From positions 243,456 through 294,441 of the forward strand of contig NZ_JAMTCS010000008.1 in assembly GCF_024171955.1 (NCBI RefSeq): a DNA stretch of 50,986 bases. The letters run 5' to 3'. Both the position numbers and the translations under genes were made by a program. The notes below the pieces were generated by a model, which saw only the letters and a program-made list of their open reading frames with translations, searched no databases and was not told where the DNA came from. Positions 1 to 50,986 of the stretch are shown piece after piece. The stretch is from Promicromonospora thailandica (GTDB lineage: Bacteria > Actinomycetota > Actinomycetes > Actinomycetales > Cellulomonadaceae). Every line of letters begins with the position of its first letter. Position 1 is the stretch's first letter.

Positions 1-95
1 TCCAGGGGACCGTGCGTACACGGGGTGCGTACCTGGCGGCTCCGACCTTGCGTTTCCGCAGGTCAGAGGTGGTGTCCGGAGGGGGACTTGAACCC
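1..95. repeat. attL: left copy of 95-bp attachment repeat
   Basis: Positions 1-95 are identical to 39,883-39,977 and diverge at base 96. Bases 70-95 match the end of the tRNA-Leu gene (CCA end, acceptor 3' strand, T arm) as read on the minus strand. Bases 1-69 are identical although they lie outside the tRNA. The repeat may extend left of the window. The sequence after 95 does not rebuild a tRNA: only part of the acceptor could pair and the T stem is broken, so this is a tRNA fragment. Confidence 0.9.
12..32 (+). promoter_or_regulatory. Two putative integrase arm-type sites (GTGCGTAC) in attL
   Basis: The octamer GTGCGTAC occurs at 12-19 and 25-32, 13 bp apart. The same octamer or its complement recurs only next to the attachment regions (197-204, 208-215, 39,833-39,840, 39,894-39,901, 39,907-39,914) in what I could see. 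This is the pattern expected for binding sites of the integrase N-terminal arm-binding domain. The function is inferred, not shown. Confidence 0.55.
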
Positions 96-196
96 GATCC
101 CCGAGAAGCGCTGGCCTGGGAATCGGCCTAAACACTGGGATCCCCAGCGGTGAATCAAGGGCGGACGGGGCCAAAGAGGGTGAATCGCGGCAGTCG

Positions 197-215
197 GTGC
201 GTACCAAGTACGCAC
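197..215. promoter_or_regulatory. Inverted GTGCGTAC/GTACGCAC pair upstream of int
   Basis: GTGCGTAC, a 3-base spacer and GTACGCAC form a perfect inverted repeat 21 bases before the likely integrase start. It shares its octamer with sites inside the attachment repeats. It may be the P-arm integrase site and could also autoregulate int. Confidence 0.55.
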
Positions 216-235
216 GTCGTGGCACCATTCTCGGC

Positions 236-1501
236 ATGCGCACACCGCAGTATCACCGGGCCAAGGACGGCAGCGAGACGTGGAAGGTTCGGTACCGCCC
301 CGGCGGCCGCGCCACCCCCGAGACCAGCATCACCTTCACCTCGGCCGCAGGCGCGAACGCCTTCGTGAAGCTGCTCTCCGACGTCGGCCCGAAGCGCGCC
401 GTCGAGATCCTCAAGGCGCGCCAGGCCCACACGACCGAATCCACGCCGACGGTCGCGCAGTGGTGCACGAAGCACATCGAGTCGCTGTCCGGGGTGCAGG
501 CCGACACCATCGCGAAGTACGAGGCCTTCGTGCGCAACGACCTCGGCAGCCTCGCCGAGCTGCCGATCACCGCGGTCACCGACGACGACGTCACCGCCTG
601 GGTGAACCACCTCGCCAAGAAGGTGTGGCGCGGCCGCCCGACGTCGGGCAAGACGATCAAGAACAAGCACGGGTTCATGTCCGCGGCCTTCGCGCGTGCC
701 GAGGCGAAGGGCCTCGTGCCGTCCAACCCGTTCCACGGGACCACACTCCCCCGCACGGTGAAGGAGCCCATGACGCCCCTCACGCCGGCCGAGTACGCAC
801 GGTTCCGGGAGTGCTTCACGCCGTACTGGCAACCGCTCGTGCAGACCCTGTTCGAGACCGGCCTACGCTGGGGTGAGGCGACGGCGCTCCAGGTCCGTGA
901 CCTCGACCTCAAGGCGACCGACGCGGCGGGCGACCCGGCGCCCACGCTGCGCATCGAGCGGGCGTGGAAGAAGTCCGGCAAGATCGGGCCGCCGAAGTCG
1001 GAGCGCGCGCGGCGCACCATCGCGCTGTCGCCGGAGCTCGCCGCCGTCCTGGCCCGGGTGACCCGGGGGCGTGTCGGCCAGGCATGGGTGTTCCTCAACC
1101 AGCGCGGCACCCCGGTGCGGCACGCGACCTTCCACGACAACGTGTGGCTCCCTGCGGTGCGCCTGGCCAACGGTGAGCCGGCGCAGAAGAAGGGCGCGAA
1201 GCGGGTCGCTCGCCGCCGGGACGCTGACGGGAACGTCCTCGAGCCCCTCGACCCGCCGATCGGGAAGCGGCCCCGGATCCACGACAGCCGACACTCGTGC
1301 GCCTCGTGGCTCCTGGCCCAAGGCGTCCCGCCGACGGACGTGCAGGACCACCTCGGGCACGAGTCGTTCGCGACTACCGATCAGCTCTACCGGCACATGA
1401 TGCCCGGTGCGCCTGGGCGGGTTCGAGCGGCGCTCGCGGCGGCGGCAGCGCAGCCGGCGGCGGCCGCGGGGGTCACGCAGCCTGTGGCGATCGGCGCATA
1501 G
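236..1501 (+). CDS. int: Tyrosine recombinase / phage integrase
   Basis: Site-specific recombinase that would integrate and excise the prophage at tRNA-Leu. The 421-residue protein has an N-terminal arm-binding region (about 1-55), a SAM-like core-binding domain (about 70-155) and a catalytic domain. The catalytic set is visible: Arg211 in GLRWGEA, the His349-Asp-Ser-Arg352 box followed by His353, His375 in LGHES, and the nucleophile Tyr385 in LYRHM. Length is normal for actinophage integrases. ATG at 236 is chosen because similarity-like sequence (MRTPQYHRAKDG) starts there. A GTG at 197 would add 13 residues, but it begins inside the inverted arm-site repeat. It lies directly beside attL, as usual. 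The C-terminus ends in an Ala-rich tail. Confidence 0.96.
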   Translation: MRTPQYHRAKDGSETWKVRYRPGGRATPETSITFTSAAGANAFVKLLSDVGPKRAVEILKARQAHTTESTPTVAQWCTKHIESLSGVQADTIAKYEAFVRNDLGSLAELPITAVTDDDVTAWVNHLAKKVWRGRPTSGKTIKNKHGFMSAAFARAEAKGLVPSNPFHGTTLPRTVKEPMTPLTPAEYARFRECFTPYWQPLVQTLFETGLRWGEATALQVRDLDLKATDAAGDPAPTLRIERAWKKSGKIGPPKSERARRTIALSPELAAVLARVTRGRVGQAWVFLNQRGTPVRHATFHDNVWLPAVRLANGEPAQKKGAKRVARRRDADGNVLEPLDPPIGKRPRIHDSRHSCASWLLAQGVPPTDVQDHLGHESFATTDQLYRHMMPGAPGRVRAALAAAAAQPAAAAGVTQPVAIGA

Positions 1502-1682
1502 CGGTCAACGCCCCCCGGACGTCGATCCCGTCGGCGCTCGCCTGCGCGAGGTGGCGCAACGTGAGATCACCTGGAGTGAGCGGGACGGTCGCCCCCGCCG
1601 TGACGAGCTCCAGCCAGGTCTGCCGGATGCCCTCGTCGATGTCGTGGTCGTGGCTGGCGGGTTGCGCCGGGAGTGGGTCCAC
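1473..1682 (-). CDS. Small hypothetical protein, convergent with int
   Basis: A 69-residue frame with a good ribosome site (AGGGAG, six bases before GTG at 1682) and actinobacterial-looking codon positions. It contains a region (roughly EGIRQTWLELVTAG) likely to be helical. It overlaps the last 29 bases of int in antisense. It may share transcription with the repressor gene upstream (1779-2051). No family is recognised. It could be a shadow, but the start signal and composition argue for a gene. Confidence 0.5.
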   Translation of the reverse strand: MDPLPAQPASHDHDIDEGIRQTWLELVTAGATVPLTPGDLTLRHLAQASADGIDVRGALTAMRRSPQAA

Positions 1683-1778
1683 GTTGTCTCCCTGTGGATG
1701 CATGGATCTGAGACGGGGATCACACGCTAACCCTGCTCGGGGCAACCAATCATCCACTTAGCGGGTGAATCCGGGTAA

Positions 1779-2051
1779 TCAGCTCTGCATCCGGGCGTGC
1801 TCGGCCATGATCCGGTCGTAGAAGTCGCCGACCTCGACGCCGAGCGCGCGGGACAGGACAGTCATCTCCTTGAGGCGCGGAGTCTGCCGGCCGTGCCAGT
1901 AGTTCCCGATGGTGCCTTTGCTCAGCCCTGTGCGCTCTACCAGGGCAAGTTGGGTCATGCCCTTGCGGGCAGCCTCGACCCGTAGCGCGCTCCCGAAGGC
2001 CTCGGGCAACAGCGCGAACTCGTCGGTTTCGCCGCTCTGGTTGCTGCTCAT
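1779..2051 (-). CDS. XRE-family HTH repressor (CI-like)
   Basis: Probable lysogeny repressor. The 90-residue protein has one XRE-type helix-turn-helix at about residues 33-75, including MTQLALVERTGLSKGTIGNYW, and a short C-terminal helix. It has no peptidase or oligomerisation domain, so it is a minimal repressor. It is divergent from a second HTH gene at 2228, with three similar palindromes between them. The ATG at 2051 sits seven bases downstream of a CATAAT -10 element (2064-2059 on the minus strand), pointing to a leaderless transcript. An upstream in-frame start at 2108 would run through the promoter and operator and is unlikely. Confidence 0.85.
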   Translation of the reverse strand: MSSNQSGETDEFALLPEAFGSALRVEAARKGMTQLALVERTGLSKGTIGNYWHGRQTPRLKEMTVLSRALGVEVGDFYDRIMAEHARMQS

Positions 2052-2058
2052 GCGGCAG

Positions 2059-2080
2059 ATTATGCCCCACGTTCCTGGGA
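2059..2080 (-). promoter_or_regulatory. Repressor promoter with operator O1
   Basis: A CATAAT -10 (plus 2059-2064) lies seven bases before the repressor ATG. An imperfect palindrome, CCCCACG-TT-CCTGGGA (2065-2080), matches the perfect operator at 2198-2213 at 12 of 14 arm positions. It occupies the -35/-10 spacer, so bound repressor would block its own promoter. Confidence 0.6.
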
Positions 2081-2098
2081 TCTGGCTACGTTTTGTCC

Positions 2099-2115
2099 GT
2101 TTCAGCATCTGAAAC
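2099..2115. promoter_or_regulatory. Perfect 7-bp-arm palindrome in the switch region
   Basis: GTTTCAG-CAT-CTGAAAC, midway between the divergent repressor and Cro-like genes. It does not resemble the TCCCACG operator family, so it could bind a different protein, such as the Cro-like product or a host factor. Confidence 0.45.
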
Positions 2116-2177
2116 CTGCCCTAACCCCATCAGAGCGACCGGATTCCCAAGGTCGCGGGGGTGAGGTTCACCGCACC

Positions 2178-2220
2178 TCCCACGTTTGTGTTGCGTCTCC
2201 CACGAACGTGGGATTAGGGT
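2178..2220 (+). promoter_or_regulatory. Early (Cro-side) promoter with operators O2 and O3
   Basis: A TTGCGT -35 (2191-2196) and TAGGGT -10 (2215-2220) are separated by 18 bases. The perfect operator TCCCACG-AA-CGTGGGA (2198-2213) fills the spacer. A half-conserved copy, TCCCACG-TT-TGTGTTG, lies at 2178-2193. The predicted start point coincides with the ATG at 2228, indicating a leaderless early message. This promoter would drive the early operon. Confidence 0.65.
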
Positions 2221-2227
2221 CATGGGC

Positions 2228-2461
2228 ATGGAACAGCAGACCGTGGGCGGTGAGACCGTCACCCTCGCCGAGTACGTCGACCTCAAGCGTCGTCGCCGCT
2301 CCCTGACCTGGGAGCAGCTGGCCACCGTCGTCGGTGTCCGCTACGAGACGCTCGTCGAATGGCGTAAGGAGAACTGGGGTCCGATCCGCCTCAAGCAGGC
2401 CGTCGTCCTGGCCAAGGCCCTCGACATGGACCCTCGCCGCTTCTTCGAGGACGCGGCATGA
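2228..2461 (+). CDS. XRE-like HTH protein, Cro-like
   Basis: First gene of the rightward operon: 77 residues with a helix-turn-helix (LTWEQLATVVGVRYETLVEWRK, about residues 25-45) and an acidic end. Its divergent position opposite the repressor suggests a Cro-type early regulator. ATG 2228 is preferred because the -10 ends at 2220, which puts the transcript start there. An in-frame ATG at 2222 is the alternative. Its stop overlaps the next start (ATGA), so translation is probably coupled. Confidence 0.75.
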   Translation: MEQQTVGGETVTLAEYVDLKRRRRSLTWEQLATVVGVRYETLVEWRKENWGPIRLKQAVVLAKALDMDPRRFFEDAA

Positions 2462-2733
2462 CGACCCTGACCACCCTCTCCGCCGCCGACCTCGGCGCCC
2501 TCATCAACAAGTCGGGCGACTGGGTCGAGCGGAAGGTGATCCGAGCCGGGCACGAGCACCTCCGGGTCGGCCGCGAGATGCGGTTCACCGACGACCAGGC
2601 CGAGACCTTCATCCGGAGCTTCACCACCCGCACCGAGGTCACCGACGGCCCGGCACCTGCAACGCCTACGGCCGTACCGGCCGAGGACCCGCTGCTGTCG
2701 CAGTCGACCCGGTCCCGGCGCCGGCACAAGTAG
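2458..2733 (+). CDS. Excisionase-like / winged-helix DNA-binding protein
   Basis: A 91-residue basic protein whose first 60 residues read as a helix-turn-helix followed by a wing: SAADLGALINKSGDWVERKVIRAG, then LRVGREMRFTDDQAETFI. This is the pattern of excisionase/MerR-type small phage regulators. The C-terminus is a Pro/Ala-rich tail ending in basic residues. It starts with a 4-base overlap with the Cro-like gene. An excisionase role is inferred from fold pattern and position; it could instead be a transcription factor. Confidence 0.65.
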   Translation: MTTLTTLSAADLGALINKSGDWVERKVIRAGHEHLRVGREMRFTDDQAETFIRSFTTRTEVTDGPAPATPTAVPAEDPLLSQSTRSRRRHK

Positions 2734-2743
2734 TAGCCCCCGC

Positions 2744-2804
2744 TGCCCGGACGGACTCCGGGCAAGAGCAAGGCCCCGCGCGCTCACGACGCATATGCGG
2801 GGCC
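2744..2804 (+). terminator. Two consecutive hairpins between regulators and early genes
   Basis: TGCCCGG/CCGGGCA (2744-2750 with 2758-2764) and GGCCCCGC/GCGGGGCC (2772-2779 with 2797-2804) lie in the only sizeable gap of the early operon (2734-2824). There is no T tract. They may act as an attenuator, or as a terminator that needs antitermination, separating regulators from the downstream early genes. Confidence 0.4.
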
Positions 2805-2824
2805 CTACCGGAAGGAATCATCCC

Positions 2825-2983
2825 ATGGCGAAGAGCCAGAGCAACAGCCCCGAGCCGGAGCAGCCGCCGACGGTCAAGCCGTCGACCTACGACCCCGAGC
2901 GGGCCGGGGCGACGCCCGCACAGTCGCGGGCCCTCCTCGCCGGCGCGTACTTCGACGACGAGCCGAAGGACGGTGACCTCTGA
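2825..2983 (+). CDS. Small acidic hypothetical protein
   Basis: 52 residues, hydrophilic and Pro-rich, with the centre KPSTYDPERAGATPAQSRALLAGAYFDDE. Ribosome site GGAAGG precedes ATG 2825. It has no transmembrane segment or cysteines. Its stop overlaps the next ATG (TGATG). Function unknown; it is typical of the small early proteins of actinophages. Confidence 0.65.
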   Translation: MAKSQSNSPEPEQPPTVKPSTYDPERAGATPAQSRALLAGAYFDDEPKDGDL

Positions 2984-3138
2984 TGGCCCGCGGCGAGCAG
3001 CCCGAGCTGCCGCAGCGCGTCATCGGCAAGAACCTCCCCAACATCACGCCGGCCGAGGCCGAGGAGGCCATCGAGCTGCGCGACGAGCGGATCGCTCGCC
3101 GCGTCGAGGCCGAGGGCTCGAAGGGCGGGCTGTACTGA
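2983..3138 (+). CDS. Small hypothetical early protein
   Basis: A 51-residue frame, MARGEQPELPQRVIGKN..., with a central acidic/basic helix (PAEAEEAIELRDERIARRVEAEG). It is joined on both sides by TGATG overlaps, which supports it as a real coupled gene. No family recognised. Confidence 0.6.
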   Translation: MARGEQPELPQRVIGKNLPNITPAEAEEAIELRDERIARRVEAEGSKGGLY

Positions 3139-3626
3139 TGGACGACTACCTCAACGGCGACATCGACCAGGGGCCCCAGCTCGGCGCGCACCTGCCCGGC
3201 GCCTGGCGCCCAGGTGACCGCTTCCGGCTGGCCGACCGCGGCGACCGGTACGACGGCGTCGAGGGATCGGTCCGCAGTGTCTACGCCACGCGCGCCGCCG
3301 GCGAGCAGGTGCACGTCACGCACGATGACGGCACCTACACGACCTGGCCTGCAGCGCGCCTGGAGCGCCCGGCCACCCCCAGCACCCCCGGCGGCGCGGT
3401 GACGAAGCCGAACCCCGCGCCGCCGGCGGGCACCACTCCGAGCCTGGTCCAGCTCGACCGCAACGAGGCTGCCCACGCGGTGGCCGAGGCTGCCGCGGAG
3501 TTCGTCCGCCTCGACCTGCAGCGCATCGAGGACGGCCTCGACGTGGCGGGCCAGGACCGGTGGGAGGAGTTGCGGCTCGGCCTGCACGACGCCGTCCGCG
3601 ACTACCGCGCGGCGGGTGCCCAGTGA
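3138..3626 (+). CDS. Hypothetical early protein with beta-rich N-terminus
   Basis: 162 residues. The first 75 look beta-rich and resemble a small barrel (GDRFRLADRGDRYDGVEGSVRSVYATR, then VHVTHDDGTYTTWPAARL). A Pro/Thr linker leads to a helical C-terminal part (about 110-162). It is coupled to both neighbours by overlaps. Function unknown; a KOW/SH3-like fold would be a guess. Confidence 0.65.
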   Translation: MDDYLNGDIDQGPQLGAHLPGAWRPGDRFRLADRGDRYDGVEGSVRSVYATRAAGEQVHVTHDDGTYTTWPAARLERPATPSTPGGAVTKPNPAPPAGTTPSLVQLDRNEAAHAVAEAAAEFVRLDLQRIEDGLDVAGQDRWEELRLGLHDAVRDYRAAGAQ

Positions 3627-3967
3627 GCGCCCGCGCGCGTCACGCCCGCCGCCCGGGGCAGCCCCGGAGCACCTGGCCGGTGGTCGTCGGTGTCCCGGTC
3701 GAGTTCGACCCGGTGCCGTGGCCGTCGCCGCTCGGCGTGCTGGAGACCATGAAGCTGCAGGACCGCATGGCGGTCGACCAGTGGGACGCGATCCGCGATG
3801 AGTTCGGCGTGATCGCGGCCTACGAGCGGACCTACCCGCGGTACTGGCGTCGCCGTGTGCGGCGCGTGCTGCGGCAGTTCCGCAACGCGTACCTCGTCGT
3901 CCTGACAGGCACGTACCTCTCCGTCGGTGTCGTCGGCCCCGTGGCCCACGGCATGGGGTGGTGGTGA
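3623..3967 (+). CDS. Hypothetical basic protein with C-terminal hydrophobic segment
   Basis: 114 residues starting at GTG in a GTGA overlap. The middle is a helix (LQDRMAVDQWDAIRDEFGVIAAYER) followed by a strongly basic stretch (RRRVRRVLRQFR) and a hydrophobic tail that may be a single membrane segment (AYLVVLTGTYLSVGVVGPVAHG). It is probably membrane-associated; no family recognised. Confidence 0.6.
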   Translation: MSARARHARRPGQPRSTWPVVVGVPVEFDPVPWPSPLGVLETMKLQDRMAVDQWDAIRDEFGVIAAYERTYPRYWRRRVRRVLRQFRNAYLVVLTGTYLSVGVVGPVAHGMGWW

Positions 3968-4287
3968 CCGTGCACACGATCCGCACCGACCTCGCCGGCC
4001 TCGCCGTCGTCGCGGGCATCGTCGTCGGCACCGTCTCGGGCGTGCTCATCGCCGAGGAGCCCGTCACCCGCACGCCCCAGATCTGCCAGACCGCGTTCAA
4101 CCTCAACGACCAGGCCTTCGTGATCATGAAGGACCTGAACGAGGCCGTCCGCCTGCGCGGCGACGCGCTCGACAAGGACACGTACGCGATCCACGACGCC
4201 GAGGTGAACCACCTCCTGGCATCGCTCAACGCCCTCGCCCCGGACGCCGACGCGGCCGAGGCCGACTGCCGGGCAGGCATCCAGTGA
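3964..4287 (+). CDS. Small N-terminally membrane-anchored protein
   Basis: 107 residues with one N-terminal hydrophobic segment (LAGLAVVAGIVVGTVSGVLIA, about 10-30) and a mainly helical outside domain containing two cysteines. No lipobox is present. GTG 3964 is chosen for the GTGA overlap; GTG codons at 3958 and 3961 are alternatives. Unknown function; it could be a superinfection-exclusion or holin-like membrane protein. Confidence 0.6.
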   Translation: MTVHTIRTDLAGLAVVAGIVVGTVSGVLIAEEPVTRTPQICQTAFNLNDQAFVIMKDLNEAVRLRGDALDKDTYAIHDAEVNHLLASLNALAPDADAAEADCRAGIQ

Positions 4288-4436
4288 GCCGCGCCGTACG
4301 CGCCGCGGCCGCCACGGCCGGCGCCGTCGTCGGTCTCCTGGTGTCCCTCGCCGTCTACGCCCTCCTGGCCGGCCCGCCCGCCCACGACCCGGCACCGGCC
4401 CCCGGCCCTGCCCCGACCACCGGGATCGCGGCATGA
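4284..4436 (+). CDS. Small single-span membrane protein
   Basis: 50 residues beginning at GTG 4284 in a GTGA overlap. There is a hydrophobic segment at about 6-30 (TAGAVVGLLVSLAVYALLAG), then a Pro/Ala-rich tail. It is one of three consecutive tiny membrane proteins here. Function unknown. Confidence 0.5.
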   Translation: MSRAVRAAAATAGAVVGLLVSLAVYALLAGPPAHDPAPAPGPAPTTGIAA

Positions 4437-4528
4437 GCCCCGAGGCCTTCCTCATCCTCTCCGTCTCCGTCACGGGCCTCGCCCTCTGGGCGACCGTCCA
4501 CGTCATGAACAGGTGGTTGCACCGATGA
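4433..4528 (+). CDS. 31-residue single-span membrane peptide
   Basis: The frame MSPEAFLILSVSVTGLALW... ends in WLHR. It is almost entirely one transmembrane helix. It is linked by ATGA overlaps on both sides, which is the main argument that it is expressed. Function unknown. Confidence 0.45.
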   Translation: MSPEAFLILSVSVTGLALWATVHVMNRWLHR

Positions 4529-4956
4529 TCCCCCTGGACCAGATCACTCCCGCCCCGTCAGCGCTCGCGGCGACGCCCGCCGACTTCCTCTCCGTCGCGT
4601 TCCCGGAGCACGGCCGCACGATCGACCCGGACCGCGACGGCGTGTGGATCAAGCACTCGTGGTTCCCCGCCGCCCTCGTCCCGGCCACCCCGCCGGCGCC
4701 CGCGCCCGCCCCGTCCGCGCGGGTCGACGTGAACCTCACGCTGCTCGACCCGCTCGACGTCGTGGAGCAGCACCTCGACATGGACGACGTGCCAGACGTC
4801 CACCCGCAGGATCTGCCGCCGTGCCTGCCGACGCGGCGCGAGCAGCTGGACGACGTCATGCACCACCCGGCCACCGAGATCGCGGCTGCGATCTGGGCGA
4901 CGGGCTCCGCCGAGCCGGGGGTCCTGCTCGGCGCGATGACCGGAGCGGACGCGTGA
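4525..4956 (+). CDS. Hypothetical early protein
   Basis: 143 residues starting at ATG 4525 (ATGA overlap). The sequence is Pro/Ala-rich in the middle (about 55-70) with a C-terminal helical part containing DDVMHHPATEIAAAIWATG. No metal-binding motif and no membrane segment. Unknown function. Confidence 0.65.
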   Translation: MIPLDQITPAPSALAATPADFLSVAFPEHGRTIDPDRDGVWIKHSWFPAALVPATPPAPAPAPSARVDVNLTLLDPLDVVEQHLDMDDVPDVHPQDLPPCLPTRREQLDDVMHHPATEIAAAIWATGSAEPGVLLGAMTGADA

Positions 4957-5468
4957 GCGCAACGCAGACGCCCGACGGCGTGACGCCGTCGCGCGAGAAC
5001 GTGACAGGCGACGTCGCAGGCGTGACACCGTCGCGCGACGCCGTGACGCCGACGTCGCAGGACGTGACGCCGGACCCGACGTCGCACGCCGCGGTGCGCG
5101 ACGTCGCCGCGCAGCTGGGCGTCGCCCCCGCCGACGTCGTGCACACGCTGCGCGACGTCGCACGAACGATCGCGAACGACCCGTCCCTGTGCGACTGGTG
5201 CGAGGGCACGATCCCGGAGGAACGTCTCCGGCTCGGCGCCCGGTACTGCAGCGAGAACCACCGCAAGGAGGCGTCGCGACGTCGCACCGCGCGACGTCGC
5301 ATGTTCGCCGAGCACGCCGCGACGGGTGCGACGTCGGGTTCGTGCGACCGGTGCGGCGCCGCATGCCACATCGAGAACGCGCTGTGCGACGCCTGCTTCG
5401 ACGCCCTGACCGACCAGGAGCGCGACGCCCGCGACGCGTCGCCGAACGACGTGGACCCGGGCGCATGA
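4953..5468 (+). CDS. Zinc-ribbon hypothetical protein with VTP repeats
   Basis: 171 residues. The N-terminal 45 contain repeated VTPSR/VTP units encoded by a 42-bp DNA repeat. A helical region follows (AAQLGVAPADVVHTLRDVART), then two cysteine motifs: CDWC...CSENH (about 79-105) and CDRCGAACHIENALCDAC (about 130-150). These suggest two zinc ribbons and nucleic-acid contact. The coding DNA holds nine copies of CGACGTCG, so the gene may double as a binding array. No family name can be given. Confidence 0.65.
   Translation: MSATQTPDGVTPSRENVTGDVAGVTPSRDAVTPTSQDVTPDPTSHAAVRDVAAQLGVAPADVVHTLRDVARTIANDPSLCDWCEGTIPEERLRLGARYCSENHRKEASRRRTARRRMFAEHAATGATSGSCDRCGAACHIENALCDACFDALTDQERDARDASPNDVDPGA
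4980..5336. repeat. Cluster of nine CGACGTCG palindromes plus 42-bp direct repeat
   Basis: CGACGTCG occurs at 5009, 5050, 5077, 5099, 5132, 5153, 5277, 5292 and 5329. A GTGACRCCGTCGCGCGA unit occurs at 4980-4996 and 5022-5038, 42 bp apart. The octamer also appears singly elsewhere (4755, 5844), but not at this density. It looks like an iteron-type array embedded in a coding region: a possible replication origin or binding site for an early protein. Confidence 0.5.
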
Positions 5469-5707
5469 GCGCGACGGAGCAGCAGCTCGCGTACGCGTCG
5501 CACGCGCTAGAGGCGACACGGCGGGCGCGGGAGGACCGCGCTCGGCACCACGCCCTGTCGATCGCCGAGACGGCGATGACCATGGCCGAGGCCCGTCGCC
5601 TGCTGCCCTACGTCATCGCCGCCCACGGCGATACCCCCTCGCTCCAGAAGAAGCGCCGCGACGCGCTGGAGCGCGACATCGACCACCGCAGGAGGAACGC
5701 CGCATGA
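5465..5707 (+). CDS. Small helical hypothetical protein
   Basis: 80 residues, charged and predicted largely alpha-helical (EQQLAYASHALEATRRARED, MAEARRLLPYVIAAHG), with a basic C-terminus. It is coupled to the methyltransferase downstream by an ATGA overlap. Function unknown; an accessory role for the methylase is possible but unsupported. Confidence 0.6.
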   Translation: MSATEQQLAYASHALEATRRAREDRARHHALSIAETAMTMAEARRLLPYVIAAHGDTPSLQKKRRDALERDIDHRRRNAA

Positions 5708-7431
5708 CGAACCTGACCATGACCGACCTGTTCTGCGGCGCCGGCGGCTCCTCCACGGGCGCCGTCTCCGTGCCCGGGGTGACCGTGCGCCTGGCCGCGA
5801 ACCACTGGGACAAGGCCATCGAGACGCACAACACCAACCACCCCGACGTCGACCACCTCCAGGCCGACATCAGCAACACCGACCCGCGGTACGTCCCCCA
5901 CACCGACCTGCTCTGGGCCTCCCCAGAGTGCACCAACCACTCCCGCGCGAAGGGCCGCAAGCAGGCCCTGCAGCCCGACCTGTTCGGCGAGACGATCAGC
6001 GAGGACGCCGTGCGGCGCTCGCGGGCGACCATGTGGGACGTCGTCCGGTTCACCGAGGCGCACCGGTACCGCGCGATCATCGTGGAGAACGTCGTCGAGG
6101 TGGCCGACTGGGGCGACGACGGCACGGCGAAGGGTGGCCTGTTCGACGCGTGGCTGCTGGCCATGCGGAACATGGGCTACGACCACCGCATCATCTCGCT
6201 GAACAGCATGCACGCCCAGCGGATGGGCCTGCCCGCGCCCCAGTCCCGTGACCGCGTGTACATCGTGTTCTGGCGCCGCGGCGAGCGGGCCCCGGACTTC
6301 GAGTGGATGCTGCGCCCGCAGGCGTGGTGCAGCTCGTGCGAGCGCGTCGTGGAGGCCCGGCAGTGGTGGAAGAAGGGCGACGGCCGCCGCCCGGGCCGGT
6401 ACCGGCAGCAGTACCTGTACCGGTGCCCGAACACGGCCTGCCGCAACCAGGTCGTCGAGCCGGCGTGGCTCCCGGCGTCCTCGATCATCGACTGGTCGAA
6501 CCCCGGTGTGCGCATCGGCGACCGGGACAAGCCCCTGTCGCCGAAGACGATGCGCCGCATCGAGGTCGGCATCGAGCGGTACTGGCAGCCGCTGACCGTC
6601 GAGATGGTCAACGGGTACGACGCCGCCGACCCCCGCCACCCCGGCTACGGCAACCCCGGCTCGTACTACCGGGCCTGGCCGACCTCCGACGTCGTGCGCA
6701 CCATCCCCGCCACGGACGGCACCAAGGCGCTCGCGATGCACCCCCTCCTGATCCCGGTCGAGGGCCGGGCCGCCGAGGACCGCGCGCGCTCGATGATGTA
6801 CCCGTCCCGGGCCATCACGACGCGCGCCGAGACCGGCATCGCCTACCCGCCGTTCATCGCGGAGCTGCGCGGCGGCGGGTCGACGGCCCGGCCGACGGGC
6901 GAGGCGCTCGCCACCGTGACGGCGTCGGGCAACCACCACGCCCTGGTGGTCCCGTCCGGCGGGACGTGGAACGAGGACGCCCGCCCGGCGTCCGACCCGG
7001 TGCGGACGCTGCACACCCGCGAGGCGTACGGGCTCGTCGTGCCCTACTACGGCAACGGACAGGCGGTGCCTGACGGCCGCGCCCTGCCCACCGTGACGAC
7101 GGTCGAGCGCCACGCGCTGATCCACCGGAACAACGGCGGCGGCGCGGAGATGACGACGCCGGCCAGCGAGCCGGTGCGCACGATCACGACGGCCGGCCAC
7201 CAGTCGGTGCTGCAGTCCGACCGGCCGACGATCGACGTCAACGACGTGCGCTTCCGAATGCTGGAGCCCGGCGAGATCAAGCAGGCCATGGCCTTCCCCG
7301 GGGAGTACGTCATGGTCGGGACCCGCCGCGAGCAGGTCAAGCTCGCCGGCAACGCCGTCACGCCGCCCGCCGCTCGGGACCTGGTCGCGACCGTCACCGC
7401 GGCGATCACCGGAGAGGACGTGGCCGCGTGA
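5704..7431 (+). CDS. DNA (cytosine-5) methyltransferase
   Basis: Transfers a methyl group from S-adenosylmethionine to cytosine C5. Conserved motifs are in order: I (DLFCGAGG, about 8-15), IV (SPECTNHS with catalytic Cys76), VI (GluAsnVal at 128-130), VIII (QSRDR, 180-184) and X (GNAVTPPAA from 549). At 575 residues it is longer than typical C5 enzymes because of a large insertion between VIII and IX. The insertion includes a four-cysteine zinc ribbon (CSSC...CPNTAC, about 210-250) and several repeat-like segments around PVRTI/TVT that probably form the target-recognition domain. No restriction endonuclease is next to it, so it is likely an orphan that shields phage DNA or affects gene expression. 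Confidence 0.93.
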   Translation: MTNLTMTDLFCGAGGSSTGAVSVPGVTVRLAANHWDKAIETHNTNHPDVDHLQADISNTDPRYVPHTDLLWASPECTNHSRAKGRKQALQPDLFGETISEDAVRRSRATMWDVVRFTEAHRYRAIIVENVVEVADWGDDGTAKGGLFDAWLLAMRNMGYDHRIISLNSMHAQRMGLPAPQSRDRVYIVFWRRGERAPDFEWMLRPQAWCSSCERVVEARQWWKKGDGRRPGRYRQQYLYRCPNTACRNQVVEPAWLPASSIIDWSNPGVRIGDRDKPLSPKTMRRIEVGIERYWQPLTVEMVNGYDAADPRHPGYGNPGSYYRAWPTSDVVRTIPATDGTKALAMHPLLIPVEGRAAEDRARSMMYPSRAITTRAETGIAYPPFIAELRGGGSTARPTGEALATVTASGNHHALVVPSGGTWNEDARPASDPVRTLHTREAYGLVVPYYGNGQAVPDGRALPTVTTVERHALIHRNNGGGAEMTTPASEPVRTITTAGHQSVLQSDRPTIDVNDVRFRMLEPGEIKQAMAFPGEYVMVGTRREQVKLAGNAVTPPAARDLVATVTAAITGEDVAA

Positions 7432-7787
7432 TCGTCCTGGACCTGCCCCGCTCTGCCTGGTGGTCGGCGAACGACCGGCTCCACTGGCAGGCAGTGCGCC
7501 GCAAGAAGAACGCGGTCAAGACCCTCGCCCGCGCGGCGGCGGCGGACGAGCCCCGGCTGGAGCGGGCCGAGCTCGCCGTGCTGGTGCACTACCCGACCGC
7601 CGTCCGCGCAGACCCGCACAACGTCGCGTCCACGGTCGTGAAGGCGGCCATCGACGGCATCGTGCTCGCCGGCGTGCTGCCCGATGACGACGACGAGCAC
7701 CTGACCCACGTCTCGTTCGAGCGCGGCCCGAAGACCTCCGTCCCGGGGATCTACCGGCTGACGCTGACCTTCAAGGAGGTGGCCTGA
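7428..7787 (+). CDS. rusA: RusA-like Holliday junction resolvase
   Basis: Small endonuclease that would resolve branched DNA made during phage replication and recombination. The 119-residue length and pattern fit RusA: an N-terminal strand with SANDRLHWQ, then the acidic set RADPHN (Asp62), KAAIDGIVLAG (Asp76) and the DDDDEH cluster (about 86-90). It is coupled by a GTGA overlap to the methyltransferase. Starts at GTG 7428. Confidence 0.85.
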   Translation: MIVLDLPRSAWWSANDRLHWQAVRRKKNAVKTLARAAAADEPRLERAELAVLVHYPTAVRADPHNVASTVVKAAIDGIVLAGVLPDDDDEHLTHVSFERGPKTSVPGIYRLTLTFKEVA

Positions 7788-7789
7788 CC

Positions 7790-8185
7790 ATGCCGGACCG
7801 CATCCAGCTGCGCCGCACGAAGGGCTGGCGGAAGCCCGAGGGCGCCGTCGTCGTCGCCCGACCCTCGAAGTGGGGCAACCCCTTCCGTCCGGTCCGGTGC
7901 GATCGGCGCCTGCATGACGACGGTTACAGCGAACTCGTGGGCCCGCACTGGCACGTGGTGGCGGACGACCAGCACGTGCTCGCGCTCCGGTGGAAGACGC
8001 GCGGCGAAGCGCTGGCGAACGCCGTCCGCTGCTACAGGCTCCGGGTCACCAACCCGAAGTCCTACGCCTGGGAGGAGATCCGCGCCGAGCTCGCCGGACG
8101 CGACCTCGCGTGCTGGTGCCCGCTGGACCAGCCGTGCCACGCGGATGTGCTGCTCGAGATCGCGAACGGGGGCGCCCCGGCATGA
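7790..8185 (+). CDS. DUF4326 domain protein
   Basis: 131 residues with the recognisable DUF4326 signature: RIQLRRTKGWRKPEGAVVVA, then RPSKWGNPF, and at the end DLACWCPLDQPCHADVLLEI with three cysteines and a histidine. The family is frequent in phages and has been suggested to act in nucleic-acid or nucleotide metabolism, but its function is not established. Ribosome site AGGAGG lies just before ATG 7790. Confidence 0.85.
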   Translation: MPDRIQLRRTKGWRKPEGAVVVARPSKWGNPFRPVRCDRRLHDDGYSELVGPHWHVVADDQHVLALRWKTRGEALANAVRCYRLRVTNPKSYAWEEIRAELAGRDLACWCPLDQPCHADVLLEIANGGAPA

Positions 8186-8385
8186 GCCAGTACGCCTCCC
8201 GCTGCCGCGACCACGGCACGAGCGCCCCGTGCACGTCGTGCGCGGGCGACCACCGCGCGGGCGACCACCCCCACGGCGCCCGCCCGGGCACGTGCCGCCC
8301 CTGCCGTCAGCGACCCACCACCGACCACATGCCCGACGCCCCGGCGCTCGCGGCCCACGACACCGACCTGACCGAGGAGAGCTGA
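8182..8385 (+). CDS. Cys/His-rich small protein
   Basis: 67 residues with six cysteines and several histidines in its first 45 residues (CRDHGTSAPCTSC, then HPHGARPGTCRPCRQ), suggesting a zinc-binding fold. It is coupled on both sides (ATGA, TGATG). No family recognised. Confidence 0.6.
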   Translation: MSQYASRCRDHGTSAPCTSCAGDHRAGDHPHGARPGTCRPCRQRPTTDHMPDAPALAAHDTDLTEES

Positions 8386-8633
8386 TGCCCACGTCCCCGC
8401 GGGTCCGCGCGGAGGTGCTCTCGGCGCTGGAGCACTGCGAGGTCTGGGCTGACGGGTTCCCCACCGACACGCCGGAGTCCCTGTACGTCCTGGGCTGGAC
8501 CGATGCCCTGCGGGTCGCGCTGTCCATCGTGGACGGCGCCGACCACGTCACGGCGCTGGCCCAGGCCCAGGCGACGGCCCGACTCCGCCACTACTCCACC
8601 AGCTACCCCACCGAGGAGAACCGAGACCGATGA
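8385..8633 (+). CDS. Hypothetical early protein
   Basis: 82 residues, predicted helical (VRAEVLSALEHCEVWADGF; LYVLGWTDALRVALSIVDGADH). The sequence is typical of a small soluble phage protein. It overlaps both neighbours by a few bases. Unknown function. Confidence 0.65.
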   Translation: MPTSPRVRAEVLSALEHCEVWADGFPTDTPESLYVLGWTDALRVALSIVDGADHVTALAQAQATARLRHYSTSYPTEENRDR

Positions 8634-9610
8634 GCAAGTCCATCTCTCAGCAGCACGCGGAGGCGCTGCACGCCATCGCGGCGGCCGGCCACGCCATCGC
8701 GGACGCGATCCGCGAGAAGCCCTCGTCCACTCGGGGCGTCCTGCGCGCGCCGGGTACGCCGATGCGCGGCGCGCGGCCTTCGACCGAGCACACCCCCACG
8801 AAGTTCGACCTGCAGCGCCGTGTGCGCGACGGGCAGATCGACGAGCAGATCGAGGCGATCGGCAGTCGCCTCACCGACGCCGCGGGACGGTTCCGCGGCG
8901 GCCAGGCGGCGTTCGAGTCGCCGCTCGTGCCCATGGAGATCGCCGACGCCCCGGACATCGACAACGTCCCGGTGGCGCAGAGCACGCACGCGCTCATGGG
9001 CGCCGTCGTGGAGATGCACCAGGACGTCCGCGAGGTGCTGGCGAAGATCCGCGCTCACGGCGACGTCCACCCCGGCGTCGGCCTCCGGGCGAACGGGGGC
9101 TGGGTCAAGCCCGACGCGCCCCGGATCGTCAGCGAGCAGAGCCTGACCGAGTGCGTCGTGCCCGGAGCCACCATCCGGGTGCCGGACCCGCGCCTGACCT
9201 TCTCCCCGGAGTTCCGTCGGGACCTGGACGAGGAGCTCGCGCGGCTCGGCGTGCGGCTCGGCGACCGCATCCGGGCCGCCATGGGCCTGGCACCAGCCGT
9301 CGCCCGCGCCGTCCAGCGCGGCGAGATCGCCGACGCCGCGCACCGCGCGCTCGCCCCGTGGTTCACAGAGGGCGCCGTCGGCGCGCGGATCGACGCCTCG
9401 CAGGCCGTCGCCGACGCCGTCGTGCACCTGGTGCAGGACCTCGCGGCCGTGCCCCGCCTGCTGCCGACGCTGGAGGAGCTGGCCGCTGCGCTCGCGCAGC
9501 AGTACGGCGACCACGAGAGCCTGGAGGCCATCGAGGAGCCCATCACGCGCCGCCAGTACATGTCCGACGCCCGCTCGATCCTGGCCCTGCTGCGGGGTGA
9601 GACCCGGTGA
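8630..9610 (+). CDS. Large hypothetical early protein
   Basis: 326 residues, mainly charged helices. It has no cysteine cluster, no membrane segment and no nucleotide-binding loop. A region around 205-225 ([22 protein letters not shown]) may be coiled coil. It starts in an ATGA overlap and is coupled to the clamp-like gene that follows, which hints at a partner of DNA metabolism. I do not recognise a family. Confidence 0.7.
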
Positions 9611-10659
9611 CCGCGTTCACGGTCCCCCGCGGCGACCTCACCGCGGCGCTCGCGGCCGTCATGCCGCACGCGGGCACGGAGCACCCGTGGGGCACGCTCC
9701 GGTTCGCGCCGGGCGAGCAGACGCTGCGCGTGTGGGCGACGGACGGCTTCACGGCCGCGCACGCGAAGGTCCGGCTGTTCGAGCACGAGGACGCGGGCCG
9801 GGAGGTGTTCGACCTGGCTGCGCTCGACGCCGGCAACGTGCTGCAGGTGTTCCGCGCCACGGGCGGGAAGGACGAGCGGGCGATGCGTGACGCGGAGGAG
9901 ATCCGCCTCGACGTGTCGCCGCTGGCGAAGCAGCTCACGGTGTCTGAGGTCGGATCGCTGGTCGACGGCAGCGTGCTGCAGGTCCCGCTCGTGGAGCACA
10001 CGGGCGAGGACCGGTACCCGAACGTGCCCGCCTTCATGGCGACGTTCATCGCCGCGCCCGTGGTCCGCTCGGCGTGGCAGCTCGGCCCGGAGCGGATCTC
10101 GTCGTTCCTCAAGGCCGCGAAGGCGTACGACGACTTCCTGCGCGTGAAGGCGTGCGGCACGGGCCTGGCGGTCGCGATCGGGTCGAAGTTCGTCGGCGTG
10201 ATGTCGGCGGCCCGACTCGACGAGGAGACCCTGCGCGAGATGGAGGACGAGGCCGTGCGCTGGGGCCACGACCTGAACTCCTGGGGTGAGCCGCGCCGGT
10301 CGCCGTTCGTGAAGGACCCGACGCCGCCGCAGGAGGACGGCCAGAAGACGTTCGACCTGCGCACGGCGACGGGCGTGGTCGACGTCGTGGACCTGGGCAA
10401 GGCGGCCGAGGCGGCCGTCGACCAGGACGCGGCCCTGGTGCTGGCGGCGGCCGAGCTCGTCGTGCCGACCCAGTACGGGTCGGTGGCGATGCTGCAGCGC
10501 AAGCTCCGCGTGGGCTTCGCGAAGGCCGGCCACCTGATGGACCGCCTGGAGGCGGCGGGGATCGTCGGCCCGTACGAGAGCGACAAGGCGCGTCAGGTGC
10601 TCGTCGTCGACCTGGACAAGGCCCGCGAGCTGCTCGCCACCGAAACCGAGGAGGGCTGA
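9607..10659 (+). CDS. Sliding-clamp-like protein fused to FtsK-gamma-type winged helix
   Basis: 350 residues in two parts. Residues 1 to about 205 resemble a reduced beta-clamp: [19 protein letters not shown], then [18 protein letters not shown], a RYPNVPAF element, and [11 protein letters not shown] like the end of DnaN proteins. After a linker, residues about 272-343 match the FtsK gamma domain, the winged helix that reads oriented sequences: [21 protein letters not shown], then [23 protein letters not shown] and ARQVLVV. The gamma part is clear; the clamp part is a weaker pattern match. The combination suggests a DNA-tracking processivity factor with sequence preference, or a replication initiator. 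It is coupled to the genes on both sides. Confidence 0.7.
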
Positions 10660-11063
10660 TGGGCTACGGCGTCTACGAGGAGCCCGGGAACGGTCGCTGG
10701 GCCGGGTACATGGTGCCCGCCCCGTGCGACTACCCCGGCTGCGAGGCCGAGATCGACCGCGGCCTCGGCTGGAAGTGCGAGGAGCACGTCGAGTACACCG
10801 CCGACGGCACCGAGAGCGAGGTCGAGGGCTGCGGCCTGTTCTTCTGCGAGGAGCACCGGTACGAGACCAGCGACCACCACACGGTCAAGCCGAAGCCGGA
10901 CAGCGGCCACTGGACGGCCTGGCAGCTCGTGGACGACTCGTGGGAGCAGTGGCGGGTCGAGAACCCGGAGCGCGTGGCCAAGATGCGCGCGCTCGTCACC
11001 GAGGCCGACCTCACGTGGGCCCGCGCGCAGCTCGACGACCCGGAGGACGACGACCGTGGCTGA
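10659..11063 (+). CDS. Cys-rich hypothetical protein
   Basis: 134 residues with a likely zinc site: CDYPGCEAEI, WKCEEHVEY, GCGLFFCEEHRY (about 24-70). A Trp-rich C-terminal half follows (GHWTAWQLVDDSWEQWRVENPE). The start ATG overlaps the preceding stop. This type of CxxxC/CEEH protein is common in actinophage early regions; its role is unknown. Confidence 0.65.
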   Translation: MGYGVYEEPGNGRWAGYMVPAPCDYPGCEAEIDRGLGWKCEEHVEYTADGTESEVEGCGLFFCEEHRYETSDHHTVKPKPDSGHWTAWQLVDDSWEQWRVENPERVAKMRALVTEADLTWARAQLDDPEDDDRG

Positions 11064-11385
11064 CCAGATCCGCCGCGGCGCTCGCGGCCCCGCGCTGGCC
11101 GTCGCCGTCGTGCTCGCCCTGGCGGCGTGCGCCGGGCCGGCGACGGACCACGGCACGGTCCTGGAGAAGAAGTCGAGCCCGGGCTTCTACTCCGTCACGC
11201 AGTCGTGCACGAGCGCGGGCCGGACCACGACCTGTGTCCCGATCACGACGTGGATCCCGCCGGACTGGGACGTGAAGGTCCGGGACGAGGAGGGCACCGA
11301 GGCGTGGCTCGACGTGAGCAACGCCCAGTTCGACGCGCTGGCGATCGGCGACTACTACGACACGAGGGAGCCCAACCGTGGCTGA
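11056..11385 (+). CDS. Phage-encoded lipoprotein
   Basis: 109 residues with a basic start (DQIRRGARG), a hydrophobic stretch and a lipobox LALAAC (Cys at about 25), so it is probably exported and lipid-anchored to the outer membrane face. The mature part has two further cysteines (QSCTSAGRTTTC) that could form a disulfide, and a Trp/Pro strand-rich end. Lipoproteins expressed from prophages often block superinfection. That role is an inference here, and the position inside the early operon means expression mainly during lytic growth. Confidence 0.7.
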   Translation: MADQIRRGARGPALAVAVVLALAACAGPATDHGTVLEKKSSPGFYSVTQSCTSAGRTTTCVPITTWIPPDWDVKVRDEEGTEAWLDVSNAQFDALAIGDYYDTREPNRG

Positions 11386-11599
11386 CACCGCAACCCCCGA
11401 GACCCCGGAGACCCCCGCGGTCCCGGACCTCGACAGCCTGGAGTTCGTGGGCCGCCTGACATACCCGGGCGACGTCCGCCAGGCCGAGCCGATGGTCTAC
11501 CACTCGCCGCGGCACGGCGTCGTCGCGCCCATCGTGGCGACGTACGACTCGGTGGACGACAAGACCGTGCTCGAGTTCATGAAGGTGGAGTTCCGGTGA
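11378..11599 (+). CDS. Small hypothetical protein
   Basis: 73 residues. A Thr/Pro/Glu-rich leader precedes a compact beta-like part (LEFVGRLTYPGDV, VVAPIVATYDSVDDKTVLEFM). It starts at GTG within the end of the lipoprotein gene. Unknown function. Confidence 0.6.
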   Translation: MADTATPETPETPAVPDLDSLEFVGRLTYPGDVRQAEPMVYHSPRHGVVAPIVATYDSVDDKTVLEFMKVEFR

Positions 11600-11976
11600 G
11601 CCGCCCGGCACACATCGCGCCGCTGGACGACGCGCTGAACGAGCAGCTCGCCGCGTTCGAGGAGGGGAACCGCACCCTCGCGCGCGTCCTTGACGAGAAC
11701 ATCGTCGAGCTGGATCGCCTGGAGGCTGAGCTGAAGGCGGTCCGCCAGCGGATCGACGATGCGGCGTCGGCCCGTGTCGAGGCGTACCACGGCGCGCGGC
11801 ACTGCGAGGAGGCGATCGTCAAGCTCGGCTACGTCGTGCTCGCCGCCCCCGGCTCAGGTCGCGGCGTCATCGGCAAGGGCCGCAGCCGCCTGGACGGTCT
11901 CACCTACAACCTGCAGGACGACTACCGCAATGCCCGGATCCGCGCGGGCCTCATCAAGAGTGAGGACGACTGGTGA
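11596..11976 (+). CDS. Coiled-coil hypothetical protein
   Basis: 126 residues with an N-terminal coiled coil of about 45 residues (NEQLAAFEEGNRTLARVLDE..., LEAELKAVRQRIDDA) and a C-terminal basic segment (GVIGKGRSRLDGLTYNLQ). It is coupled by GTGA overlaps. Function unknown. Confidence 0.6.
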   Translation: MSRPAHIAPLDDALNEQLAAFEEGNRTLARVLDENIVELDRLEAELKAVRQRIDDAASARVEAYHGARHCEEAIVKLGYVVLAAPGSGRGVIGKGRSRLDGLTYNLQDDYRNARIRAGLIKSEDDW

Positions 11977-12164
11977 GCGCCATCGCCGAGGGCCTCGCCG
12001 CGACGGGCGTGGTGCTGATCCTCGTCGCTCTCGTGTGCTCCTTCGCCGCTGAGCCGTCGCTGACGTACCGGGCTGAGCGCCGGATCGTCGCCGTCGGGTG
12101 GACCACGTTCGCCCTCGGCGTCCTCGCGGTGCTCGCCGCCGTCTGGCTGGCGGTGCTCTCATGA
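11973..12164 (+). CDS. Two-span small membrane protein
   Basis: 63 residues with two hydrophobic helices (ATGVVLILVALVCSFAA and FALGVLAVLAAVWLAVL) joined by a short charged loop. It overlaps its neighbours. It could be a small holin-like or exclusion protein; there is no family evidence. Confidence 0.6.
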   Translation: MSAIAEGLAATGVVLILVALVCSFAAEPSLTYRAERRIVAVGWTTFALGVLAVLAAVWLAVLS

Positions 12165-12484
12165 CGGACCTCGTGAACCCCGACGAGATCGAGCTCGCCG
12201 TCGGAGCCAACCGGCACCCCACCGAGCACTACGGGCGCGCCGTGTCGGCCGACGGGATCGTGTTCATTCTGCACTCGGCCGAGTGCAGGAACTCGGGCCG
12301 CGACCTGCGCGAGTGCCCGTACTCGATCGCCCTCGACAAGGGCATCGACGACGTCTTCCCGTGGACCGGATGGCGCCAGGTCCAGGACCGTCCCGTGCGG
12401 CTGGAGATCGCCCGGGGCTACCTCATGCCCGACTTCCAGACCTACCGCTCGGCGCTCGCGGACCCGAGGGGAGGGCAGGGCTGA
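12161..12484 (+). CDS. Hypothetical early protein
   Basis: 107 residues with two cysteines (HSAECRNSGRDLRECPYS) and aromatic residues near the middle (VFPWTGWRQVQ). Soluble and acidic. Start ATG 12161 is in an ATGA overlap. No family recognised. Confidence 0.6.
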   Translation: MTDLVNPDEIELAVGANRHPTEHYGRAVSADGIVFILHSAECRNSGRDLRECPYSIALDKGIDDVFPWTGWRQVQDRPVRLEIARGYLMPDFQTYRSALADPRGGQG

Positions 12485-12540
12485 TGGCCGGCCTGAGACC
12501 CGCGCGCGGACCGCCGCGCACCACCACCATGCCCCACTGA
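12484..12540 (+). CDS. Possible 18-residue leader peptide
   Basis: A tiny frame (MAGLRPARGPPRTTTMPH) begins in a TGATG overlap and ends 18 bases before the next gene's start. It may only keep ribosomes moving into the following gene, or may be chance. Confidence 0.2.
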   Translation: MAGLRPARGPPRTTTMPH

Positions 12541-12558
12541 TCGACAGGAGATTTCCGA

Positions 12559-13578
12559 GTGCCTTGGACCCGTGCTGGCGACTCCGCCGCAACATACCCA
12601 GCGCTGATGCAGCTGCAGGGGGCGCCTGGCGCCGACGAACGCACGGTGAACGAGGTGTTCGGGTGGATCATGCGGTGCGCCTTCCAGTCGGCGGCGCACC
12701 TCACGGACTACGTGATCGACGCGGGCACCGCCTACATGCTGGGCGGGGCCCGTACGGATGAGCTCGTGCGTCTCTGCGTCGCGGCCGGACTGCTGACCGA
12801 GACGACGACGAGCAACGGCATCCGCGCGTGGACGATGCTCCAGGACCCGGAGTTCATCCACATCCGGCTCCGCCAGGAGATCGAGTGGGAGCGTCAGCAG
12901 CGCAACGACACCAGGGACCCCGCGCTCACCGTGCCGGTGCGGCGCCGTGACGGCGACAACTGCCGGTGGTGCGGGGTCCTGGTGCAGTGGCGCGGCAAGA
13001 AGACCAACCGGACCGCCACCCTGGACCACCTGGTGCCCGGGGAGGCGGCCGCCGTCGCCACGCTCGTCGTGGCGTGCCTGGGCTGCAACAGCGCCAGGAA
13101 GGACAACGCCGAGCTCTGGGCGGACAACCACACGATCCGCCCGGAGCCGCCCCGACCGAACTACGGGAAGTGGACGGCGAAGTTCCTCACGGACAACGGC
13201 TGGCCGACCCAGGAGAACGTCCGTAGCGACGACGAGAGCGCCACTGTGGCAGCAGCAGGCACCGCACGCCCTGATCAGGCTGTGCGACCCGCAGCGCCCC
13301 CGGCAGCCCGTCCGGCGCTGGACGACCCTCCTGCGGGCGCCGAACCGCCCCCTGAGGCCTCCCCGAAGTCGGCCCCGAACTCGATATCCCAGGTCGACGG
13401 AACTAGTTCTGCCGGGTCGGGTCGGGATGGGTCGGGATCACCTACTGGTGCCCCTACAGGGGGGCGCCGTCGTCGTCGTGGGAAGCGTGGCGGCAAGAGC
13501 AGGAACGACAGTCCAGCAGTGCCCAGGGAGGACCCTCCGGCCTGGGTGATGGAGGAGATGGAAGGGGGAGCAGCATGA
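12559..13578 (+). CDS. HNH-domain protein, possible replication-associated
   Basis: 339 residues. An N-terminal helical domain (1-110) resembles a winged-helix replication or regulatory domain (LVRLCVAAGLLTETTTSNGI). Then comes an HNH/McrA-like zinc module at about 130-185: CRWCG, LDHLVPGE and CLGCNSARKDN. The last third is low-complexity, Pro/Ala-rich and ends in a basic patch (GGRRRRRGKRGGKSR). It has the best ribosome site in the operon (AGGAGA before GTG 12559). It could nick DNA or bind it at an origin; which of these is undecided. Confidence 0.7.
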   Translation: MPWTRAGDSAATYPALMQLQGAPGADERTVNEVFGWIMRCAFQSAAHLTDYVIDAGTAYMLGGARTDELVRLCVAAGLLTETTTSNGIRAWTMLQDPEFIHIRLRQEIEWERQQRNDTRDPALTVPVRRRDGDNCRWCGVLVQWRGKKTNRTATLDHLVPGEAAAVATLVVACLGCNSARKDNAELWADNHTIRPEPPRPNYGKWTAKFLTDNGWPTQENVRSDDESATVAAAGTARPDQAVRPAAPPAARPALDDPPAGAEPPPEASPKSAPNSISQVDGTSSAGSGRDGSGSPTGAPTGGRRRRRGKRGGKSRNDSPAVPREDPPAWVMEEMEGGAA

Positions 13579-14507
13579 CCTCGACGTGCGTTCACGAGTG
13601 GCAGTGGCTCAAGGATCAGGACACCGGGCAGGGCCCGACGCCGTACGGCTGCGCCCACTGCTCAGCAACCACCCATGGCTGCTGCGAGTGTGGGCGGGCG
13701 ATGGACACGTCGCTGCTGGTGTGCGATCCGTGCCTGGACCGGGCACGGCGCGTGGTCGGCGACGTCGCGCGCTGGATGACCGAGCACACCTACGGCGTCA
13801 ACCTGGTGTCGCTGCGTGCGGTGCGCTACGACCGTGACCGGCCCGCGGCCGCCGACGACGCTCGGCTGCCGTTCGGGCTGGACTCCATCGTCACGGACCC
13901 GGACGACCGGCGGATCGCCGCGGCGAAGCACCCCGACGACGCCGTGCGCTGGCTGCACAGCTGGGCGGCCTGGTGGGCGGCCGAGCGCCAGGAGGTCGTG
14001 GGCGACGACCCTCTCGGGTACCTGCTCGACCACACGCTGTGGGCCATCCAGAACCAGGAGGCCTCGGCGTGGGAGACCTACATCGACGACGCCCGGCAGG
14101 TGCGCGCCACGGTGCGTCGGCTGCTGGGCATCGCCCCGGTGGCCGAGCCGGTGCCCTGCGTGCACTGCGGTGGCCGGATCGTGCGGGACTGGACGGAGGA
14201 CGGCCTCGACGACCTGCGGCGCTGCACCGGCTGCGGGATGGAGTGGCCGAACGAGGCCCGGCTGCTGCACACGAACATGCAGGTGCTCCACGCCCTGCCG
14301 GCGACGGACCCCGACACCCTGGTGACCCGGGAGCAGGTCCGCCGCATCTACCCGCAGCTGCACCCGGCCACGCTGCGGAAGTGGATCCAGCGCGGTCACG
14401 TGGTCGCGGTGAGCGCGGACGTGCGCGGCGAATCGATGTACCGGCTCGGCGACGTCGCCGACCGCATGGCACAGCCCGAGGAGACGAAGGGAGGCTCGGT
14501 CGCATGA
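13575..14507 (+). CDS. Zinc-ribbon and helix-turn-helix protein
   Basis: 310 residues: an N-terminal Cys cluster (CAHC...CCECGRAM...CDPC, about 26-52), a helical middle, a second zinc ribbon (CVHCGG...CTGCGMEW, about 195-225) and a C-terminal MerR-like helix-turn-helix (TREQVRRIYPQLHPATLRKW, about 255-285). The layout is that of a DNA-binding regulator, perhaps the late-gene activator, since it lies at the end of the early operon. That role is an inference. Confidence 0.7.
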   Translation: MTSTCVHEWQWLKDQDTGQGPTPYGCAHCSATTHGCCECGRAMDTSLLVCDPCLDRARRVVGDVARWMTEHTYGVNLVSLRAVRYDRDRPAAADDARLPFGLDSIVTDPDDRRIAAAKHPDDAVRWLHSWAAWWAAERQEVVGDDPLGYLLDHTLWAIQNQEASAWETYIDDARQVRATVRRLLGIAPVAEPVPCVHCGGRIVRDWTEDGLDDLRRCTGCGMEWPNEARLLHTNMQVLHALPATDPDTLVTREQVRRIYPQLHPATLRKWIQRGHVVAVSADVRGESMYRLGDVADRMAQPEETKGGSVA

Positions 14508-14716
14508 GCACCATGGGACGCTCACCCGCCGCGCACCGGCTGGCTACTCGCCGTGATCGCCGTCGTCGCCGGGTGCGCCGCATCCTGCGCCGCGTGCCCG
14601 GCATCCTGCCGTGGCAGGTGGAGGCCCTCGAACGCTGGTGTTTCGACACGCCGCCGACCAAGCGCTACATGCAACTGGCGCGCGGATCGGGTACTGTCAC
14701 GCCTGGTGGTTCTTAG
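14504..14716 (+). CDS. Small highly basic protein, last early gene
   Basis: 70 residues with an Arg-rich N-terminal half (RLATRRDRRRRRVRRILRRV) followed by an amphipathic helix (WQVEALERWCF). Probably binds nucleic acid. It ends just before a strong hairpin. No family recognised. Confidence 0.6.
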   Translation: MSTMGRSPAAHRLATRRDRRRRRVRRILRRVPGILPWQVEALERWCFDTPPTKRYMQLARGSGTVTPGGS

Positions 14717-14733
14717 CGACCCCGAAAACGGAT

Positions 14734-14763
14734 GAAGGGCCCGACCTCATGGTCGGGCCCTTC
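14734..14763 (+). terminator. Strong hairpin ending the early operon
   Basis: GAAGGGCCCGACC and GGTCGGGCCCTTC pair perfectly over 13 bp around a TCAT loop. There is no long T tract, as is usual in high-G+C actinobacteria. It is placed 17 bases after the last early stop codon. Confidence 0.75.
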
Positions 14764-14774
14764 GTCGTTCTCAT

Positions 14775-14851
14775 CGCGGTGTGGAGGAGCTCGGTCACCT
14801 CGCTGGCCTCATTCGTCAGAGACGCCCGTTCGAATCGGGCCACCGCTACCA
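14775..14851 (+). tRNA. Initiator-like tRNA-Met (CAT)
   Basis: A 77-base cloverleaf folds fully: acceptor with a C1/U72 mismatch, D stem GAGG/CCTC, anticodon stem CTGGC/GTCAG with loop CTCATTC (anticodon CAT), a 4-base variable loop, and T stem GCCCG/CGGGC with TTCGAAT loop. It ends in discriminator A plus encoded CCA. The unpaired first acceptor position and the A11-U24 pair are hallmarks of initiator tRNA. Only one of the three usual G-C pairs at the base of the anticodon loop is kept as G-C (29-41). Base 37 is T, which is unusual. It may be functional or degenerate. Confidence 0.8.
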
Positions 14852-14854
14852 ACG

Positions 14855-15050
14855 TCACCTCCGGTCACGGATCGCCTTGATGATCAGGCCGGTGCACAGC
14901 AACGGGATGCCGAGCACGAGGGCCACGAGCGTGAACACCGGGCCAGCGCCGCCGAGCAGACCGAGGAACACCCCCGCGATCATGATGATGGCGCCGATGC
15001 CCACGAGGGCAGGCACCGAGCTGCTGGTGGGCTTCGTCTCTTCGCTCATG
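14855..15050 (-). CDS. Small two-span membrane protein (moron)
   Basis: 65 residues: a short polar start (SEETKPTSSS) and two hydrophobic helices (ALVGIGAIIMIAGVFLGLLG and VFTLVALVLGIPLLCTGLII) with a basic end. It is transcribed against the surrounding early and late operons, which is typical of an independently expressed lysogeny cargo gene. Start ATG 15050; a longer upstream reading exists but contains low-quality sequence. Function unknown. Confidence 0.65.
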
Positions 15051-15103
15051 CTTGGCACGGTAGGCGACGCCGCCCTGCTCGGCCAGGATGAACCGGAGGT
15101 TCC

Positions 15104-15409
15104 ATGCCGTGCCTCGACTGCGGCCGGCCTGGAGTGCGGCGCCTGTGCGACGACTGCAAGGCAGGGCGTGAGCGGCGCCGCGGCTACGCCGACGAGCGTG
15201 GCTACGGTCCCGACCACCGCGCTCGACGTGCCGAGATCCAGGAGCAGATCGACGCGGGCGAGGTCGTCTACTGCGTGACCTGCCCGACGCCGAACCAGCT
15301 CGTCGGCCGTGACTGGGACCTCGGCCACGACCCCCGCGACCGCAGCGTCTACATCGGCCCGCAGTGCTGGCCGTGCAACCGCGGTCACCGCGCGGCGCCG
15401 CCCCGCTGA
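15104..15409 (+). CDS. HNH endonuclease next to terminase
   Basis: 101 residues with the compact HNH arrangement: CLDCGRPG and LCDDCKAG (zinc pairs), GHD in WDLGHDPRD, and CWPCNRGHR at the end. HNH proteins encoded directly before terminase genes are known to assist terminase in cos cleavage and packaging in many tailed phages. A good ribosome site (GGAGG) precedes ATG 15104. Confidence 0.88.
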   Translation: MPCLDCGRPGVRRLCDDCKAGRERRRGYADERGYGPDHRARRAEIQEQIDAGEVVYCVTCPTPNQLVGRDWDLGHDPRDRSVYIGPQCWPCNRGHRAAPPR

Positions 15410-15560
15410 CCAGGGCGGACACCCCCCGGGGGGTGGTCAAAAGTCCACCAGGGGGTGAATCCCACCTCCCGCGCCCAGCTGAACGCGCACACGCTCAAGT
15501 TGGATCCGTTTTTTTGGTCGGTTCGTATTTGTTGGTGTCGGCTGACGCGCTGAAACGGGG
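15410..15560. other. Candidate cos/packaging region and late promoter
   Basis: The only gap between the HNH and terminase genes. It contains the perfect 16-bp palindrome CACCCCCCGGGGGGTG (15,420-15,435), repeated GGGGGTG blocks, a GGTGG...CCACC inverted pair and a T-rich, low-G+C stretch from about 15,500 to 15,535. TTGGAT (15,500-15,505) and TCGTAT (15,523-15,528), 17 bases apart, could form a weak promoter. Position fits cos in cos-packaging actinophages; the exact cut cannot be read here. Confidence 0.4.
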
Positions 15561-16097
15561 GTGTCGACCGTGCCTGGACCCCCGAAGACGCCCCTGGAGG
15601 AGCGCCGTCGCAAGGGCCGCTCCCCCGGGCGCGACTCCGGCGGCCGCCCGCTCCCGGACGAGGCCAATGTCGTTGCGCTGCGAGGCATCGACGGCGACCG
15701 GATCCCGGACGTGCCGCCCACGCTCGTCGAGGACGGGCAGGGCGCTCGCCGCTGGGTCCGGATCTGGCGCGAGGCCACCTGGCTCGCGCCGGCCACCGAC
15801 ATCGACGTCGTCACCCGCCTGTGCGAGGCCGAAGACCTGCTCTCGGGCATGGCCGGGGCGCTCGCGGAGCAGGGCTTCTACGTCAAGGGCTCCCAGGGGC
15901 AGCTCCGGCCGAACCCGCTGCTGTCGCAGATGCGCGCGACGGCCGCCCAGATGCTCCAGCTGGAGCGTGAGATCGGCCTGACGCCGTCGGCGCGCGGCTC
16001 GCTGGGCGTGGCCGAGGTGAAGCCGGAGTCGGACAACCCGCTGGTGGCGATCCTGCAGGCGGCGGCCAACCGAGGGACGCGCGCCGGTGGGGCGTAA
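15561..16097 (+). CDS. terS: Terminase small subunit (P27-like)
   Basis: 178 residues. It recognises phage DNA for packaging with the large subunit. It is basic at the start (EERRRKGRSPGRDSGGRPLP), then helical with RRWVRIWREATWLAPATDIDVVTRLCEAEDLL, the typical middle of P27-family small subunits, and GLTPSARGSLG near the end. GTG 15561 is used; GTG 15570 is possible. It overlaps the large subunit by 11 bases. Confidence 0.85.
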   Translation: MSTVPGPPKTPLEERRRKGRSPGRDSGGRPLPDEANVVALRGIDGDRIPDVPPTLVEDGQGARRWVRIWREATWLAPATDIDVVTRLCEAEDLLSGMAGALAEQGFYVKGSQGQLRPNPLLSQMRATAAQMLQLEREIGLTPSARGSLGVAEVKPESDNPLVAILQAAANRGTRAGGA

Positions 16098-17619
16098 CCC
16101 CTGGGGCGCGCCGCGCCCTCGGTGGCTGACGCCCGTCTCCCAGGCCGATATGCGTCGTGGTGACGGCGACCTGTACGCCGAGATCATCGACACGACGTGC
16201 CGGATCACGAAGGACTCGATCGCTGGCGGCGTCGGCGAGTTGCTGCGGATGCGGATGTGGCAACGTCAGCTGCTGCGCCGGATGTTCGCCCGCCGGGTCG
16301 ACGGGTACCTCAAGCACCGCACCGAGCTCGTCGGCATGCCGCGCAAGAACGGGAAGTCCGAGCTCGGCGCAGGGATCGCCGTGGGGAACATGCTCCTGGG
16401 ACCCCAGGGCGGCGAGATCATCTCGTGCGCCGGCGACCGGGACCAGGCCTCGATCATCTTCAACACCGCCAAGCGGATGGTGGAGATGGACCCGCACCTG
16501 TCTGGGGTCATCAAGACCTACGCCAAGGTGCTCGAGGTGCCGTCCACCGGCACGGTCTACAAGGCGGTCTCGGCCGAGGCCTACACCAAGGAGGGCCTGA
16601 ACCCGTCCCTGGTCCTGTTCGACGAGCTCCACGTGCAGCCCACCCGTGAGCTGTGGAACGTCATGCAGCTGGCCCAGGGCGCCCGGCCCGAGCCGCTCAT
16701 CATCGGGATCACGACCGCGGGCGTCCGCACCGACCGCACCGGCCTCGACTCGATCTGCTACGCGCTGTACAAGCACGGCGTCGAGGTCGCGCAGAACATC
16801 ATCGACGACCCCACGTTCTTCATGGCGTGGTGGGAGCCGGCCGCCGGGGTGAAGGCCCCGCACGACCAGCCCAAGACGTGGCGCGAGTCCAACCCGGGAT
16901 ACGGCGACCTGATCGGCGAGGCCGACTTCCACTCCGTGGTGCGACGCACCGAGGAGAACGAGTTCCGGATCAAGCGCACCAACCAGTGGGTGGCCTCCGG
17001 CAAGGTCTGGCTCCCGCACGGCGCGTGGGACGCCTGCAAGGCCGTCGACCGGTACCCGGGCGGGCCGCCGGACGGCATGGACGTCGTGATCGGCCTGGAC
17101 GGGTCGAAGACCGGCGACTCCACCGCGCTGATCGGCGTCACCGTCGAGGACCGGCCCCACATCTTCGTGCTGGGCATCTGGGAGCGCGACCCGTTCGACC
17201 CGAACTGGCGGGTGCCTCGTGCCGAGGTGAAGAACGCCCTGCGCGAAGCCAGCCGCCGCTGGAACGTCCGCGAGAACCCCTGGGACGACTACCTGTGGCA
17301 GGACGCCGCCGTCGAGCTGACGGAAGAGGGCCTGCCGATCGAGCCCTACCCGCAGACCCCCGAGCGCATGGGCAAGGCCACCCAGGGCTTCTACGAACAC
17401 GTCACGCTCGCCGCCCTCACGCACGACGGAGACCCCGCGCTATCCCGGCACGTGAACGACGCAGTGCCCAAGCCGACGTCCCAGGGCTTCGCCCGGATCG
17501 TCAAGGAGACCCCCGACTCCCCCCGCCGGATCGACGGCGCCGTCACCGCGGTCTTCACGCTCGACCGGGCCCTGTGGTGGCTGAACAACCCGCCCGACGA
17601 GGGCTTCAACATCTGGTGA
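16087..17619 (+). CDS. terL: Terminase large subunit
   Basis: Packaging motor ATPase and nuclease, 510 residues. Walker A is at about 83-91 (PRKNGKSELG) and Walker B at about 175-180 (LVLFDEL with Glu). The RNase H-like nuclease has Asp338 in GLDGSKTGDS and Asp483 in RIDGAV. Length and motif spacing match HK97-type large subunits. It overlaps terS and is followed 11 bases later by a small membrane protein gene with an AGGAGA-type ribosome site. All motifs are intact. Confidence 0.96.
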   Translation: MGRNPWGAPRPRWLTPVSQADMRRGDGDLYAEIIDTTCRITKDSIAGGVGELLRMRMWQRQLLRRMFARRVDGYLKHRTELVGMPRKNGKSELGAGIAVGNMLLGPQGGEIISCAGDRDQASIIFNTAKRMVEMDPHLSGVIKTYAKVLEVPSTGTVYKAVSAEAYTKEGLNPSLVLFDELHVQPTRELWNVMQLAQGARPEPLIIGITTAGVRTDRTGLDSICYALYKHGVEVAQNIIDDPTFFMAWWEPAAGVKAPHDQPKTWRESNPGYGDLIGEADFHSVVRRTEENEFRIKRTNQWVASGKVWLPHGAWDACKAVDRYPGGPPDGMDVVIGLDGSKTGDSTALIGVTVEDRPHIFVLGIWERDPFDPNWRVPRAEVKNALREASRRWNVRENPWDDYLWQDAAVELTEEGLPIEPYPQTPERMGKATQGFYEHVTLAALTHDGDPALSRHVNDAVPKPTSQGFARIVKETPDSPRRIDGAVTAVFTLDRALWWLNNPPDEGFNIW

Positions 17620-17630
17620 GGAGACACCCT

Positions 17631-17801
17631 GTGAACGCTGTCTGCTTCGTGCTCGGCCTCGCGCTGGTCACGGTCGCCGTCGGCGTCCTCGCCGGACCGT
17701 GGTGGGGCGTCCTGCTCGGCGGGATCTTCCTCGTCGCGTACGCCGTGCTCGCCGAGGCCGGCAGCGCGCCGGCCGCCCGAGGCAAGGGCACGACCCCGTG
17801 A
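17631..17801 (+). CDS. Small two-span membrane protein
   Basis: 56 residues, two hydrophobic helices (VCFVLGLALVTVAVGVLAG and WWGVLLGGIFLVAYAVLA) and a short polar tail. Located between terminase and portal, coupled to the portal by GTGA. Unknown function; an odd place for a membrane protein. Confidence 0.65.
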   Translation: MNAVCFVLGLALVTVAVGVLAGPWWGVLLGGIFLVAYAVLAEAGSAPAARGKGTTP

Positions 17802-19039
17802 AGGCTCTCCAGGCGCTCGCGGGCATGGTGGCCCGCTCGATCGAGAACCCGGCCAACCCGGTGAGCTGGAGCAGCGCCTCGGCGTCGGCCACAGACCTGT
17901 GGGGCTCCGAGCAGACCAGCGGCGACCCCATGCGGATCGCAGCAGCCCTGCGGTGCGTGGAGATCCTGGCCTCCGGTGTGGCCGGCTGCCCGCTGAACGT
18001 AACGAAGCGCGACGACCACACCGAGGTCCACATCGACGCCCTGGAGCAGAACGTCTCCGGTGGCGTGACGACCCCGTTCGAGATGTGGGAGACGGTCGTC
18101 GCCCACCAGGCCACCCGAGGCAACGCGTTCGTCCGGAAGGTGCGCACCCGCGACGGCCGCCTGACCAGCCTCGTGCCGATCCACCCGGACCGCGTCGAGG
18201 TGAAGGTCGCCGACGGCGCGCTGGTCGGCATGCCGTGGGTCAAGAAGTTCGTGATCGACGGCAAGCAGGACAGCGCGCTGACCACGCACGAGATCATGCA
18301 CATCCCCGGCCTGTCGATGGACGGCGTGCGGGGCATCTCCAAGATCGAGAACCTGCGCCGCACCTTCCAGGTCGCCCAGACCGCCGAGGACGTGGCCGCC
18401 AGGATGTTCGAGGACGGCCTGATGCAGTCCGGCTTCCTCTACACCGACAAGGCCGTCAACGAGGAGCAGTCGCAGATCCTGCGGGCCCGGTGGCGGGCCA
18501 AGACGGGCGCCTCCAACGCCGGCGACATCGTGATCCTGGACAACGGCGCGAAGTTCGACCGCCTGCCGCTGTCGCCGTCGGACGCCCAGTTCCTGGAGTC
18601 GCGGAAGTTCTCCACCTCCGAGATCGCCCGGATCTTCGGCCTGCCCGGCTGGATCATCAACGACCAGGAGAAGTCCACCAGCTGGGGTACCGGCATGGAG
18701 CAGCAGTTCATCTCCTTCGTGGTCCTGGCCCTCAAGCCCTACTTCCACCGCATCGAGCAGCGCGTCACTCGCGAGATCTGCGACCCGAAGACCGAGAAGG
18801 CCGAGTTCAAGATCGAGGGCCTGCTGCGCGGCGACTCGACCGCACGCGCCGCCTTCTACGCCTCGGGCATCCAGCACGGCTGGATGGTGCCGAACGAGCC
18901 GCGCGAGCTGGAAGACCTGCCCCCCGTGCCGTGGGGCAACGAGCCGTACCGCCCATACAACGAGTCCGCCGCGTCGCAGGGCGCCGCCGACCCCAGCACG
19001 ACCGGAGGCAACGATGACGAGGACGATGACGACGCGTAG
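17798..19039 (+). CDS. Portal protein (HK97 family)
   Basis: Dodecameric DNA gateway of the head. 413 residues with portal hallmarks: MRIAAALRCVEILASGVAGCPL near the start, the GNAFVRKVR region, and SPSDAQFLESRKFSTSEIARIFGLP (about 262-286), followed by STSWGTGMEQQFISFV. The C-terminal tail is acidic and low-complexity. It starts at GTG in a GTGA overlap. The end overlaps the protease gene by 26 bases. Confidence 0.94.
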   Translation: MKALQALAGMVARSIENPANPVSWSSASASATDLWGSEQTSGDPMRIAAALRCVEILASGVAGCPLNVTKRDDHTEVHIDALEQNVSGGVTTPFEMWETVVAHQATRGNAFVRKVRTRDGRLTSLVPIHPDRVEVKVADGALVGMPWVKKFVIDGKQDSALTTHEIMHIPGLSMDGVRGISKIENLRRTFQVAQTAEDVAARMFEDGLMQSGFLYTDKAVNEEQSQILRARWRAKTGASNAGDIVILDNGAKFDRLPLSPSDAQFLESRKFSTSEIARIFGLPGWIINDQEKSTSWGTGMEQQFISFVVLALKPYFHRIEQRVTREICDPKTEKAEFKIEGLLRGDSTARAAFYASGIQHGWMVPNEPRELEDLPPVPWGNEPYRPYNESAASQGAADPSTTGGNDDEDDDDA

Positions 19040-19847
19040 CGGCGTCCGCGCGGCGGGCACGTCCCAGGTCGTCGAGCAGCGCACCCGCACGCTCGCCGAC
19101 GCCACGGGCATGCTGCGGCGCGCCGACGACGGCGAGAGCCGCACCTTCACCGGGCACGCCGCGGTGTTCAACAGCCGAACCACGATCGGTGACCCGTTCC
19201 GGTGGGGCTGGTACGAGGAGATCGCCTCGACGGCGTTCGACAAGACCCTGGACGAGGGCGACGCCCGCTTCCTGATCGACCACAACAGCTCCCTCCTGCT
19301 GGCCCGTGTGTCGGCCGGTGACCTGCGCCTGTCCACCGACTCGGTGGGCCTGGCCGTGGACGCCGACCTGGACGAGGAGCTCTCCTACGTGCGCGACTTC
19401 GTCCGCAACCTGGAGAAGCGCCGGATCACCGGCATGAGCTTCGGGTTCTACGTCGTCCGCGACACGTGGAAGTCCGAGACCATCGAGGTCGAGCTCAAGG
19501 GCGAGACCGTCGAGATCGAGGTCGACGTCCGTGTGATCGAGGAGGTCCGCCTCCTGGAGGTCAGCGGTGTGACGTTCCCCGCCTACGAGGACACCGACGC
19601 GGGTGTCCGCGCCGCCGAGGCCGCCGAGATCCGCGCGGCCCGCGGTGTCCCGACCCGCACCCAGACTTCCCCGGCGCCCGCCGGGGACCGGCCCGCCGAG
19701 CAGGGGGCCACCCGGGGCGACGACCCCGCGCCGGCCCCTGCCGCCGAGACCGAGCAGAACCCCGCGCCGGCAGACGCCACCCGGGGTTTCGAGTGGCAGC
19801 ACGCGGACGCCCGCGCCGCTGCGCTCAAGGCCCGCTTCCGGCTCTGA
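19014..19847 (+). CDS. HK97-type prohead protease
   Basis: Serine protease (U35-like) that removes scaffold and delta domain during head maturation. 277 residues: FTGHAAVFNSRT, then IDHNSSLLLARV with the catalytic His at about 91, GMSFGFYV with the catalytic Ser at about 143, and EVSGVTFPAYEDT. The C-terminal 80 residues are a Pro/Ala linker. It is placed between portal and capsid, as usual. Confidence 0.92.
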   Translation: MTRTMTTRSGVRAAGTSQVVEQRTRTLADATGMLRRADDGESRTFTGHAAVFNSRTTIGDPFRWGWYEEIASTAFDKTLDEGDARFLIDHNSSLLLARVSAGDLRLSTDSVGLAVDADLDEELSYVRDFVRNLEKRRITGMSFGFYVVRDTWKSETIEVELKGETVEIEVDVRVIEEVRLLEVSGVTFPAYEDTDAGVRAAEAAEIRAARGVPTRTQTSPAPAGDRPAEQGATRGDDPAPAPAAETEQNPAPADATRGFEWQHADARAAALKARFRL

Positions 19848-19873
19848 CCGGCAGCACCGAAACCCCACTCCTC

Positions 19874-19895
19874 AGGCCCGCCACTGTGCGGGCCT
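19874..19895 (+). terminator. Hairpin before the capsid gene
   Basis: AGGCCCGC (19,874-19,881) and GCGGGCCT (19,888-19,895) pair around a 6-base loop between protease and capsid genes. It may be a partial terminator or an RNA-processing element. Confidence 0.5.
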
Positions 19896-19916
19896 TCGTC
19901 ATGCCGGGAGGCAACC

Positions 19917-21152
19917 ATGACCAGCGCACGTCTGCGCACCCTGCTCGAGGAGCGCGCCACCGCGTGGTCCGCCGTGCAGGACATCCAGGCCCGCCGTGAG
20001 CGTGCCGGGTACGAGTCGACCGAGGAGGACGGCGAGAGCTACACGCGCTCGCTGGCCGACGTCGAGCGGCTCTCGAACGAGATCGAGACCGAGGAGCGCG
20101 CCGAGCGCATGTCCGCGGTCATGAACGCCCCGGCCCCCGGCCAGGGCGACACCAACCCCACGGGCGAGGACCGCTCCGGCGACGAGGGCCGGTACGCCAC
20201 CGCGTTCACCGCGTTCCTGCGCGGTGGCATGGAGGCCGTCACCCCCGAGGACCGCGGCCTCATGCAGTCCCGGTACGAAGCCCGTGCGGGTGCCGCGGGT
20301 ACGCCGTCGGCCGGTGGCTACACCGTGCCTCCGGGGTTCCTCGCCCGCATGGTCGAGACCGTCAAGGCCTACGGCGGTGTCCTGAGCCTGGCCGAGGTGC
20401 TCAACACCGCGACCGGCAACGACCTGCAGTGGCCCTCGAACGACGACACCGGCAACGTCGGTGCAATCGTCGGGGAGAACACGCAGGTCACCGAGCAGGA
20501 CACGACCTTCGGGAACGTCGAGCTCGGCGCGTACATGTACACCTCCAAGATCATCCGCCTGTCGCTGCAGCTCCTGCAGGACTCCGCGTTCGACCTGGAC
20601 GCGTTCGTCGCACGCAAGTTCGGTGAGCGGATCGGCCGCGCCGGTGCCGCGCACTTCGCTGCCGGCACGGGGACCAACCAGCCGCTGGGCGTCAACACGG
20701 GGACCAACATCCTCACATCGGGTGCCGCCACCACGGCGATCACCTACGACAACCTGGTCGACCTGGAGCACAAGATCGACCCGGCCCTGCGCGAGCGGGC
20801 CCGGTACCTCGTGCACGACGACGTCGTGAAGACGGTCCGCAAGCTCAAGGACTCCCAGGGCCGGCCCCTCTGGGTCCCGGCGATGGCCGGCGGCGTGCCC
20901 TCCACCATCAACGGCCGCCCCTACACCGTCGACAACTCGCTCCCGGCGCTCGCGGCGGGCAGCAAGTCGGCCGTGTTCGGCGACTTCCGGGAGGCGTACG
21001 TGGTTCGCATGGTGGCCGGCGCGCAGACCCTGCGGCTGGCCGAGCGGTACGCCGACTACCTGCAGGTCGGGTTCCTCGGCTTCCAGCGGATGGACGGCAC
21101 CATCCAGAACCAGTCCGCCATCGCGGTCCTGCACCAGGCCGTCACCCCCTGA
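19917..21152 (+). CDS. Major capsid protein (HK97 fold)
   Basis: 411 residues. A helical, charged delta domain (about 1-65) and a linker lead into the HK97 core beginning near SAGGYTVPPGFLARMV, with QVTEQDTTFGNVELGAYMYTSKIIRLS, FAAGTGTNQPLGV and the closing LRLAERYADYLQVGFLGFQRMDG. A strong ribosome site (GGGAGG) precedes ATG 19917. It is flanked by hairpins on both sides, fitting the need for high expression. Confidence 0.95.
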   Translation: MTSARLRTLLEERATAWSAVQDIQARRERAGYESTEEDGESYTRSLADVERLSNEIETEERAERMSAVMNAPAPGQGDTNPTGEDRSGDEGRYATAFTAFLRGGMEAVTPEDRGLMQSRYEARAGAAGTPSAGGYTVPPGFLARMVETVKAYGGVLSLAEVLNTATGNDLQWPSNDDTGNVGAIVGENTQVTEQDTTFGNVELGAYMYTSKIIRLSLQLLQDSAFDLDAFVARKFGERIGRAGAAHFAAGTGTNQPLGVNTGTNILTSGAATTAITYDNLVDLEHKIDPALRERARYLVHDDVVKTVRKLKDSQGRPLWVPAMAGGVPSTINGRPYTVDNSLPALAAGSKSAVFGDFREAYVVRMVAGAQTLRLAERYADYLQVGFLGFQRMDGTIQNQSAIAVLHQAVTP

Positions 21153-21157
21153 TCCGT

Positions 21158-21194
21158 CTCGCTGGGCGGCGGTCGTGCCCCGCCGCCCAGCGAG
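21158..21194 (+). terminator. 15-bp-stem hairpin after the capsid gene
   Basis: A perfect 15-bp stem (21,158-21,172 with 21,180-21,194) with a 7-base loop, beginning five bases after the capsid stop. It is likely a terminator or an mRNA-stabilising 3' end. Confidence 0.7.
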
Positions 21195-21230
21195 TCGTCC
21201 ACCAGTAACTGACGAGCCCTGGGAGGGGTC

Positions 21231-21452
21231 ATGACCGAGAGCAAGACGAAGCCGGCCGCCGAGACGCCCGAGAAGGCCAAGGCGCCGGACACCACGCCCG
21301 AGGCGGCCAAGGCCGCCGTCCAGACCCCGGAGAACGCCCGCGACGTCGTCGCGGCCGTGTCCCGGCGTGCGGACGGCAGCGCGGACCAGACGCCCGGGTA
21401 CGTCGTCATCGGTGAGACCGACGACGACGAGAAGACCGCCGACAAGGACTGA
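21231..21452 (+). CDS. Small acidic protein after capsid
   Basis: 73 residues, Lys/Glu/Ala/Pro-rich in the first half, with GYVVIGETDDDE near the end. Ribosome site GGGAGGGG. Equivalent small genes between capsid and connector occur in other actinophages; it may be a decoration or scaffold remnant. Unknown. Confidence 0.65.
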   Translation: MTESKTKPAAETPEKAKAPDTTPEAAKAAVQTPENARDVVAAVSRRADGSADQTPGYVVIGETDDDEKTADKD

Positions 21453-21453
21453 C

Positions 21454-22035
21454 GTGTCCGAGCCGGCACCGGAGGTCACCACCCCGTTCGTGTCCCTCGA
21501 CGCCCTCGTCGAGTGGATGCGGGCCGGGCAGCTGACCAACGAGCAGAAGAGGGCCCTCCAGGAGTGCCTGGACGCCGCCCTGGAGTGGACGACCGACAAG
21601 GTCGGCCCGCTCGAGGACGTCGCCCGCACCTACGAGGTGTGGCCGTCGGGGCGCTCGCTGGTGCTGCCGGACACTCACCTGGTCGCCGTGACCGAGGTCC
21701 GGGACCCGGACGGCAACCTCGTCGAGGTGCCCGCACGGCGGATCAATCGCCTGGCGGGCGTGATCGAGGTCGCCGCCCGGGGCCGGATCATCACCGGCAC
21801 GTGGACGGTGGTCGCCCAGGCCCGCAGTCATGGCAGCTCTGTCCGGCTGGCCGTGAAGATCATCGCCTCGCACCTGTTCGACACCCAGCGCGGCCGTGCG
21901 ACGAACGTGGCCACCGCTGGTCTCATGGGCGGTGCGACGCCCGTGGGCGACCCGTCCGGGGTGCCGAAGGGCTTCGCGATCCCGTCTCGCGCTGCCGAGC
22001 TCCTCAAGCCGTTCCTGCGCCCGGGTGGCATGTGA
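21454..22035 (+). CDS. Head-tail connector protein (gp6-like)
   Basis: 193 residues. Position directly after capsid, plus the pattern of the HK97 gp6 family: a helical start (ALVEWMRAGQLTNEQKRALQECLDAALEWTTD), a central beta part (VWPSGRSLVLPDTHLVAVTEVRDPDG) and a C-terminal helix (SSVRLAVKIIASHLF). It would form the ring under the portal. Starts at GTG 21454. Confidence 0.7.
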   Translation: MSEPAPEVTTPFVSLDALVEWMRAGQLTNEQKRALQECLDAALEWTTDKVGPLEDVARTYEVWPSGRSLVLPDTHLVAVTEVRDPDGNLVEVPARRINRLAGVIEVAARGRIITGTWTVVAQARSHGSSVRLAVKIIASHLFDTQRGRATNVATAGLMGGATPVGDPSGVPKGFAIPSRAAELLKPFLRPGGM

Positions 22036-22490
22036 TGGCCGACCAGATCACCCGGATCGGGTCCGTGATCGCCAAGGTCGTCGAGATCGCGCTGACGCTC
22101 GACCCCGACCGGCTGCAGGTGCTCGACGGCCCGACGGTCGGCGAGCTCGCTGACGACGTGCTGCTGATCGGCATGCCCGACGGCAACAAGCCGGGCTACA
22201 AGACCACCGCCACCCGGCAGCAGGGCATGGGCCGGCCGCGCCTGAACGAGGCGTGGGAGGTGCACTGCCTGCTGTCCCTGAACTCGGGCGCCAACGACCT
22301 TGTGGCTCTCCGTGCCCGTGCTGTAGCCCTGCTCGGCCTGCTCGACGCCAAGATGCGCGACGACCACACCGTGGACGGTGTCTGGGACCGTGCCGCGCTG
22401 CTGGGCGACATGGACTGGATCCCTCTGCAGGGTGCGGCGGGCGCGACGCTCGCGATCCTGTTCGACGTCTCGGGAGAGGCGCTGTTGTGA
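22035..22490 (+). CDS. Probable tail terminator or minor connector protein
   Basis: 151 residues. The sequence WEVHCLLSLNSGANDLVALRARAVALLGLLDAKM, with a closing strand TLAILFDVSGEAL, resembles tail-terminator folds. Position between the gp6-like and gp10-like genes also allows a head-closure role. It is coupled by TGATG and GTGA overlaps. Confidence 0.6.
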   Translation: MADQITRIGSVIAKVVEIALTLDPDRLQVLDGPTVGELADDVLLIGMPDGNKPGYKTTATRQQGMGRPRLNEAWEVHCLLSLNSGANDLVALRARAVALLGLLDAKMRDDHTVDGVWDRAALLGDMDWIPLQGAAGATLAILFDVSGEALL

Positions 22491-22918
22491 CCGAGGAAAT
22501 CTTCGACCTCAGCGAGGTGGAGGGGCTCGCGCAGCGCCTGGCCCGGATCCCAAAGGCCTTCCATCCGCGCGCGCGCCGCATGATGCGCGCCGCCGGCCAG
22601 GAGATGTTCTCCGACGCCCGCGGCGACGCCTCGTGGTCCTCCCGGATCCCCGGCTCGCTGTCCCTGCGCGTATCCCTGGGCGGCTCGCGGCCGGGCATCG
22701 CGATCCGCGCATCGCTCAAGTCCGCGCCGCACGCCCGCGTGTACGAGGGGCTGCTCGGCGACACCTTCCGCCACCCGCTGTTCGGCGACCGCGACCACTG
22801 GTACGTGGAGCGCGCCCGCCCGTACCTGCTGCCTGCCGTGGAGCGGCAGACCGAAGAGATCGTCGCCGAGCTGACTCGCATCGTCGATGACGTCAACGCC
22901 CAAGCCGGGCTGTCCTGA
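22487..22918 (+). CDS. HK97 gp10-like tail-completion protein
   Basis: 143 residues with the family pattern: LARIPKAFHPRARRMMRAAGQEM, then VYEGLLGDTFRHPLFGDRDHWYVERARPYLLPAVE, where FRHP-FG and RPYL-PA are typical of the HK97 gp10/minor capsid group. It acts at the head-tail joint. Starts at GTG 22487 in a GTGA overlap. Confidence 0.8.
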   Translation: MTEEIFDLSEVEGLAQRLARIPKAFHPRARRMMRAAGQEMFSDARGDASWSSRIPGSLSLRVSLGGSRPGIAIRASLKSAPHARVYEGLLGDTFRHPLFGDRDHWYVERARPYLLPAVERQTEEIVAELTRIVDDVNAQAGLS

Positions 22919-22931
22919 GAGAGGAACTGCC

Positions 22932-23225
22932 ATGCAGAAGAACGACGACGCCCGCCCCGAGCTCGAGGTGGGCGACGACGGCCTGGTGCCGATCTACCAC
23001 CACAAGTCCGACCTGGAGACCCGCGTGCTGCCCAAGGCGGTGCGCGGCTGGCTGCGGCAGGGGTGGTCCACCGAGAAGGCGGCGGCCGCGCCCGCCGCCG
23101 ACGGCGGCTCGACGGCGGACCGGGCGGAGACCGCCGAGGTCAGCACCGCGACCGAGACCCCGGCGTCCGTGCCGGTGCCCGGGCGCACCAAGTCCGAGGC
23201 CGCGCCCGCGGCCAAGAGCAAGTAA
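22932..23225 (+). CDS. Small hypothetical tail-region protein
   Basis: 97 residues. The first half (LVPIYHHKSDLETRVLPKAVRGWLRQGW) looks like a small folded unit; the second half is Ala/Pro/Thr-rich. It lies between connector and tail-tube genes. Its ribosome site (GAGAGAGGA) is clear. Function unknown. Confidence 0.65.
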   Translation: MQKNDDARPELEVGDDGLVPIYHHKSDLETRVLPKAVRGWLRQGWSTEKAAAAPAADGGSTADRAETAEVSTATETPASVPVPGRTKSEAAPAAKSK

Positions 23226-23237
23226 CGGAGGCCACCC

Positions 23238-23735
23238 ATGGCAACCCCGCTCCCCAGCAGCACCCGGTTCTTCGCCCCGGAGATCTCCAAGGTGCTGTTC
23301 CTGCCCACGATCGCCGCGGCGAACCTGGCCGCGACCCGTGCCGAGCTCACGGCCGGCACCGACCTCACCAACGAGATCGCGGACCTGTCCGGGTTCACCG
23401 TGTCCTCGGGCACGATCGACACGCCGGACCTCGGCTCCCGCTTCACCAAGCAGATCGGCGGCCGCACCTCCGTCGAGGCGTCGTCCCTGACGATGTACGC
23501 CGACCGCAAGGGCGTGGACGCCCGCGAGGTGCTCCCCCGCGACACGACCGGCTTCCTCGTGTTCATGGACGGCGGCGACGTGCCCGCCGACCCCATGGAC
23601 GTCTTCCCGGTGACGGTCACGTCCCTGGGCAAGGTCCGCTCGACCGGTGACCAGGCGGGGCAGCTCACCGTCAACTTCTCGGTCACGGGCATCCCGGGCG
23701 AGGACCTCCCGATCCCGGCGGCGGAGACCCCGTGA
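23238..23735 (+). CDS. Major tail (tube) protein
   Basis: 165 residues, strand-rich, with FTVSSGTIDTPDLGSRFTKQIGG and VFPVTVTSLGKVRSTGDQAGQLTVNFSVTG, the pattern of small actinophage tail-tube subunits. The location just before the frameshifted chaperone pair is diagnostic. Strong ribosome site AACGGAGG. Confidence 0.85.
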   Translation: MATPLPSSTRFFAPEISKVLFLPTIAAANLAATRAELTAGTDLTNEIADLSGFTVSSGTIDTPDLGSRFTKQIGGRTSVEASSLTMYADRKGVDAREVLPRDTTGFLVFMDGGDVPADPMDVFPVTVTSLGKVRSTGDQAGQLTVNFSVTGIPGEDLPIPAAETP

Positions 23736-24241
23736 GCCTCAAGGAGCGCCTGGCCGCCAAGCAGCGGCGCACCGTCATCGTGCCGGTCCAGATCAGTGAT
23801 CCTGGACCGGCACGTGAGGTGTATGAGCAGGCCGACCGGCAGGCCACCCTCCTGCAGCTCACGGTCGACGCGGGCGACGACGACGGCAGCAAGGACCGGG
23901 CCGCGCTCAAGCGCCGCCTGACCAACGCGAAGAAGGCCCGCGACGAGGCCCGTGCCGACTACCTCGAACACTTCGAGGAGGTGCGGTTCCTGGCCGCCTC
24001 CCCCGCCGAGGTGGAACGCGTCCTGGGCGCGCACCTCGACGCTGACGGCAACTGGGACGAGTCCACGGCCTGCGGCCCGCTGGCCGCCCTGTGCGCCGAG
24101 GACGAGGAGCTGCGCGACGAGCAGTGGTGGACCGAGCAGCTCGCCTCGGGCACCTGGTCGCCCGGCGAGCACGGCCGCCTCTGGACCTCGCTCCTGAGCA
24201 TCAACGTCACGATGCCGCCGGAGGCACTCCCAAAAGGCTGA
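23732..24241 (+). CDS. Tail assembly chaperone, short form (gpG-like)
   Basis: 169 residues, charged and helical, coupled to the tail-tube gene by GTGA. It assists tape-measure folding and tail assembly. The end of the frame carries a canonical slippery site, so a fraction of ribosomes shift to make the longer form. In the N-terminal part, VIVPVQISDPGPAREVYEQADRQAT is typical of actinophage chaperones. Confidence 0.88.
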   Translation: MSLKERLAAKQRRTVIVPVQISDPGPAREVYEQADRQATLLQLTVDAGDDDGSKDRAALKRRLTNAKKARDEARADYLEHFEEVRFLAASPAEVERVLGAHLDADGNWDESTACGPLAALCAEDEELRDEQWWTEQLASGTWSPGEHGRLWTSLLSINVTMPPEALPKG

Positions 24242-24573
24242 CCGCTGACGAGCTGTTCGCGGCCCGGATGGCCTACTGCGGGCCCAAGGGGATCCCCCTG
24301 TCGCAGTTCCTGTCCTGGCCGGAGGCCGACCAGGACGCCGCCCTGACCTGGCAGGCGCACGAGGCCCAGCGGTGCCCCGGCTGCGGCACCCACCCCGACG
24401 AGGGCACCAAGCACTTCCACGTGGACGTGTGCCCGACGTGCGTCCAGCTGGACCACACCCGCGAGTCCGAGGACGCCAAGGTCCGCGGCGCGCACATCGC
24501 CGCGGCCCACGGCTCCAAGGGCACCTGTGAGCGCTGCATCGGCGAGATGAAGGCCAACCGCAAGAGGGGGTGA
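23732..24573 (+). CDS. Tail assembly chaperone, -1 frameshift fusion (gpG-T-like)
   Basis: Join of 23,732-24,235 and 24,235-24,573 by -1 slippage at C CCA AAA. The extension of 112 residues (RLTADELFAARMAYCGPKG...) carries two cysteine pairs, CPGCGTHPDEG and CPTC, plus CERC, giving a probable zinc-binding T domain. The downstream frame has no start of its own with a ribosome site near the junction. The arrangement between tube and tape measure matches the conserved frameshift of long-tailed phages. Confidence 0.85.
24229..24235 (+). other. Programmed -1 ribosomal frameshift site CCCAAAA
   Basis: The heptamer CCCAAAA stands in the X XXY YYZ phase (codons CCA AAA of the zero frame), followed by GGC and the TGA stop at 24,239-24,241. 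Slipping back one base continues as AAA AGG CTG into the T-domain frame. Confidence 0.88.
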
Positions 24574-27500
24574 CCGTGAGCGCTAACCCCCGCGACGTCA
24601 ACGTCCGCGTCGGCATGGACCCCTCGAAGTACGAGAAGGGCTCCCAGCAGGTCACCTGGCAGACGAAGCAGATGCTGCGTCAGCAGGAGATCGCCGAGCG
24701 GAAGTGGCGAGCCCTGCAGAAGGCTCACGCCGAGGCGCTCGCGGAGAACGAGCGCAAGGAGCGTCAGGTCTATCTGGCGCACACCGCGGCGCTGCGCGAG
24801 AACCAGGCTCGCGAGGAGGCCGCCGCCCGAGCGTCGGCCGAGGCGCACGAGAAGGCCCAGCGCGAGATCCAGGAGCAGATCGAGCGCACCCACAAGGTCA
24901 TGACCATGACCGGCACGGTCATGCTCGCCTCCGGCGGCGCCATCGCGGCCGGCCTGGCCATCTCGGCAAAGGCCGCCGTGTCGTGGGAGTCGGCGTGGAC
25001 CGGCGTCCTCAAGACCGTTGACGCAACCCCCGCGCAGCTCGCCCAGGTTGAGGGCGGGCTGCGCGGTCTGGCGCGCACTCTTCCGGCCACGCACGGCGAG
25101 ATCGCGGGCGTGGCCGAGGCCGCGGGTCAGCTGGGCGTCTCGGCCGGCCAGGTCACCTCGTTCACGAAGACGATGGTCGACCTCGGGGAGACCACGGACC
25201 TGACCGCCGAGGAGGCGGCCACGTCCATCGCCCAGATGGCGACCGTGATCGACCCGGCGATGCTCAAGAGCGGCGACGGCGTGCAGCGCTTCGGTGCCAC
25301 GCTCGTCGCGCTCGGCAACGACGGCGCCTCCACGGAGTCGCAGATCCTGCGGACCGCGCAGCGCATCTCCGGCTCGGCGGCGCTGATCGGGGCTTCCAGC
25401 GCTGACACGCTGGCGCTCGCGTCCTCCCTGGCGTCCATGGGCATCGAGGCCGAGCTTGGTGGCGGTGTCGCCTCCCGGGTGCTGACGAAGCTGTACTCCG
25501 TCGTGCAGTCCGGCGGCGCCGAGCTGCAGGAGTTCGCGTCCGTCGCGGGCATGAGCGCGGCCGACTTCGCCGCCGCCTTCGGGCGCGACCCGATCGCGGC
25601 CCTGGGCCTGGTGACCAACGGCCTGAACCGCGTCGAGGCGTCCGGCGGCAACGTGATCAGCACGCTGTCCGACCTCGGCTTCAAGAGCACCGAGGACGTG
25701 CGGGTGCTGCTCCAGCTCAAGGGCGCGGGCGACCTGCTGACCAACTCCCTGGAGCTCGCAAACACGGCGTGGGACGAGAACACCGCGCTCCTGGACGAGG
25801 CGAACAAGCGGTACGACACCACCGAGGCGAAACTCCAGATCGCGAAGAACACGATCATCGATGCCGCCATCGGCATCGGTGAGACGTTCCTGCCGGTCCT
25901 GTCCGACACGGCCACCTCGGTCTCGGACCTGGTCGCCGGGTTCGCGTCCATGCCGGCCCCGGTGCAGACCGCTGTCGGTGTGCTCGGCGGGCTCGCGGCC
26001 ACGGTCGGCATCGTCGGTGGCGGGTTCCTCCTCGCGTACCCGCGCGCCGTGGAGATGGTCAACTCGCTGCGCGACCTGGGCGTCATCTCCGACACCACCA
26101 CGGGCAAGCTCAAGAAGGTCGGCCCCGCGCTGCAGGGCATCTCGAAGGGCGCCGGCGCGCTGGCCGCCGCGGCCGCAGCCGTGCAGATCCTCGACTCGAT
26201 CGCCGCCAGCGCCGAGCCGGCCGCGCTCGGCGTCGAGCAGACCCTCTCCGCGCTGTTGTCGCTGAACGGGACCGACGTCAACGCGGCGTTCTCGGGCATC
26301 TCCAGCTCGGTCACCGACCTCGACTCGGCGCTTGACCTCCTGCTCGGCGGCGGGTTCGACAGCTGGATCGAGCGCACGGCGGACGCGGCGCTCGGCTGGA
26401 CCGGGGTGTCCTCCCAGGTCGCCCAGACCGCCGACCAGTTCAAGACCGTGGGACTCGCGCTCGCGCAGCTGGTGGACTCCGGCCGCTCGGCCGAGGCCGC
26501 GCAGATCTTCGACGACATCGCCGCCGCCGCGGAGGAGCAGGGCTACAGCGTCGAGCAGCTCAAGGAGCTGATGCCCGCCTACGCGGAGGCGCTCGCCCAG
26601 GTCGAGAACGAGCAGGCCGGCGCGGCCGAGGAGTTCACCAACACCACGACCACGGTGCAGGAGCAGACCGCGGCCCTGGAGGAGAACTTCAAGGCGATGC
26701 TCGACGCGTCAGGGCAGGCACTGTCCCTGCGCGACGCGCAGCGTGGCATGGAGGCTGCCTACGACGACGCCCGCAAGGCCCTGGAGGAGAACGGGGCGAC
26801 CCTCGACGTCACCACGGCCAAGGGCCGCGCGAACCAGGCCGCCCTGGACGGGATCGCGTCGGCCGGCCTCGACGTCATCGAGTCGATGCAGGCCAACGGC
26901 GCCTCGCAGAAGGAGCTGCGCGGGGTCATGGAGACCACGCGCGACCGCTTCATCAAGACCGCGCAGGCGATGGGCGCCAGCAAGACCGAGGCTCGAGAGC
27001 TGGCCGACCAGCTCGGCCTGATCCCGAAGAACATCCGCACCAGTGTCGCGGTGACCGGCACGACCGACGCGCTCGCGCGCCTGTCGTCGATCGACAGCAC
27101 GCTGAACCGGATCGACGGCAAGGTCGTCACGGCCGGCGTAGCGATCAAGCAGTACGGGCAGGCGGCGCTCGCGACCGGCGGGCCGATGCTCACCGGGTTC
27201 CCGACCGGTGGTCGGCTGCCTGGCACCCCGCCGGCCAACACGATGCAGGACAACCTCGTCGGGGTCGACGGCTCGGGCATGCCCCGGGTGCTGGTCCGCT
27301 CGCGTGAGTGGGTCGTGAACGAGGGCGCCGCCGACTACTACGGCGACGGCCTCATGTCCGCGATCAACGCCCGCGCGATCCCCCGCGAGGTGCTGCAGGG
27401 CCTGGCCGGGCTCGCCGCCGGCGGCGAGGTCGGCGCCGCCACCCGTCAGGTGTCCTCGGCGGCGCGCGAGCTCGAACGAGCCCGCGCGCAGATGAAGCGT

Positions 27501-28679
27501 GCCCGGCAGGCGGCCGCGTCGGCCGCGGCGATGGAGCGTCGCGCACAGCGGACGGAGACGGAGCGCGACGACCGGGTCGCGGCCCGCGCCGAGCGGGACG
27601 CGGAGCGGCTGGTCAACGCTGCCGAGAAGCGCCTCGACAAGGCCGAGAAGGCCCTGCAGGACGCCCGGGCCCGACGCGAGAGGCTCAACTCGGAGAGGGT
27701 CGACGTCGCCACCCAGCTGCGGCGCGGCGAGATCCGCTCCAGCGTGACCGGCGGCCTGTCCGGCGCGCTGTCCATCACCGACCAGCTGCGCGACCTGGCA
27801 GGGTCCGGTGACGTCGGCGCGTGGCGGCGCGAGCGGCTGCGGGCCGTCGCGGGCAACGCAGAGAAGGCACTGACCAGCCTGTACAAGCAGGCCGAGAAGA
27901 TCGACCTCAAGGCAGCCCGCGCCGTCGAGCGGTACGAGAAGCTCAAGGCCGTACAGGAGTCGGTCCAGAACACCGTGACGAGCGGGTTCAGCCTGGCCGG
28001 CGTCGAGGGCGCCGTCGACCCGTGGTCGGGCGCCCAGGGCACCCCGACCGCCAAGGCGCTCGCGGCCTCGGCGAAGTCGTACGCGTCCAAGGCGCGCCGC
28101 TTCGCGGACCTGATCGAGCAGCTGCGCAAGAAGGGCGCCTCCGCCGCGGTCCTGCAGGAGGTGGCTGCGTACGGCGTCGAGCAGGGCGTGCCGATCGCGG
28201 AGGCGCTGCTGGCGGACCTTCCCGCGCTGCAGTCCCTGAACACCTCGTACGCCGACATCGAGAAGTTTGGCGGCTGGGCGGGCGCCTCCGTGGCGCGCTC
28301 AGTCGGCGGCGGCCAGGGCCTCTACGAGGCGCAGCAGGCGGTCGAGGCCGCCGAGGCGCAGGCCAAGGCGATCGACAAGCGGATCGAGAACTGGAGCAAG
28401 GTGCTCGGCCGCGAGCTCGCCAAGGCCCTCGGGATCAAGGCCCGCGCGGTCGGCGGCCCGACCGCGGCCGGCCGCGCCTACCTCGTCGGTGAGGAGGGCC
28501 CCGAGCTGCACATGCCCCGTGACAACGGGTACATGCTCACCGCGCGCCAGACGAAGTACGCGATGACGCAACCGACCCGCACCGTCGTCGTCAACGTCAC
28601 CAACGTCCACCCGCTGGCCGAGCCGTCCTCGGTCACGACGAACAAGGCGCTCAACCACGCCGCAGCACTGGGGGTGTGA
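24570..28679 (+). CDS. Tape measure protein
   Basis: 1,369 residues, the longest gene, setting tail length (about 200 nm at the usual 1.5 angstrom per residue). Features: an N-terminal coiled coil (about 25-105); a hydrophobic segment (TGTVMLASGGAIAAGLAISA); the phage tape-measure core (SWESAWTGVLKTVDATPAQL to about 290); further hydrophobic stretches near 465-500; GGRLPGTPPANTMQDNLVGV and SREWVVNEGAADYY around 880-920; a long coiled coil (about 960-1,060); and a final YLVGEEGPELHMPRDNGYML element. GTG 24570 overlaps the chaperone stop; GTG 24576 is possible. Confidence 0.95.
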   Translation: MTVSANPRDVNVRVGMDPSKYEKGSQQVTWQTKQMLRQQEIAERKWRALQKAHAEALAENERKERQVYLAHTAALRENQAREEAAARASAEAHEKAQREIQEQIERTHKVMTMTGTVMLASGGAIAAGLAISAKAAVSWESAWTGVLKTVDATPAQLAQVEGGLRGLARTLPATHGEIAGVAEAAGQLGVSAGQVTSFTKTMVDLGETTDLTAEEAATSIAQMATVIDPAMLKSGDGVQRFGATLVALGNDGASTESQILRTAQRISGSAALIGASSADTLALASSLASMGIEAELGGGVASRVLTKLYSVVQSGGAELQEFASVAGMSAADFAAAFGRDPIAALGLVTNGLNRVEASGGNVISTLSDLGFKSTEDVRVLLQLKGAGDLLTNSLELANTAWDENTALLDEANKRYDTTEAKLQIAKNTIIDAAIGIGETFLPVLSDTATSVSDLVAGFASMPAPVQTAVGVLGGLAATVGIVGGGFLLAYPRAVEMVNSLRDLGVISDTTTGKLKKVGPALQGISKGAGALAAAAAAVQILDSIAASAEPAALGVEQTLSALLSLNGTDVNAAFSGISSSVTDLDSALDLLLGGGFDSWIERTADAALGWTGVSSQVAQTADQFKTVGLALAQLVDSGRSAEAAQIFDDIAAAAEEQGYSVEQLKELMPAYAEALAQVENEQAGAAEEFTNTTTTVQEQTAALEENFKAMLDASGQALSLRDAQRGMEAAYDDARKALEENGATLDVTTAKGRANQAALDGIASAGLDVIESMQANGASQKELRGVMETTRDRFIKTAQAMGASKTEARELADQLGLIPKNIRTSVAVTGTTDALARLSSIDSTLNRIDGKVVTAGVAIKQYGQAALATGGPMLTGFPTGGRLPGTPPANTMQDNLVGVDGSGMPRVLVRSREWVVNEGAADYYGDGLMSAINARAIPREVLQGLAGLAAGGEVGAATRQVSSAARELERARAQMKRARQAAASAAAMERRAQRTETERDDRVAARAERDAERLVNAAEKRLDKAEKALQDARARRERLNSERVDVATQLRRGEIRSSVTGGLSGALSITDQLRDLAGSGDVGAWRRERLRAVAGNAEKALTSLYKQAEKIDLKAARAVERYEKLKAVQESVQNTVTSGFSLAGVEGAVDPWSGAQGTPTAKALAASAKSYASKARRFADLIEQLRKKGASAAVLQEVAAYGVEQGVPIAEALLADLPALQSLNTSYADIEKFGGWAGASVARSVGGGQGLYEAQQAVEAAEAQAKAIDKRIENWSKVLGRELAKALGIKARAVGGPTAAGRAYLVGEEGPELHMPRDNGYMLTARQTKYAMTQPTRTVVVNVTNVHPLAEPSSVTTNKALNHAAALGV

Positions 28680-29506
28680 TGGCCGACATCGGCTGGTCGC
28701 TGTCCGGTATCGACACCGTCCGGTGGCGCATCCAGGGCGGGTCGCTGTGGCGCCCGCCGGTCACGGTCCGCCGTGACGTCCTGACCCTGCCAGGACGCCA
28801 CGGCGTGACCGTCACCGGCCGGCCGCCCGTCTTCGACGAGCCGACCGTCACCCTGGAGCTGCTGTGCGAGGGCAACCAGGCCGACCTGGAGGCACTCGCC
28901 AACGAGCTCCTCGGCATCCTCGCCCACCCGGCTCTCACCCTGGGGCGCTACTCCGGCGGCCTGGTCACCTCCGCGCCCGCCCAGTTCGTCTCCCTCAGCC
29001 CCGGAGAGTTCGTGCCCGACGTCGGCGCGTTCTTCACCGTGAGCCTCGCCGTGCCCGGCGTCTTCATGCGCGGCGCGAGCGCGGACTCCGCGCCCGTCGT
29101 CGTCACCGACGGCGCCACCGTCACCGTGGCCACCCTCGCCGGGTCCACCGGCCCCGTCCCGGACGCCGTGCTACGCATCCGCGGCGCCGCCACCAGCGTC
29201 CACGTGGTCGACGTCGTCACCGGGACCGGCCTGTCCTGGGCCGGGCCGGCGCTCGCGGCCACCGACTACCTCTTCCTGCACGCCGCGACCCTGACCGCCC
29301 GCCGCAGCACCAGCGCCACCGCCTGGGCCTCCGGCGGCAGCAACGTCACCGGCCAGCTCGACTACCCCGGCCCCGGCCCGCTCCAGGCGTGGCCAGCCAT
29401 GGAGGGCGCCGACCCCGCCGACCGCCGCGTGAAGCTCACCGTCACCGGGACCGGCTTCGACGCCACCACGGCGCTCGCTGTCCGCGCCCAGCCGTCCTAC
29501 CTCTGA
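28679..29506 (+). CDS. Distal tail protein (Dit-like)
   Basis: 275 residues. First gene after the tape measure, with a Dit-like N-terminal beta domain (WRPPVTVRRDVLTLPGRHGVT, TVTLELLCEGNQADLEALANELLG) and a C-terminal beta sandwich (VLRIRGAATSVHVVDVVTGTGLSW). It would form the hub joining tail tube to tail tip. ATG 28679 overlaps the tape-measure stop. Confidence 0.8.
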   Translation: MADIGWSLSGIDTVRWRIQGGSLWRPPVTVRRDVLTLPGRHGVTVTGRPPVFDEPTVTLELLCEGNQADLEALANELLGILAHPALTLGRYSGGLVTSAPAQFVSLSPGEFVPDVGAFFTVSLAVPGVFMRGASADSAPVVVTDGATVTVATLAGSTGPVPDAVLRIRGAATSVHVVDVVTGTGLSWAGPALAATDYLFLHAATLTARRSTSATAWASGGSNVTGQLDYPGPGPLQAWPAMEGADPADRRVKLTVTGTGFDATTALAVRAQPSYL

Positions 29507-29517
29507 GGGGAGATCAC

Positions 29518-32500
29518 GTGTTCGCTGCTCGCCTGCGTGCCTACGAGCCTGCCGGCGCTGCGGCCGGCTTCCTGCCCACTCCGGCGGCCGCGTCCATCGC
29601 TGCCCCGCACAACGACCGGGGCGCGCTGACGCTCACCTACAACACGCTGGCCTCGGGCGGCGCGCTGGTCGAGCGGGCACTGGGCTCCGGGCTCGAGGTG
29701 GCCCTGGAGGTGCAGGACCGGTCCGGGGCGTGGGTGGAGCCGCGCGGGTGCCGGTTCCTGGCGATCAAGCGCAACCGTGACCGCAAGGATCAGTCCGGGA
29801 CGGTCACGCTCACGCTGCCGTCGTACGGCTGGCTCCTCGGTGTGGCCCGGATCCTGACCGGACCGTTCTACGGACCGGAGCACAAGCAGGCCGGCAAGCG
29901 CGGGTTCGAGGGCAAGACCGCGGGGTTCATCCTGCTCACGCTGCTGGCCGAGAACGCCGTGCTGGACGGGGTGCCGCTGACGCCGGTCTTCGACGCCGTG
30001 AACGACTCGGCGGGTAACCCGTGGCCCGTGCTGGAGAACATCGCGTTCGACGAGGGCACGACGCTCGCGACCGTCCTGGACACCCTGGTGCAGGCCGGTG
30101 CCCTGGACTGGCGTACCCAGGCGCGCGGTCTGTACGCCTGGGGCGCCGACTCCCCCGTGCTGTCCCCGGACCTGTCCGGCCCCGACGGCGTGAACGTCGA
30201 CCTGGCGTGGCTGGTGAACGCCCCCGAGGAGGAGACGCTGGAGGGCATGGTGGGCCGCCTGCTGGTGGCCACCGACGCCGGCGGGCGCGTCCAGGTGACC
30301 GAGCCCAGCACACCATCTCCGTGGGGCGTGTGGCAGGGGTACCTTCAGATCGGGTCTGTGGCCGACGAGAGCGCGGCGGTCACCGTCGGGCAGGCCGAGC
30401 TGGAGCACACCGGCCGGCCGCGCGGCCAGTACACCCGCGACTTCACCGTCACCGACGAGACCCCGTGGCCGTTGGTCGACTTCGAGTCCGGCGCCTGGAT
30501 CACGGCACCGGGCGCCGGCGGCGCGCCGGAGAAGCTGCGCACGCAGGACATCAACCTGACCATGGCCTCTGACGGGTCGTGGTCCGGGTCGCTGGTGCTC
30601 AACGACCGACTCCTGGACGCCGACCTGCGACGCGCCCGGAACCTCGCGGCGCTCACCACCGGTGGCCAGGTCTCCCCGTCCGGCCCGCCGGCGAACACCG
30701 ACCCGGAGGCCTCCCGCGTCCCGTCCACGCCCACAGGCCTGGACGCCGTCGCCGGGCTGTACTTCGACGCCGGGATCCCTCGCGGCGTGGTCACCGCCTC
30801 GTGGGATGCGGTCACGACGGCGACCGACGACGGCGCGCTGACGGTCGCGACCTATGAACTGCAGTGGCGCGTCACGCCCGCCAGCACCGGCGTCCCGGGC
30901 GACTGGCAGACGACCGTCACGCCCGAGCTCTCCGCCGACATCCCAGCCCTGACGCCGGGCGACAGCGTGACCGTGCGGGTGCGCGCCGTCGGCGCACGCA
31001 CCGTCAACCCGTCGGCGTGGTCAGGCACTGTGACCGTGCCGATCACGGGCGACGTGACGGCCCCGACGGCACCGTCCACCCCGACGATCGCGTCCCGGCT
31101 GGGCACGGTGACCGTCACCTGGGACGGCCTGACGAACGTCGGGGGCCCGATGGAGGACGACTTCCACCACGTCGAGGTGGCCCTCGACGACACGGTCACC
31201 CCCACGACCGTCGTCGGCCGGCTGACGGCGGCCGGGTCGCTGCCCGTCGAGAACCAGCCCCTGGGCGAGATGCGCACTGCCCGATTGCGCGCCGTCGATA
31301 CCTCCGGGAACGAGGGTGCCTGGTCCGACCCGTCGGACCCGATCCTGGTGCAGGGCGTCACCGGCCCCGACCTGGAAGCCGAGTCCGTCACGACCAATGC
31401 CCTCCAGGCGGGCGTCGTGACCGGCGACAAGCTCGCGGGCGTCCTCGCGCTCATCTCCCGGATCGTCAGCCCCGCCGAGACCGGCCAGCGCGTGGAGATC
31501 GGCCAGGAGGGCATCCAGCTCTACACCGCAGACGAGGACCGCTGGGTCAACCTTCCGACCGACCCCGAGCAGGACCCGGAGTTCCGTGGCCGGATCGAGG
31601 CCGAAGGGCTGACGGTCCGGCAGGGCGCCCAGTTCTTCAGCACGCTCAACGAGTTCGCCAAGGACTCTGTCATCTCGCTGGCCGAGCAGGTCGCCGCGCC
31701 GATCACGTCACCGAACGTGTCCAGCTTCTGGGAGTGGTTCGCCACCACCCGCACCCCGGTCACCGGCGCGCTGGGCACCTTCGCGCTGGACCCGTCCGCC
31801 GTCGTGCACGCCTCGTGGAACCCCGGGCTGAGCTGCTACCACCTGCTCCAGCGTGTCTCCGGCGGCGGCGCTCGCGTCTGGTACTACAACCCGAACGGGA
31901 CCCTCGTGACCAGCGGCGGCAACCCGCTCGTGTGGGACCTGCCCGCGTCGTGGCACGTCACCTCGGTCATGGTGGGTGCCGACGGCGAGTTCCGGATCAT
32001 GTACTCCTGGAACGACAAGTGGTGGATCTGGGACTACTCCCGCGGCTCCACAGCGGCGCTGGCCCAGCGCGAGTACCTGCCCGGCAACACGCTGCGCGAG
32101 CCGATGCTCACGATGGACGGCAACAACATCTGGGTGGCCGAGTCGTTCGCCGCAGGCCCACGGTTCCGTCGCGTGACGACGAACACCACCCCGGTCACCG
32201 TGGCCGAGGAGATCGTCTCCTCGGGCGCGCCGTCCGGATCCGCCAGCCCGTACGTGTTCTACCGGGGCACGCTGGACCTGGGCGTGCCGAAGTTCGTGGT
32301 GAGCTACCTCGGCACGTCATCGATGCGGGTGTACTCCTCCACCGGGGCGTATGAAGCGGCGAACAGCTGGGAACCACCGGTCTCGAAGTCGGGCGGCTTC
32401 TGGGACCCCACCTCGTCGCGCTGGCGCACCTTCGGTCAGGACGGCCGGCTGTACCGCCACTCGTCGCTGACGTGGACCGATCCGAGCCTGGACACCTGGC

Positions 32501-33264
32501 ACCTGGCCCAGACGTTCTACGACGGGCAGGTCACCGGCGGGCTGCACGAGACGAAGATCGGCGCAGTCCGAACCTTCAACCCGAAGAAGCGCTCGTGGGT
32601 ACGGATCCAGCCGGTGCCGGTGCCGTACGCGGGTGGCACCGACGACCCCAACCAGTGGCGCCTCTACGGGAAGACCGGCACGGCGCCGGGCGTGGACGGC
32701 GCCGGCCTCGTGCTCCAGGAGTCCGGCGCCTACAACGTGCTCGTGCGGGACCGCTCGACCCTGCTGACCACCTCTGGCACCGCGCCGCCGACCACCTCGA
32801 ACTTCCCCGGCGCGTCACCGGCCCGGCTGCTGTCTCAGCGGACGATGCCCGGAGACGCGACCCGCCGGATCCTCGACGTGCGTGGCGACGGGTCGGGCTG
32901 GTGGGGCTCTCTCCAGGTCGACGGGGCAGGGAACGTCACCGACTCCCGCAACGCGAGCCAGGCCATGGTTCTGATCGGCGGCGTGACCGCGACCGCCTGC
33001 ACGGTGTGGCGTCGGGGAGATATGGCCGGGGTAATGATGGTGTTTAACAAACCCCTGGAAGTTGCCACCAATACCACGATCTTCATGCTTCCGAGCATTT
33101 ACCGCCCCATTCAAGAGGCGCCAATTGCTATGGACCTGAACTCTGGAAATCCCGTGCGCATATTCGGTCGAGCGCTTCCGACCGGGGAACTCGTCCTGAA
33201 CTGGTACGGGACCGACACCAACGGGGTCGTTCGCGGTACTGGCACGTGGATAACGGCTAACTGA
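29518..33264 (+). CDS. Tail-tip / receptor-binding protein with FN3 domains
   Basis: 1,248 residues. Residues 1 to about 390 read like a tail-associated (Tal/gp27-type) hub protein. Two fibronectin type III-like domains follow (about 400-515 and 520-615), then a short connector (EAESVTTNALQAGVVTGDKLAG). A long Trp/Tyr-rich region (about 700-1,060) with repeating SWN/W-I-W strands could be a beta-propeller or carbohydrate-binding part. The last 80 or so residues form a separate tip domain ending in GTGTWITAN. The DNA coding that tip has about 55% G+C (33,001-33,300), clearly below the rest of the window, suggesting recent exchange. A good ribosome site (GGGGAG) precedes GTG 29518. Confidence 0.85.
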   Translation: MFAARLRAYEPAGAAAGFLPTPAAASIAAPHNDRGALTLTYNTLASGGALVERALGSGLEVALEVQDRSGAWVEPRGCRFLAIKRNRDRKDQSGTVTLTLPSYGWLLGVARILTGPFYGPEHKQAGKRGFEGKTAGFILLTLLAENAVLDGVPLTPVFDAVNDSAGNPWPVLENIAFDEGTTLATVLDTLVQAGALDWRTQARGLYAWGADSPVLSPDLSGPDGVNVDLAWLVNAPEEETLEGMVGRLLVATDAGGRVQVTEPSTPSPWGVWQGYLQIGSVADESAAVTVGQAELEHTGRPRGQYTRDFTVTDETPWPLVDFESGAWITAPGAGGAPEKLRTQDINLTMASDGSWSGSLVLNDRLLDADLRRARNLAALTTGGQVSPSGPPANTDPEASRVPSTPTGLDAVAGLYFDAGIPRGVVTASWDAVTTATDDGALTVATYELQWRVTPASTGVPGDWQTTVTPELSADIPALTPGDSVTVRVRAVGARTVNPSAWSGTVTVPITGDVTAPTAPSTPTIASRLGTVTVTWDGLTNVGGPMEDDFHHVEVALDDTVTPTTVVGRLTAAGSLPVENQPLGEMRTARLRAVDTSGNEGAWSDPSDPILVQGVTGPDLEAESVTTNALQAGVVTGDKLAGVLALISRIVSPAETGQRVEIGQEGIQLYTADEDRWVNLPTDPEQDPEFRGRIEAEGLTVRQGAQFFSTLNEFAKDSVISLAEQVAAPITSPNVSSFWEWFATTRTPVTGALGTFALDPSAVVHASWNPGLSCYHLLQRVSGGGARVWYYNPNGTLVTSGGNPLVWDLPASWHVTSVMVGADGEFRIMYSWNDKWWIWDYSRGSTAALAQREYLPGNTLREPMLTMDGNNIWVAESFAAGPRFRRVTTNTTPVTVAEEIVSSGAPSGSASPYVFYRGTLDLGVPKFVVSYLGTSSMRVYSSTGAYEAANSWEPPVSKSGGFWDPTSSRWRTFGQDGRLYRHSSLTWTDPSLDTWHLAQTFYDGQVTGGLHETKIGAVRTFNPKKRSWVRIQPVPVPYAGGTDDPNQWRLYGKTGTAPGVDGAGLVLQESGAYNVLVRDRSTLLTTSGTAPPTTSNFPGASPARLLSQRTMPGDATRRILDVRGDGSGWWGSLQVDGAGNVTDSRNASQAMVLIGGVTATACTVWRRGDMAGVMMVFNKPLEVATNTTIFMLPSIYRPIQEAPIAMDLNSGNPVRIFGRALPTGELVLNWYGTDTNGVVRGTGTWITAN

Positions 33265-33287
33265 CCATTCTGAGAAAAGGAACGCAC

Positions 33288-33551
33288 ATGGCAATTACGG
33301 TTCCTGAGATAGTCGAGAACGGGGACTTCGTAGTCAGTCTGGCGGCCCCCGAACACGAATCCGGGCAGAGGTTGATGCTGTCCGGGACCATCGGGGTCGA
33401 CGGGGGAACTCGGGCCGACCGTCTCGCCGCCACGCAGGCCGCGCTCGACGAGCTCCAGGTCGTCCTGGTGCCCCTGGGCTGGACGGTGCAGGCGTCCGAG
33501 CGAGGCGACTGGGTCCGCCAGGTCACACCCACCCCCGACCCGGAGGGGTGA
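33288..33551 (+). CDS. Small protein after the tail tip
   Basis: 87 residues, beta/alpha mixed (NGDFVVSLAAPEHESGQRLMLSGTIG; RLAATQAALDELQVVLVPLGW). Ribosome site AAAAGGA before ATG 33288. Its first third has the same low G+C as the preceding receptor-binding tip, so it may have moved together with it. Possible assembly factor for the tip; unproven. Confidence 0.65.
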   Translation: MAITVPEIVENGDFVVSLAAPEHESGQRLMLSGTIGVDGGTRADRLAATQAALDELQVVLVPLGWTVQASERGDWVRQVTPTPDPEG

Positions 33552-33555
33552 GCCC

Positions 33556-33960
33556 GTGCCCTACCTGGAGACCCCGCCGTGGGCGAAGGTGCTCGACCGG
33601 ACCGTCCTGGCGCTGCAGTACGCCGCGTGCGTCTGCATGGGCCTGCTGGCGGTCTTCATCCGCGAGGAGCCGGGGATCAGCCTGGTGGGCTGGGTGATCC
33701 TGGCCTCCTCGATCCCGTGCGTACTCGGCGCGATCACCGGCCGCTGGGAAGTCGAGTCGGTCGCGCTCGTGCCGCTCGCCTCGGCGCTGCTCATGGCCCT
33801 CGTCCTCATCGACGCCGGCCCGGCGAACGTGGTCTGGTGGATGGTCTTCGCCTTCGTGGCCGCGCTGGTGCGGCAGTGGATCCGCCTGCTGCTCCAGATC
33901 CTCGCTGACATTCGTCGCCGACGTCTGCTCCACCGCCTCGACGACGGAGGTCCTGCATGA
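33556..33960 (+). CDS. Multi-span membrane protein in the lysis region
   Basis: 134 residues with four hydrophobic segments (about 18-36, 43-62, 70-86 and 90-106) and a basic C-terminus. It is adjacent to the endolysin and another membrane protein. It could be a holin or a lysis regulator; many Gram-positive phages carry several membrane proteins here. GTG start. Confidence 0.7.
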   Translation: MPYLETPPWAKVLDRTVLALQYAACVCMGLLAVFIREEPGISLVGWVILASSIPCVLGAITGRWEVESVALVPLASALLMALVLIDAGPANVVWWMVFAFVAALVRQWIRLLLQILADIRRRRLLHRLDDGGPA

Positions 33961-34250
33961 CCACAACCGAGGCGCTGCTCACCGCGCTGGCCACCATCGC
34001 GGTGGGCGGCAGCGGCCTCACGGCGCTCCTGAACTACTTCGCCGGCGGCCGCAAGGTGCGCCGCGAGACAGAGAACCAGCTCTGGGAGCGGCTGGTCACC
34101 GAACGCACCCGCGCCGAGAACGAGCGCGACCAGGCCGAGGCCGACCGGGACGACGAGCGGGCCTACACCCGCGTCCTGGAGCGCGCCCTCGCGGTGCGCG
34201 GCATCGACATCCCCGACCGCCCGCAGCGGGCGCGAACCACTGGAGGTTGA
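33957..34250 (+). CDS. Membrane-anchored coiled-coil protein (lysis cassette)
   Basis: 97 residues: an N-terminal hydrophobic helix (LLTALATIAVGGSGLTALLNYF), then a charged coiled coil (ETENQLWERLVTERTRAENERDQAEADRDDERAY). The shape is like a holin accessory or Rz-type spanin component, although true spanins are not expected in a Gram-positive host. Overlaps the preceding gene by 4 bases. Confidence 0.65.
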   Translation: MTTTEALLTALATIAVGGSGLTALLNYFAGGRKVRRETENQLWERLVTERTRAENERDQAEADRDDERAYTRVLERALAVRGIDIPDRPQRARTTGG

Positions 34251-34254
34251 CCCC

Positions 34255-35049
34255 ATGGCCACCGGCTTCTACCTGCTGGACCACCCGAACCGGGTGCAGC
34301 AGTACGGCAAGGTACGCCGCGGCGGCAACAAGCCGACCGGCACCATCATCATCCACACCGCCGAGAACGTCGCCGACCAGATCGGCGCGGATCTCGGCGC
34401 CGAGAGCGTAGCCCGGTACTGCACCACGCGCGGCGACTACGGCGCCTACCACCGCCTCGTGGACGCCGACAGCATCATCAAGATGGCGCCGCTGGGCTAC
34501 GAGACGTGGCACTGCACGAAGACCAACCCGTGGTCGGTCGGGATCAGCATGGCCGTCGAGGCCGGGGACTGGACGAAGTACCCCGCCGACTACGTCACCA
34601 AGGTGCTGCGCAACGCGGCCCGCGCGGCCGCCGACGCCGTGCGCGACTTCAAGACCGAGTTCGGCATCGACGTGCCCATCGCGCACATCAGCGGCGACGC
34701 CGCCCGCGCCAAGAAGCCGGGCTTCACCGGCCACGGCGAGACCGACCCCGGCCGCCGCACCGACCCAGGGGCCAACTTCCCCTGGACCCGCTTCCTCGCG
34801 ATGGTCCGCGAGGAGCTCGACCCGACCCCGCCCAAGAAGGAGGACGGATTCATGTCTGACCTGACCGACAAGGAGCAGCACGAGCTGCTCGACAAGGTCC
34901 GCGACCTGCACGACCAGTTCCACGGCCTGCAGGTCGAGATGCCCTGGACCGACAAGAAGACGGGCAAGGCCGCGAAGTACACCTTCCGGTCCGCGCTCAA
35001 GTGGGCCGTGGCCCAGCTCCCGAAGATCGCCCAGAAGCTGGGGGTCTGA
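34255..35049 (+). CDS. Endolysin: N-acetylmuramoyl-L-alanine amidase (Amidase_2)
   Basis: 264 residues. Cleaves the amide bond between muramic acid and the stem peptide. Zinc and catalytic positions of the amidase-2 fold are visible: His34 in IIIHTAE, His160 and Asp164 in GHGETDPGRR, with Tyr/Trp residues in the substrate cleft. The C-terminal 70 residues after a Pro linker (PTPPKKEDG) form a helical segment with repeated charged residues that may bind the wall. No signal peptide, so it needs a holin. Good ribosome site (TGGAGG) before ATG 34255. Confidence 0.92.
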   Translation: MATGFYLLDHPNRVQQYGKVRRGGNKPTGTIIIHTAENVADQIGADLGAESVARYCTTRGDYGAYHRLVDADSIIKMAPLGYETWHCTKTNPWSVGISMAVEAGDWTKYPADYVTKVLRNAARAAADAVRDFKTEFGIDVPIAHISGDAARAKKPGFTGHGETDPGRRTDPGANFPWTRFLAMVREELDPTPPKKEDGFMSDLTDKEQHELLDKVRDLHDQFHGLQVEMPWTDKKTGKAAKYTFRSALKWAVAQLPKIAQKLGV

Positions 35050-35052
35050 ACC

Positions 35053-35421
35053 ATGTCAGACCTCGTCGCTTCCTGGCTCCGCACCGTGGTACCCACCGTC
35101 TGGTCCGCCGTCATCGGGACCGTCCTGGCGTGGCTGGCCGTGCACGCCGGGTGGGTGCTCGACGTGCTCGAACTCCTGAACATCGACCCGACGTCGACGG
35201 CCTTCACCACCGGCGTCGTCACGCTCGTGCTCGCCGCCTGGTACCTCGGCTGGCGCAAGCTGGAGCCGTACATCCCGGACTGGCTCACCCGCCTGGTCCT
35301 CGGCTCGGCCAAGATGCCCACCTACGCTCCCGTCTCGAGCGACGGCGTCCACACCATCACCCAGCTGACCCCCGCCGAGCGCCGCCTGATCGAGGACGTG
35401 CGCGCCACCGAGGGCCGCTGA
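35053..35421 (+). CDS. Probable holin
   Basis: 122 residues, two transmembrane segments (about 12-33 and 47-67: VWSAVIGTVLAWLAVHAGWV and TTGVVTLVLAAWYLGW) and a polar, charged C-terminus. It starts three bases after the endolysin stop. Size and topology fit a class II holin that would release the endolysin. Confidence 0.75.
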   Translation: MSDLVASWLRTVVPTVWSAVIGTVLAWLAVHAGWVLDVLELLNIDPTSTAFTTGVVTLVLAAWYLGWRKLEPYIPDWLTRLVLGSAKMPTYAPVSSDGVHTITQLTPAERRLIEDVRATEGR

Positions 35422-35422
35422 C

Positions 35423-35791
35423 GTGGCCGGGCTGACACCGGCCGAGGCCCAGGCCACCCTGAACGCCCGGTTCCCCACCTCCGGCGCCGCGGACTGGATC
35501 GCCTGGTCCGCGGGCGGCGCGACGGAGTTCGCCGGGCTCGCCCGGACCGCCGTCGGCGCCACCGGGTGGGCGGGCGCGACACTGGCCGACCCGTCGGTGA
35601 AGGCGAACGGCGTCGAGCTGCTGACCGCCGCGGCGACGGCCGACGGCACGGTCACCCACTTCGCCGTGTTCTCCGCGTCCTCCGGCGGAACGCAGCGCAC
35701 CGACTGGACGGCGCTCGCGGCTCCCCGCGCGGTCGTGGTCGGCGACCAGCTGCGCGCGGCCGTGGGCGCCCTGGCCGTGACGCTGACCTGA
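35423..35791 (+). CDS. Probable minor tail/fibre protein after lysis genes
   Basis: 122 residues, mainly beta, with TADGTVTHFAVFSASSGGTQRTDWTALA and VVVGDQLRAAVGALAVTL, a pattern seen in small actinophage tail-fibre-like proteins that form repeats of about 120 residues. No membrane segment. Coupled to the following structural gene by TGATG. Confidence 0.6.
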   Translation: MAGLTPAEAQATLNARFPTSGAADWIAWSAGGATEFAGLARTAVGATGWAGATLADPSVKANGVELLTAAATADGTVTHFAVFSASSGGTQRTDWTALAAPRAVVVGDQLRAAVGALAVTLT

Positions 35792-36597
35792 TGGCCGAGC
35801 ACAGCGTCTTCGGGTCGAGCCCGCCGCCGTGGCCGCTGTCAGGGTTCGACAACGGCGGCCCGATCGTCACGGCGAATGCGTTCTACTCGACGGCGACGAC
35901 GTGGTGGGTCGTCGGCGGGCGCCTGTACGTGCCCGCCGGCGCCCCGCTGCCGGAGCAGGTGACCTTGGGCCTGCGCACGGCGGCGTACGAGACGCTCGTG
36001 GACCTGTCCACGGCGCTCGTCGCCTCGGGCGTGGCCGACGTCGCGGAGGGCTGGGTCGAGGCCCGGTGGGCGCCGGTCGAGCTGGCGCCGGTCACCGTCG
36101 CGTGGATCAGCGCGGACGCCGTGAGCGGGTACGTGTTCGGCGAGCCGCCAGACCCGGGGTTCACCCAGGCGTCCGACGGCGCGGACCTGTACCTCGCCGA
36201 GTCGGGCATCCAGGGCCGGGCGGCCTACCGGATCGGGTCGGACATCACGACGCGCACGGCCGCGCACTACGGCCTGGACATCCTGGTGACCGATGATCCG
36301 GACGCCGGGACCGTCCACGAGGTCTCCGGCCTCGTCCCGGCGTCGTCGGCCGCCCTCGGCAGCGTGACCGCGCGCCGAGGCGTGGACGGGGCGGCCGCGG
36401 CAGTGGCTGGAGCGGCCGGCGCGGTCACAGCTCGGCGTCGCGTCGCGGGCATGGTGCTCGCGACCTCGGGCGCGTTCGGCGCGGTGACGGTGGCCGGCGC
36501 CCTGCCGCCGCTGCCTGACTCCGGGACGCTGATCCCGCTCACCCCTGGTCGGGGCATGAGCGACACGACACCACGACGAGGGATGGAGGCGCTATGA
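35791..36597 (+). CDS. Structural-like protein with three 20-residue repeats
   Basis: 268 residues. The N-terminal half has a DUF4082-like beta domain (VTANAFYSTATTWWVVGGRLYV, then VTLGLRTAAYETLVD). From about 177 to 236 there are three degenerate 20-residue repeats with the frame G-(V/A)-x(5)-AA-x-G-(A/S)-VT-A-RR. The end is Pro/Thr-rich. This is typical of phage fibres or adhesion proteins; its placement after the lysis cassette is unusual. Confidence 0.65.
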   Translation: MAEHSVFGSSPPPWPLSGFDNGGPIVTANAFYSTATTWWVVGGRLYVPAGAPLPEQVTLGLRTAAYETLVDLSTALVASGVADVAEGWVEARWAPVELAPVTVAWISADAVSGYVFGEPPDPGFTQASDGADLYLAESGIQGRAAYRIGSDITTRTAAHYGLDILVTDDPDAGTVHEVSGLVPASSAALGSVTARRGVDGAAAAVAGAAGAVTARRRVAGMVLATSGAFGAVTVAGALPPLPDSGTLIPLTPGRGMSDTTPRRGMEAL

Positions 36598-36890
36598 CGA
36601 GCGTGTGGGAGGGCGACCAGTTCCCGGTGTCTTGGCGGGTCACCTCGACCGAGGGCGTCGTCGACCTGGACGGCGCCGACCTGGAGTTGACCGCGACTCC
36701 GCTCTCGGGCGGCCCCGCGGTCGCGCTGGAGTGCACCGCGGTGGGCGACGTCGTGACCCACGTCCTCACCGGGACGCTCGCCGTCGGCTTCTACGGCGTC
36801 GTGCTGGGTGTGACCCGTGACGGGAAGCGGGTCACCTACCCTGACGCGAAGGCAGGCTCGCTGCCGCTGACCGTGAAGGACCGCCCGTAG
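36594..36890 (+). CDS. Small beta-sandwich protein (baseplate/fibre-like)
   Basis: 98 residues: WEGDQFPVSWRVTSTEGVVDLDGADLELTATPL, and a following THVLTGTLAVGFYGVVLGVTRDG. The pattern resembles N-terminal BppU-type or immunoglobulin-like domains. Last gene of the late operon, with a strong hairpin after it. Confidence 0.6.
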   Translation: MTSVWEGDQFPVSWRVTSTEGVVDLDGADLELTATPLSGGPAVALECTAVGDVVTHVLTGTLAVGFYGVVLGVTRDGKRVTYPDAKAGSLPLTVKDRP

Positions 36891-36950
36891 CCCTGAGTGT
36901 CAGACCCTCCGGGTAACCTGGTCCCGACATCGCCCAGGATGTTCGAAGCA

Positions 36951-36986
36951 ACGGCCCCCCCACCGCCTCGTGCGGTGGGGGGCCGT
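36951..36986. terminator. Terminator after the late operon
   Basis: ACGGCCCCCCCACCGC and GCGGTGGGGGGCCGT pair with one bulged C around a 5-base loop (stem about 15 bp). It sits between the late operon and a gene on the opposite strand and would stop transcription from both sides. Confidence 0.85.
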
Positions 36987-37011
36987 TCGTGGTGCCAGGC
37001 TCGCATCCGTC

Positions 37012-37350
37012 CTAGTCGATGTCGGGGAACGTCCCGTCGTCGCGTCGCGCGGGCATCTCGGGGAGCGTGACCTGCGTGTACTTCTCCCCGCCCTCGGCGA
37101 GAAACCGCGGCAGCACGCTGGCGCTCAGGTACTTGAAGCCCGCCTCCGCGCCGCCCTGGACCAGGGCGGCGCTGAGAACGCGAGACAGCGTGCCCTGCAT
37201 CTGGTCCTCCACGGTCGGGTACGGCGCCATGGCGATGTTGCCCTCGTCGTCCCTGCGGAAGTCCATCGTGTAGGCGGCCGCCGCTGTCGGGTCGGTGACT
37301 TCGATTTCGAGGTCGACGAGGAACCTCATGAACTTTCGATGCTCAGCCAT
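37012..37350 (-). CDS. Hypothetical protein, prophage right end
   Basis: 112 residues, soluble, beta then helix (FMRFLVDLEIEVTDPTAAAAYTMDFRRDDEGN; QMQGTLSRVLSAALVQGG). No motif recognised. It lies outside the late operon on the opposite strand and near a LexA-like box, so it may be expressed in the lysogen. ATG 37350 is chosen because the upstream reading frame is a poor-quality extension. Confidence 0.6.
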   Translation of the reverse strand: MAEHRKFMRFLVDLEIEVTDPTAAAAYTMDFRRDDEGNIAMAPYPTVEDQMQGTLSRVLSAALVQGGAEAGFKYLSASVLPRFLAEGGEKYTQVTLPEMPARRDDGTFPDID

Positions 37351-37388
37351 GCTGACCAGCGTCTCATCCCGGCTTCGACCATGCTCGC

Positions 37389-37404
37389 TGGAACGCCTGT
37401 TCGA
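37389..37404. promoter_or_regulatory. Near-perfect LexA/SOS box in the prophage
   Basis: TGGAACGCCTGTTCGA matches the actinobacterial consensus TCGAAC-N4-GTTCGA at 11 of the 12 defined bases. It shares its 14-base core with the host dinB box. It lies 39 bases before the minus-strand gene (start 37,350) and 22 bases before the plus-strand gene (start 37,426). Confidence 0.7.
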
Positions 37405-37425
37405 TGCGTCATGCACACTGGGGGT

Positions 37426-37716
37426 ATGGAGTTCGGCCCGACGCATCACGACGGTTCGCTGCACGGGTGGGACGCGCACCGCGCGCGCTGGCAGGCGGTG
37501 CTGAACGAGCGCGAGATCCCGCGCCGGGGCCTGCAGCGCGACTGCCGGGTGCTGGTCACCGCGCGGATCGTGTGGGAGATCGACGGCGAGGAGTACCGCG
37601 ACACGCTCGCCTACGCCTGGGCCCCGCGGCGCCTGGTGCTGGTCGAGGTGCTCGACGACCGCCGGCTGACGCACGGTGTGTGGCTGCACGTCTCCGACGT
37701 GCGCCGGCGGGACTAG
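37426..37716 (+). CDS. Small hypothetical protein behind SOS box
   Basis: 96 residues, rich in Arg and Trp: LHGWDAHRARWQAVLNEREI, then CRVLVTARIVWEIDGEEYRDTLAYAWAPRRLVLVEVLDD, an alternating-strand pattern. Ribosome site GGGGG directly before ATG 37426. The stop codon overlaps the stop of the convergent HAD gene. No family recognised; DNA-damage induction is suggested by the upstream box. Confidence 0.65.
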   Translation: MEFGPTHHDGSLHGWDAHRARWQAVLNEREIPRRGLQRDCRVLVTARIVWEIDGEEYRDTLAYAWAPRRLVLVEVLDDRRLTHGVWLHVSDVRRRD

Positions 37717-38495
37717 GCGAGCACCGACAGCAGAGCGCCGACGGCGCCGTCGTCGTCGATCGAGCCGGTGACGTGGTCGGCCGCGGCGATGACGAACGCG
37801 GGCGCGTGCCCCATGGCCCAGCCGTGCGCGGCCCAGCCGAGCATCTCGACGTCGTTCTCGCTGTCGCCGATCGCCACGGTGCCGTCGAGCTCGACGCCGA
37901 GCCCGGTGCGGATCTTCTCCAGCGCCGAGGCCTTCGAGATCTCCGGCGCGGTGACGTCGACCCAGTCCGTGCGGGTGGCAATGGCCGTCAGCCCGAGGGC
38001 ACGCAGAGGCCACACGAGGCGGTAGGCCTCTGGGCCGTGCAGGGCCACGCGCGGCGTGGGGTGCTGCCACAGCTGCTCGAGCCCGACGACGCGGTGCTGC
38101 GCGCCGTTCAGCTCGTGCTCTGGGAACGCGGTGTTGACCCGGTACCCGTCCCCGACCATCTCGGCCGCGACCCGGACCCCGGGCGCGGCCGCCACGGCGA
38201 CGCGCACGACGGCCTCGGCGTCGACGTCGTGCTGCTCGGTCACCTGGTAGCGGTCCCCGACCAGCCGAGCGGTGACGGCGCCGTTGCTCGCCACGATCCA
38301 CGCGTCGTCCAGCCCGAGCGCCAGCGCGACCGGCAGCGCGCCGACCAGCGACCGCCCGGTGGACAGCACCAGGTGGTGGCCAGCGGCCCGCACGGCGCTC
38401 GCGGCCGCCCGCACCTCGGCGCTCGGCAACTGGCCGGTGCGCAGCAGGGTGCCGTCGATGTCGGACGCGATCAGGACCGGCGCGGTAGTTCTCAT
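37713..38495 (-). CDS. HAD-family (Cof-type) phosphatase
   Basis: 260 residues. Motif I DIDGTLL (nucleophile Asp at 12), motif II STGRS at about 46, Lys near 193 in EISKASALEK, and motif IV GDSENDVEM (about 212-220): a complete type II HAD hydrolase, as in sugar- or nucleotide-phosphate phosphatases. It is divergent from the XRE-TPR regulator gene. It has no phage function and is probably cargo that changes the lysogen's metabolism. Confidence 0.88.
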   Translation of the reverse strand: MRTTAPVLIASDIDGTLLRTGQLPSAEVRAAASAVRAAGHHLVLSTGRSLVGALPVALALGLDDAWIVASNGAVTARLVGDRYQVTEQHDVDAEAVVRVAVAAAPGVRVAAEMVGDGYRVNTAFPEHELNGAQHRVVGLEQLWQHPTPRVALHGPEAYRLVWPLRALGLTAIATRTDWVDVTAPEISKASALEKIRTGLGVELDGTVAIGDSENDVEMLGWAAHGWAMGHAPAFVIAAADHVTGSIDDDGAVGALLSVLA

Positions 38496-38553
38496 GCAGG
38501 GAAGAATTCTTCACCGCCAGGTGGAGCACCAGGTGAGAGGTGGGGAGATGTTC

Positions 38554-38583
38554 ACCTCCCCTCTGGCTCCCCGTACCTCCCCT
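38554..38583 (+). promoter_or_regulatory. Direct repeat ACCTCCCCT, two helical turns apart
   Basis: ACCTCCCCT at 38,554-38,562 and 38,575-38,583, spaced 21 bp, in the gap between the divergent HAD and XRE-TPR genes. AGGTG units also recur just upstream. It could be the operator of the XRE regulator. Confidence 0.4.
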
Positions 38584-38599
38584 GGGGCAACATGAGGTC

Positions 38600-39832
38600 A
38601 TGAGCGAACGGCCATCCTGGGCGGACCGGCTGCGGCGCGAGCGTGAGGCACGCGGCTGGTCGCAGGCGCGCGCCGTGGCGAACCTGCAGGCGGTCTACGC
38701 GCGCACCACCGGCAAGGCGCCGCCGTCGGCCGAGTCGCTGGTGCGGCAGTGGAAGGAGTGGGAGGCCGGCCGCACCCGCCCGAGCGTGTGGGCGCCGCAC
38801 ATCGCCGCGTCCCTGGGCACGGTCACCGACGACCTGTTCCCGCCCGCCGCCCCGGCGGGCGACACCGCACTGCTCGCCGAGGCCGGGATGGACACCGCCG
38901 AGCTGGTGGCCCGGCTGCAGCGCTCCACGATCAGCGACGCCACCGTGACCGCCGTCGCTGTCACCGTCGAGCGCCTGTGCACGGAGTACCGGTACCGCGC
39001 CACGAGCGAGCTGCGCGCGGAGGGCCTGACCTGGCTCGGTCGCATCACCCGCCTGCTGGACCAGCGGCTCTCGTTCCGCCAGCACCGCGACCTCCTGTCG
39101 CTGTCCGGCCGCCTGGCGCTCCTGGTCGGCTGCGTGGAGTACGACGCCGGCCAGCACGCCGCCGCGGAGTCCACCCGCCGCTACGCCCTCGACCTGGCCC
39201 ACGAGGTCGACGACCACGACGTCGCCGGGTGGGGCCACGAGATGGCCGCCTGGTTCGCCCTCACCTCCGGCGACCTGCACCGCGTCGTGGCCGCGGCCGA
39301 GCACGGCCTGGAGGTCGCCGGCGCTCGCGGCGTCAGCGCGCAGCTGGCCGCGCAGGCGGCCAAGGCGTGGGCGCGTCTGGGCAACGGCCGGCAGGTGGAG
39401 CTGAGCCTGGAGCGCGGCCGCGCGGTCCTGGAGGCGCTGCCGATGCCGGCCAACCCCGACGACCACTTCGTGGTGGACCCGGCGAAGTGGCACTACTACG
39501 AGATGGACGTCTACCGGAACGTGGGCCGCGACGACCTGGCCACGCTGTACGCGGACGAGGTGCTGCGCGCCGGCGTACGGCCCGACGGCGCCGAGCGCAG
39601 CCCGATGCGCAACGCCGAGGCCCGGATCACGCTCGCCGTGGCGGCAGCCCGCGCCGGCGACGCCGACGCCGCGTTGGACTACGGGCTGCGCGCCCTGGAG
39701 GGCGACCGCCGCTCCGCGCCGAGCCTGACCCTGGTCGCCCACGAGCTCGCGCGCGAGTTCGATCGGGCCAAGATGACCGACGACCCGCGCGCTCGCGAGT
39801 ACACCGACGCCCTGGCAGACCTCGGCCGCTGA
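38600..39832 (+). CDS. XRE-TPR transcriptional regulator
   Basis: 410 residues: an N-terminal helix-turn-helix (ADRLRREREARGWSQARAVANL, about 4-75, with a long inserted loop), followed by repeated helical pairs of the TPR type (LTWLGRITRLLDQRLSFRQH; GHEMAAWFALTSGDLHRVVAAAEHGLEVAG; EARITLAVAAARAGDADAALDYGLRALEG). Such proteins act as ligand- or peptide-responsive regulators in actinobacteria. It is the last gene before the attachment site and pairs divergently with the HAD gene, so probably they form one cargo unit. Confidence 0.85.
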   Translation: MSERPSWADRLRREREARGWSQARAVANLQAVYARTTGKAPPSAESLVRQWKEWEAGRTRPSVWAPHIAASLGTVTDDLFPPAAPAGDTALLAEAGMDTAELVARLQRSTISDATVTAVAVTVERLCTEYRYRATSELRAEGLTWLGRITRLLDQRLSFRQHRDLLSLSGRLALLVGCVEYDAGQHAAAESTRRYALDLAHEVDDHDVAGWGHEMAAWFALTSGDLHRVVAAAEHGLEVAGARGVSAQLAAQAAKAWARLGNGRQVELSLERGRAVLEALPMPANPDDHFVVDPAKWHYYEMDVYRNVGRDDLATLYADEVLRAGVRPDGAERSPMRNAEARITLAVAAARAGDADAALDYGLRALEGDRRSAPSLTLVAHELAREFDRAKMTDDPRAREYTDALADLGR

Positions 39833-39840
39833 GTACGCAC
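39833..39840 (-). promoter_or_regulatory. Arm-type site GTACGCAC at the prophage right end
   Basis: Inverted copy of the octamer in attL and next to int. It overlaps the start of the terminator hairpin. Probably the P'-arm binding site of the integrase. Confidence 0.5.
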
Positions 39841-39875
39841 GAAGGCCCCCGCCTAGTCTGGCGGGGGCCTTCGTG
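39838..39875. terminator. Perfect 16-bp hairpin at the prophage right end
   Basis: CACGAAGGCCCCCGCC and GGCGGGGGCCTTCGTG pair perfectly around TAGTCT, just after the XRE-TPR stop. It would insulate the attachment site and tRNA-Leu from phage transcription. Confidence 0.85.
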
Positions 39876-39882
39876 TGCTGCC

Positions 39883-39977
39883 TCCAGGGGACCGTGCGTA
39901 CACGGGGTGCGTACCTGGCGGCTCCGACCTTGCGTTTCCGCAGGTCAGAGGTGGTGTCCGGAGGGGGACTTGAACCC
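39883..39977. repeat. attR: right copy of the 95-bp attachment repeat
   Basis: Identical to 1-95. It includes GTGCGTAC at 39,894-39,901 and 39,907-39,914 and runs into the T arm of tRNA-Leu. Beyond 39,977 the sequence belongs to the tRNA 5' part and the host. Confidence 0.92.
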
Positions 39978-40039
39978 CCACGCCCGATAAAGGGCACTAG
40001 CACCTCAAGCTAGCGCGTCTGCCATTCCGCCACCCGGAC
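39952..40039 (-). tRNA. tRNA-Leu (GAG)
   Basis: 88 bases with the encoded CCA. Acceptor GTCCGGG pairs with TCCGGAC (final G-U), the discriminator is A, anticodon stem CTAGC/GCTAG surrounds loop TTGAGGT (anticodon GAG), there is a long class II variable arm (GTGCCCTTTATCGGGCGT) and T loop TTCAAGT. It is intact and should read CUC/CUU. Its 3' end is the integration target. Confidence 0.95.
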
Positions 40040-40290
40040 AGGTGGACCGTTCGGGGCGTTTCCGCCCTCCCGGTGCGTGGAAAAACATAGCACGCAAGAG
40101 CGGTCGGCTCCGAATCGAAAAGCGTGTGACCTGGGCCGCTCGACCCAGGGGCCGTTCCGCGCCTCCGACACCGCCGCGGCCCCGGGCCTGATCCGCGGGC
40201 GATCGTGCCGCCCCGTGATGTCGCGCGCTGCGGTCCGGGGGCATCATGAGGAGCGCAGGGGGCGGCCGGATCGCACGGGAGGAGCACGGC

Positions 40291-41454
40291 ATGTCCCTGT
40301 CTCGACGGGCGCAGGCGGCGCAGGAGGCGATCGAGCCCGTCACGTCGTTCTTCCTGTCGCTGCGGGCGCTGGACGGGCAGCCCGACGTCGTCGACCTGAC
40401 GTTCGGCGACCCGCACGAGATGCCGTTGCCCGCGCTGGTGGACGCGCTGCGGACCAACGTGGAGCCACGGTCCGCGGACTGGTTCGCCTACAAGTCGAGC
40501 CTGGCGCCGGCGCAGGAGGCCGTGGCGGCGGGCCTGCGCGCCGAGCTGGGGCTGCCCTTCGCGCCGGAGGACGTCGCGATGACGCAGGGGGCCTTCGGGG
40601 CGATCGCCGTCGCGCTGCGGCTGGTGGCCGACGCCGGTGACGAGGTGGTGGTGCCGGAGCCCGGCTGGTTCTACGCGCCGATGCTCCGGGCGGCGGACCT
40701 GGTGCCCGTGCGGGCGTCGCTCACGGAGGACACGTTCGACCTGGACGTCGAGGCGGTCGCGCGGGCGATCACGCCGCGCACCCGCGTCGTCGTCGTGAAC
40801 TCGCCCGCGAACCCGACCGGCCGCGTGTACGGCCGCGACCGCCTCACCGAGCTCGGCGAGGTGCTGGAGGCGGCCTCCGCGCGATCGGGGCGCCGGATCT
40901 GGCTGCTGTCGGACGAGCCGTACCGCCGGATCCGGTTCGACGGCATCGGCTTCACGAGCCCTGCCGAGTGCTACCCGTGGACCCTGGTGGACTACAGCTA
41001 CGGCAAGGTGCTGCTGGCGCCGGGCCAGCGGCTGGGCTACCTCGCCCTGTCGCCCCGGGTCCCGGACACCGAGCGCGCGGAGCTGCGCGCCGCGCTGCTG
41101 CCGCTGCAGATGGGCCTGGGCTGGGGGTTCCCGGACGCGGTGATGCAGTACTCGGCGCCGGCCCTGGAGACGGTGTCGATCGACGTGGCCGAGCTGGCGC
41201 GCCGGCGGGACCTGATGGTGGGCGCCCTGGGCGCGGCCGGGTACGACCTGACGGTGCCCGAGGGCACGTTCTACCTGTGGGGCGCCGCACCGGGCGGCGA
41301 CGCCGCGGCGTTCACGGGCGCGCTCGCCCGGCGCGGGGTGCACGTGCTGCCGGGCACGGTGTTCGCCCGGCCGGGGCACTTCCGGATCAGCCTCACGGCC
41401 ACCGGCGACATGCTGGAGCGGGCGCTGCCGGCCCTGCGGGAGCTCGCCCCCTGA
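40291..41454 (+). CDS. PLP-dependent aminotransferase (class I/II)
   Basis: 387 residues. Aspartate-aminotransferase fold: LTFGDPHEMPLP, TQGAFGAIAVALRLV, VVNSPANPTGR (conserved Asn for PLP), LLSDEPYRRI (Asp for the pyridine nitrogen) and the PLP lysine in YSYGKVLLAPGQRLGY, with a substrate Arg near FRISLTATG. The substrate is not predictable from sequence alone. Good ribosome site (GGGAGGAG) before ATG 40291. First host gene right of the prophage. Confidence 0.9.
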   Translation: MSLSRRAQAAQEAIEPVTSFFLSLRALDGQPDVVDLTFGDPHEMPLPALVDALRTNVEPRSADWFAYKSSLAPAQEAVAAGLRAELGLPFAPEDVAMTQGAFGAIAVALRLVADAGDEVVVPEPGWFYAPMLRAADLVPVRASLTEDTFDLDVEAVARAITPRTRVVVVNSPANPTGRVYGRDRLTELGEVLEAASARSGRRIWLLSDEPYRRIRFDGIGFTSPAECYPWTLVDYSYGKVLLAPGQRLGYLALSPRVPDTERAELRAALLPLQMGLGWGFPDAVMQYSAPALETVSIDVAELARRRDLMVGALGAAGYDLTVPEGTFYLWGAAPGGDAAAFTGALARRGVHVLPGTVFARPGHFRISLTATGDMLERALPALRELAP

Positions 41455-41496
41455 CAGCCAGCCACTGACAGCCAGCCACTGCCAGCCCCTGACAGC
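41451..41496 (+). repeat. Tandem 14-bp repeat after the aminotransferase
   Basis: CTGACAGCCAGCCA occurs twice in tandem (41,451-41,464, 41,465-41,478) followed by decayed units. The first copy contains the stop codon of the aminotransferase. It may be a slippage product between two genes. Confidence 0.7.
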
Positions 41497-41553
41497 ACGG
41501 CCGGCGGCCGGGCCTCGCCGCGACTGTCGGTGGTTGCTGGCACACTGGCCGCC

Positions 41554-43425
41554 ATGACGCTCCCGGACGGCACCACCCCGGCCGCCGCCGCGCTCGACGT
41601 GGCGCCCACCCCCCTGGACGTGCTCCGTGACGTCTTCGGGTACGACTCGTTCCGGGGCGACCAGCAGGAGATCATCGAGACCGTGGCCCGCGGCGGCGAC
41701 GCCCTGGTGCTGATGCCGACGGGCGGCGGCAAGTCGCTGTGCTACCAGATCCCGGCGCTCGTGCGGCACGGCACGGGCGTGGTCGTCTCGCCGCTCATCG
41801 CGCTCATGCAGGACCAGGTGGACGCCCTGGCGGCGCTCGGCGTGCGCGCCGGGTTCCTCAACTCCACGCAGAACCCGGACGAGCGGCGTGAGGTCGAGCG
41901 GGCGTACCGGTCGGGCGAGCTCGACCTGCTCTACCTCGCGCCGGAGCGGCTCGGCGTCCCGGCCACGGCGCGGCTGCTCGACGAGGGCACCATCGCGCTG
42001 TTCGCCATCGACGAGGCGCACTGCGTGTCCCAGTGGGGGCACGACTTCCGGCCGGACTACCTGCGGCTGGGCGAGCTGGCCGAGCGATGGCCGGGCGTCC
42101 CCCGCATCGCGCTCACCGCGACCGCGACCCGGCACACGCACGACGAGATCGCCACGCGCCTGGGCCTGACCGAGGCCCGGCACTTCGTGGCCAGCTTCGA
42201 CCGGCCGAACATCACCTACCGGGTGGTGCCCAAGGACAACCCGTTCCGGCAGCTCGTGGACCTGCTGCGCACGGAGCACCCGGGCGACGCGGGCATCGTG
42301 TACTGCCTGTCGCGGGCATCGGTCGAGAAGACCGCGCAGCAGCTCTCGGAGCAGGGGTTCCGGGCGCTGCCGTACCACGCGGGCCTGCCGCCGGCCGTGC
42401 GCGCCGCGAACCAGGCGACCTTCCTGCGCGAGGAGGGCGTGGTCATGGTCGCGACCATCGCGTTCGGCATGGGCATCGACAAGCCGGACGTCCGGTTCGT
42501 CGCCCACCTCGACCTGCCCAAGTCCGTGGAGGGCTACTACCAGGAGACGGGCCGCGCGGGGCGGGACGGCCTGCCGTCGACGGCGTGGCTCGCCTACGGG
42601 CTGGCCGACGTGGTGCAGCAGCGCAAGATGATCGCCGAGTCCGACGGCGACCTGGCCCACCGGCGCCGGCTCTCGGCGCACCTCGACGCGATGCTCGCGC
42701 TCTGCGAGACCGTCGAGTGCCGCCGCGCCCAGCTCCTGCGCTACTTCGGCCAGGAGCACCAGGGAGCGTGCGGCGCCTGCGACACGTGCCAGAACCCGCC
42801 CCAGGCCTGGGACGGCACCGTGCCTGCCCAGAAGCTCCTGTCCGCGGTGTACCGGCTCGACCGGGAACGCAACCAGCGCTTCGGCGTCGGGCACGTGGTG
42901 GACATCCTGCGGGGTCGCGCGACGCCCAAGATCACGCAGTGGAGGCACGACGAGCTGACGGTGTTCGGCGTGGGCGAGGACCTGTCGGACGGCGAGTGGC
43001 GGTCGGTCGCGCGCCAGCTCCTGGCGCAAGGACTGCTGGAGGTCGACGCGAACCACGGCACGCTGCTGCTCACGGAGGCGAGCGGGGACGTGCTGGGCCG
43101 GCGGCGGGAGGTGCGGATGCGGCACGACCCGCGTCCGCAGGGCGGCGCGCGCCGTCCCGCGCGGTCGGCCGGGCCACGTCCCGAGGCGGCGGCGCTGTCG
43201 GACGACGACCTGGCGGTCTTCGAGCGGCTGCGCGCCTGGCGGGCGGCGGCCGCCAAGGAGCAGGGTGTGCCCGCCTACGTGGTGTTCCACGACGCGACGC
43301 TGCGGGCGGTCGCGACCGAGCGCCCCGCGGACGTGGCCGCGCTGAGCGGGATCAGCGGCGTCGGGCAGGCGAAGCTGGAGCGGTACGGCGAGGGGATCCT
43401 GGCGGCGCTGCACGCGACGGGGTGA
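41554..43425 (+). CDS. recQ: ATP-dependent DNA helicase RecQ
   Basis: 623 residues. SF2 helicase that unwinds 3' to 5' in recombination and repair. Walker A is [10 protein letters not shown], the DEAH box is in [16 protein letters not shown] with the aromatic-rich loop, motif III TATATR, motif [13 protein letters not shown] zinc site ([19 protein letters not shown]) follows, then an RQC domain (about 430-510) and a C-terminal HRDC domain (about 545-620). All motifs are intact. It ends 7 bases from the convergent dinB. Confidence 0.97.
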
Positions 43426-43432
43426 CCGCACC

Positions 43433-44689
43433 TCACAGGTCGTGCTCGGCGAGCTCGCGGAACTCGTCGGGGACGGCGCCGCCGCGGCGCAGCACCACGG
43501 GGAGGTAGCCGACGGCGTCCGTGCCGAACCGCGTCCGGATCGCGTCCATCGACTCGTCGACGGCGCTGCGGGCAGCCCCGGGCGCCGAGCCGGGCCGCCA
43601 CGGGTCGGGCGGCTGGAGGTCGAGCTCGAGCTGGACGGCCGACTGGTCGGCGATGTTCGAGACGGAGACGCCGAGCAGGGTGATCTCGCACGGTGCGGCG
43701 TCGTCGATGGCGGACCAGGCCAGCCGCACCGCGACCTCGGTGAGCGTCAGGGTGGCGGAGACCGGCACCGGCAGCGTGAGGGAGCGTGTGGACCGGTGCA
43801 TGCCCGCGCACCGGACCGCGACCGTCACGGTGCGCCCCGCCCGCCCCTTGGCGCGCAGCCGGCGGGACACCCGGTCGGCCAGGTGCGCCAGCACGGCCCG
43901 GACGTCGTCGGGCTCGGGGGTGCGGCGGCTCAGGGCCGACTGCGCGCCCACGGAACGGGCGCGGCGGCTGGTGACGACGCGGCGCGGGTCCTCGTCCTGC
44001 GCCATGGCGCTGAGCTTGTACCCGACGGCGTGCCCCAGGATGTGCTCGACCGCGGACGAGGGCGTGCGCGCCAGCTCCCCGATCGTGCGGATGCCGAGGT
44101 CGGCCAGGCGCTGCTCGTTCACGGGCCCCACACCCCAGATGAGGCCGACCGGCAGCGGGTCGAGGAAGGCCCGCTCGGCGCCGGGGTCGACGACGACCAG
44201 GCCGTCGGGCTTGGCCACCTGGGAGGCGATCTTCGCGAGGTGCTTGGTCCGCGCGGCGCCCACCGAGATGGGCAGCCCCACCTCGGCACGGACGCGCTCC
44301 CGGATCCGCGCCCCGATCGCGGCGGGCGGGCCGAACAGGTGCGTCGCCCCGGACACGTCGAGGAACGCCTCGTCGATCGAGATCCGTTCGACCACCGGCG
44401 TGACGTCGGCCAGGACGCCCATCACCGCGTCGCCCAGCCGCTGGTACTCCCCGAAGTGGCCGCGCACGAACACGAGGTCGGGGCAGAGCCGCACCGCGCG
44501 CCAGCCCGGCATCCCGCCCTGCACCCCGCGGGCCTTGGCCTCGTAGGAGGCCGCGAGCACGACTCCCCCGCGCGGCCCGCCGCCGACGGCGACCGGCAGC
44601 CCGCGCAGCGCGGGGTCCAGCAGCTGCTCGACCGACGCGTAGAACGCGTCCAGGTCGGCGTGCAGGATCGTGGCGCCGGGTGCGGACAT
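43433..44689 (-). CDS. dinB: DNA polymerase IV
   Basis: 418 residues. Y-family translesion polymerase: catalytic HADLDAFYASVEQ with metal-binding Asp, SYEAKARGV, and ISIDEAFLDVSG with the second acidic pair, thumb helix-hairpin-helix around LIWGVGPVNEQRLADLGI, a little-finger domain (about 240-350) and a clamp-binding motif QLELDL at about 370. The start ATG is only 14 bases from a perfect LexA box, and a TAGGAT -10 ends 7 bases before it, suggesting a leaderless, SOS-controlled message. Confidence 0.96.
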   Translation of the reverse strand: MSAPGATILHADLDAFYASVEQLLDPALRGLPVAVGGGPRGGVVLAASYEAKARGVQGGMPGWRAVRLCPDLVFVRGHFGEYQRLGDAVMGVLADVTPVVERISIDEAFLDVSGATHLFGPPAAIGARIRERVRAEVGLPISVGAARTKHLAKIASQVAKPDGLVVVDPGAERAFLDPLPVGLIWGVGPVNEQRLADLGIRTIGELARTPSSAVEHILGHAVGYKLSAMAQDEDPRRVVTSRRARSVGAQSALSRRTPEPDDVRAVLAHLADRVSRRLRAKGRAGRTVTVAVRCAGMHRSTRSLTLPVPVSATLTLTEVAVRLAWSAIDDAAPCEITLLGVSVSNIADQSAVQLELDLQPPDPWRPGSAPGAARSAVDESMDAIRTRFGTDAVGYLPVVLRRGGAVPDEFRELAEHDL

Positions 44690-44691
44690 GA

Positions 44692-44729
44692 CAGCATCCT
44701 ACTCGAACGCCTGTTCGAGTAGGATGCTG
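44692..44729. promoter_or_regulatory. LexA box of dinB inside a 38-bp perfect inverted repeat
   Basis: TCGAAC-GCCT-GTTCGA (44,703-44,718) is a perfect LexA operator. The symmetry extends to 17-bp arms (CAGCATCCTACTCGAAC and its complement, 44,692-44,708 and 44,713-44,729) around GCCT. The minus-strand copy contains the TAGGAT -10. The stem may also terminate the upstream HEAT/DUF1963 gene. Confidence 0.9.
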
Positions 44730-44736
44730 CCGTCGG

Positions 44737-47283
44737 TCAGGGATTGGCGTACATCTGCACGACGACCCGGTCGAAACGCCGTTCCCGCAGGTCCTGGCGG
44801 GTGATGGTCCAGTACAGCAGGCCCATCGGCACCCCGTACCACTGCGCCAGGAGCACCCAGTCCTCCGGGCGGGTGTCGTGCTCGCCGGAGCCGTGGTCGG
44901 CGGAGCGGCGGGCGGGGTCGCCGTACCCGTCGAAGTCGTCGGCGTGGCCGCCGACCTGCCACTCGCCGCCGTCCTCGGTGAGGTCGGACCAGATCTCCTG
45001 CAGCGTCTCGGCGAAGGGGTGCTCGTCGTCGGCCTCGGGGTCGAGCGAGCACGTGGGCAGGGACACCGCGGGGACGAGGCGGAGGTCGCCGCTGCGCCGC
45101 AGCGCCTCGTCGAGCGCCGCCGGGGAGGCGTACCCGTAGGGCTCGTAGTCGGGGGCGACGACGCGCTCCTCGACCGGCGTGCCCGCGGGCACGTGCACGG
45201 CGCCGCCGGCCACCAGCTCGTCCTCCAGCTCGACGTTCGCGAACAGGAGCAGGTGACCGTCCGGTGGCAGCGGCAGGTCGGTCGCGCCCGGCGGCAGCGT
45301 CGCGAGGTCGAGCGTGACGACGAGCTGCTGGTCGCCCGACCGGACGGGGCCGTACCCCGCGGCGGGGGTGGGCGCGTCCGGCGGCAGCAGCAGCGGGGTG
45401 CCGAGCCGGCCGACGACCGGGCCGTCGCCGCCGGGCGCGGTGCGGAGCGCGGGTCGCGCGAGCCCGAGCCAGCGGTCGACGTCGTCGGCCGGGACGCCCT
45501 CGTCGAGCGCCTGCTCGCGGAACCGGTCCAGCACCCCCAGCGCGTCGGCGGGCAGCTGCCGGATCGCGGCGGGCAGCGCGTCCCCGCCGAACTCCCAGCC
45601 CGGGGCGGGCGCCGCGACCCCTGGCTCGCCCAGGCCGGCGAGCCACTCGGCGGCCGACGACCGCGCCGTCGCGTCCTCGCCCGCCCACGCGGCACGCGCC
45701 GCGGTCAGGGCGACCGGATGGTCGCGGAGCACCCGGCGGGCGGCAAGCCGGTGGCGGCTCGCCCCCAGGGCGAGCGCCGTCAGACGCGGGACGAGGGGTT
45801 CGGGCGCCGCCGGGAACCGCTCCAGGACCATCAGGATCATCGCCGTGGCGTCCACGGCGTCCTCGTCCGGGTGCCGCTTCCCGTCCGGCCCGTCGAGATA
45901 CTCGTCGGCGAGGTCCAGACGCTCGGCAAACAGCGGCCACCAGCGTTCGGCGTCCGCGGGCGTCAGGAGGGCGCCGATCTTCCGGCCCCCGTGGCCGATC
46001 CGGGTGACCAGCAGCTCGGCCGTCCACCGGTCCGCGTCCGACGCTCCGGCGGCGCGGCGCGCGTCCCGCAGGGCCCGCACGTCGGGCAGGGCCGACAGCC
46101 GGTCCCCGGCCGCCTGCCAGGCGCGGTCCGCGTCCCGTCCGCTGCCCGGCGGCAGCGCCACCAGGGCGTCCAGCTCCCGCGCCAGGTCCGGGTCCGAGGG
46201 CGGCGCGACCGGGGGCACGGCCACCGCCGCGGTCGTCGGCCCCACGACACCGCCCGCCGGGCGCAGCTCCCGCACGCGGACGACGGCCCGGCGCAGCAGC
46301 CGCTCCCGGTCCGGGTCCGGTGCCTCGGCGTCCACCCCCGTCCCGGTCAGCGTCTCCTCGACCGCCTCGACGCCGCCGTCGAGGTCGGTCAGCCGGGCGA
46401 CGGCGTCGGGCAGCCGGTCGGCCGGGGCGGTCCGCAGGTGGGGGCGCAGCACCTCGACCTGGCGGGCACCGTCCAGACCGGACAGCGCGGTCAGCGCCTG
46501 CGCCCGCACGCCTCCGTCGACGTCCACCGCGAGCCGCCCGAGGAGGTCCACGTGCGCCTGCGGGCTGTGCGCGCAGCGGACGGCGGCATCCCTCCGGGCG
46601 AAGAACGGCAGCCCCGTGACGACGTCCGCGAGCACGTCGGCGTGCCGGGCGAGGAACGCGGCCCCTGCGTCGCCGTCCAGCAGCACGTCGCGGCCGCGCA
46701 TCGACCGGCCTGGCTCCACGTACAGCAGGGCCGACAGCGTGAACCGGGCCGCGGAACCGGCCGGCACCCCGCCCGCGACGGCGACCTCCTCGACCAGGTC
46801 CGCGGTCCACCGCTGCCGCACGTCCGACGCGCCGGGCGCGTCCGTGGAGCGGCTCAGCCGCACGACGTCGTCGGTGAGCACCAGCAGCCAGGACGGCTCG
46901 CCGCCGTCCGCGGCCCGGCCGGACGCCGCGTGCGTCACCTGGCCGAGCCGGGCGAGCACGTCGGCCGGCGCGGACCGGTAGACCGTCCGCCGGGCGGCGT
47001 CGGCGCTCCGCCGGGTCCAGCCGGGATGCGCTGCGGCGACGGCCTCCGCCAGGTCGGGCGGGTGGTAACCGCCCGGCTCAGCCACCACCTGCGCGCCGCG
47101 AGGCCGATCGCGCAGCAGGTCCAGGACCTCCGGTCCGGCAGCCTGCAGCACGTGGTCGACCACGGCGTCGTAGACCTCGGACACCTTGAGCGGCGCGAGA
47201 CAGTCCCGTACCGCGTCCGGCCAGCCCGGCATGGCGCCGTCGGCGACGTCCTGACCAGCCCTTTCACCCTCGAATGTGTGCAT
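44737..47283 (-). CDS. Large HEAT-repeat protein with C-terminal DUF1963-like domain
   Basis: 848 residues. The first 600 residues are Ala/Leu/Asp-rich with alternating helices typical of HEAT-like repeats (VRAQALTALSGLDGARQVEVLRPHLRTA; HRLAARRVLRDHPVALTAARAAWAG). The last 210 residues fit the DUF1963/YwqG pattern: VGRLGTPLLLPPDAPTPAAGYGPV, then LVVTLDLATLPPGATDLPLPPDGHLLLFANVE, and a closing WVLLAQWYGVPMGLLYW. No signal peptide. Function unknown, probably protein-protein interaction. ATG 47283. Confidence 0.75.
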   Translation of the reverse strand: MHTFEGERAGQDVADGAMPGWPDAVRDCLAPLKVSEVYDAVVDHVLQAAGPEVLDLLRDRPRGAQVVAEPGGYHPPDLAEAVAAAHPGWTRRSADAARRTVYRSAPADVLARLGQVTHAASGRAADGGEPSWLLVLTDDVVRLSRSTDAPGASDVRQRWTADLVEEVAVAGGVPAGSAARFTLSALLYVEPGRSMRGRDVLLDGDAGAAFLARHADVLADVVTGLPFFARRDAAVRCAHSPQAHVDLLGRLAVDVDGGVRAQALTALSGLDGARQVEVLRPHLRTAPADRLPDAVARLTDLDGGVEAVEETLTGTGVDAEAPDPDRERLLRRAVVRVRELRPAGGVVGPTTAAVAVPPVAPPSDPDLARELDALVALPPGSGRDADRAWQAAGDRLSALPDVRALRDARRAAGASDADRWTAELLVTRIGHGGRKIGALLTPADAERWWPLFAERLDLADEYLDGPDGKRHPDEDAVDATAMILMVLERFPAAPEPLVPRLTALALGASRHRLAARRVLRDHPVALTAARAAWAGEDATARSSAAEWLAGLGEPGVAAPAPGWEFGGDALPAAIRQLPADALGVLDRFREQALDEGVPADDVDRWLGLARPALRTAPGGDGPVVGRLGTPLLLPPDAPTPAAGYGPVRSGDQQLVVTLDLATLPPGATDLPLPPDGHLLLFANVELEDELVAGGAVHVPAGTPVEERVVAPDYEPYGYASPAALDEALRRSGDLRLVPAVSLPTCSLDPEADDEHPFAETLQEIWSDLTEDGGEWQVGGHADDFDGYGDPARRSADHGSGEHDTRPEDWVLLAQWYGVPMGLLYWTITRQDLRERRFDRVVVQMYANP

Positions 47284-47429
47284 ATCGGGAGTCTATGGAC
47301 ACCCTCTGACACGCCCCCGTGGCCACCGGGCGGGCCCGCCCCTACCCTGGAAGGGACAGCCTCCGGGACCAGGGCCTCGACGCGGGGACCGGGCCTCGGG
47401 TCCGCGACGACGACGTGGCGGCGTATGAC

Positions 47430-47732
47430 ATGACCTGGCCCTTCCTGGCGCGGCGCAAGCCCGCACCCGACCCTCTGGCCACCCTCCGGCTGCAGATCCG
47501 CCTGGGCGAGCTCGCGACCGAGCTGCGCCGGATCGAGGAGGACACCGACCTGTACGCGCGCGCCCACCACTGGCTCGCCGTGCAGAGCGCCTACGACGCG
47601 CTGCTGCGCGAGGCCTGCCGGCTGGCCGACCTGCCGGCCGAGGCGACCCCGCTGCGCGCGGGTGGGCACGCCGGCGCGGGCGAACGGCTCCGGGAGGAGC
47701 TGGAGCTCAGCGCGCGCGGCTGGTCCTGGTGA
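47430..47732 (+). CDS. Small hypothetical helical protein
   Basis: 100 residues, helical (LATLRLQIRLGELATELRRIEEDTDLYARAHHWLAVQSAYDALLREACRLADL). It begins at ATG 47430; an upstream in-frame reading from 47,319 contains poorer sequence. No family recognised. It is divergent from the HEAT protein gene. Confidence 0.65.
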   Translation: MTWPFLARRKPAPDPLATLRLQIRLGELATELRRIEEDTDLYARAHHWLAVQSAYDALLREACRLADLPAEATPLRAGGHAGAGERLREELELSARGWSW

Positions 47733-47799
47733 CTGCTCCCCCGTGACGGCCCGGACCACCCTGACGGCCCCGGCGGCCGTGGTCGCCTAGGGTCGGGGC

Positions 47800-48444
47800 A
47801 TGTTCCCCTGGCTCGAGATCGGCGGGTGGCTCGGTTCGGCCCTCGTCGTGCTGTCCCTCACGCAGGCGCGCGTGCTGCGCTTCCGCTGGCTCAACCTCAT
47901 CGGCTCGCTCGTCGCGACCACGTACAACGCGATCCTCGGCATCTGGCCCTTCGTCGCCATGAACGCCGCGATCAGCCTCATCAACATCTACTGGCTGTGG
48001 CGGCTGAACCGCGAACGCCACGACGCCGCCGTCTACGAGGTGGTCGAGGTGGCCCCCGACGACGCGTACCTGCTGCACGTGCTGCGCACCCACGCGGCGG
48101 ACATCGCGACCTTCGCGCCACGGTTCGTGGCGCTGCCCGAGCCGGGCGAGGAACGGTCGGCGTTCCTGGTCCAGCGGGGCGACGAGACCGTGGGCGTCGT
48201 CGAGGTGCGCGACGGCGGGGACGGCTCCGCCGTGGTCGAGCTCGACTGGGTGTCCAAGCGGTTCCGCGACCTCACGCCCGGCGAGTTCGTGTACCGGCGC
48301 AGCGGGATCTTCGCGGCGAAGGGGTTCGCGCGCGTCGTCGTGCCCGACGCCGCGCACGGCGACGCGGCATACCTGCGCGGCGTGGGCTTCCGGCCCGAGG
48401 GCCCGGCCTGGGTGCGTGACGTCGCGGAGCACACCGCGGGCTGA
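47800..48444 (+). CDS. Membrane protein with C-terminal GNAT-like domain
   Basis: 214 residues. The N-terminal 70 have three hydrophobic helices in the YgjV-like pattern (WLGSALVVLSLTQARVLRFRWLNLIGSLVATTYN). The soluble rest looks like a GNAT fold (FLVQRGDETVGVVEVRDG; ELDWVSKRFRDLTPGEFVY; AAYLRGVGFRPEG). The acetyl-CoA loop is not canonical, so catalytic activity is doubtful. ATG 47800. Confidence 0.75.
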   Translation: MFPWLEIGGWLGSALVVLSLTQARVLRFRWLNLIGSLVATTYNAILGIWPFVAMNAAISLINIYWLWRLNRERHDAAVYEVVEVAPDDAYLLHVLRTHAADIATFAPRFVALPEPGEERSAFLVQRGDETVGVVEVRDGGDGSAVVELDWVSKRFRDLTPGEFVYRRSGIFAAKGFARVVVPDAAHGDAAYLRGVGFRPEGPAWVRDVAEHTAG

Positions 48445-48460
48445 CGCCCGTCGACACGTA

Positions 48461-48500
48461 CGGCGCAGGGCCGGAGGCGCACACCTCCGGCCCTGCGCCG
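48461..48500. terminator. Bidirectional terminator, 17-bp perfect stem
   Basis: Bases 48,461-48,477 pair perfectly with 48,484-48,500 around CGCACA. It lies between the convergent membrane/GNAT-like and SUKH genes. Confidence 0.9.
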
Positions 48501-48506
48501 CCGCCG

Positions 48507-49055
48507 TCACACGAAGGTGTACGGCTGGTACGGCGTGTCCCGCTTCAGGTAGGCGTCCTCCGAGAACAGCGGGTTCGACAGCTCGCCGCGGGCGATCCCC
48601 GCGAGCAGCTCGGTGGTCCGCAGGTCGAACCGGCGCCATTCCTCGCCGTCGGGGTGGCCGACGTAGATCGGGTAGTCCTCCGGACTCACGCCCTGCTCGA
48701 CCGCCCAGTACAGGACGTCGCCCGCGGGCGTGTCCGCCCAGGCGATCAGGCGTGCCCCCGCCGGGAGGTCCTCCGGCGGGATCTCGTCCCCGTCCTCCCA
48801 GAACTGCTCGAGGTCGCCGAACCTGCCGAGCGAGCGCAGCAGGTTCTGGTTCTTGTACCGCGGGTCGGGTGCGTAGAGGGCGATGTGGTCGAACCAGACG
48901 CCCGCACCACCCGCGTCCACCAGCTCGCGGAAGTCCTGCGGGACGACCATCTCGAGCTCGCGCTGCGCGCGCTCCCAGTCGAAGCCGTCTCTCGGCTCCA
49001 GGTTGCCCAGGATGACCAGCTGTTCCAGATCGGTGTTCATGTTTCTCGCGCTCAC
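48507..49055 (-). CDS. SMI1/KNR4 (SUKH) family immunity protein
   Basis: 182 residues. The SUKH pattern is visible: ERAQRELEMVVPQDFRELVDAGGAGVWFDHIALYAP near the start, then LIAWADTPAGDVLYWAV, a strand pair, and YIVGHP-like YVGHPDGEEWRRFDLRTTELL. SUKH proteins bind and neutralise toxins encoded just upstream. Start GTG 49055 overlaps the toxin stop (GTGA); ATG 49040 is the alternative. Confidence 0.88.
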   Translation of the reverse strand: MSARNMNTDLEQLVILGNLEPRDGFDWERAQRELEMVVPQDFRELVDAGGAGVWFDHIALYAPDPRYKNQNLLRSLGRFGDLEQFWEDGDEIPPEDLPAGARLIAWADTPAGDVLYWAVEQGVSPEDYPIYVGHPDGEEWRRFDLRTTELLAGIARGELSNPLFSEDAYLKRDTPYQPYTFV

Positions 49056-50986
49056 CTGCCTCGTGGGATGTTCACCGGACTCTCCCCGAACCGGACCCCG
49101 TTGACGTCGGGCAGCAGCCCGGCCTTCACGGCATCACGGTAGAGGTCGAGGTCCGCCTCGTTCTTGAGGATGACGTCGAGCTGGTAGCCCCCGCTGCCCT
49201 CACCCCTGACGTGGATCTCCTTCGGGATCTCCACGTCGCTCAGCGTCTTGGGGTCGGCCTCGAAGACGGGCGTCACCTCGTAGGAGACGGTCTGGTCTCC
49301 CTTGTTGACGACACGCTTGACCTCGTTCTCCATCGCCTTCTGCCAGGGGTCGTTCGAGTCCCTGAACTGTGTCACGAAGTTCTGGTCGATGCTGTTCGTC
49401 GTGTCACCGCCGAGCTGCGCCCCGAGCAGGTGGCCCTTGTTGTGGCCGCCCGCCGCACCCTCGTAGCCCAGCGGCTTGATGCGCTCCGGGACGCCGGTGC
49501 GGCCGCTGACGGGCGGCTCGAGAGTGGTGCTGACACCCGAGGGGCGCTCGATCGTCTTGCCGTCGAACTCGACCTTCTCGGTCCGGTACGTCGCCTTGCC
49601 CTCGGTGCGGGCCACGTCGCCCCGCGGCCGTTGAGCCCCGGCCTTGCGCGTGATCGGGAGCTTGATGCCTCCGGTGTGTCCCGCGTTGTGGACCAGGACG
49701 GGGGTGGTGCCGGCGTAGACGTAGTAGTTCGAGTGGGTCTGGACGTGGAAGTTGTAGACCGTCTCGACGTCCTGCTCGGCACGCTGCTCGATCTGGATGC
49801 CCTGGACCGGGGTGGTGGCCCCCGCGGAGGTGACCAGCAGGTCACCCTCGCGCAGGAACGCCGCGTCCACCCACCCACGGCCCTGGACCCAGAACGGGTG
49901 CTCCGCAGTGGTAGAGACCCGCTGCCCGCCGATGGTCAGGTGGAACAGCTCGCCGGTCGAGCGCACGAAGGTCTCGACCACCACCTGCAGCTCATCACGC
50001 CCGGTGACCAGGTCATGCGCCCAGACCTTGTCCCCCACCCGGATGTCCTCGATCCGGCGGGGACCATCCGGGGTATGCACCAACGTCCCGGCCACGAAAC
50101 ACTTCCCGAACCCGAACTTGCACCACCCCTTGCCCAACGCCTGCCGGAACCCGCCCGCCTTCGCGATCGTCTTGGACAGCCCCATCGCGGCCTTGGCGGC
50201 ACCACCCAGACCGATCAGAGACAACGCCGCACCCGCGATCGCGATCCCCGCCTCCGCCCACGACCGCTCACCCGTCGCAGCAAGAGTGATATTCGCAACC
50301 GCCGACACGATCGCCGCCACCGCAGCGATCACGATCAACACACCCGCCAACGCCTGACCCACCACCGGGATAAACGCCACCACGATCGCCAAGATCCCCG
50401 CGATCGTCGAGATCATGTCCGCGATATCAGCAATCGCAGCCACCAGCTTCGAACCCCAGTCATCCCACCACCCATCATTCAAATCATCCGACGAGGTAAT
50501 CTCCTCGATCCGATCCATGGCCGCCCCCGCAGCCCGGTCCCGGTCCGACACCGCAGACTCGATCGTGGACTTCGCCCCCGCGATCACACCCGCCGCCTGA
50601 TCAGCATCATCACCGGCCTGACGCGCCTTGCTCTCATACTCCTGCTTCTGCGCCTCGTCCCTCGCCGAATCAGCCAGCTCCTGCCACCGCTGGCGCGACC
50701 CCGACGCCGACTGGGCCTGATCCTGCGCATCCCGGGCACGATCCAACGCCGCCAGAGTCTCCCCCTGCACCCGCTCCAACGCCCCCGCATACCCCACCAA
50801 CGCGTCACCCGCAGCCACATACCGCGAGTGCGCCTTACGGATATCACTGATGGTGTCCTCCTTGGCACCCATCAACGCATCCACCGCCTTGGACACCGTC
50901 CCAGCCACATCCAACCGACTCATCGCCCCTGCAGCGTTGTCGATCGAACGCGCCACCTCCTGGTACTCCTGCCCACCGGCAAGCAC
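49052..50986 (-). CDS. Polymorphic toxin: coiled coil, hydrophobic region, Hint domain, nuclease (5' end beyond window)
   Basis: 644 residues visible; the gene continues past the window edge, so the start is not seen. Parts in order (visible numbering): a helical WXG/LXG-like secretion region (1-155), a hydrophobic Ala/Val/Ile segment (about 175-250), a Hint autoprocessing domain from Cys296 (CFVAGTLVHTPDGPRRIEDI) with TAEHPFW and the ending VLVHNA, then a C-terminal toxin part. That part contains GHNKGHLLGAQLGGD and DQNFVTQF, the pattern of DNA/RNA non-specific endonucleases. The Hint domain would release the nuclease. The downstream SUKH gene is the expected immunity partner. It is probably exported by a type VII-like system. 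Confidence 0.9.
   Translation of the reverse strand: MLAGGQEYQEVARSIDNAAGAMSRLDVAGTVSKAVDALMGAKEDTISDIRKAHSRYVAAGDALVGYAGALERVQGETLAALDRARDAQDQAQSASGSRQRWQELADSARDEAQKQEYESKARQAGDDADQAAGVIAGAKSTIESAVSDRDRAAGAAMDRIEEITSSDDLNDGWWDDWGSKLVAAIADIADMISTIAGILAIVVAFIPVVGQALAGVLIVIAAVAAIVSAVANITLAATGERSWAEAGIAIAGAALSLIGLGGAAKAAMGLSKTIAKAGGFRQALGKGWCKFGFGKCFVAGTLVHTPDGPRRIEDIRVGDKVWAHDLVTGRDELQVVVETFVRSTGELFHLTIGGQRVSTTAEHPFWVQGRGWVDAAFLREGDLLVTSAGATTPVQGIQIEQRAEQDVETVYNFHVQTHSNYYVYAGTTPVLVHNAGHTGGIKLPITRKAGAQRPRGDVARTEGKATYRTEKVEFDGKTIERPSGVSTTLEPPVSGRTGVPERIKPLGYEGAAGGHNKGHLLGAQLGGDTTNSIDQNFVTQFRDSNDPWQKAMENEVKRVVNKGDQTVSYEVTPVFEADPKTLSDVEIPKEIHVRGEGSGGYQLDVILKNEADLDLYRDAVKAGLLPDVNGVRFGESPVNIPRGR

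Follow-up and report, generated by a model that had tools for sequence, protein, structure and literature searches.

The window considered here, which is the whole stretch of DNA analysed, comprises 50,986 nucleotides of a Promicromonospora thailandica contig (NZ_JAMTCS010000008.1, positions 243,456 to 294,441) and includes a prophage. The candidate attachment sites are the two copies of a 95-bp direct repeat: attL at positions 1..95, and attR at 39883..39977, which overlaps the 3' end of a tRNA-Leu(gag) gene on the reverse strand (39952-40039). The repeat search covered the region from 3 kb before the window to 2.5 kb inside it, together with the 33-45 kb region. On the forward strand, the prophage encodes a tyrosine integrase (197..1501), a DNA methyltransferase (5704..7431), and a RusA-like Holliday junction resolvase (7428..7787; phrog_34, E 3e-18). 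With an integrase of its own and the 95-bp repeat at tRNA-Leu as att site, the phage does not depend on Xer for integration. No replication polymerase or helicase family is found among 27 prophage ORFs, each scanned against at least one library, a set drawn from outside the 19-35 kb stretch and without several small ORFs. A RecQ match lies beyond attR.

Downstream of the RusA-like gene, and on the same strand, are three overlapping genes. The middle one (9607..10659, GTG start) encodes a protein of 350 residues; it shares nucleotides with the stop of the preceding gene (8630..9610, 326 residues, without a convincing family match) and with the start of the following one (10659..11063, 134 residues, phrog_18518, of unknown function). 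The reading frame is judged to be real because its codon-position GC (0.75/0.46/0.97) is typical of coding DNA in a high-GC genome, because of its overlaps with both neighbours, and because a full-length relative with 77% identity is encoded on another viral contig (L002). Running from the N terminus, the protein consists of three half-domains, a linker, and a winged helix, all encoded on the forward strand. Half-domain a (residues ~1-62, 9607..9792) has a b-a-b-b-b order, and its homologue in DnaN is the first half of domain II. Half-domain b (residues ~63-135, 9793..10011) is modelled as a strand, helices, and three strands, and half-domain c (residues ~136-203, 10012..10215) as helices and three strands. 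The linker (residues ~204-259, 10216..10383) is followed by an FtsK gamma winged helix (residues 276-333, 10432..10605) with both Pfam and PDB matches.

The domain identity of both parts is firm. Residues 276-333 match PF09397 (FtsK_gamma) at E 1.3e-19 (70 bits, the cut-off being 30.6), and in a PDB sequence search the solved gamma domains match the protein at E 1.4e-5. Besides FtsK_gamma, no Pfam family is present in the protein at E ≤ 10, and the RecA-like (alpha-beta) motor is lacking; a motor family is likewise absent at this threshold from the gamma-bearing relatives L005, L007, L060, and L062. The gamma winged helix is thus common to this protein and the FtsK/SpoIIIE translocases, whereas the motor belongs to the translocases only. 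A label of FtsK-like or EccC-like translocase was rejected for the missing motor domain. A preliminary description of this DNA, made from the sequence alone, had proposed that the last 70 residues are an FtsK gamma domain without a motor and that the first ~205 resemble a shortened DnaN; the Pfam results agree with the former, profile searches recover both DnaN and gamma, and the boundaries it drew are correct.

Residues 1-203 are a shortened DnaN-type clamp. When residues 1-244 are searched alone there is no Pfam match at E ≤ 10; the full protein has no match to TIGR00663 at E ≤ 1 and passes no curated DnaN model, and the relatives L060 and L067 match clamp models below threshold (E 0.02-0.17). 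Against PHROGs, residues 1-244 have a faint processivity-factor match (E 0.05) and a match at E 5e-25 to PHROG 12598, which is labelled RusA. A RusA identity, which also appears in the GenBank names of some Gordonia proteins, was rejected, as there is no RusA Pfam match and the matched region is a clamp fold; the label of PHROG 12598 probably comes from the naming of some Gordonia relatives. The RusA gene of the prophage at 7428-7787 is distinct from the RusA-labelled clamp gene.

Homology to DnaN is recovered with profiles. A profile built from eight proteins of the family (A1) matches 16 PDB sequences at E ≤ 10, of which 15 are DnaN (best E 1.1e-4) and one is unrelated (E 1.9). The same profile has matches in 252 of the 297 genomes of the host's order. 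The top eleven places are long relatives, found in the window's genome and nine others, and the weaker matches, among those listed, mostly align over the first 50-80 positions. At 17 of 21 A1 loci checked (L028 and L040-L059) the ORF contains a DnaN-type C-terminal motif, the remaining four (L040, L052, L056, and L058) falling outside the motif filter. In profile-profile comparison (hhalign), the family matches the host DnaN at E 1.5e-7 over 62 columns. When the modules are compared singly with DnaN half-domains, after removal of a truncated row (L046) and of rows filled below 50% in a slice, module a matches IIa at E 9.8e-12, Ia at 3.8e-5, and IIIa at 2.2e-3. Module b gives weak matches only (IIb 0.02, Ib 0.03), and module c matches Ib at 2.0e-4 and IIIb at 0.06. 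The assignment of half-domain c to DnaN IIIb on the basis of an MPxR ending was not adopted, since the profile comparison favours Ib.

An AlphaFold2 model of the protein, computed from an 18-sequence alignment, has a pLDDT of 79.7 and a pTM of 0.60. The predicted order is a strand, a helix, and three strands (residues 2-56), a strand, two helices, and three strands (68-127), helices and three strands (140-200), a further helix (206-218), a low-confidence stretch (224-259, pLDDT < 50), and the gamma region (260-349). In this model the clamp part has three half-domains (1.5 domains) in ~203 residues, as opposed to the three domains (~366 residues) of a DnaN clamp, with which it shares the predicted fold, significant homology of the first half-domain, and, in our mapping, some pocket positions; the gamma tail and the lack of a match to curated clamp models are further differences from DnaN. 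Foldseek finds 387 PDB matches at E ≤ 0.001, the best 50 all being DnaN or PCNA. Query-length TM-scores of the clamp matches are 0.34-0.40, low because the tail and linker are counted and the clamp is partial, and the rmsd is 7.6-9.7 Å over 252-274 columns including gaps, so that pieces of the chain match clamps and the whole chain does not superpose. The model agrees with the preliminary description in predicting a clamp fold for the N-terminal part and a gamma-type winged helix. Among viral models, the best match is a DnaN-like protein of a Rhodococcus phage (266 residues), followed by several short clamps of 200 residues. Short phage clamps of this size in BFVD (A0A6J5NB57 and A0A6J5S145) resemble the clamp part in fold (TMt 0.72 and 0.67); at 202 residues, however, they have no room for a gamma tail.

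The clamp-gamma design is present in 123 phage records, with duplicates of one phage counted: 22 from Gordonia phages, which contain relatives of the window's clamp part, and 101 from Mycobacterium phages, which form a far-diverged second branch that includes Pclasvirinae (four of six regions opened). BLASTP ties the Mycobacterium branch to the window protein through gamma alone, and the clamp parts are 17-20% identical. A profile of the mycobacteriophage clamp part (A2) matches nothing in the PDB at E ≤ 10, so that sequence homology to DnaN is not seen for this branch. The mycobacteriophage-branch model (pLDDT 73.2) has the same layout as the window protein and 36 PDB matches at E ≤ 0.001; its best 50 PDB matches are 47 DnaN or sliding clamp entries, two entries named "Mismatch Repair Complex", and one E. 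coli FtsK gamma. The clamp parts of the two branches are therefore united by predicted fold rather than by sequence, and gamma is also common to both. Scans with two further profiles (A6 and A7) found no relatives, a third (A5) found two relatives in genome contigs, and L101 as a query recovers only its own contig. Among 65 matched plasmid records none covers 80% of the window protein, the matches listed, 15 in number, being confined to gamma.

Database names for these proteins are inconsistent and mostly refer to a motor that is absent. Among the 60 rows listed of the 101 for Mycobacterium, there are 57 FtsK-like or EccC-like names, two clamp names, and one hypothetical protein; the 22 Gordonia rows have 10 FtsK-like, six clamp, four RusA, and two hypothetical names. 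FtsK-like or EccC-like names thus account for 67 of the 82 rows listed for both genera. In a genome announcement, P1 phages are said to carry a gene for "an FtsK DNA translocase" (PMC5764923), and if this is the same protein as that of the mycobacteriophage branch, it is a translocase in name without a motor. The arrangement had been put forward as new. In the open-licence PMC literature no description of a clamp-gamma fusion was found, and to that extent the suggestion stands; the design is nevertheless carried by the 123 phage records, and the note to gp44 of Gordonia phage Ewald already names both clamp and FtsK. In sum, this is no singular arrangement; it usually bears a wrong label and, within the open-licence PMC literature searched, has not been described. 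These comparisons suggest that more than 100 phage records, labelled mainly as FtsK-like translocases, would hold a motorless clamp-type protein. They raise the questions of how small a working clamp can be, whether a clamp can reach DNA with no loader to place it there, and what gamma reads after leaving FtsK.

The gamma tail is an accessory to the clamp part. In the ten genomes of the order that have a clamp-type relative, gamma is attached in four (the window's genome, G121, G209, and G107) and not in six; it is also missing from L102, L103, L096, L097, L098, and L101. A tree of 30 rows, 18 with gamma and 12 without, requires six changes in its best form and 4-6 in bootstraps, with well-supported branches forcing at least two; the mycobacteriophage branch supplies 12 of these rows, the rows omit 21 of 33 loci in one source set (mostly near-copies, two truncated), and the placement of the long branches L101, L068, L065, and L064 is unsure.

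The E. coli beta pocket that receives clamp-binding peptides includes Thr172, Gly174-Leu177, Pro242, Arg246, Val247, and Val360-Arg365, in the residue list given in one source (PMC11139829). Here and for gamma, the published sources supply residue lists only, and the placement of E. coli residues on the phage protein is our own mapping. Residues T45-D46-G47 (9739..9747, forward strand) align with TDR of the host DnaN and map to Thr172-Asp-Gly174 of the pocket. P138 (10018..10020, forward strand) maps to Pro242; it is invariant in three family alignments (A1, A4, and A8) and absent from four of 16 rows of the DnaN comparison. On this basis Thr172, Gly174, Pro242, and Arg365 each have an equivalent in the window protein, which differs at His175, Arg176, Leu177, and Pro363. 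The pocket of the window protein may therefore be altered, because Phe-Thr-Ala replaces His-Arg-Leu and a Ser takes the place of Pro in the MPxR ending. A DnaN-like M-P ending of the third half-domain is present in nine of 16 rows and absent from seven. The pocket reading is weakened by the better fit of module c to DnaN Ib than to IIIb.

Relatives of the clamp gene sit among genes for recombination and DNA metabolism. In six mycobacteriophage regions, the clamp gene is preceded by RecT and an exonuclease, which is RecE or exonuclease VIII in five of them, and directly followed by RusA. ParB-like genes lie near the clamp gene in the Gordonia phages MagicMan and Ewald, the two opened with their flanks, and a DnaQ-like gene is also near that of MagicMan. 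Relatives in bacterial genomes have ParB-, RusA-, RecE-, DnaQ-, and RuvC-like neighbours, as judged by our own reading of their sequences. The interpretation that we tentatively prefer, with doubts that still somewhat outweigh its support, is that the protein works within a phage recombination module as an adaptor for clamp-binding enzymes of the host, in the form of a mini-clamp anchored to DNA. A partial beta clamp of three half-domains would form part of the recombination and DNA-metabolism module and may keep the pocket that holds the clamp-binding peptides of host polymerases, ligase, and mismatch-repair proteins. The optional gamma, on its flexible tether, would anchor this pocket to DNA, and, with no clamp loader involved, host enzymes could thereby reach phage DNA or intermediates of recombination. 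That no polymerase or helicase family is found among the scanned prophage ORFs fits such use of host enzymes.

A true encircling clamp is a less likely arrangement, and on balance we doubt it. Homo-oligomers would close around DNA, with gamma setting the place or orientation of loading; a standard ring of 12 half-domains could be built from chains of three only as a tetramer. The predicted clamp fold in the models of both branches is consistent with such a ring, yet no clamp ring is known that an odd number of half-domains would fit. Phages of other hosts that join gamma to RdgC, whose homologues form rings (PMC11077077), speak for it as well, since fusion of gamma to a ring-type DNA binder has then happened repeatedly; against it is the absence of the KOPS-reading Arg from 16 of the 32 distinct clamp-gammas. 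Alternatively, the protein could act as a decoy, slowing host replication by sequestering the clamp loader or the partners of the clamp. In a review, monomeric beta is described as binding the loader subunit delta ~50 times tighter than the dimer and as unable to tether Pol III processively (PMC11139829), and the phage "sliding clamp subunit" Waterfoul gp48, which may or may not belong to this family, is reported as toxic when overexpressed (PMC11797047). A decoy would, however, have no need of a DNA-binding tail, and the relatives sit among recombination genes; we consider this role unlikely.

The remaining alternatives to the adaptor reading concern the gamma tail. In E. coli FtsK, N1296, R1300, and E1303 are described as key KOPS-reading residues (PMC2533119), and a role of R1300 in KOPS reading is also reported in PMC2680272. 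The R1300 position is occupied by H309 in the window protein (10531..10533, forward strand). It is Arg in nine of nine distinct host gammas, which represent 10 genomes of one order and none of the Mycobacterium or Gordonia hosts; among 32 distinct clamp-gammas, a set that includes near-copies, 16 have Arg. His is shared by the window protein and L002, and others have Gly, Trp, Leu, Ala, or Asp. Of the 16 proteins without Arg, 12 derive from Mycobacterium prophage contigs and are in part near-copies, the window protein and L002 account for two, and the last two are single relatives in bacterial genomes. This pattern of aligned residues fits a putatively changed DNA specificity or another role. 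The preliminary description had raised the possibility of guiding host polymerase to oriented phage sites or of hijacking FtsK/KOPS sites. In a hijack the protein would occupy KOPS sites of the host or the phage, so as to set the orientation of replication or to make use of FtsK. The tail is a recognisable gamma, visibly near that of the host, but guidance to host KOPS sites is not supported and simple hijacking is disfavoured because the KOPS Arg is His here and is missing from half of the clamp-gammas. Motif counts carry little weight either way, since none of the motifs tried need be that of the host: in ~1.0 Mb of host sequence (contigs C7 and C8 and 400 kb of C3), oriented from an origin that we placed next to dnaN, GGGNAGGG, GAGAAGGG, and GGGCAGGG have no consistent skew, GGGNAGGG being near even on host contigs (29/26, 42/38, and 42/40) and 5 vs 3 in the prophage (236-36890), and GAGAAGGG being 7 vs 2 on C3. 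GAAGAAG, the Lactococcus-type KOPS, is skewed 7 vs 1 in the prophage, which favours hijacking, but it may not be the host's motif and is reversed on the origin contig C7 (26 leading vs 45 lagging; 17/18 and 38/41 elsewhere). The most skewed octamer on C7 is CGCTCGCG (90 vs 38). Hijacking of KOPS is the least probable of the explanations and, in our judgement, improbable. Slightly less so, and still quite unlikely, is that gamma activates the XerD of the host so that multimers of the phage or the chromosome are resolved, as reported for XafT of TLC-phi, which resembles gamma. XafT is described as a phage-encoded XerD-activating factor (PMC9765430); TLC-phi integrates by Xer, whereas the window phage has its own integrase and tRNA-Leu att site. 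The XerD-contact motif of gamma is given as QR-GN (PMC5357621), and the positions mapped to its Q, R, and G are kept in 31, 29, and 28 of the 32 distinct clamp-gammas, a better retention than that of the KOPS Arg. This retention cannot separate XerD contact from DNA contact, because the residues that touch XerD all lie among those that touch DNA, as set out in section 4 of PMC5052618. The E. coli gamma mutants cited in the sources retained residual KOPS recognition. Many relatives, moreover, have no gamma, which also argues against Xer activation.

Gamma is attached to other phage proteins as well. In phages of gammaproteobacteria, RdgC is followed by gamma in a protein of Pseudomonas phage PA8 (Pfam RdgC 8e-108, gamma 9e-25) and in those of Vibrio phages K478b (9e-102 and 1e-22) and K242 (8e-29 and 6e-24). 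RdgC homologues are described as ring-shaped dimers (PMC11077077), and these proteins, like that of the window, have a gamma tail on a phage ring-type DNA binder, but RdgC is another family. They suggest a wider phage design rather than a single accident. It is conceivable, though we would sooner doubt it than not, that phages of distant hosts have repeatedly made clamp-type or DNA-encircling proteins DNA-addressed by adding gamma, whose specificity then drifted from the host KOPS; the mini-clamp of 1.5 domains would be a minimal, loader-free version placed by its own reader. The small terminase of the Bacillus phages Sam46 and Sam112 carries an FtsK_gamma domain, and the same paper states that no role is known for single gamma-like genes of phages (PMC8190038). 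Such a terminase is again a phage DNA-site protein with a motorless gamma; unlike the clamp-gamma protein, it serves packaging and has its gamma at the N terminus (PMC8190038). The PA8 protein matches 622 phage records, 51 of which cover at least 80% of it, more than the RdgC part, and the other rows listed are RdgC-only or gamma-only.

The prophage begins at window position 1 and ends near position 39977, as delimited by a 95-bp direct repeat (window 1-95 and 39883-39977) whose second copy lies at the 3' end of a reverse-strand tRNA-Leu(gag) gene (window 39952-40039). Past this candidate right end (attR), and outside the prophage, is a RecQ helicase gene that includes RQC and HRDC domains (window 41530-43425). 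Within the prophage, a forward-strand tRNA-Met (cat) gene (window 14775-14851) is flanked by the early region on one side and by the terminase genes on the other. In the early region at window 2734-5703, none of the five ORFs scanned has a family match, although some of them display a coding GC pattern.

The clamp-type protein is covered by the phage protein family PHROG 12598, which bears the label RusA-like resolvase; this label is probably a copied misannotation. The mycobacteriophage-type branch of its relatives includes a member that lacks the gamma winged helix (L101:4989-5702, 31% identity), encoded on a 202-kb viral contig.

The gamma winged helix is also found joined to RdgC, a ring former of a different family, in fusion proteins of Vibrio and Pseudomonas phages (L015:4014-5186, L016:2885-4150, and L017:3921-5141). 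When the RdgC-gamma protein of Pseudomonas phage PA8 is the query, at least 80% of its length is covered in 51 of the 622 matched records. A very short stand-alone gamma ORF is present in Brevibacillus phage Jenst (L018:4022-4141), where it is annotated as a putative FtsK and DNA polymerase genes lie nearby. A weak gamma-like match (L116, at G077:C1:2685816-2685965; E 1e-4, short of the cut-off) lies in a 443-aa frame that is separate from both the FtsK and the clamp-type protein of that genome.
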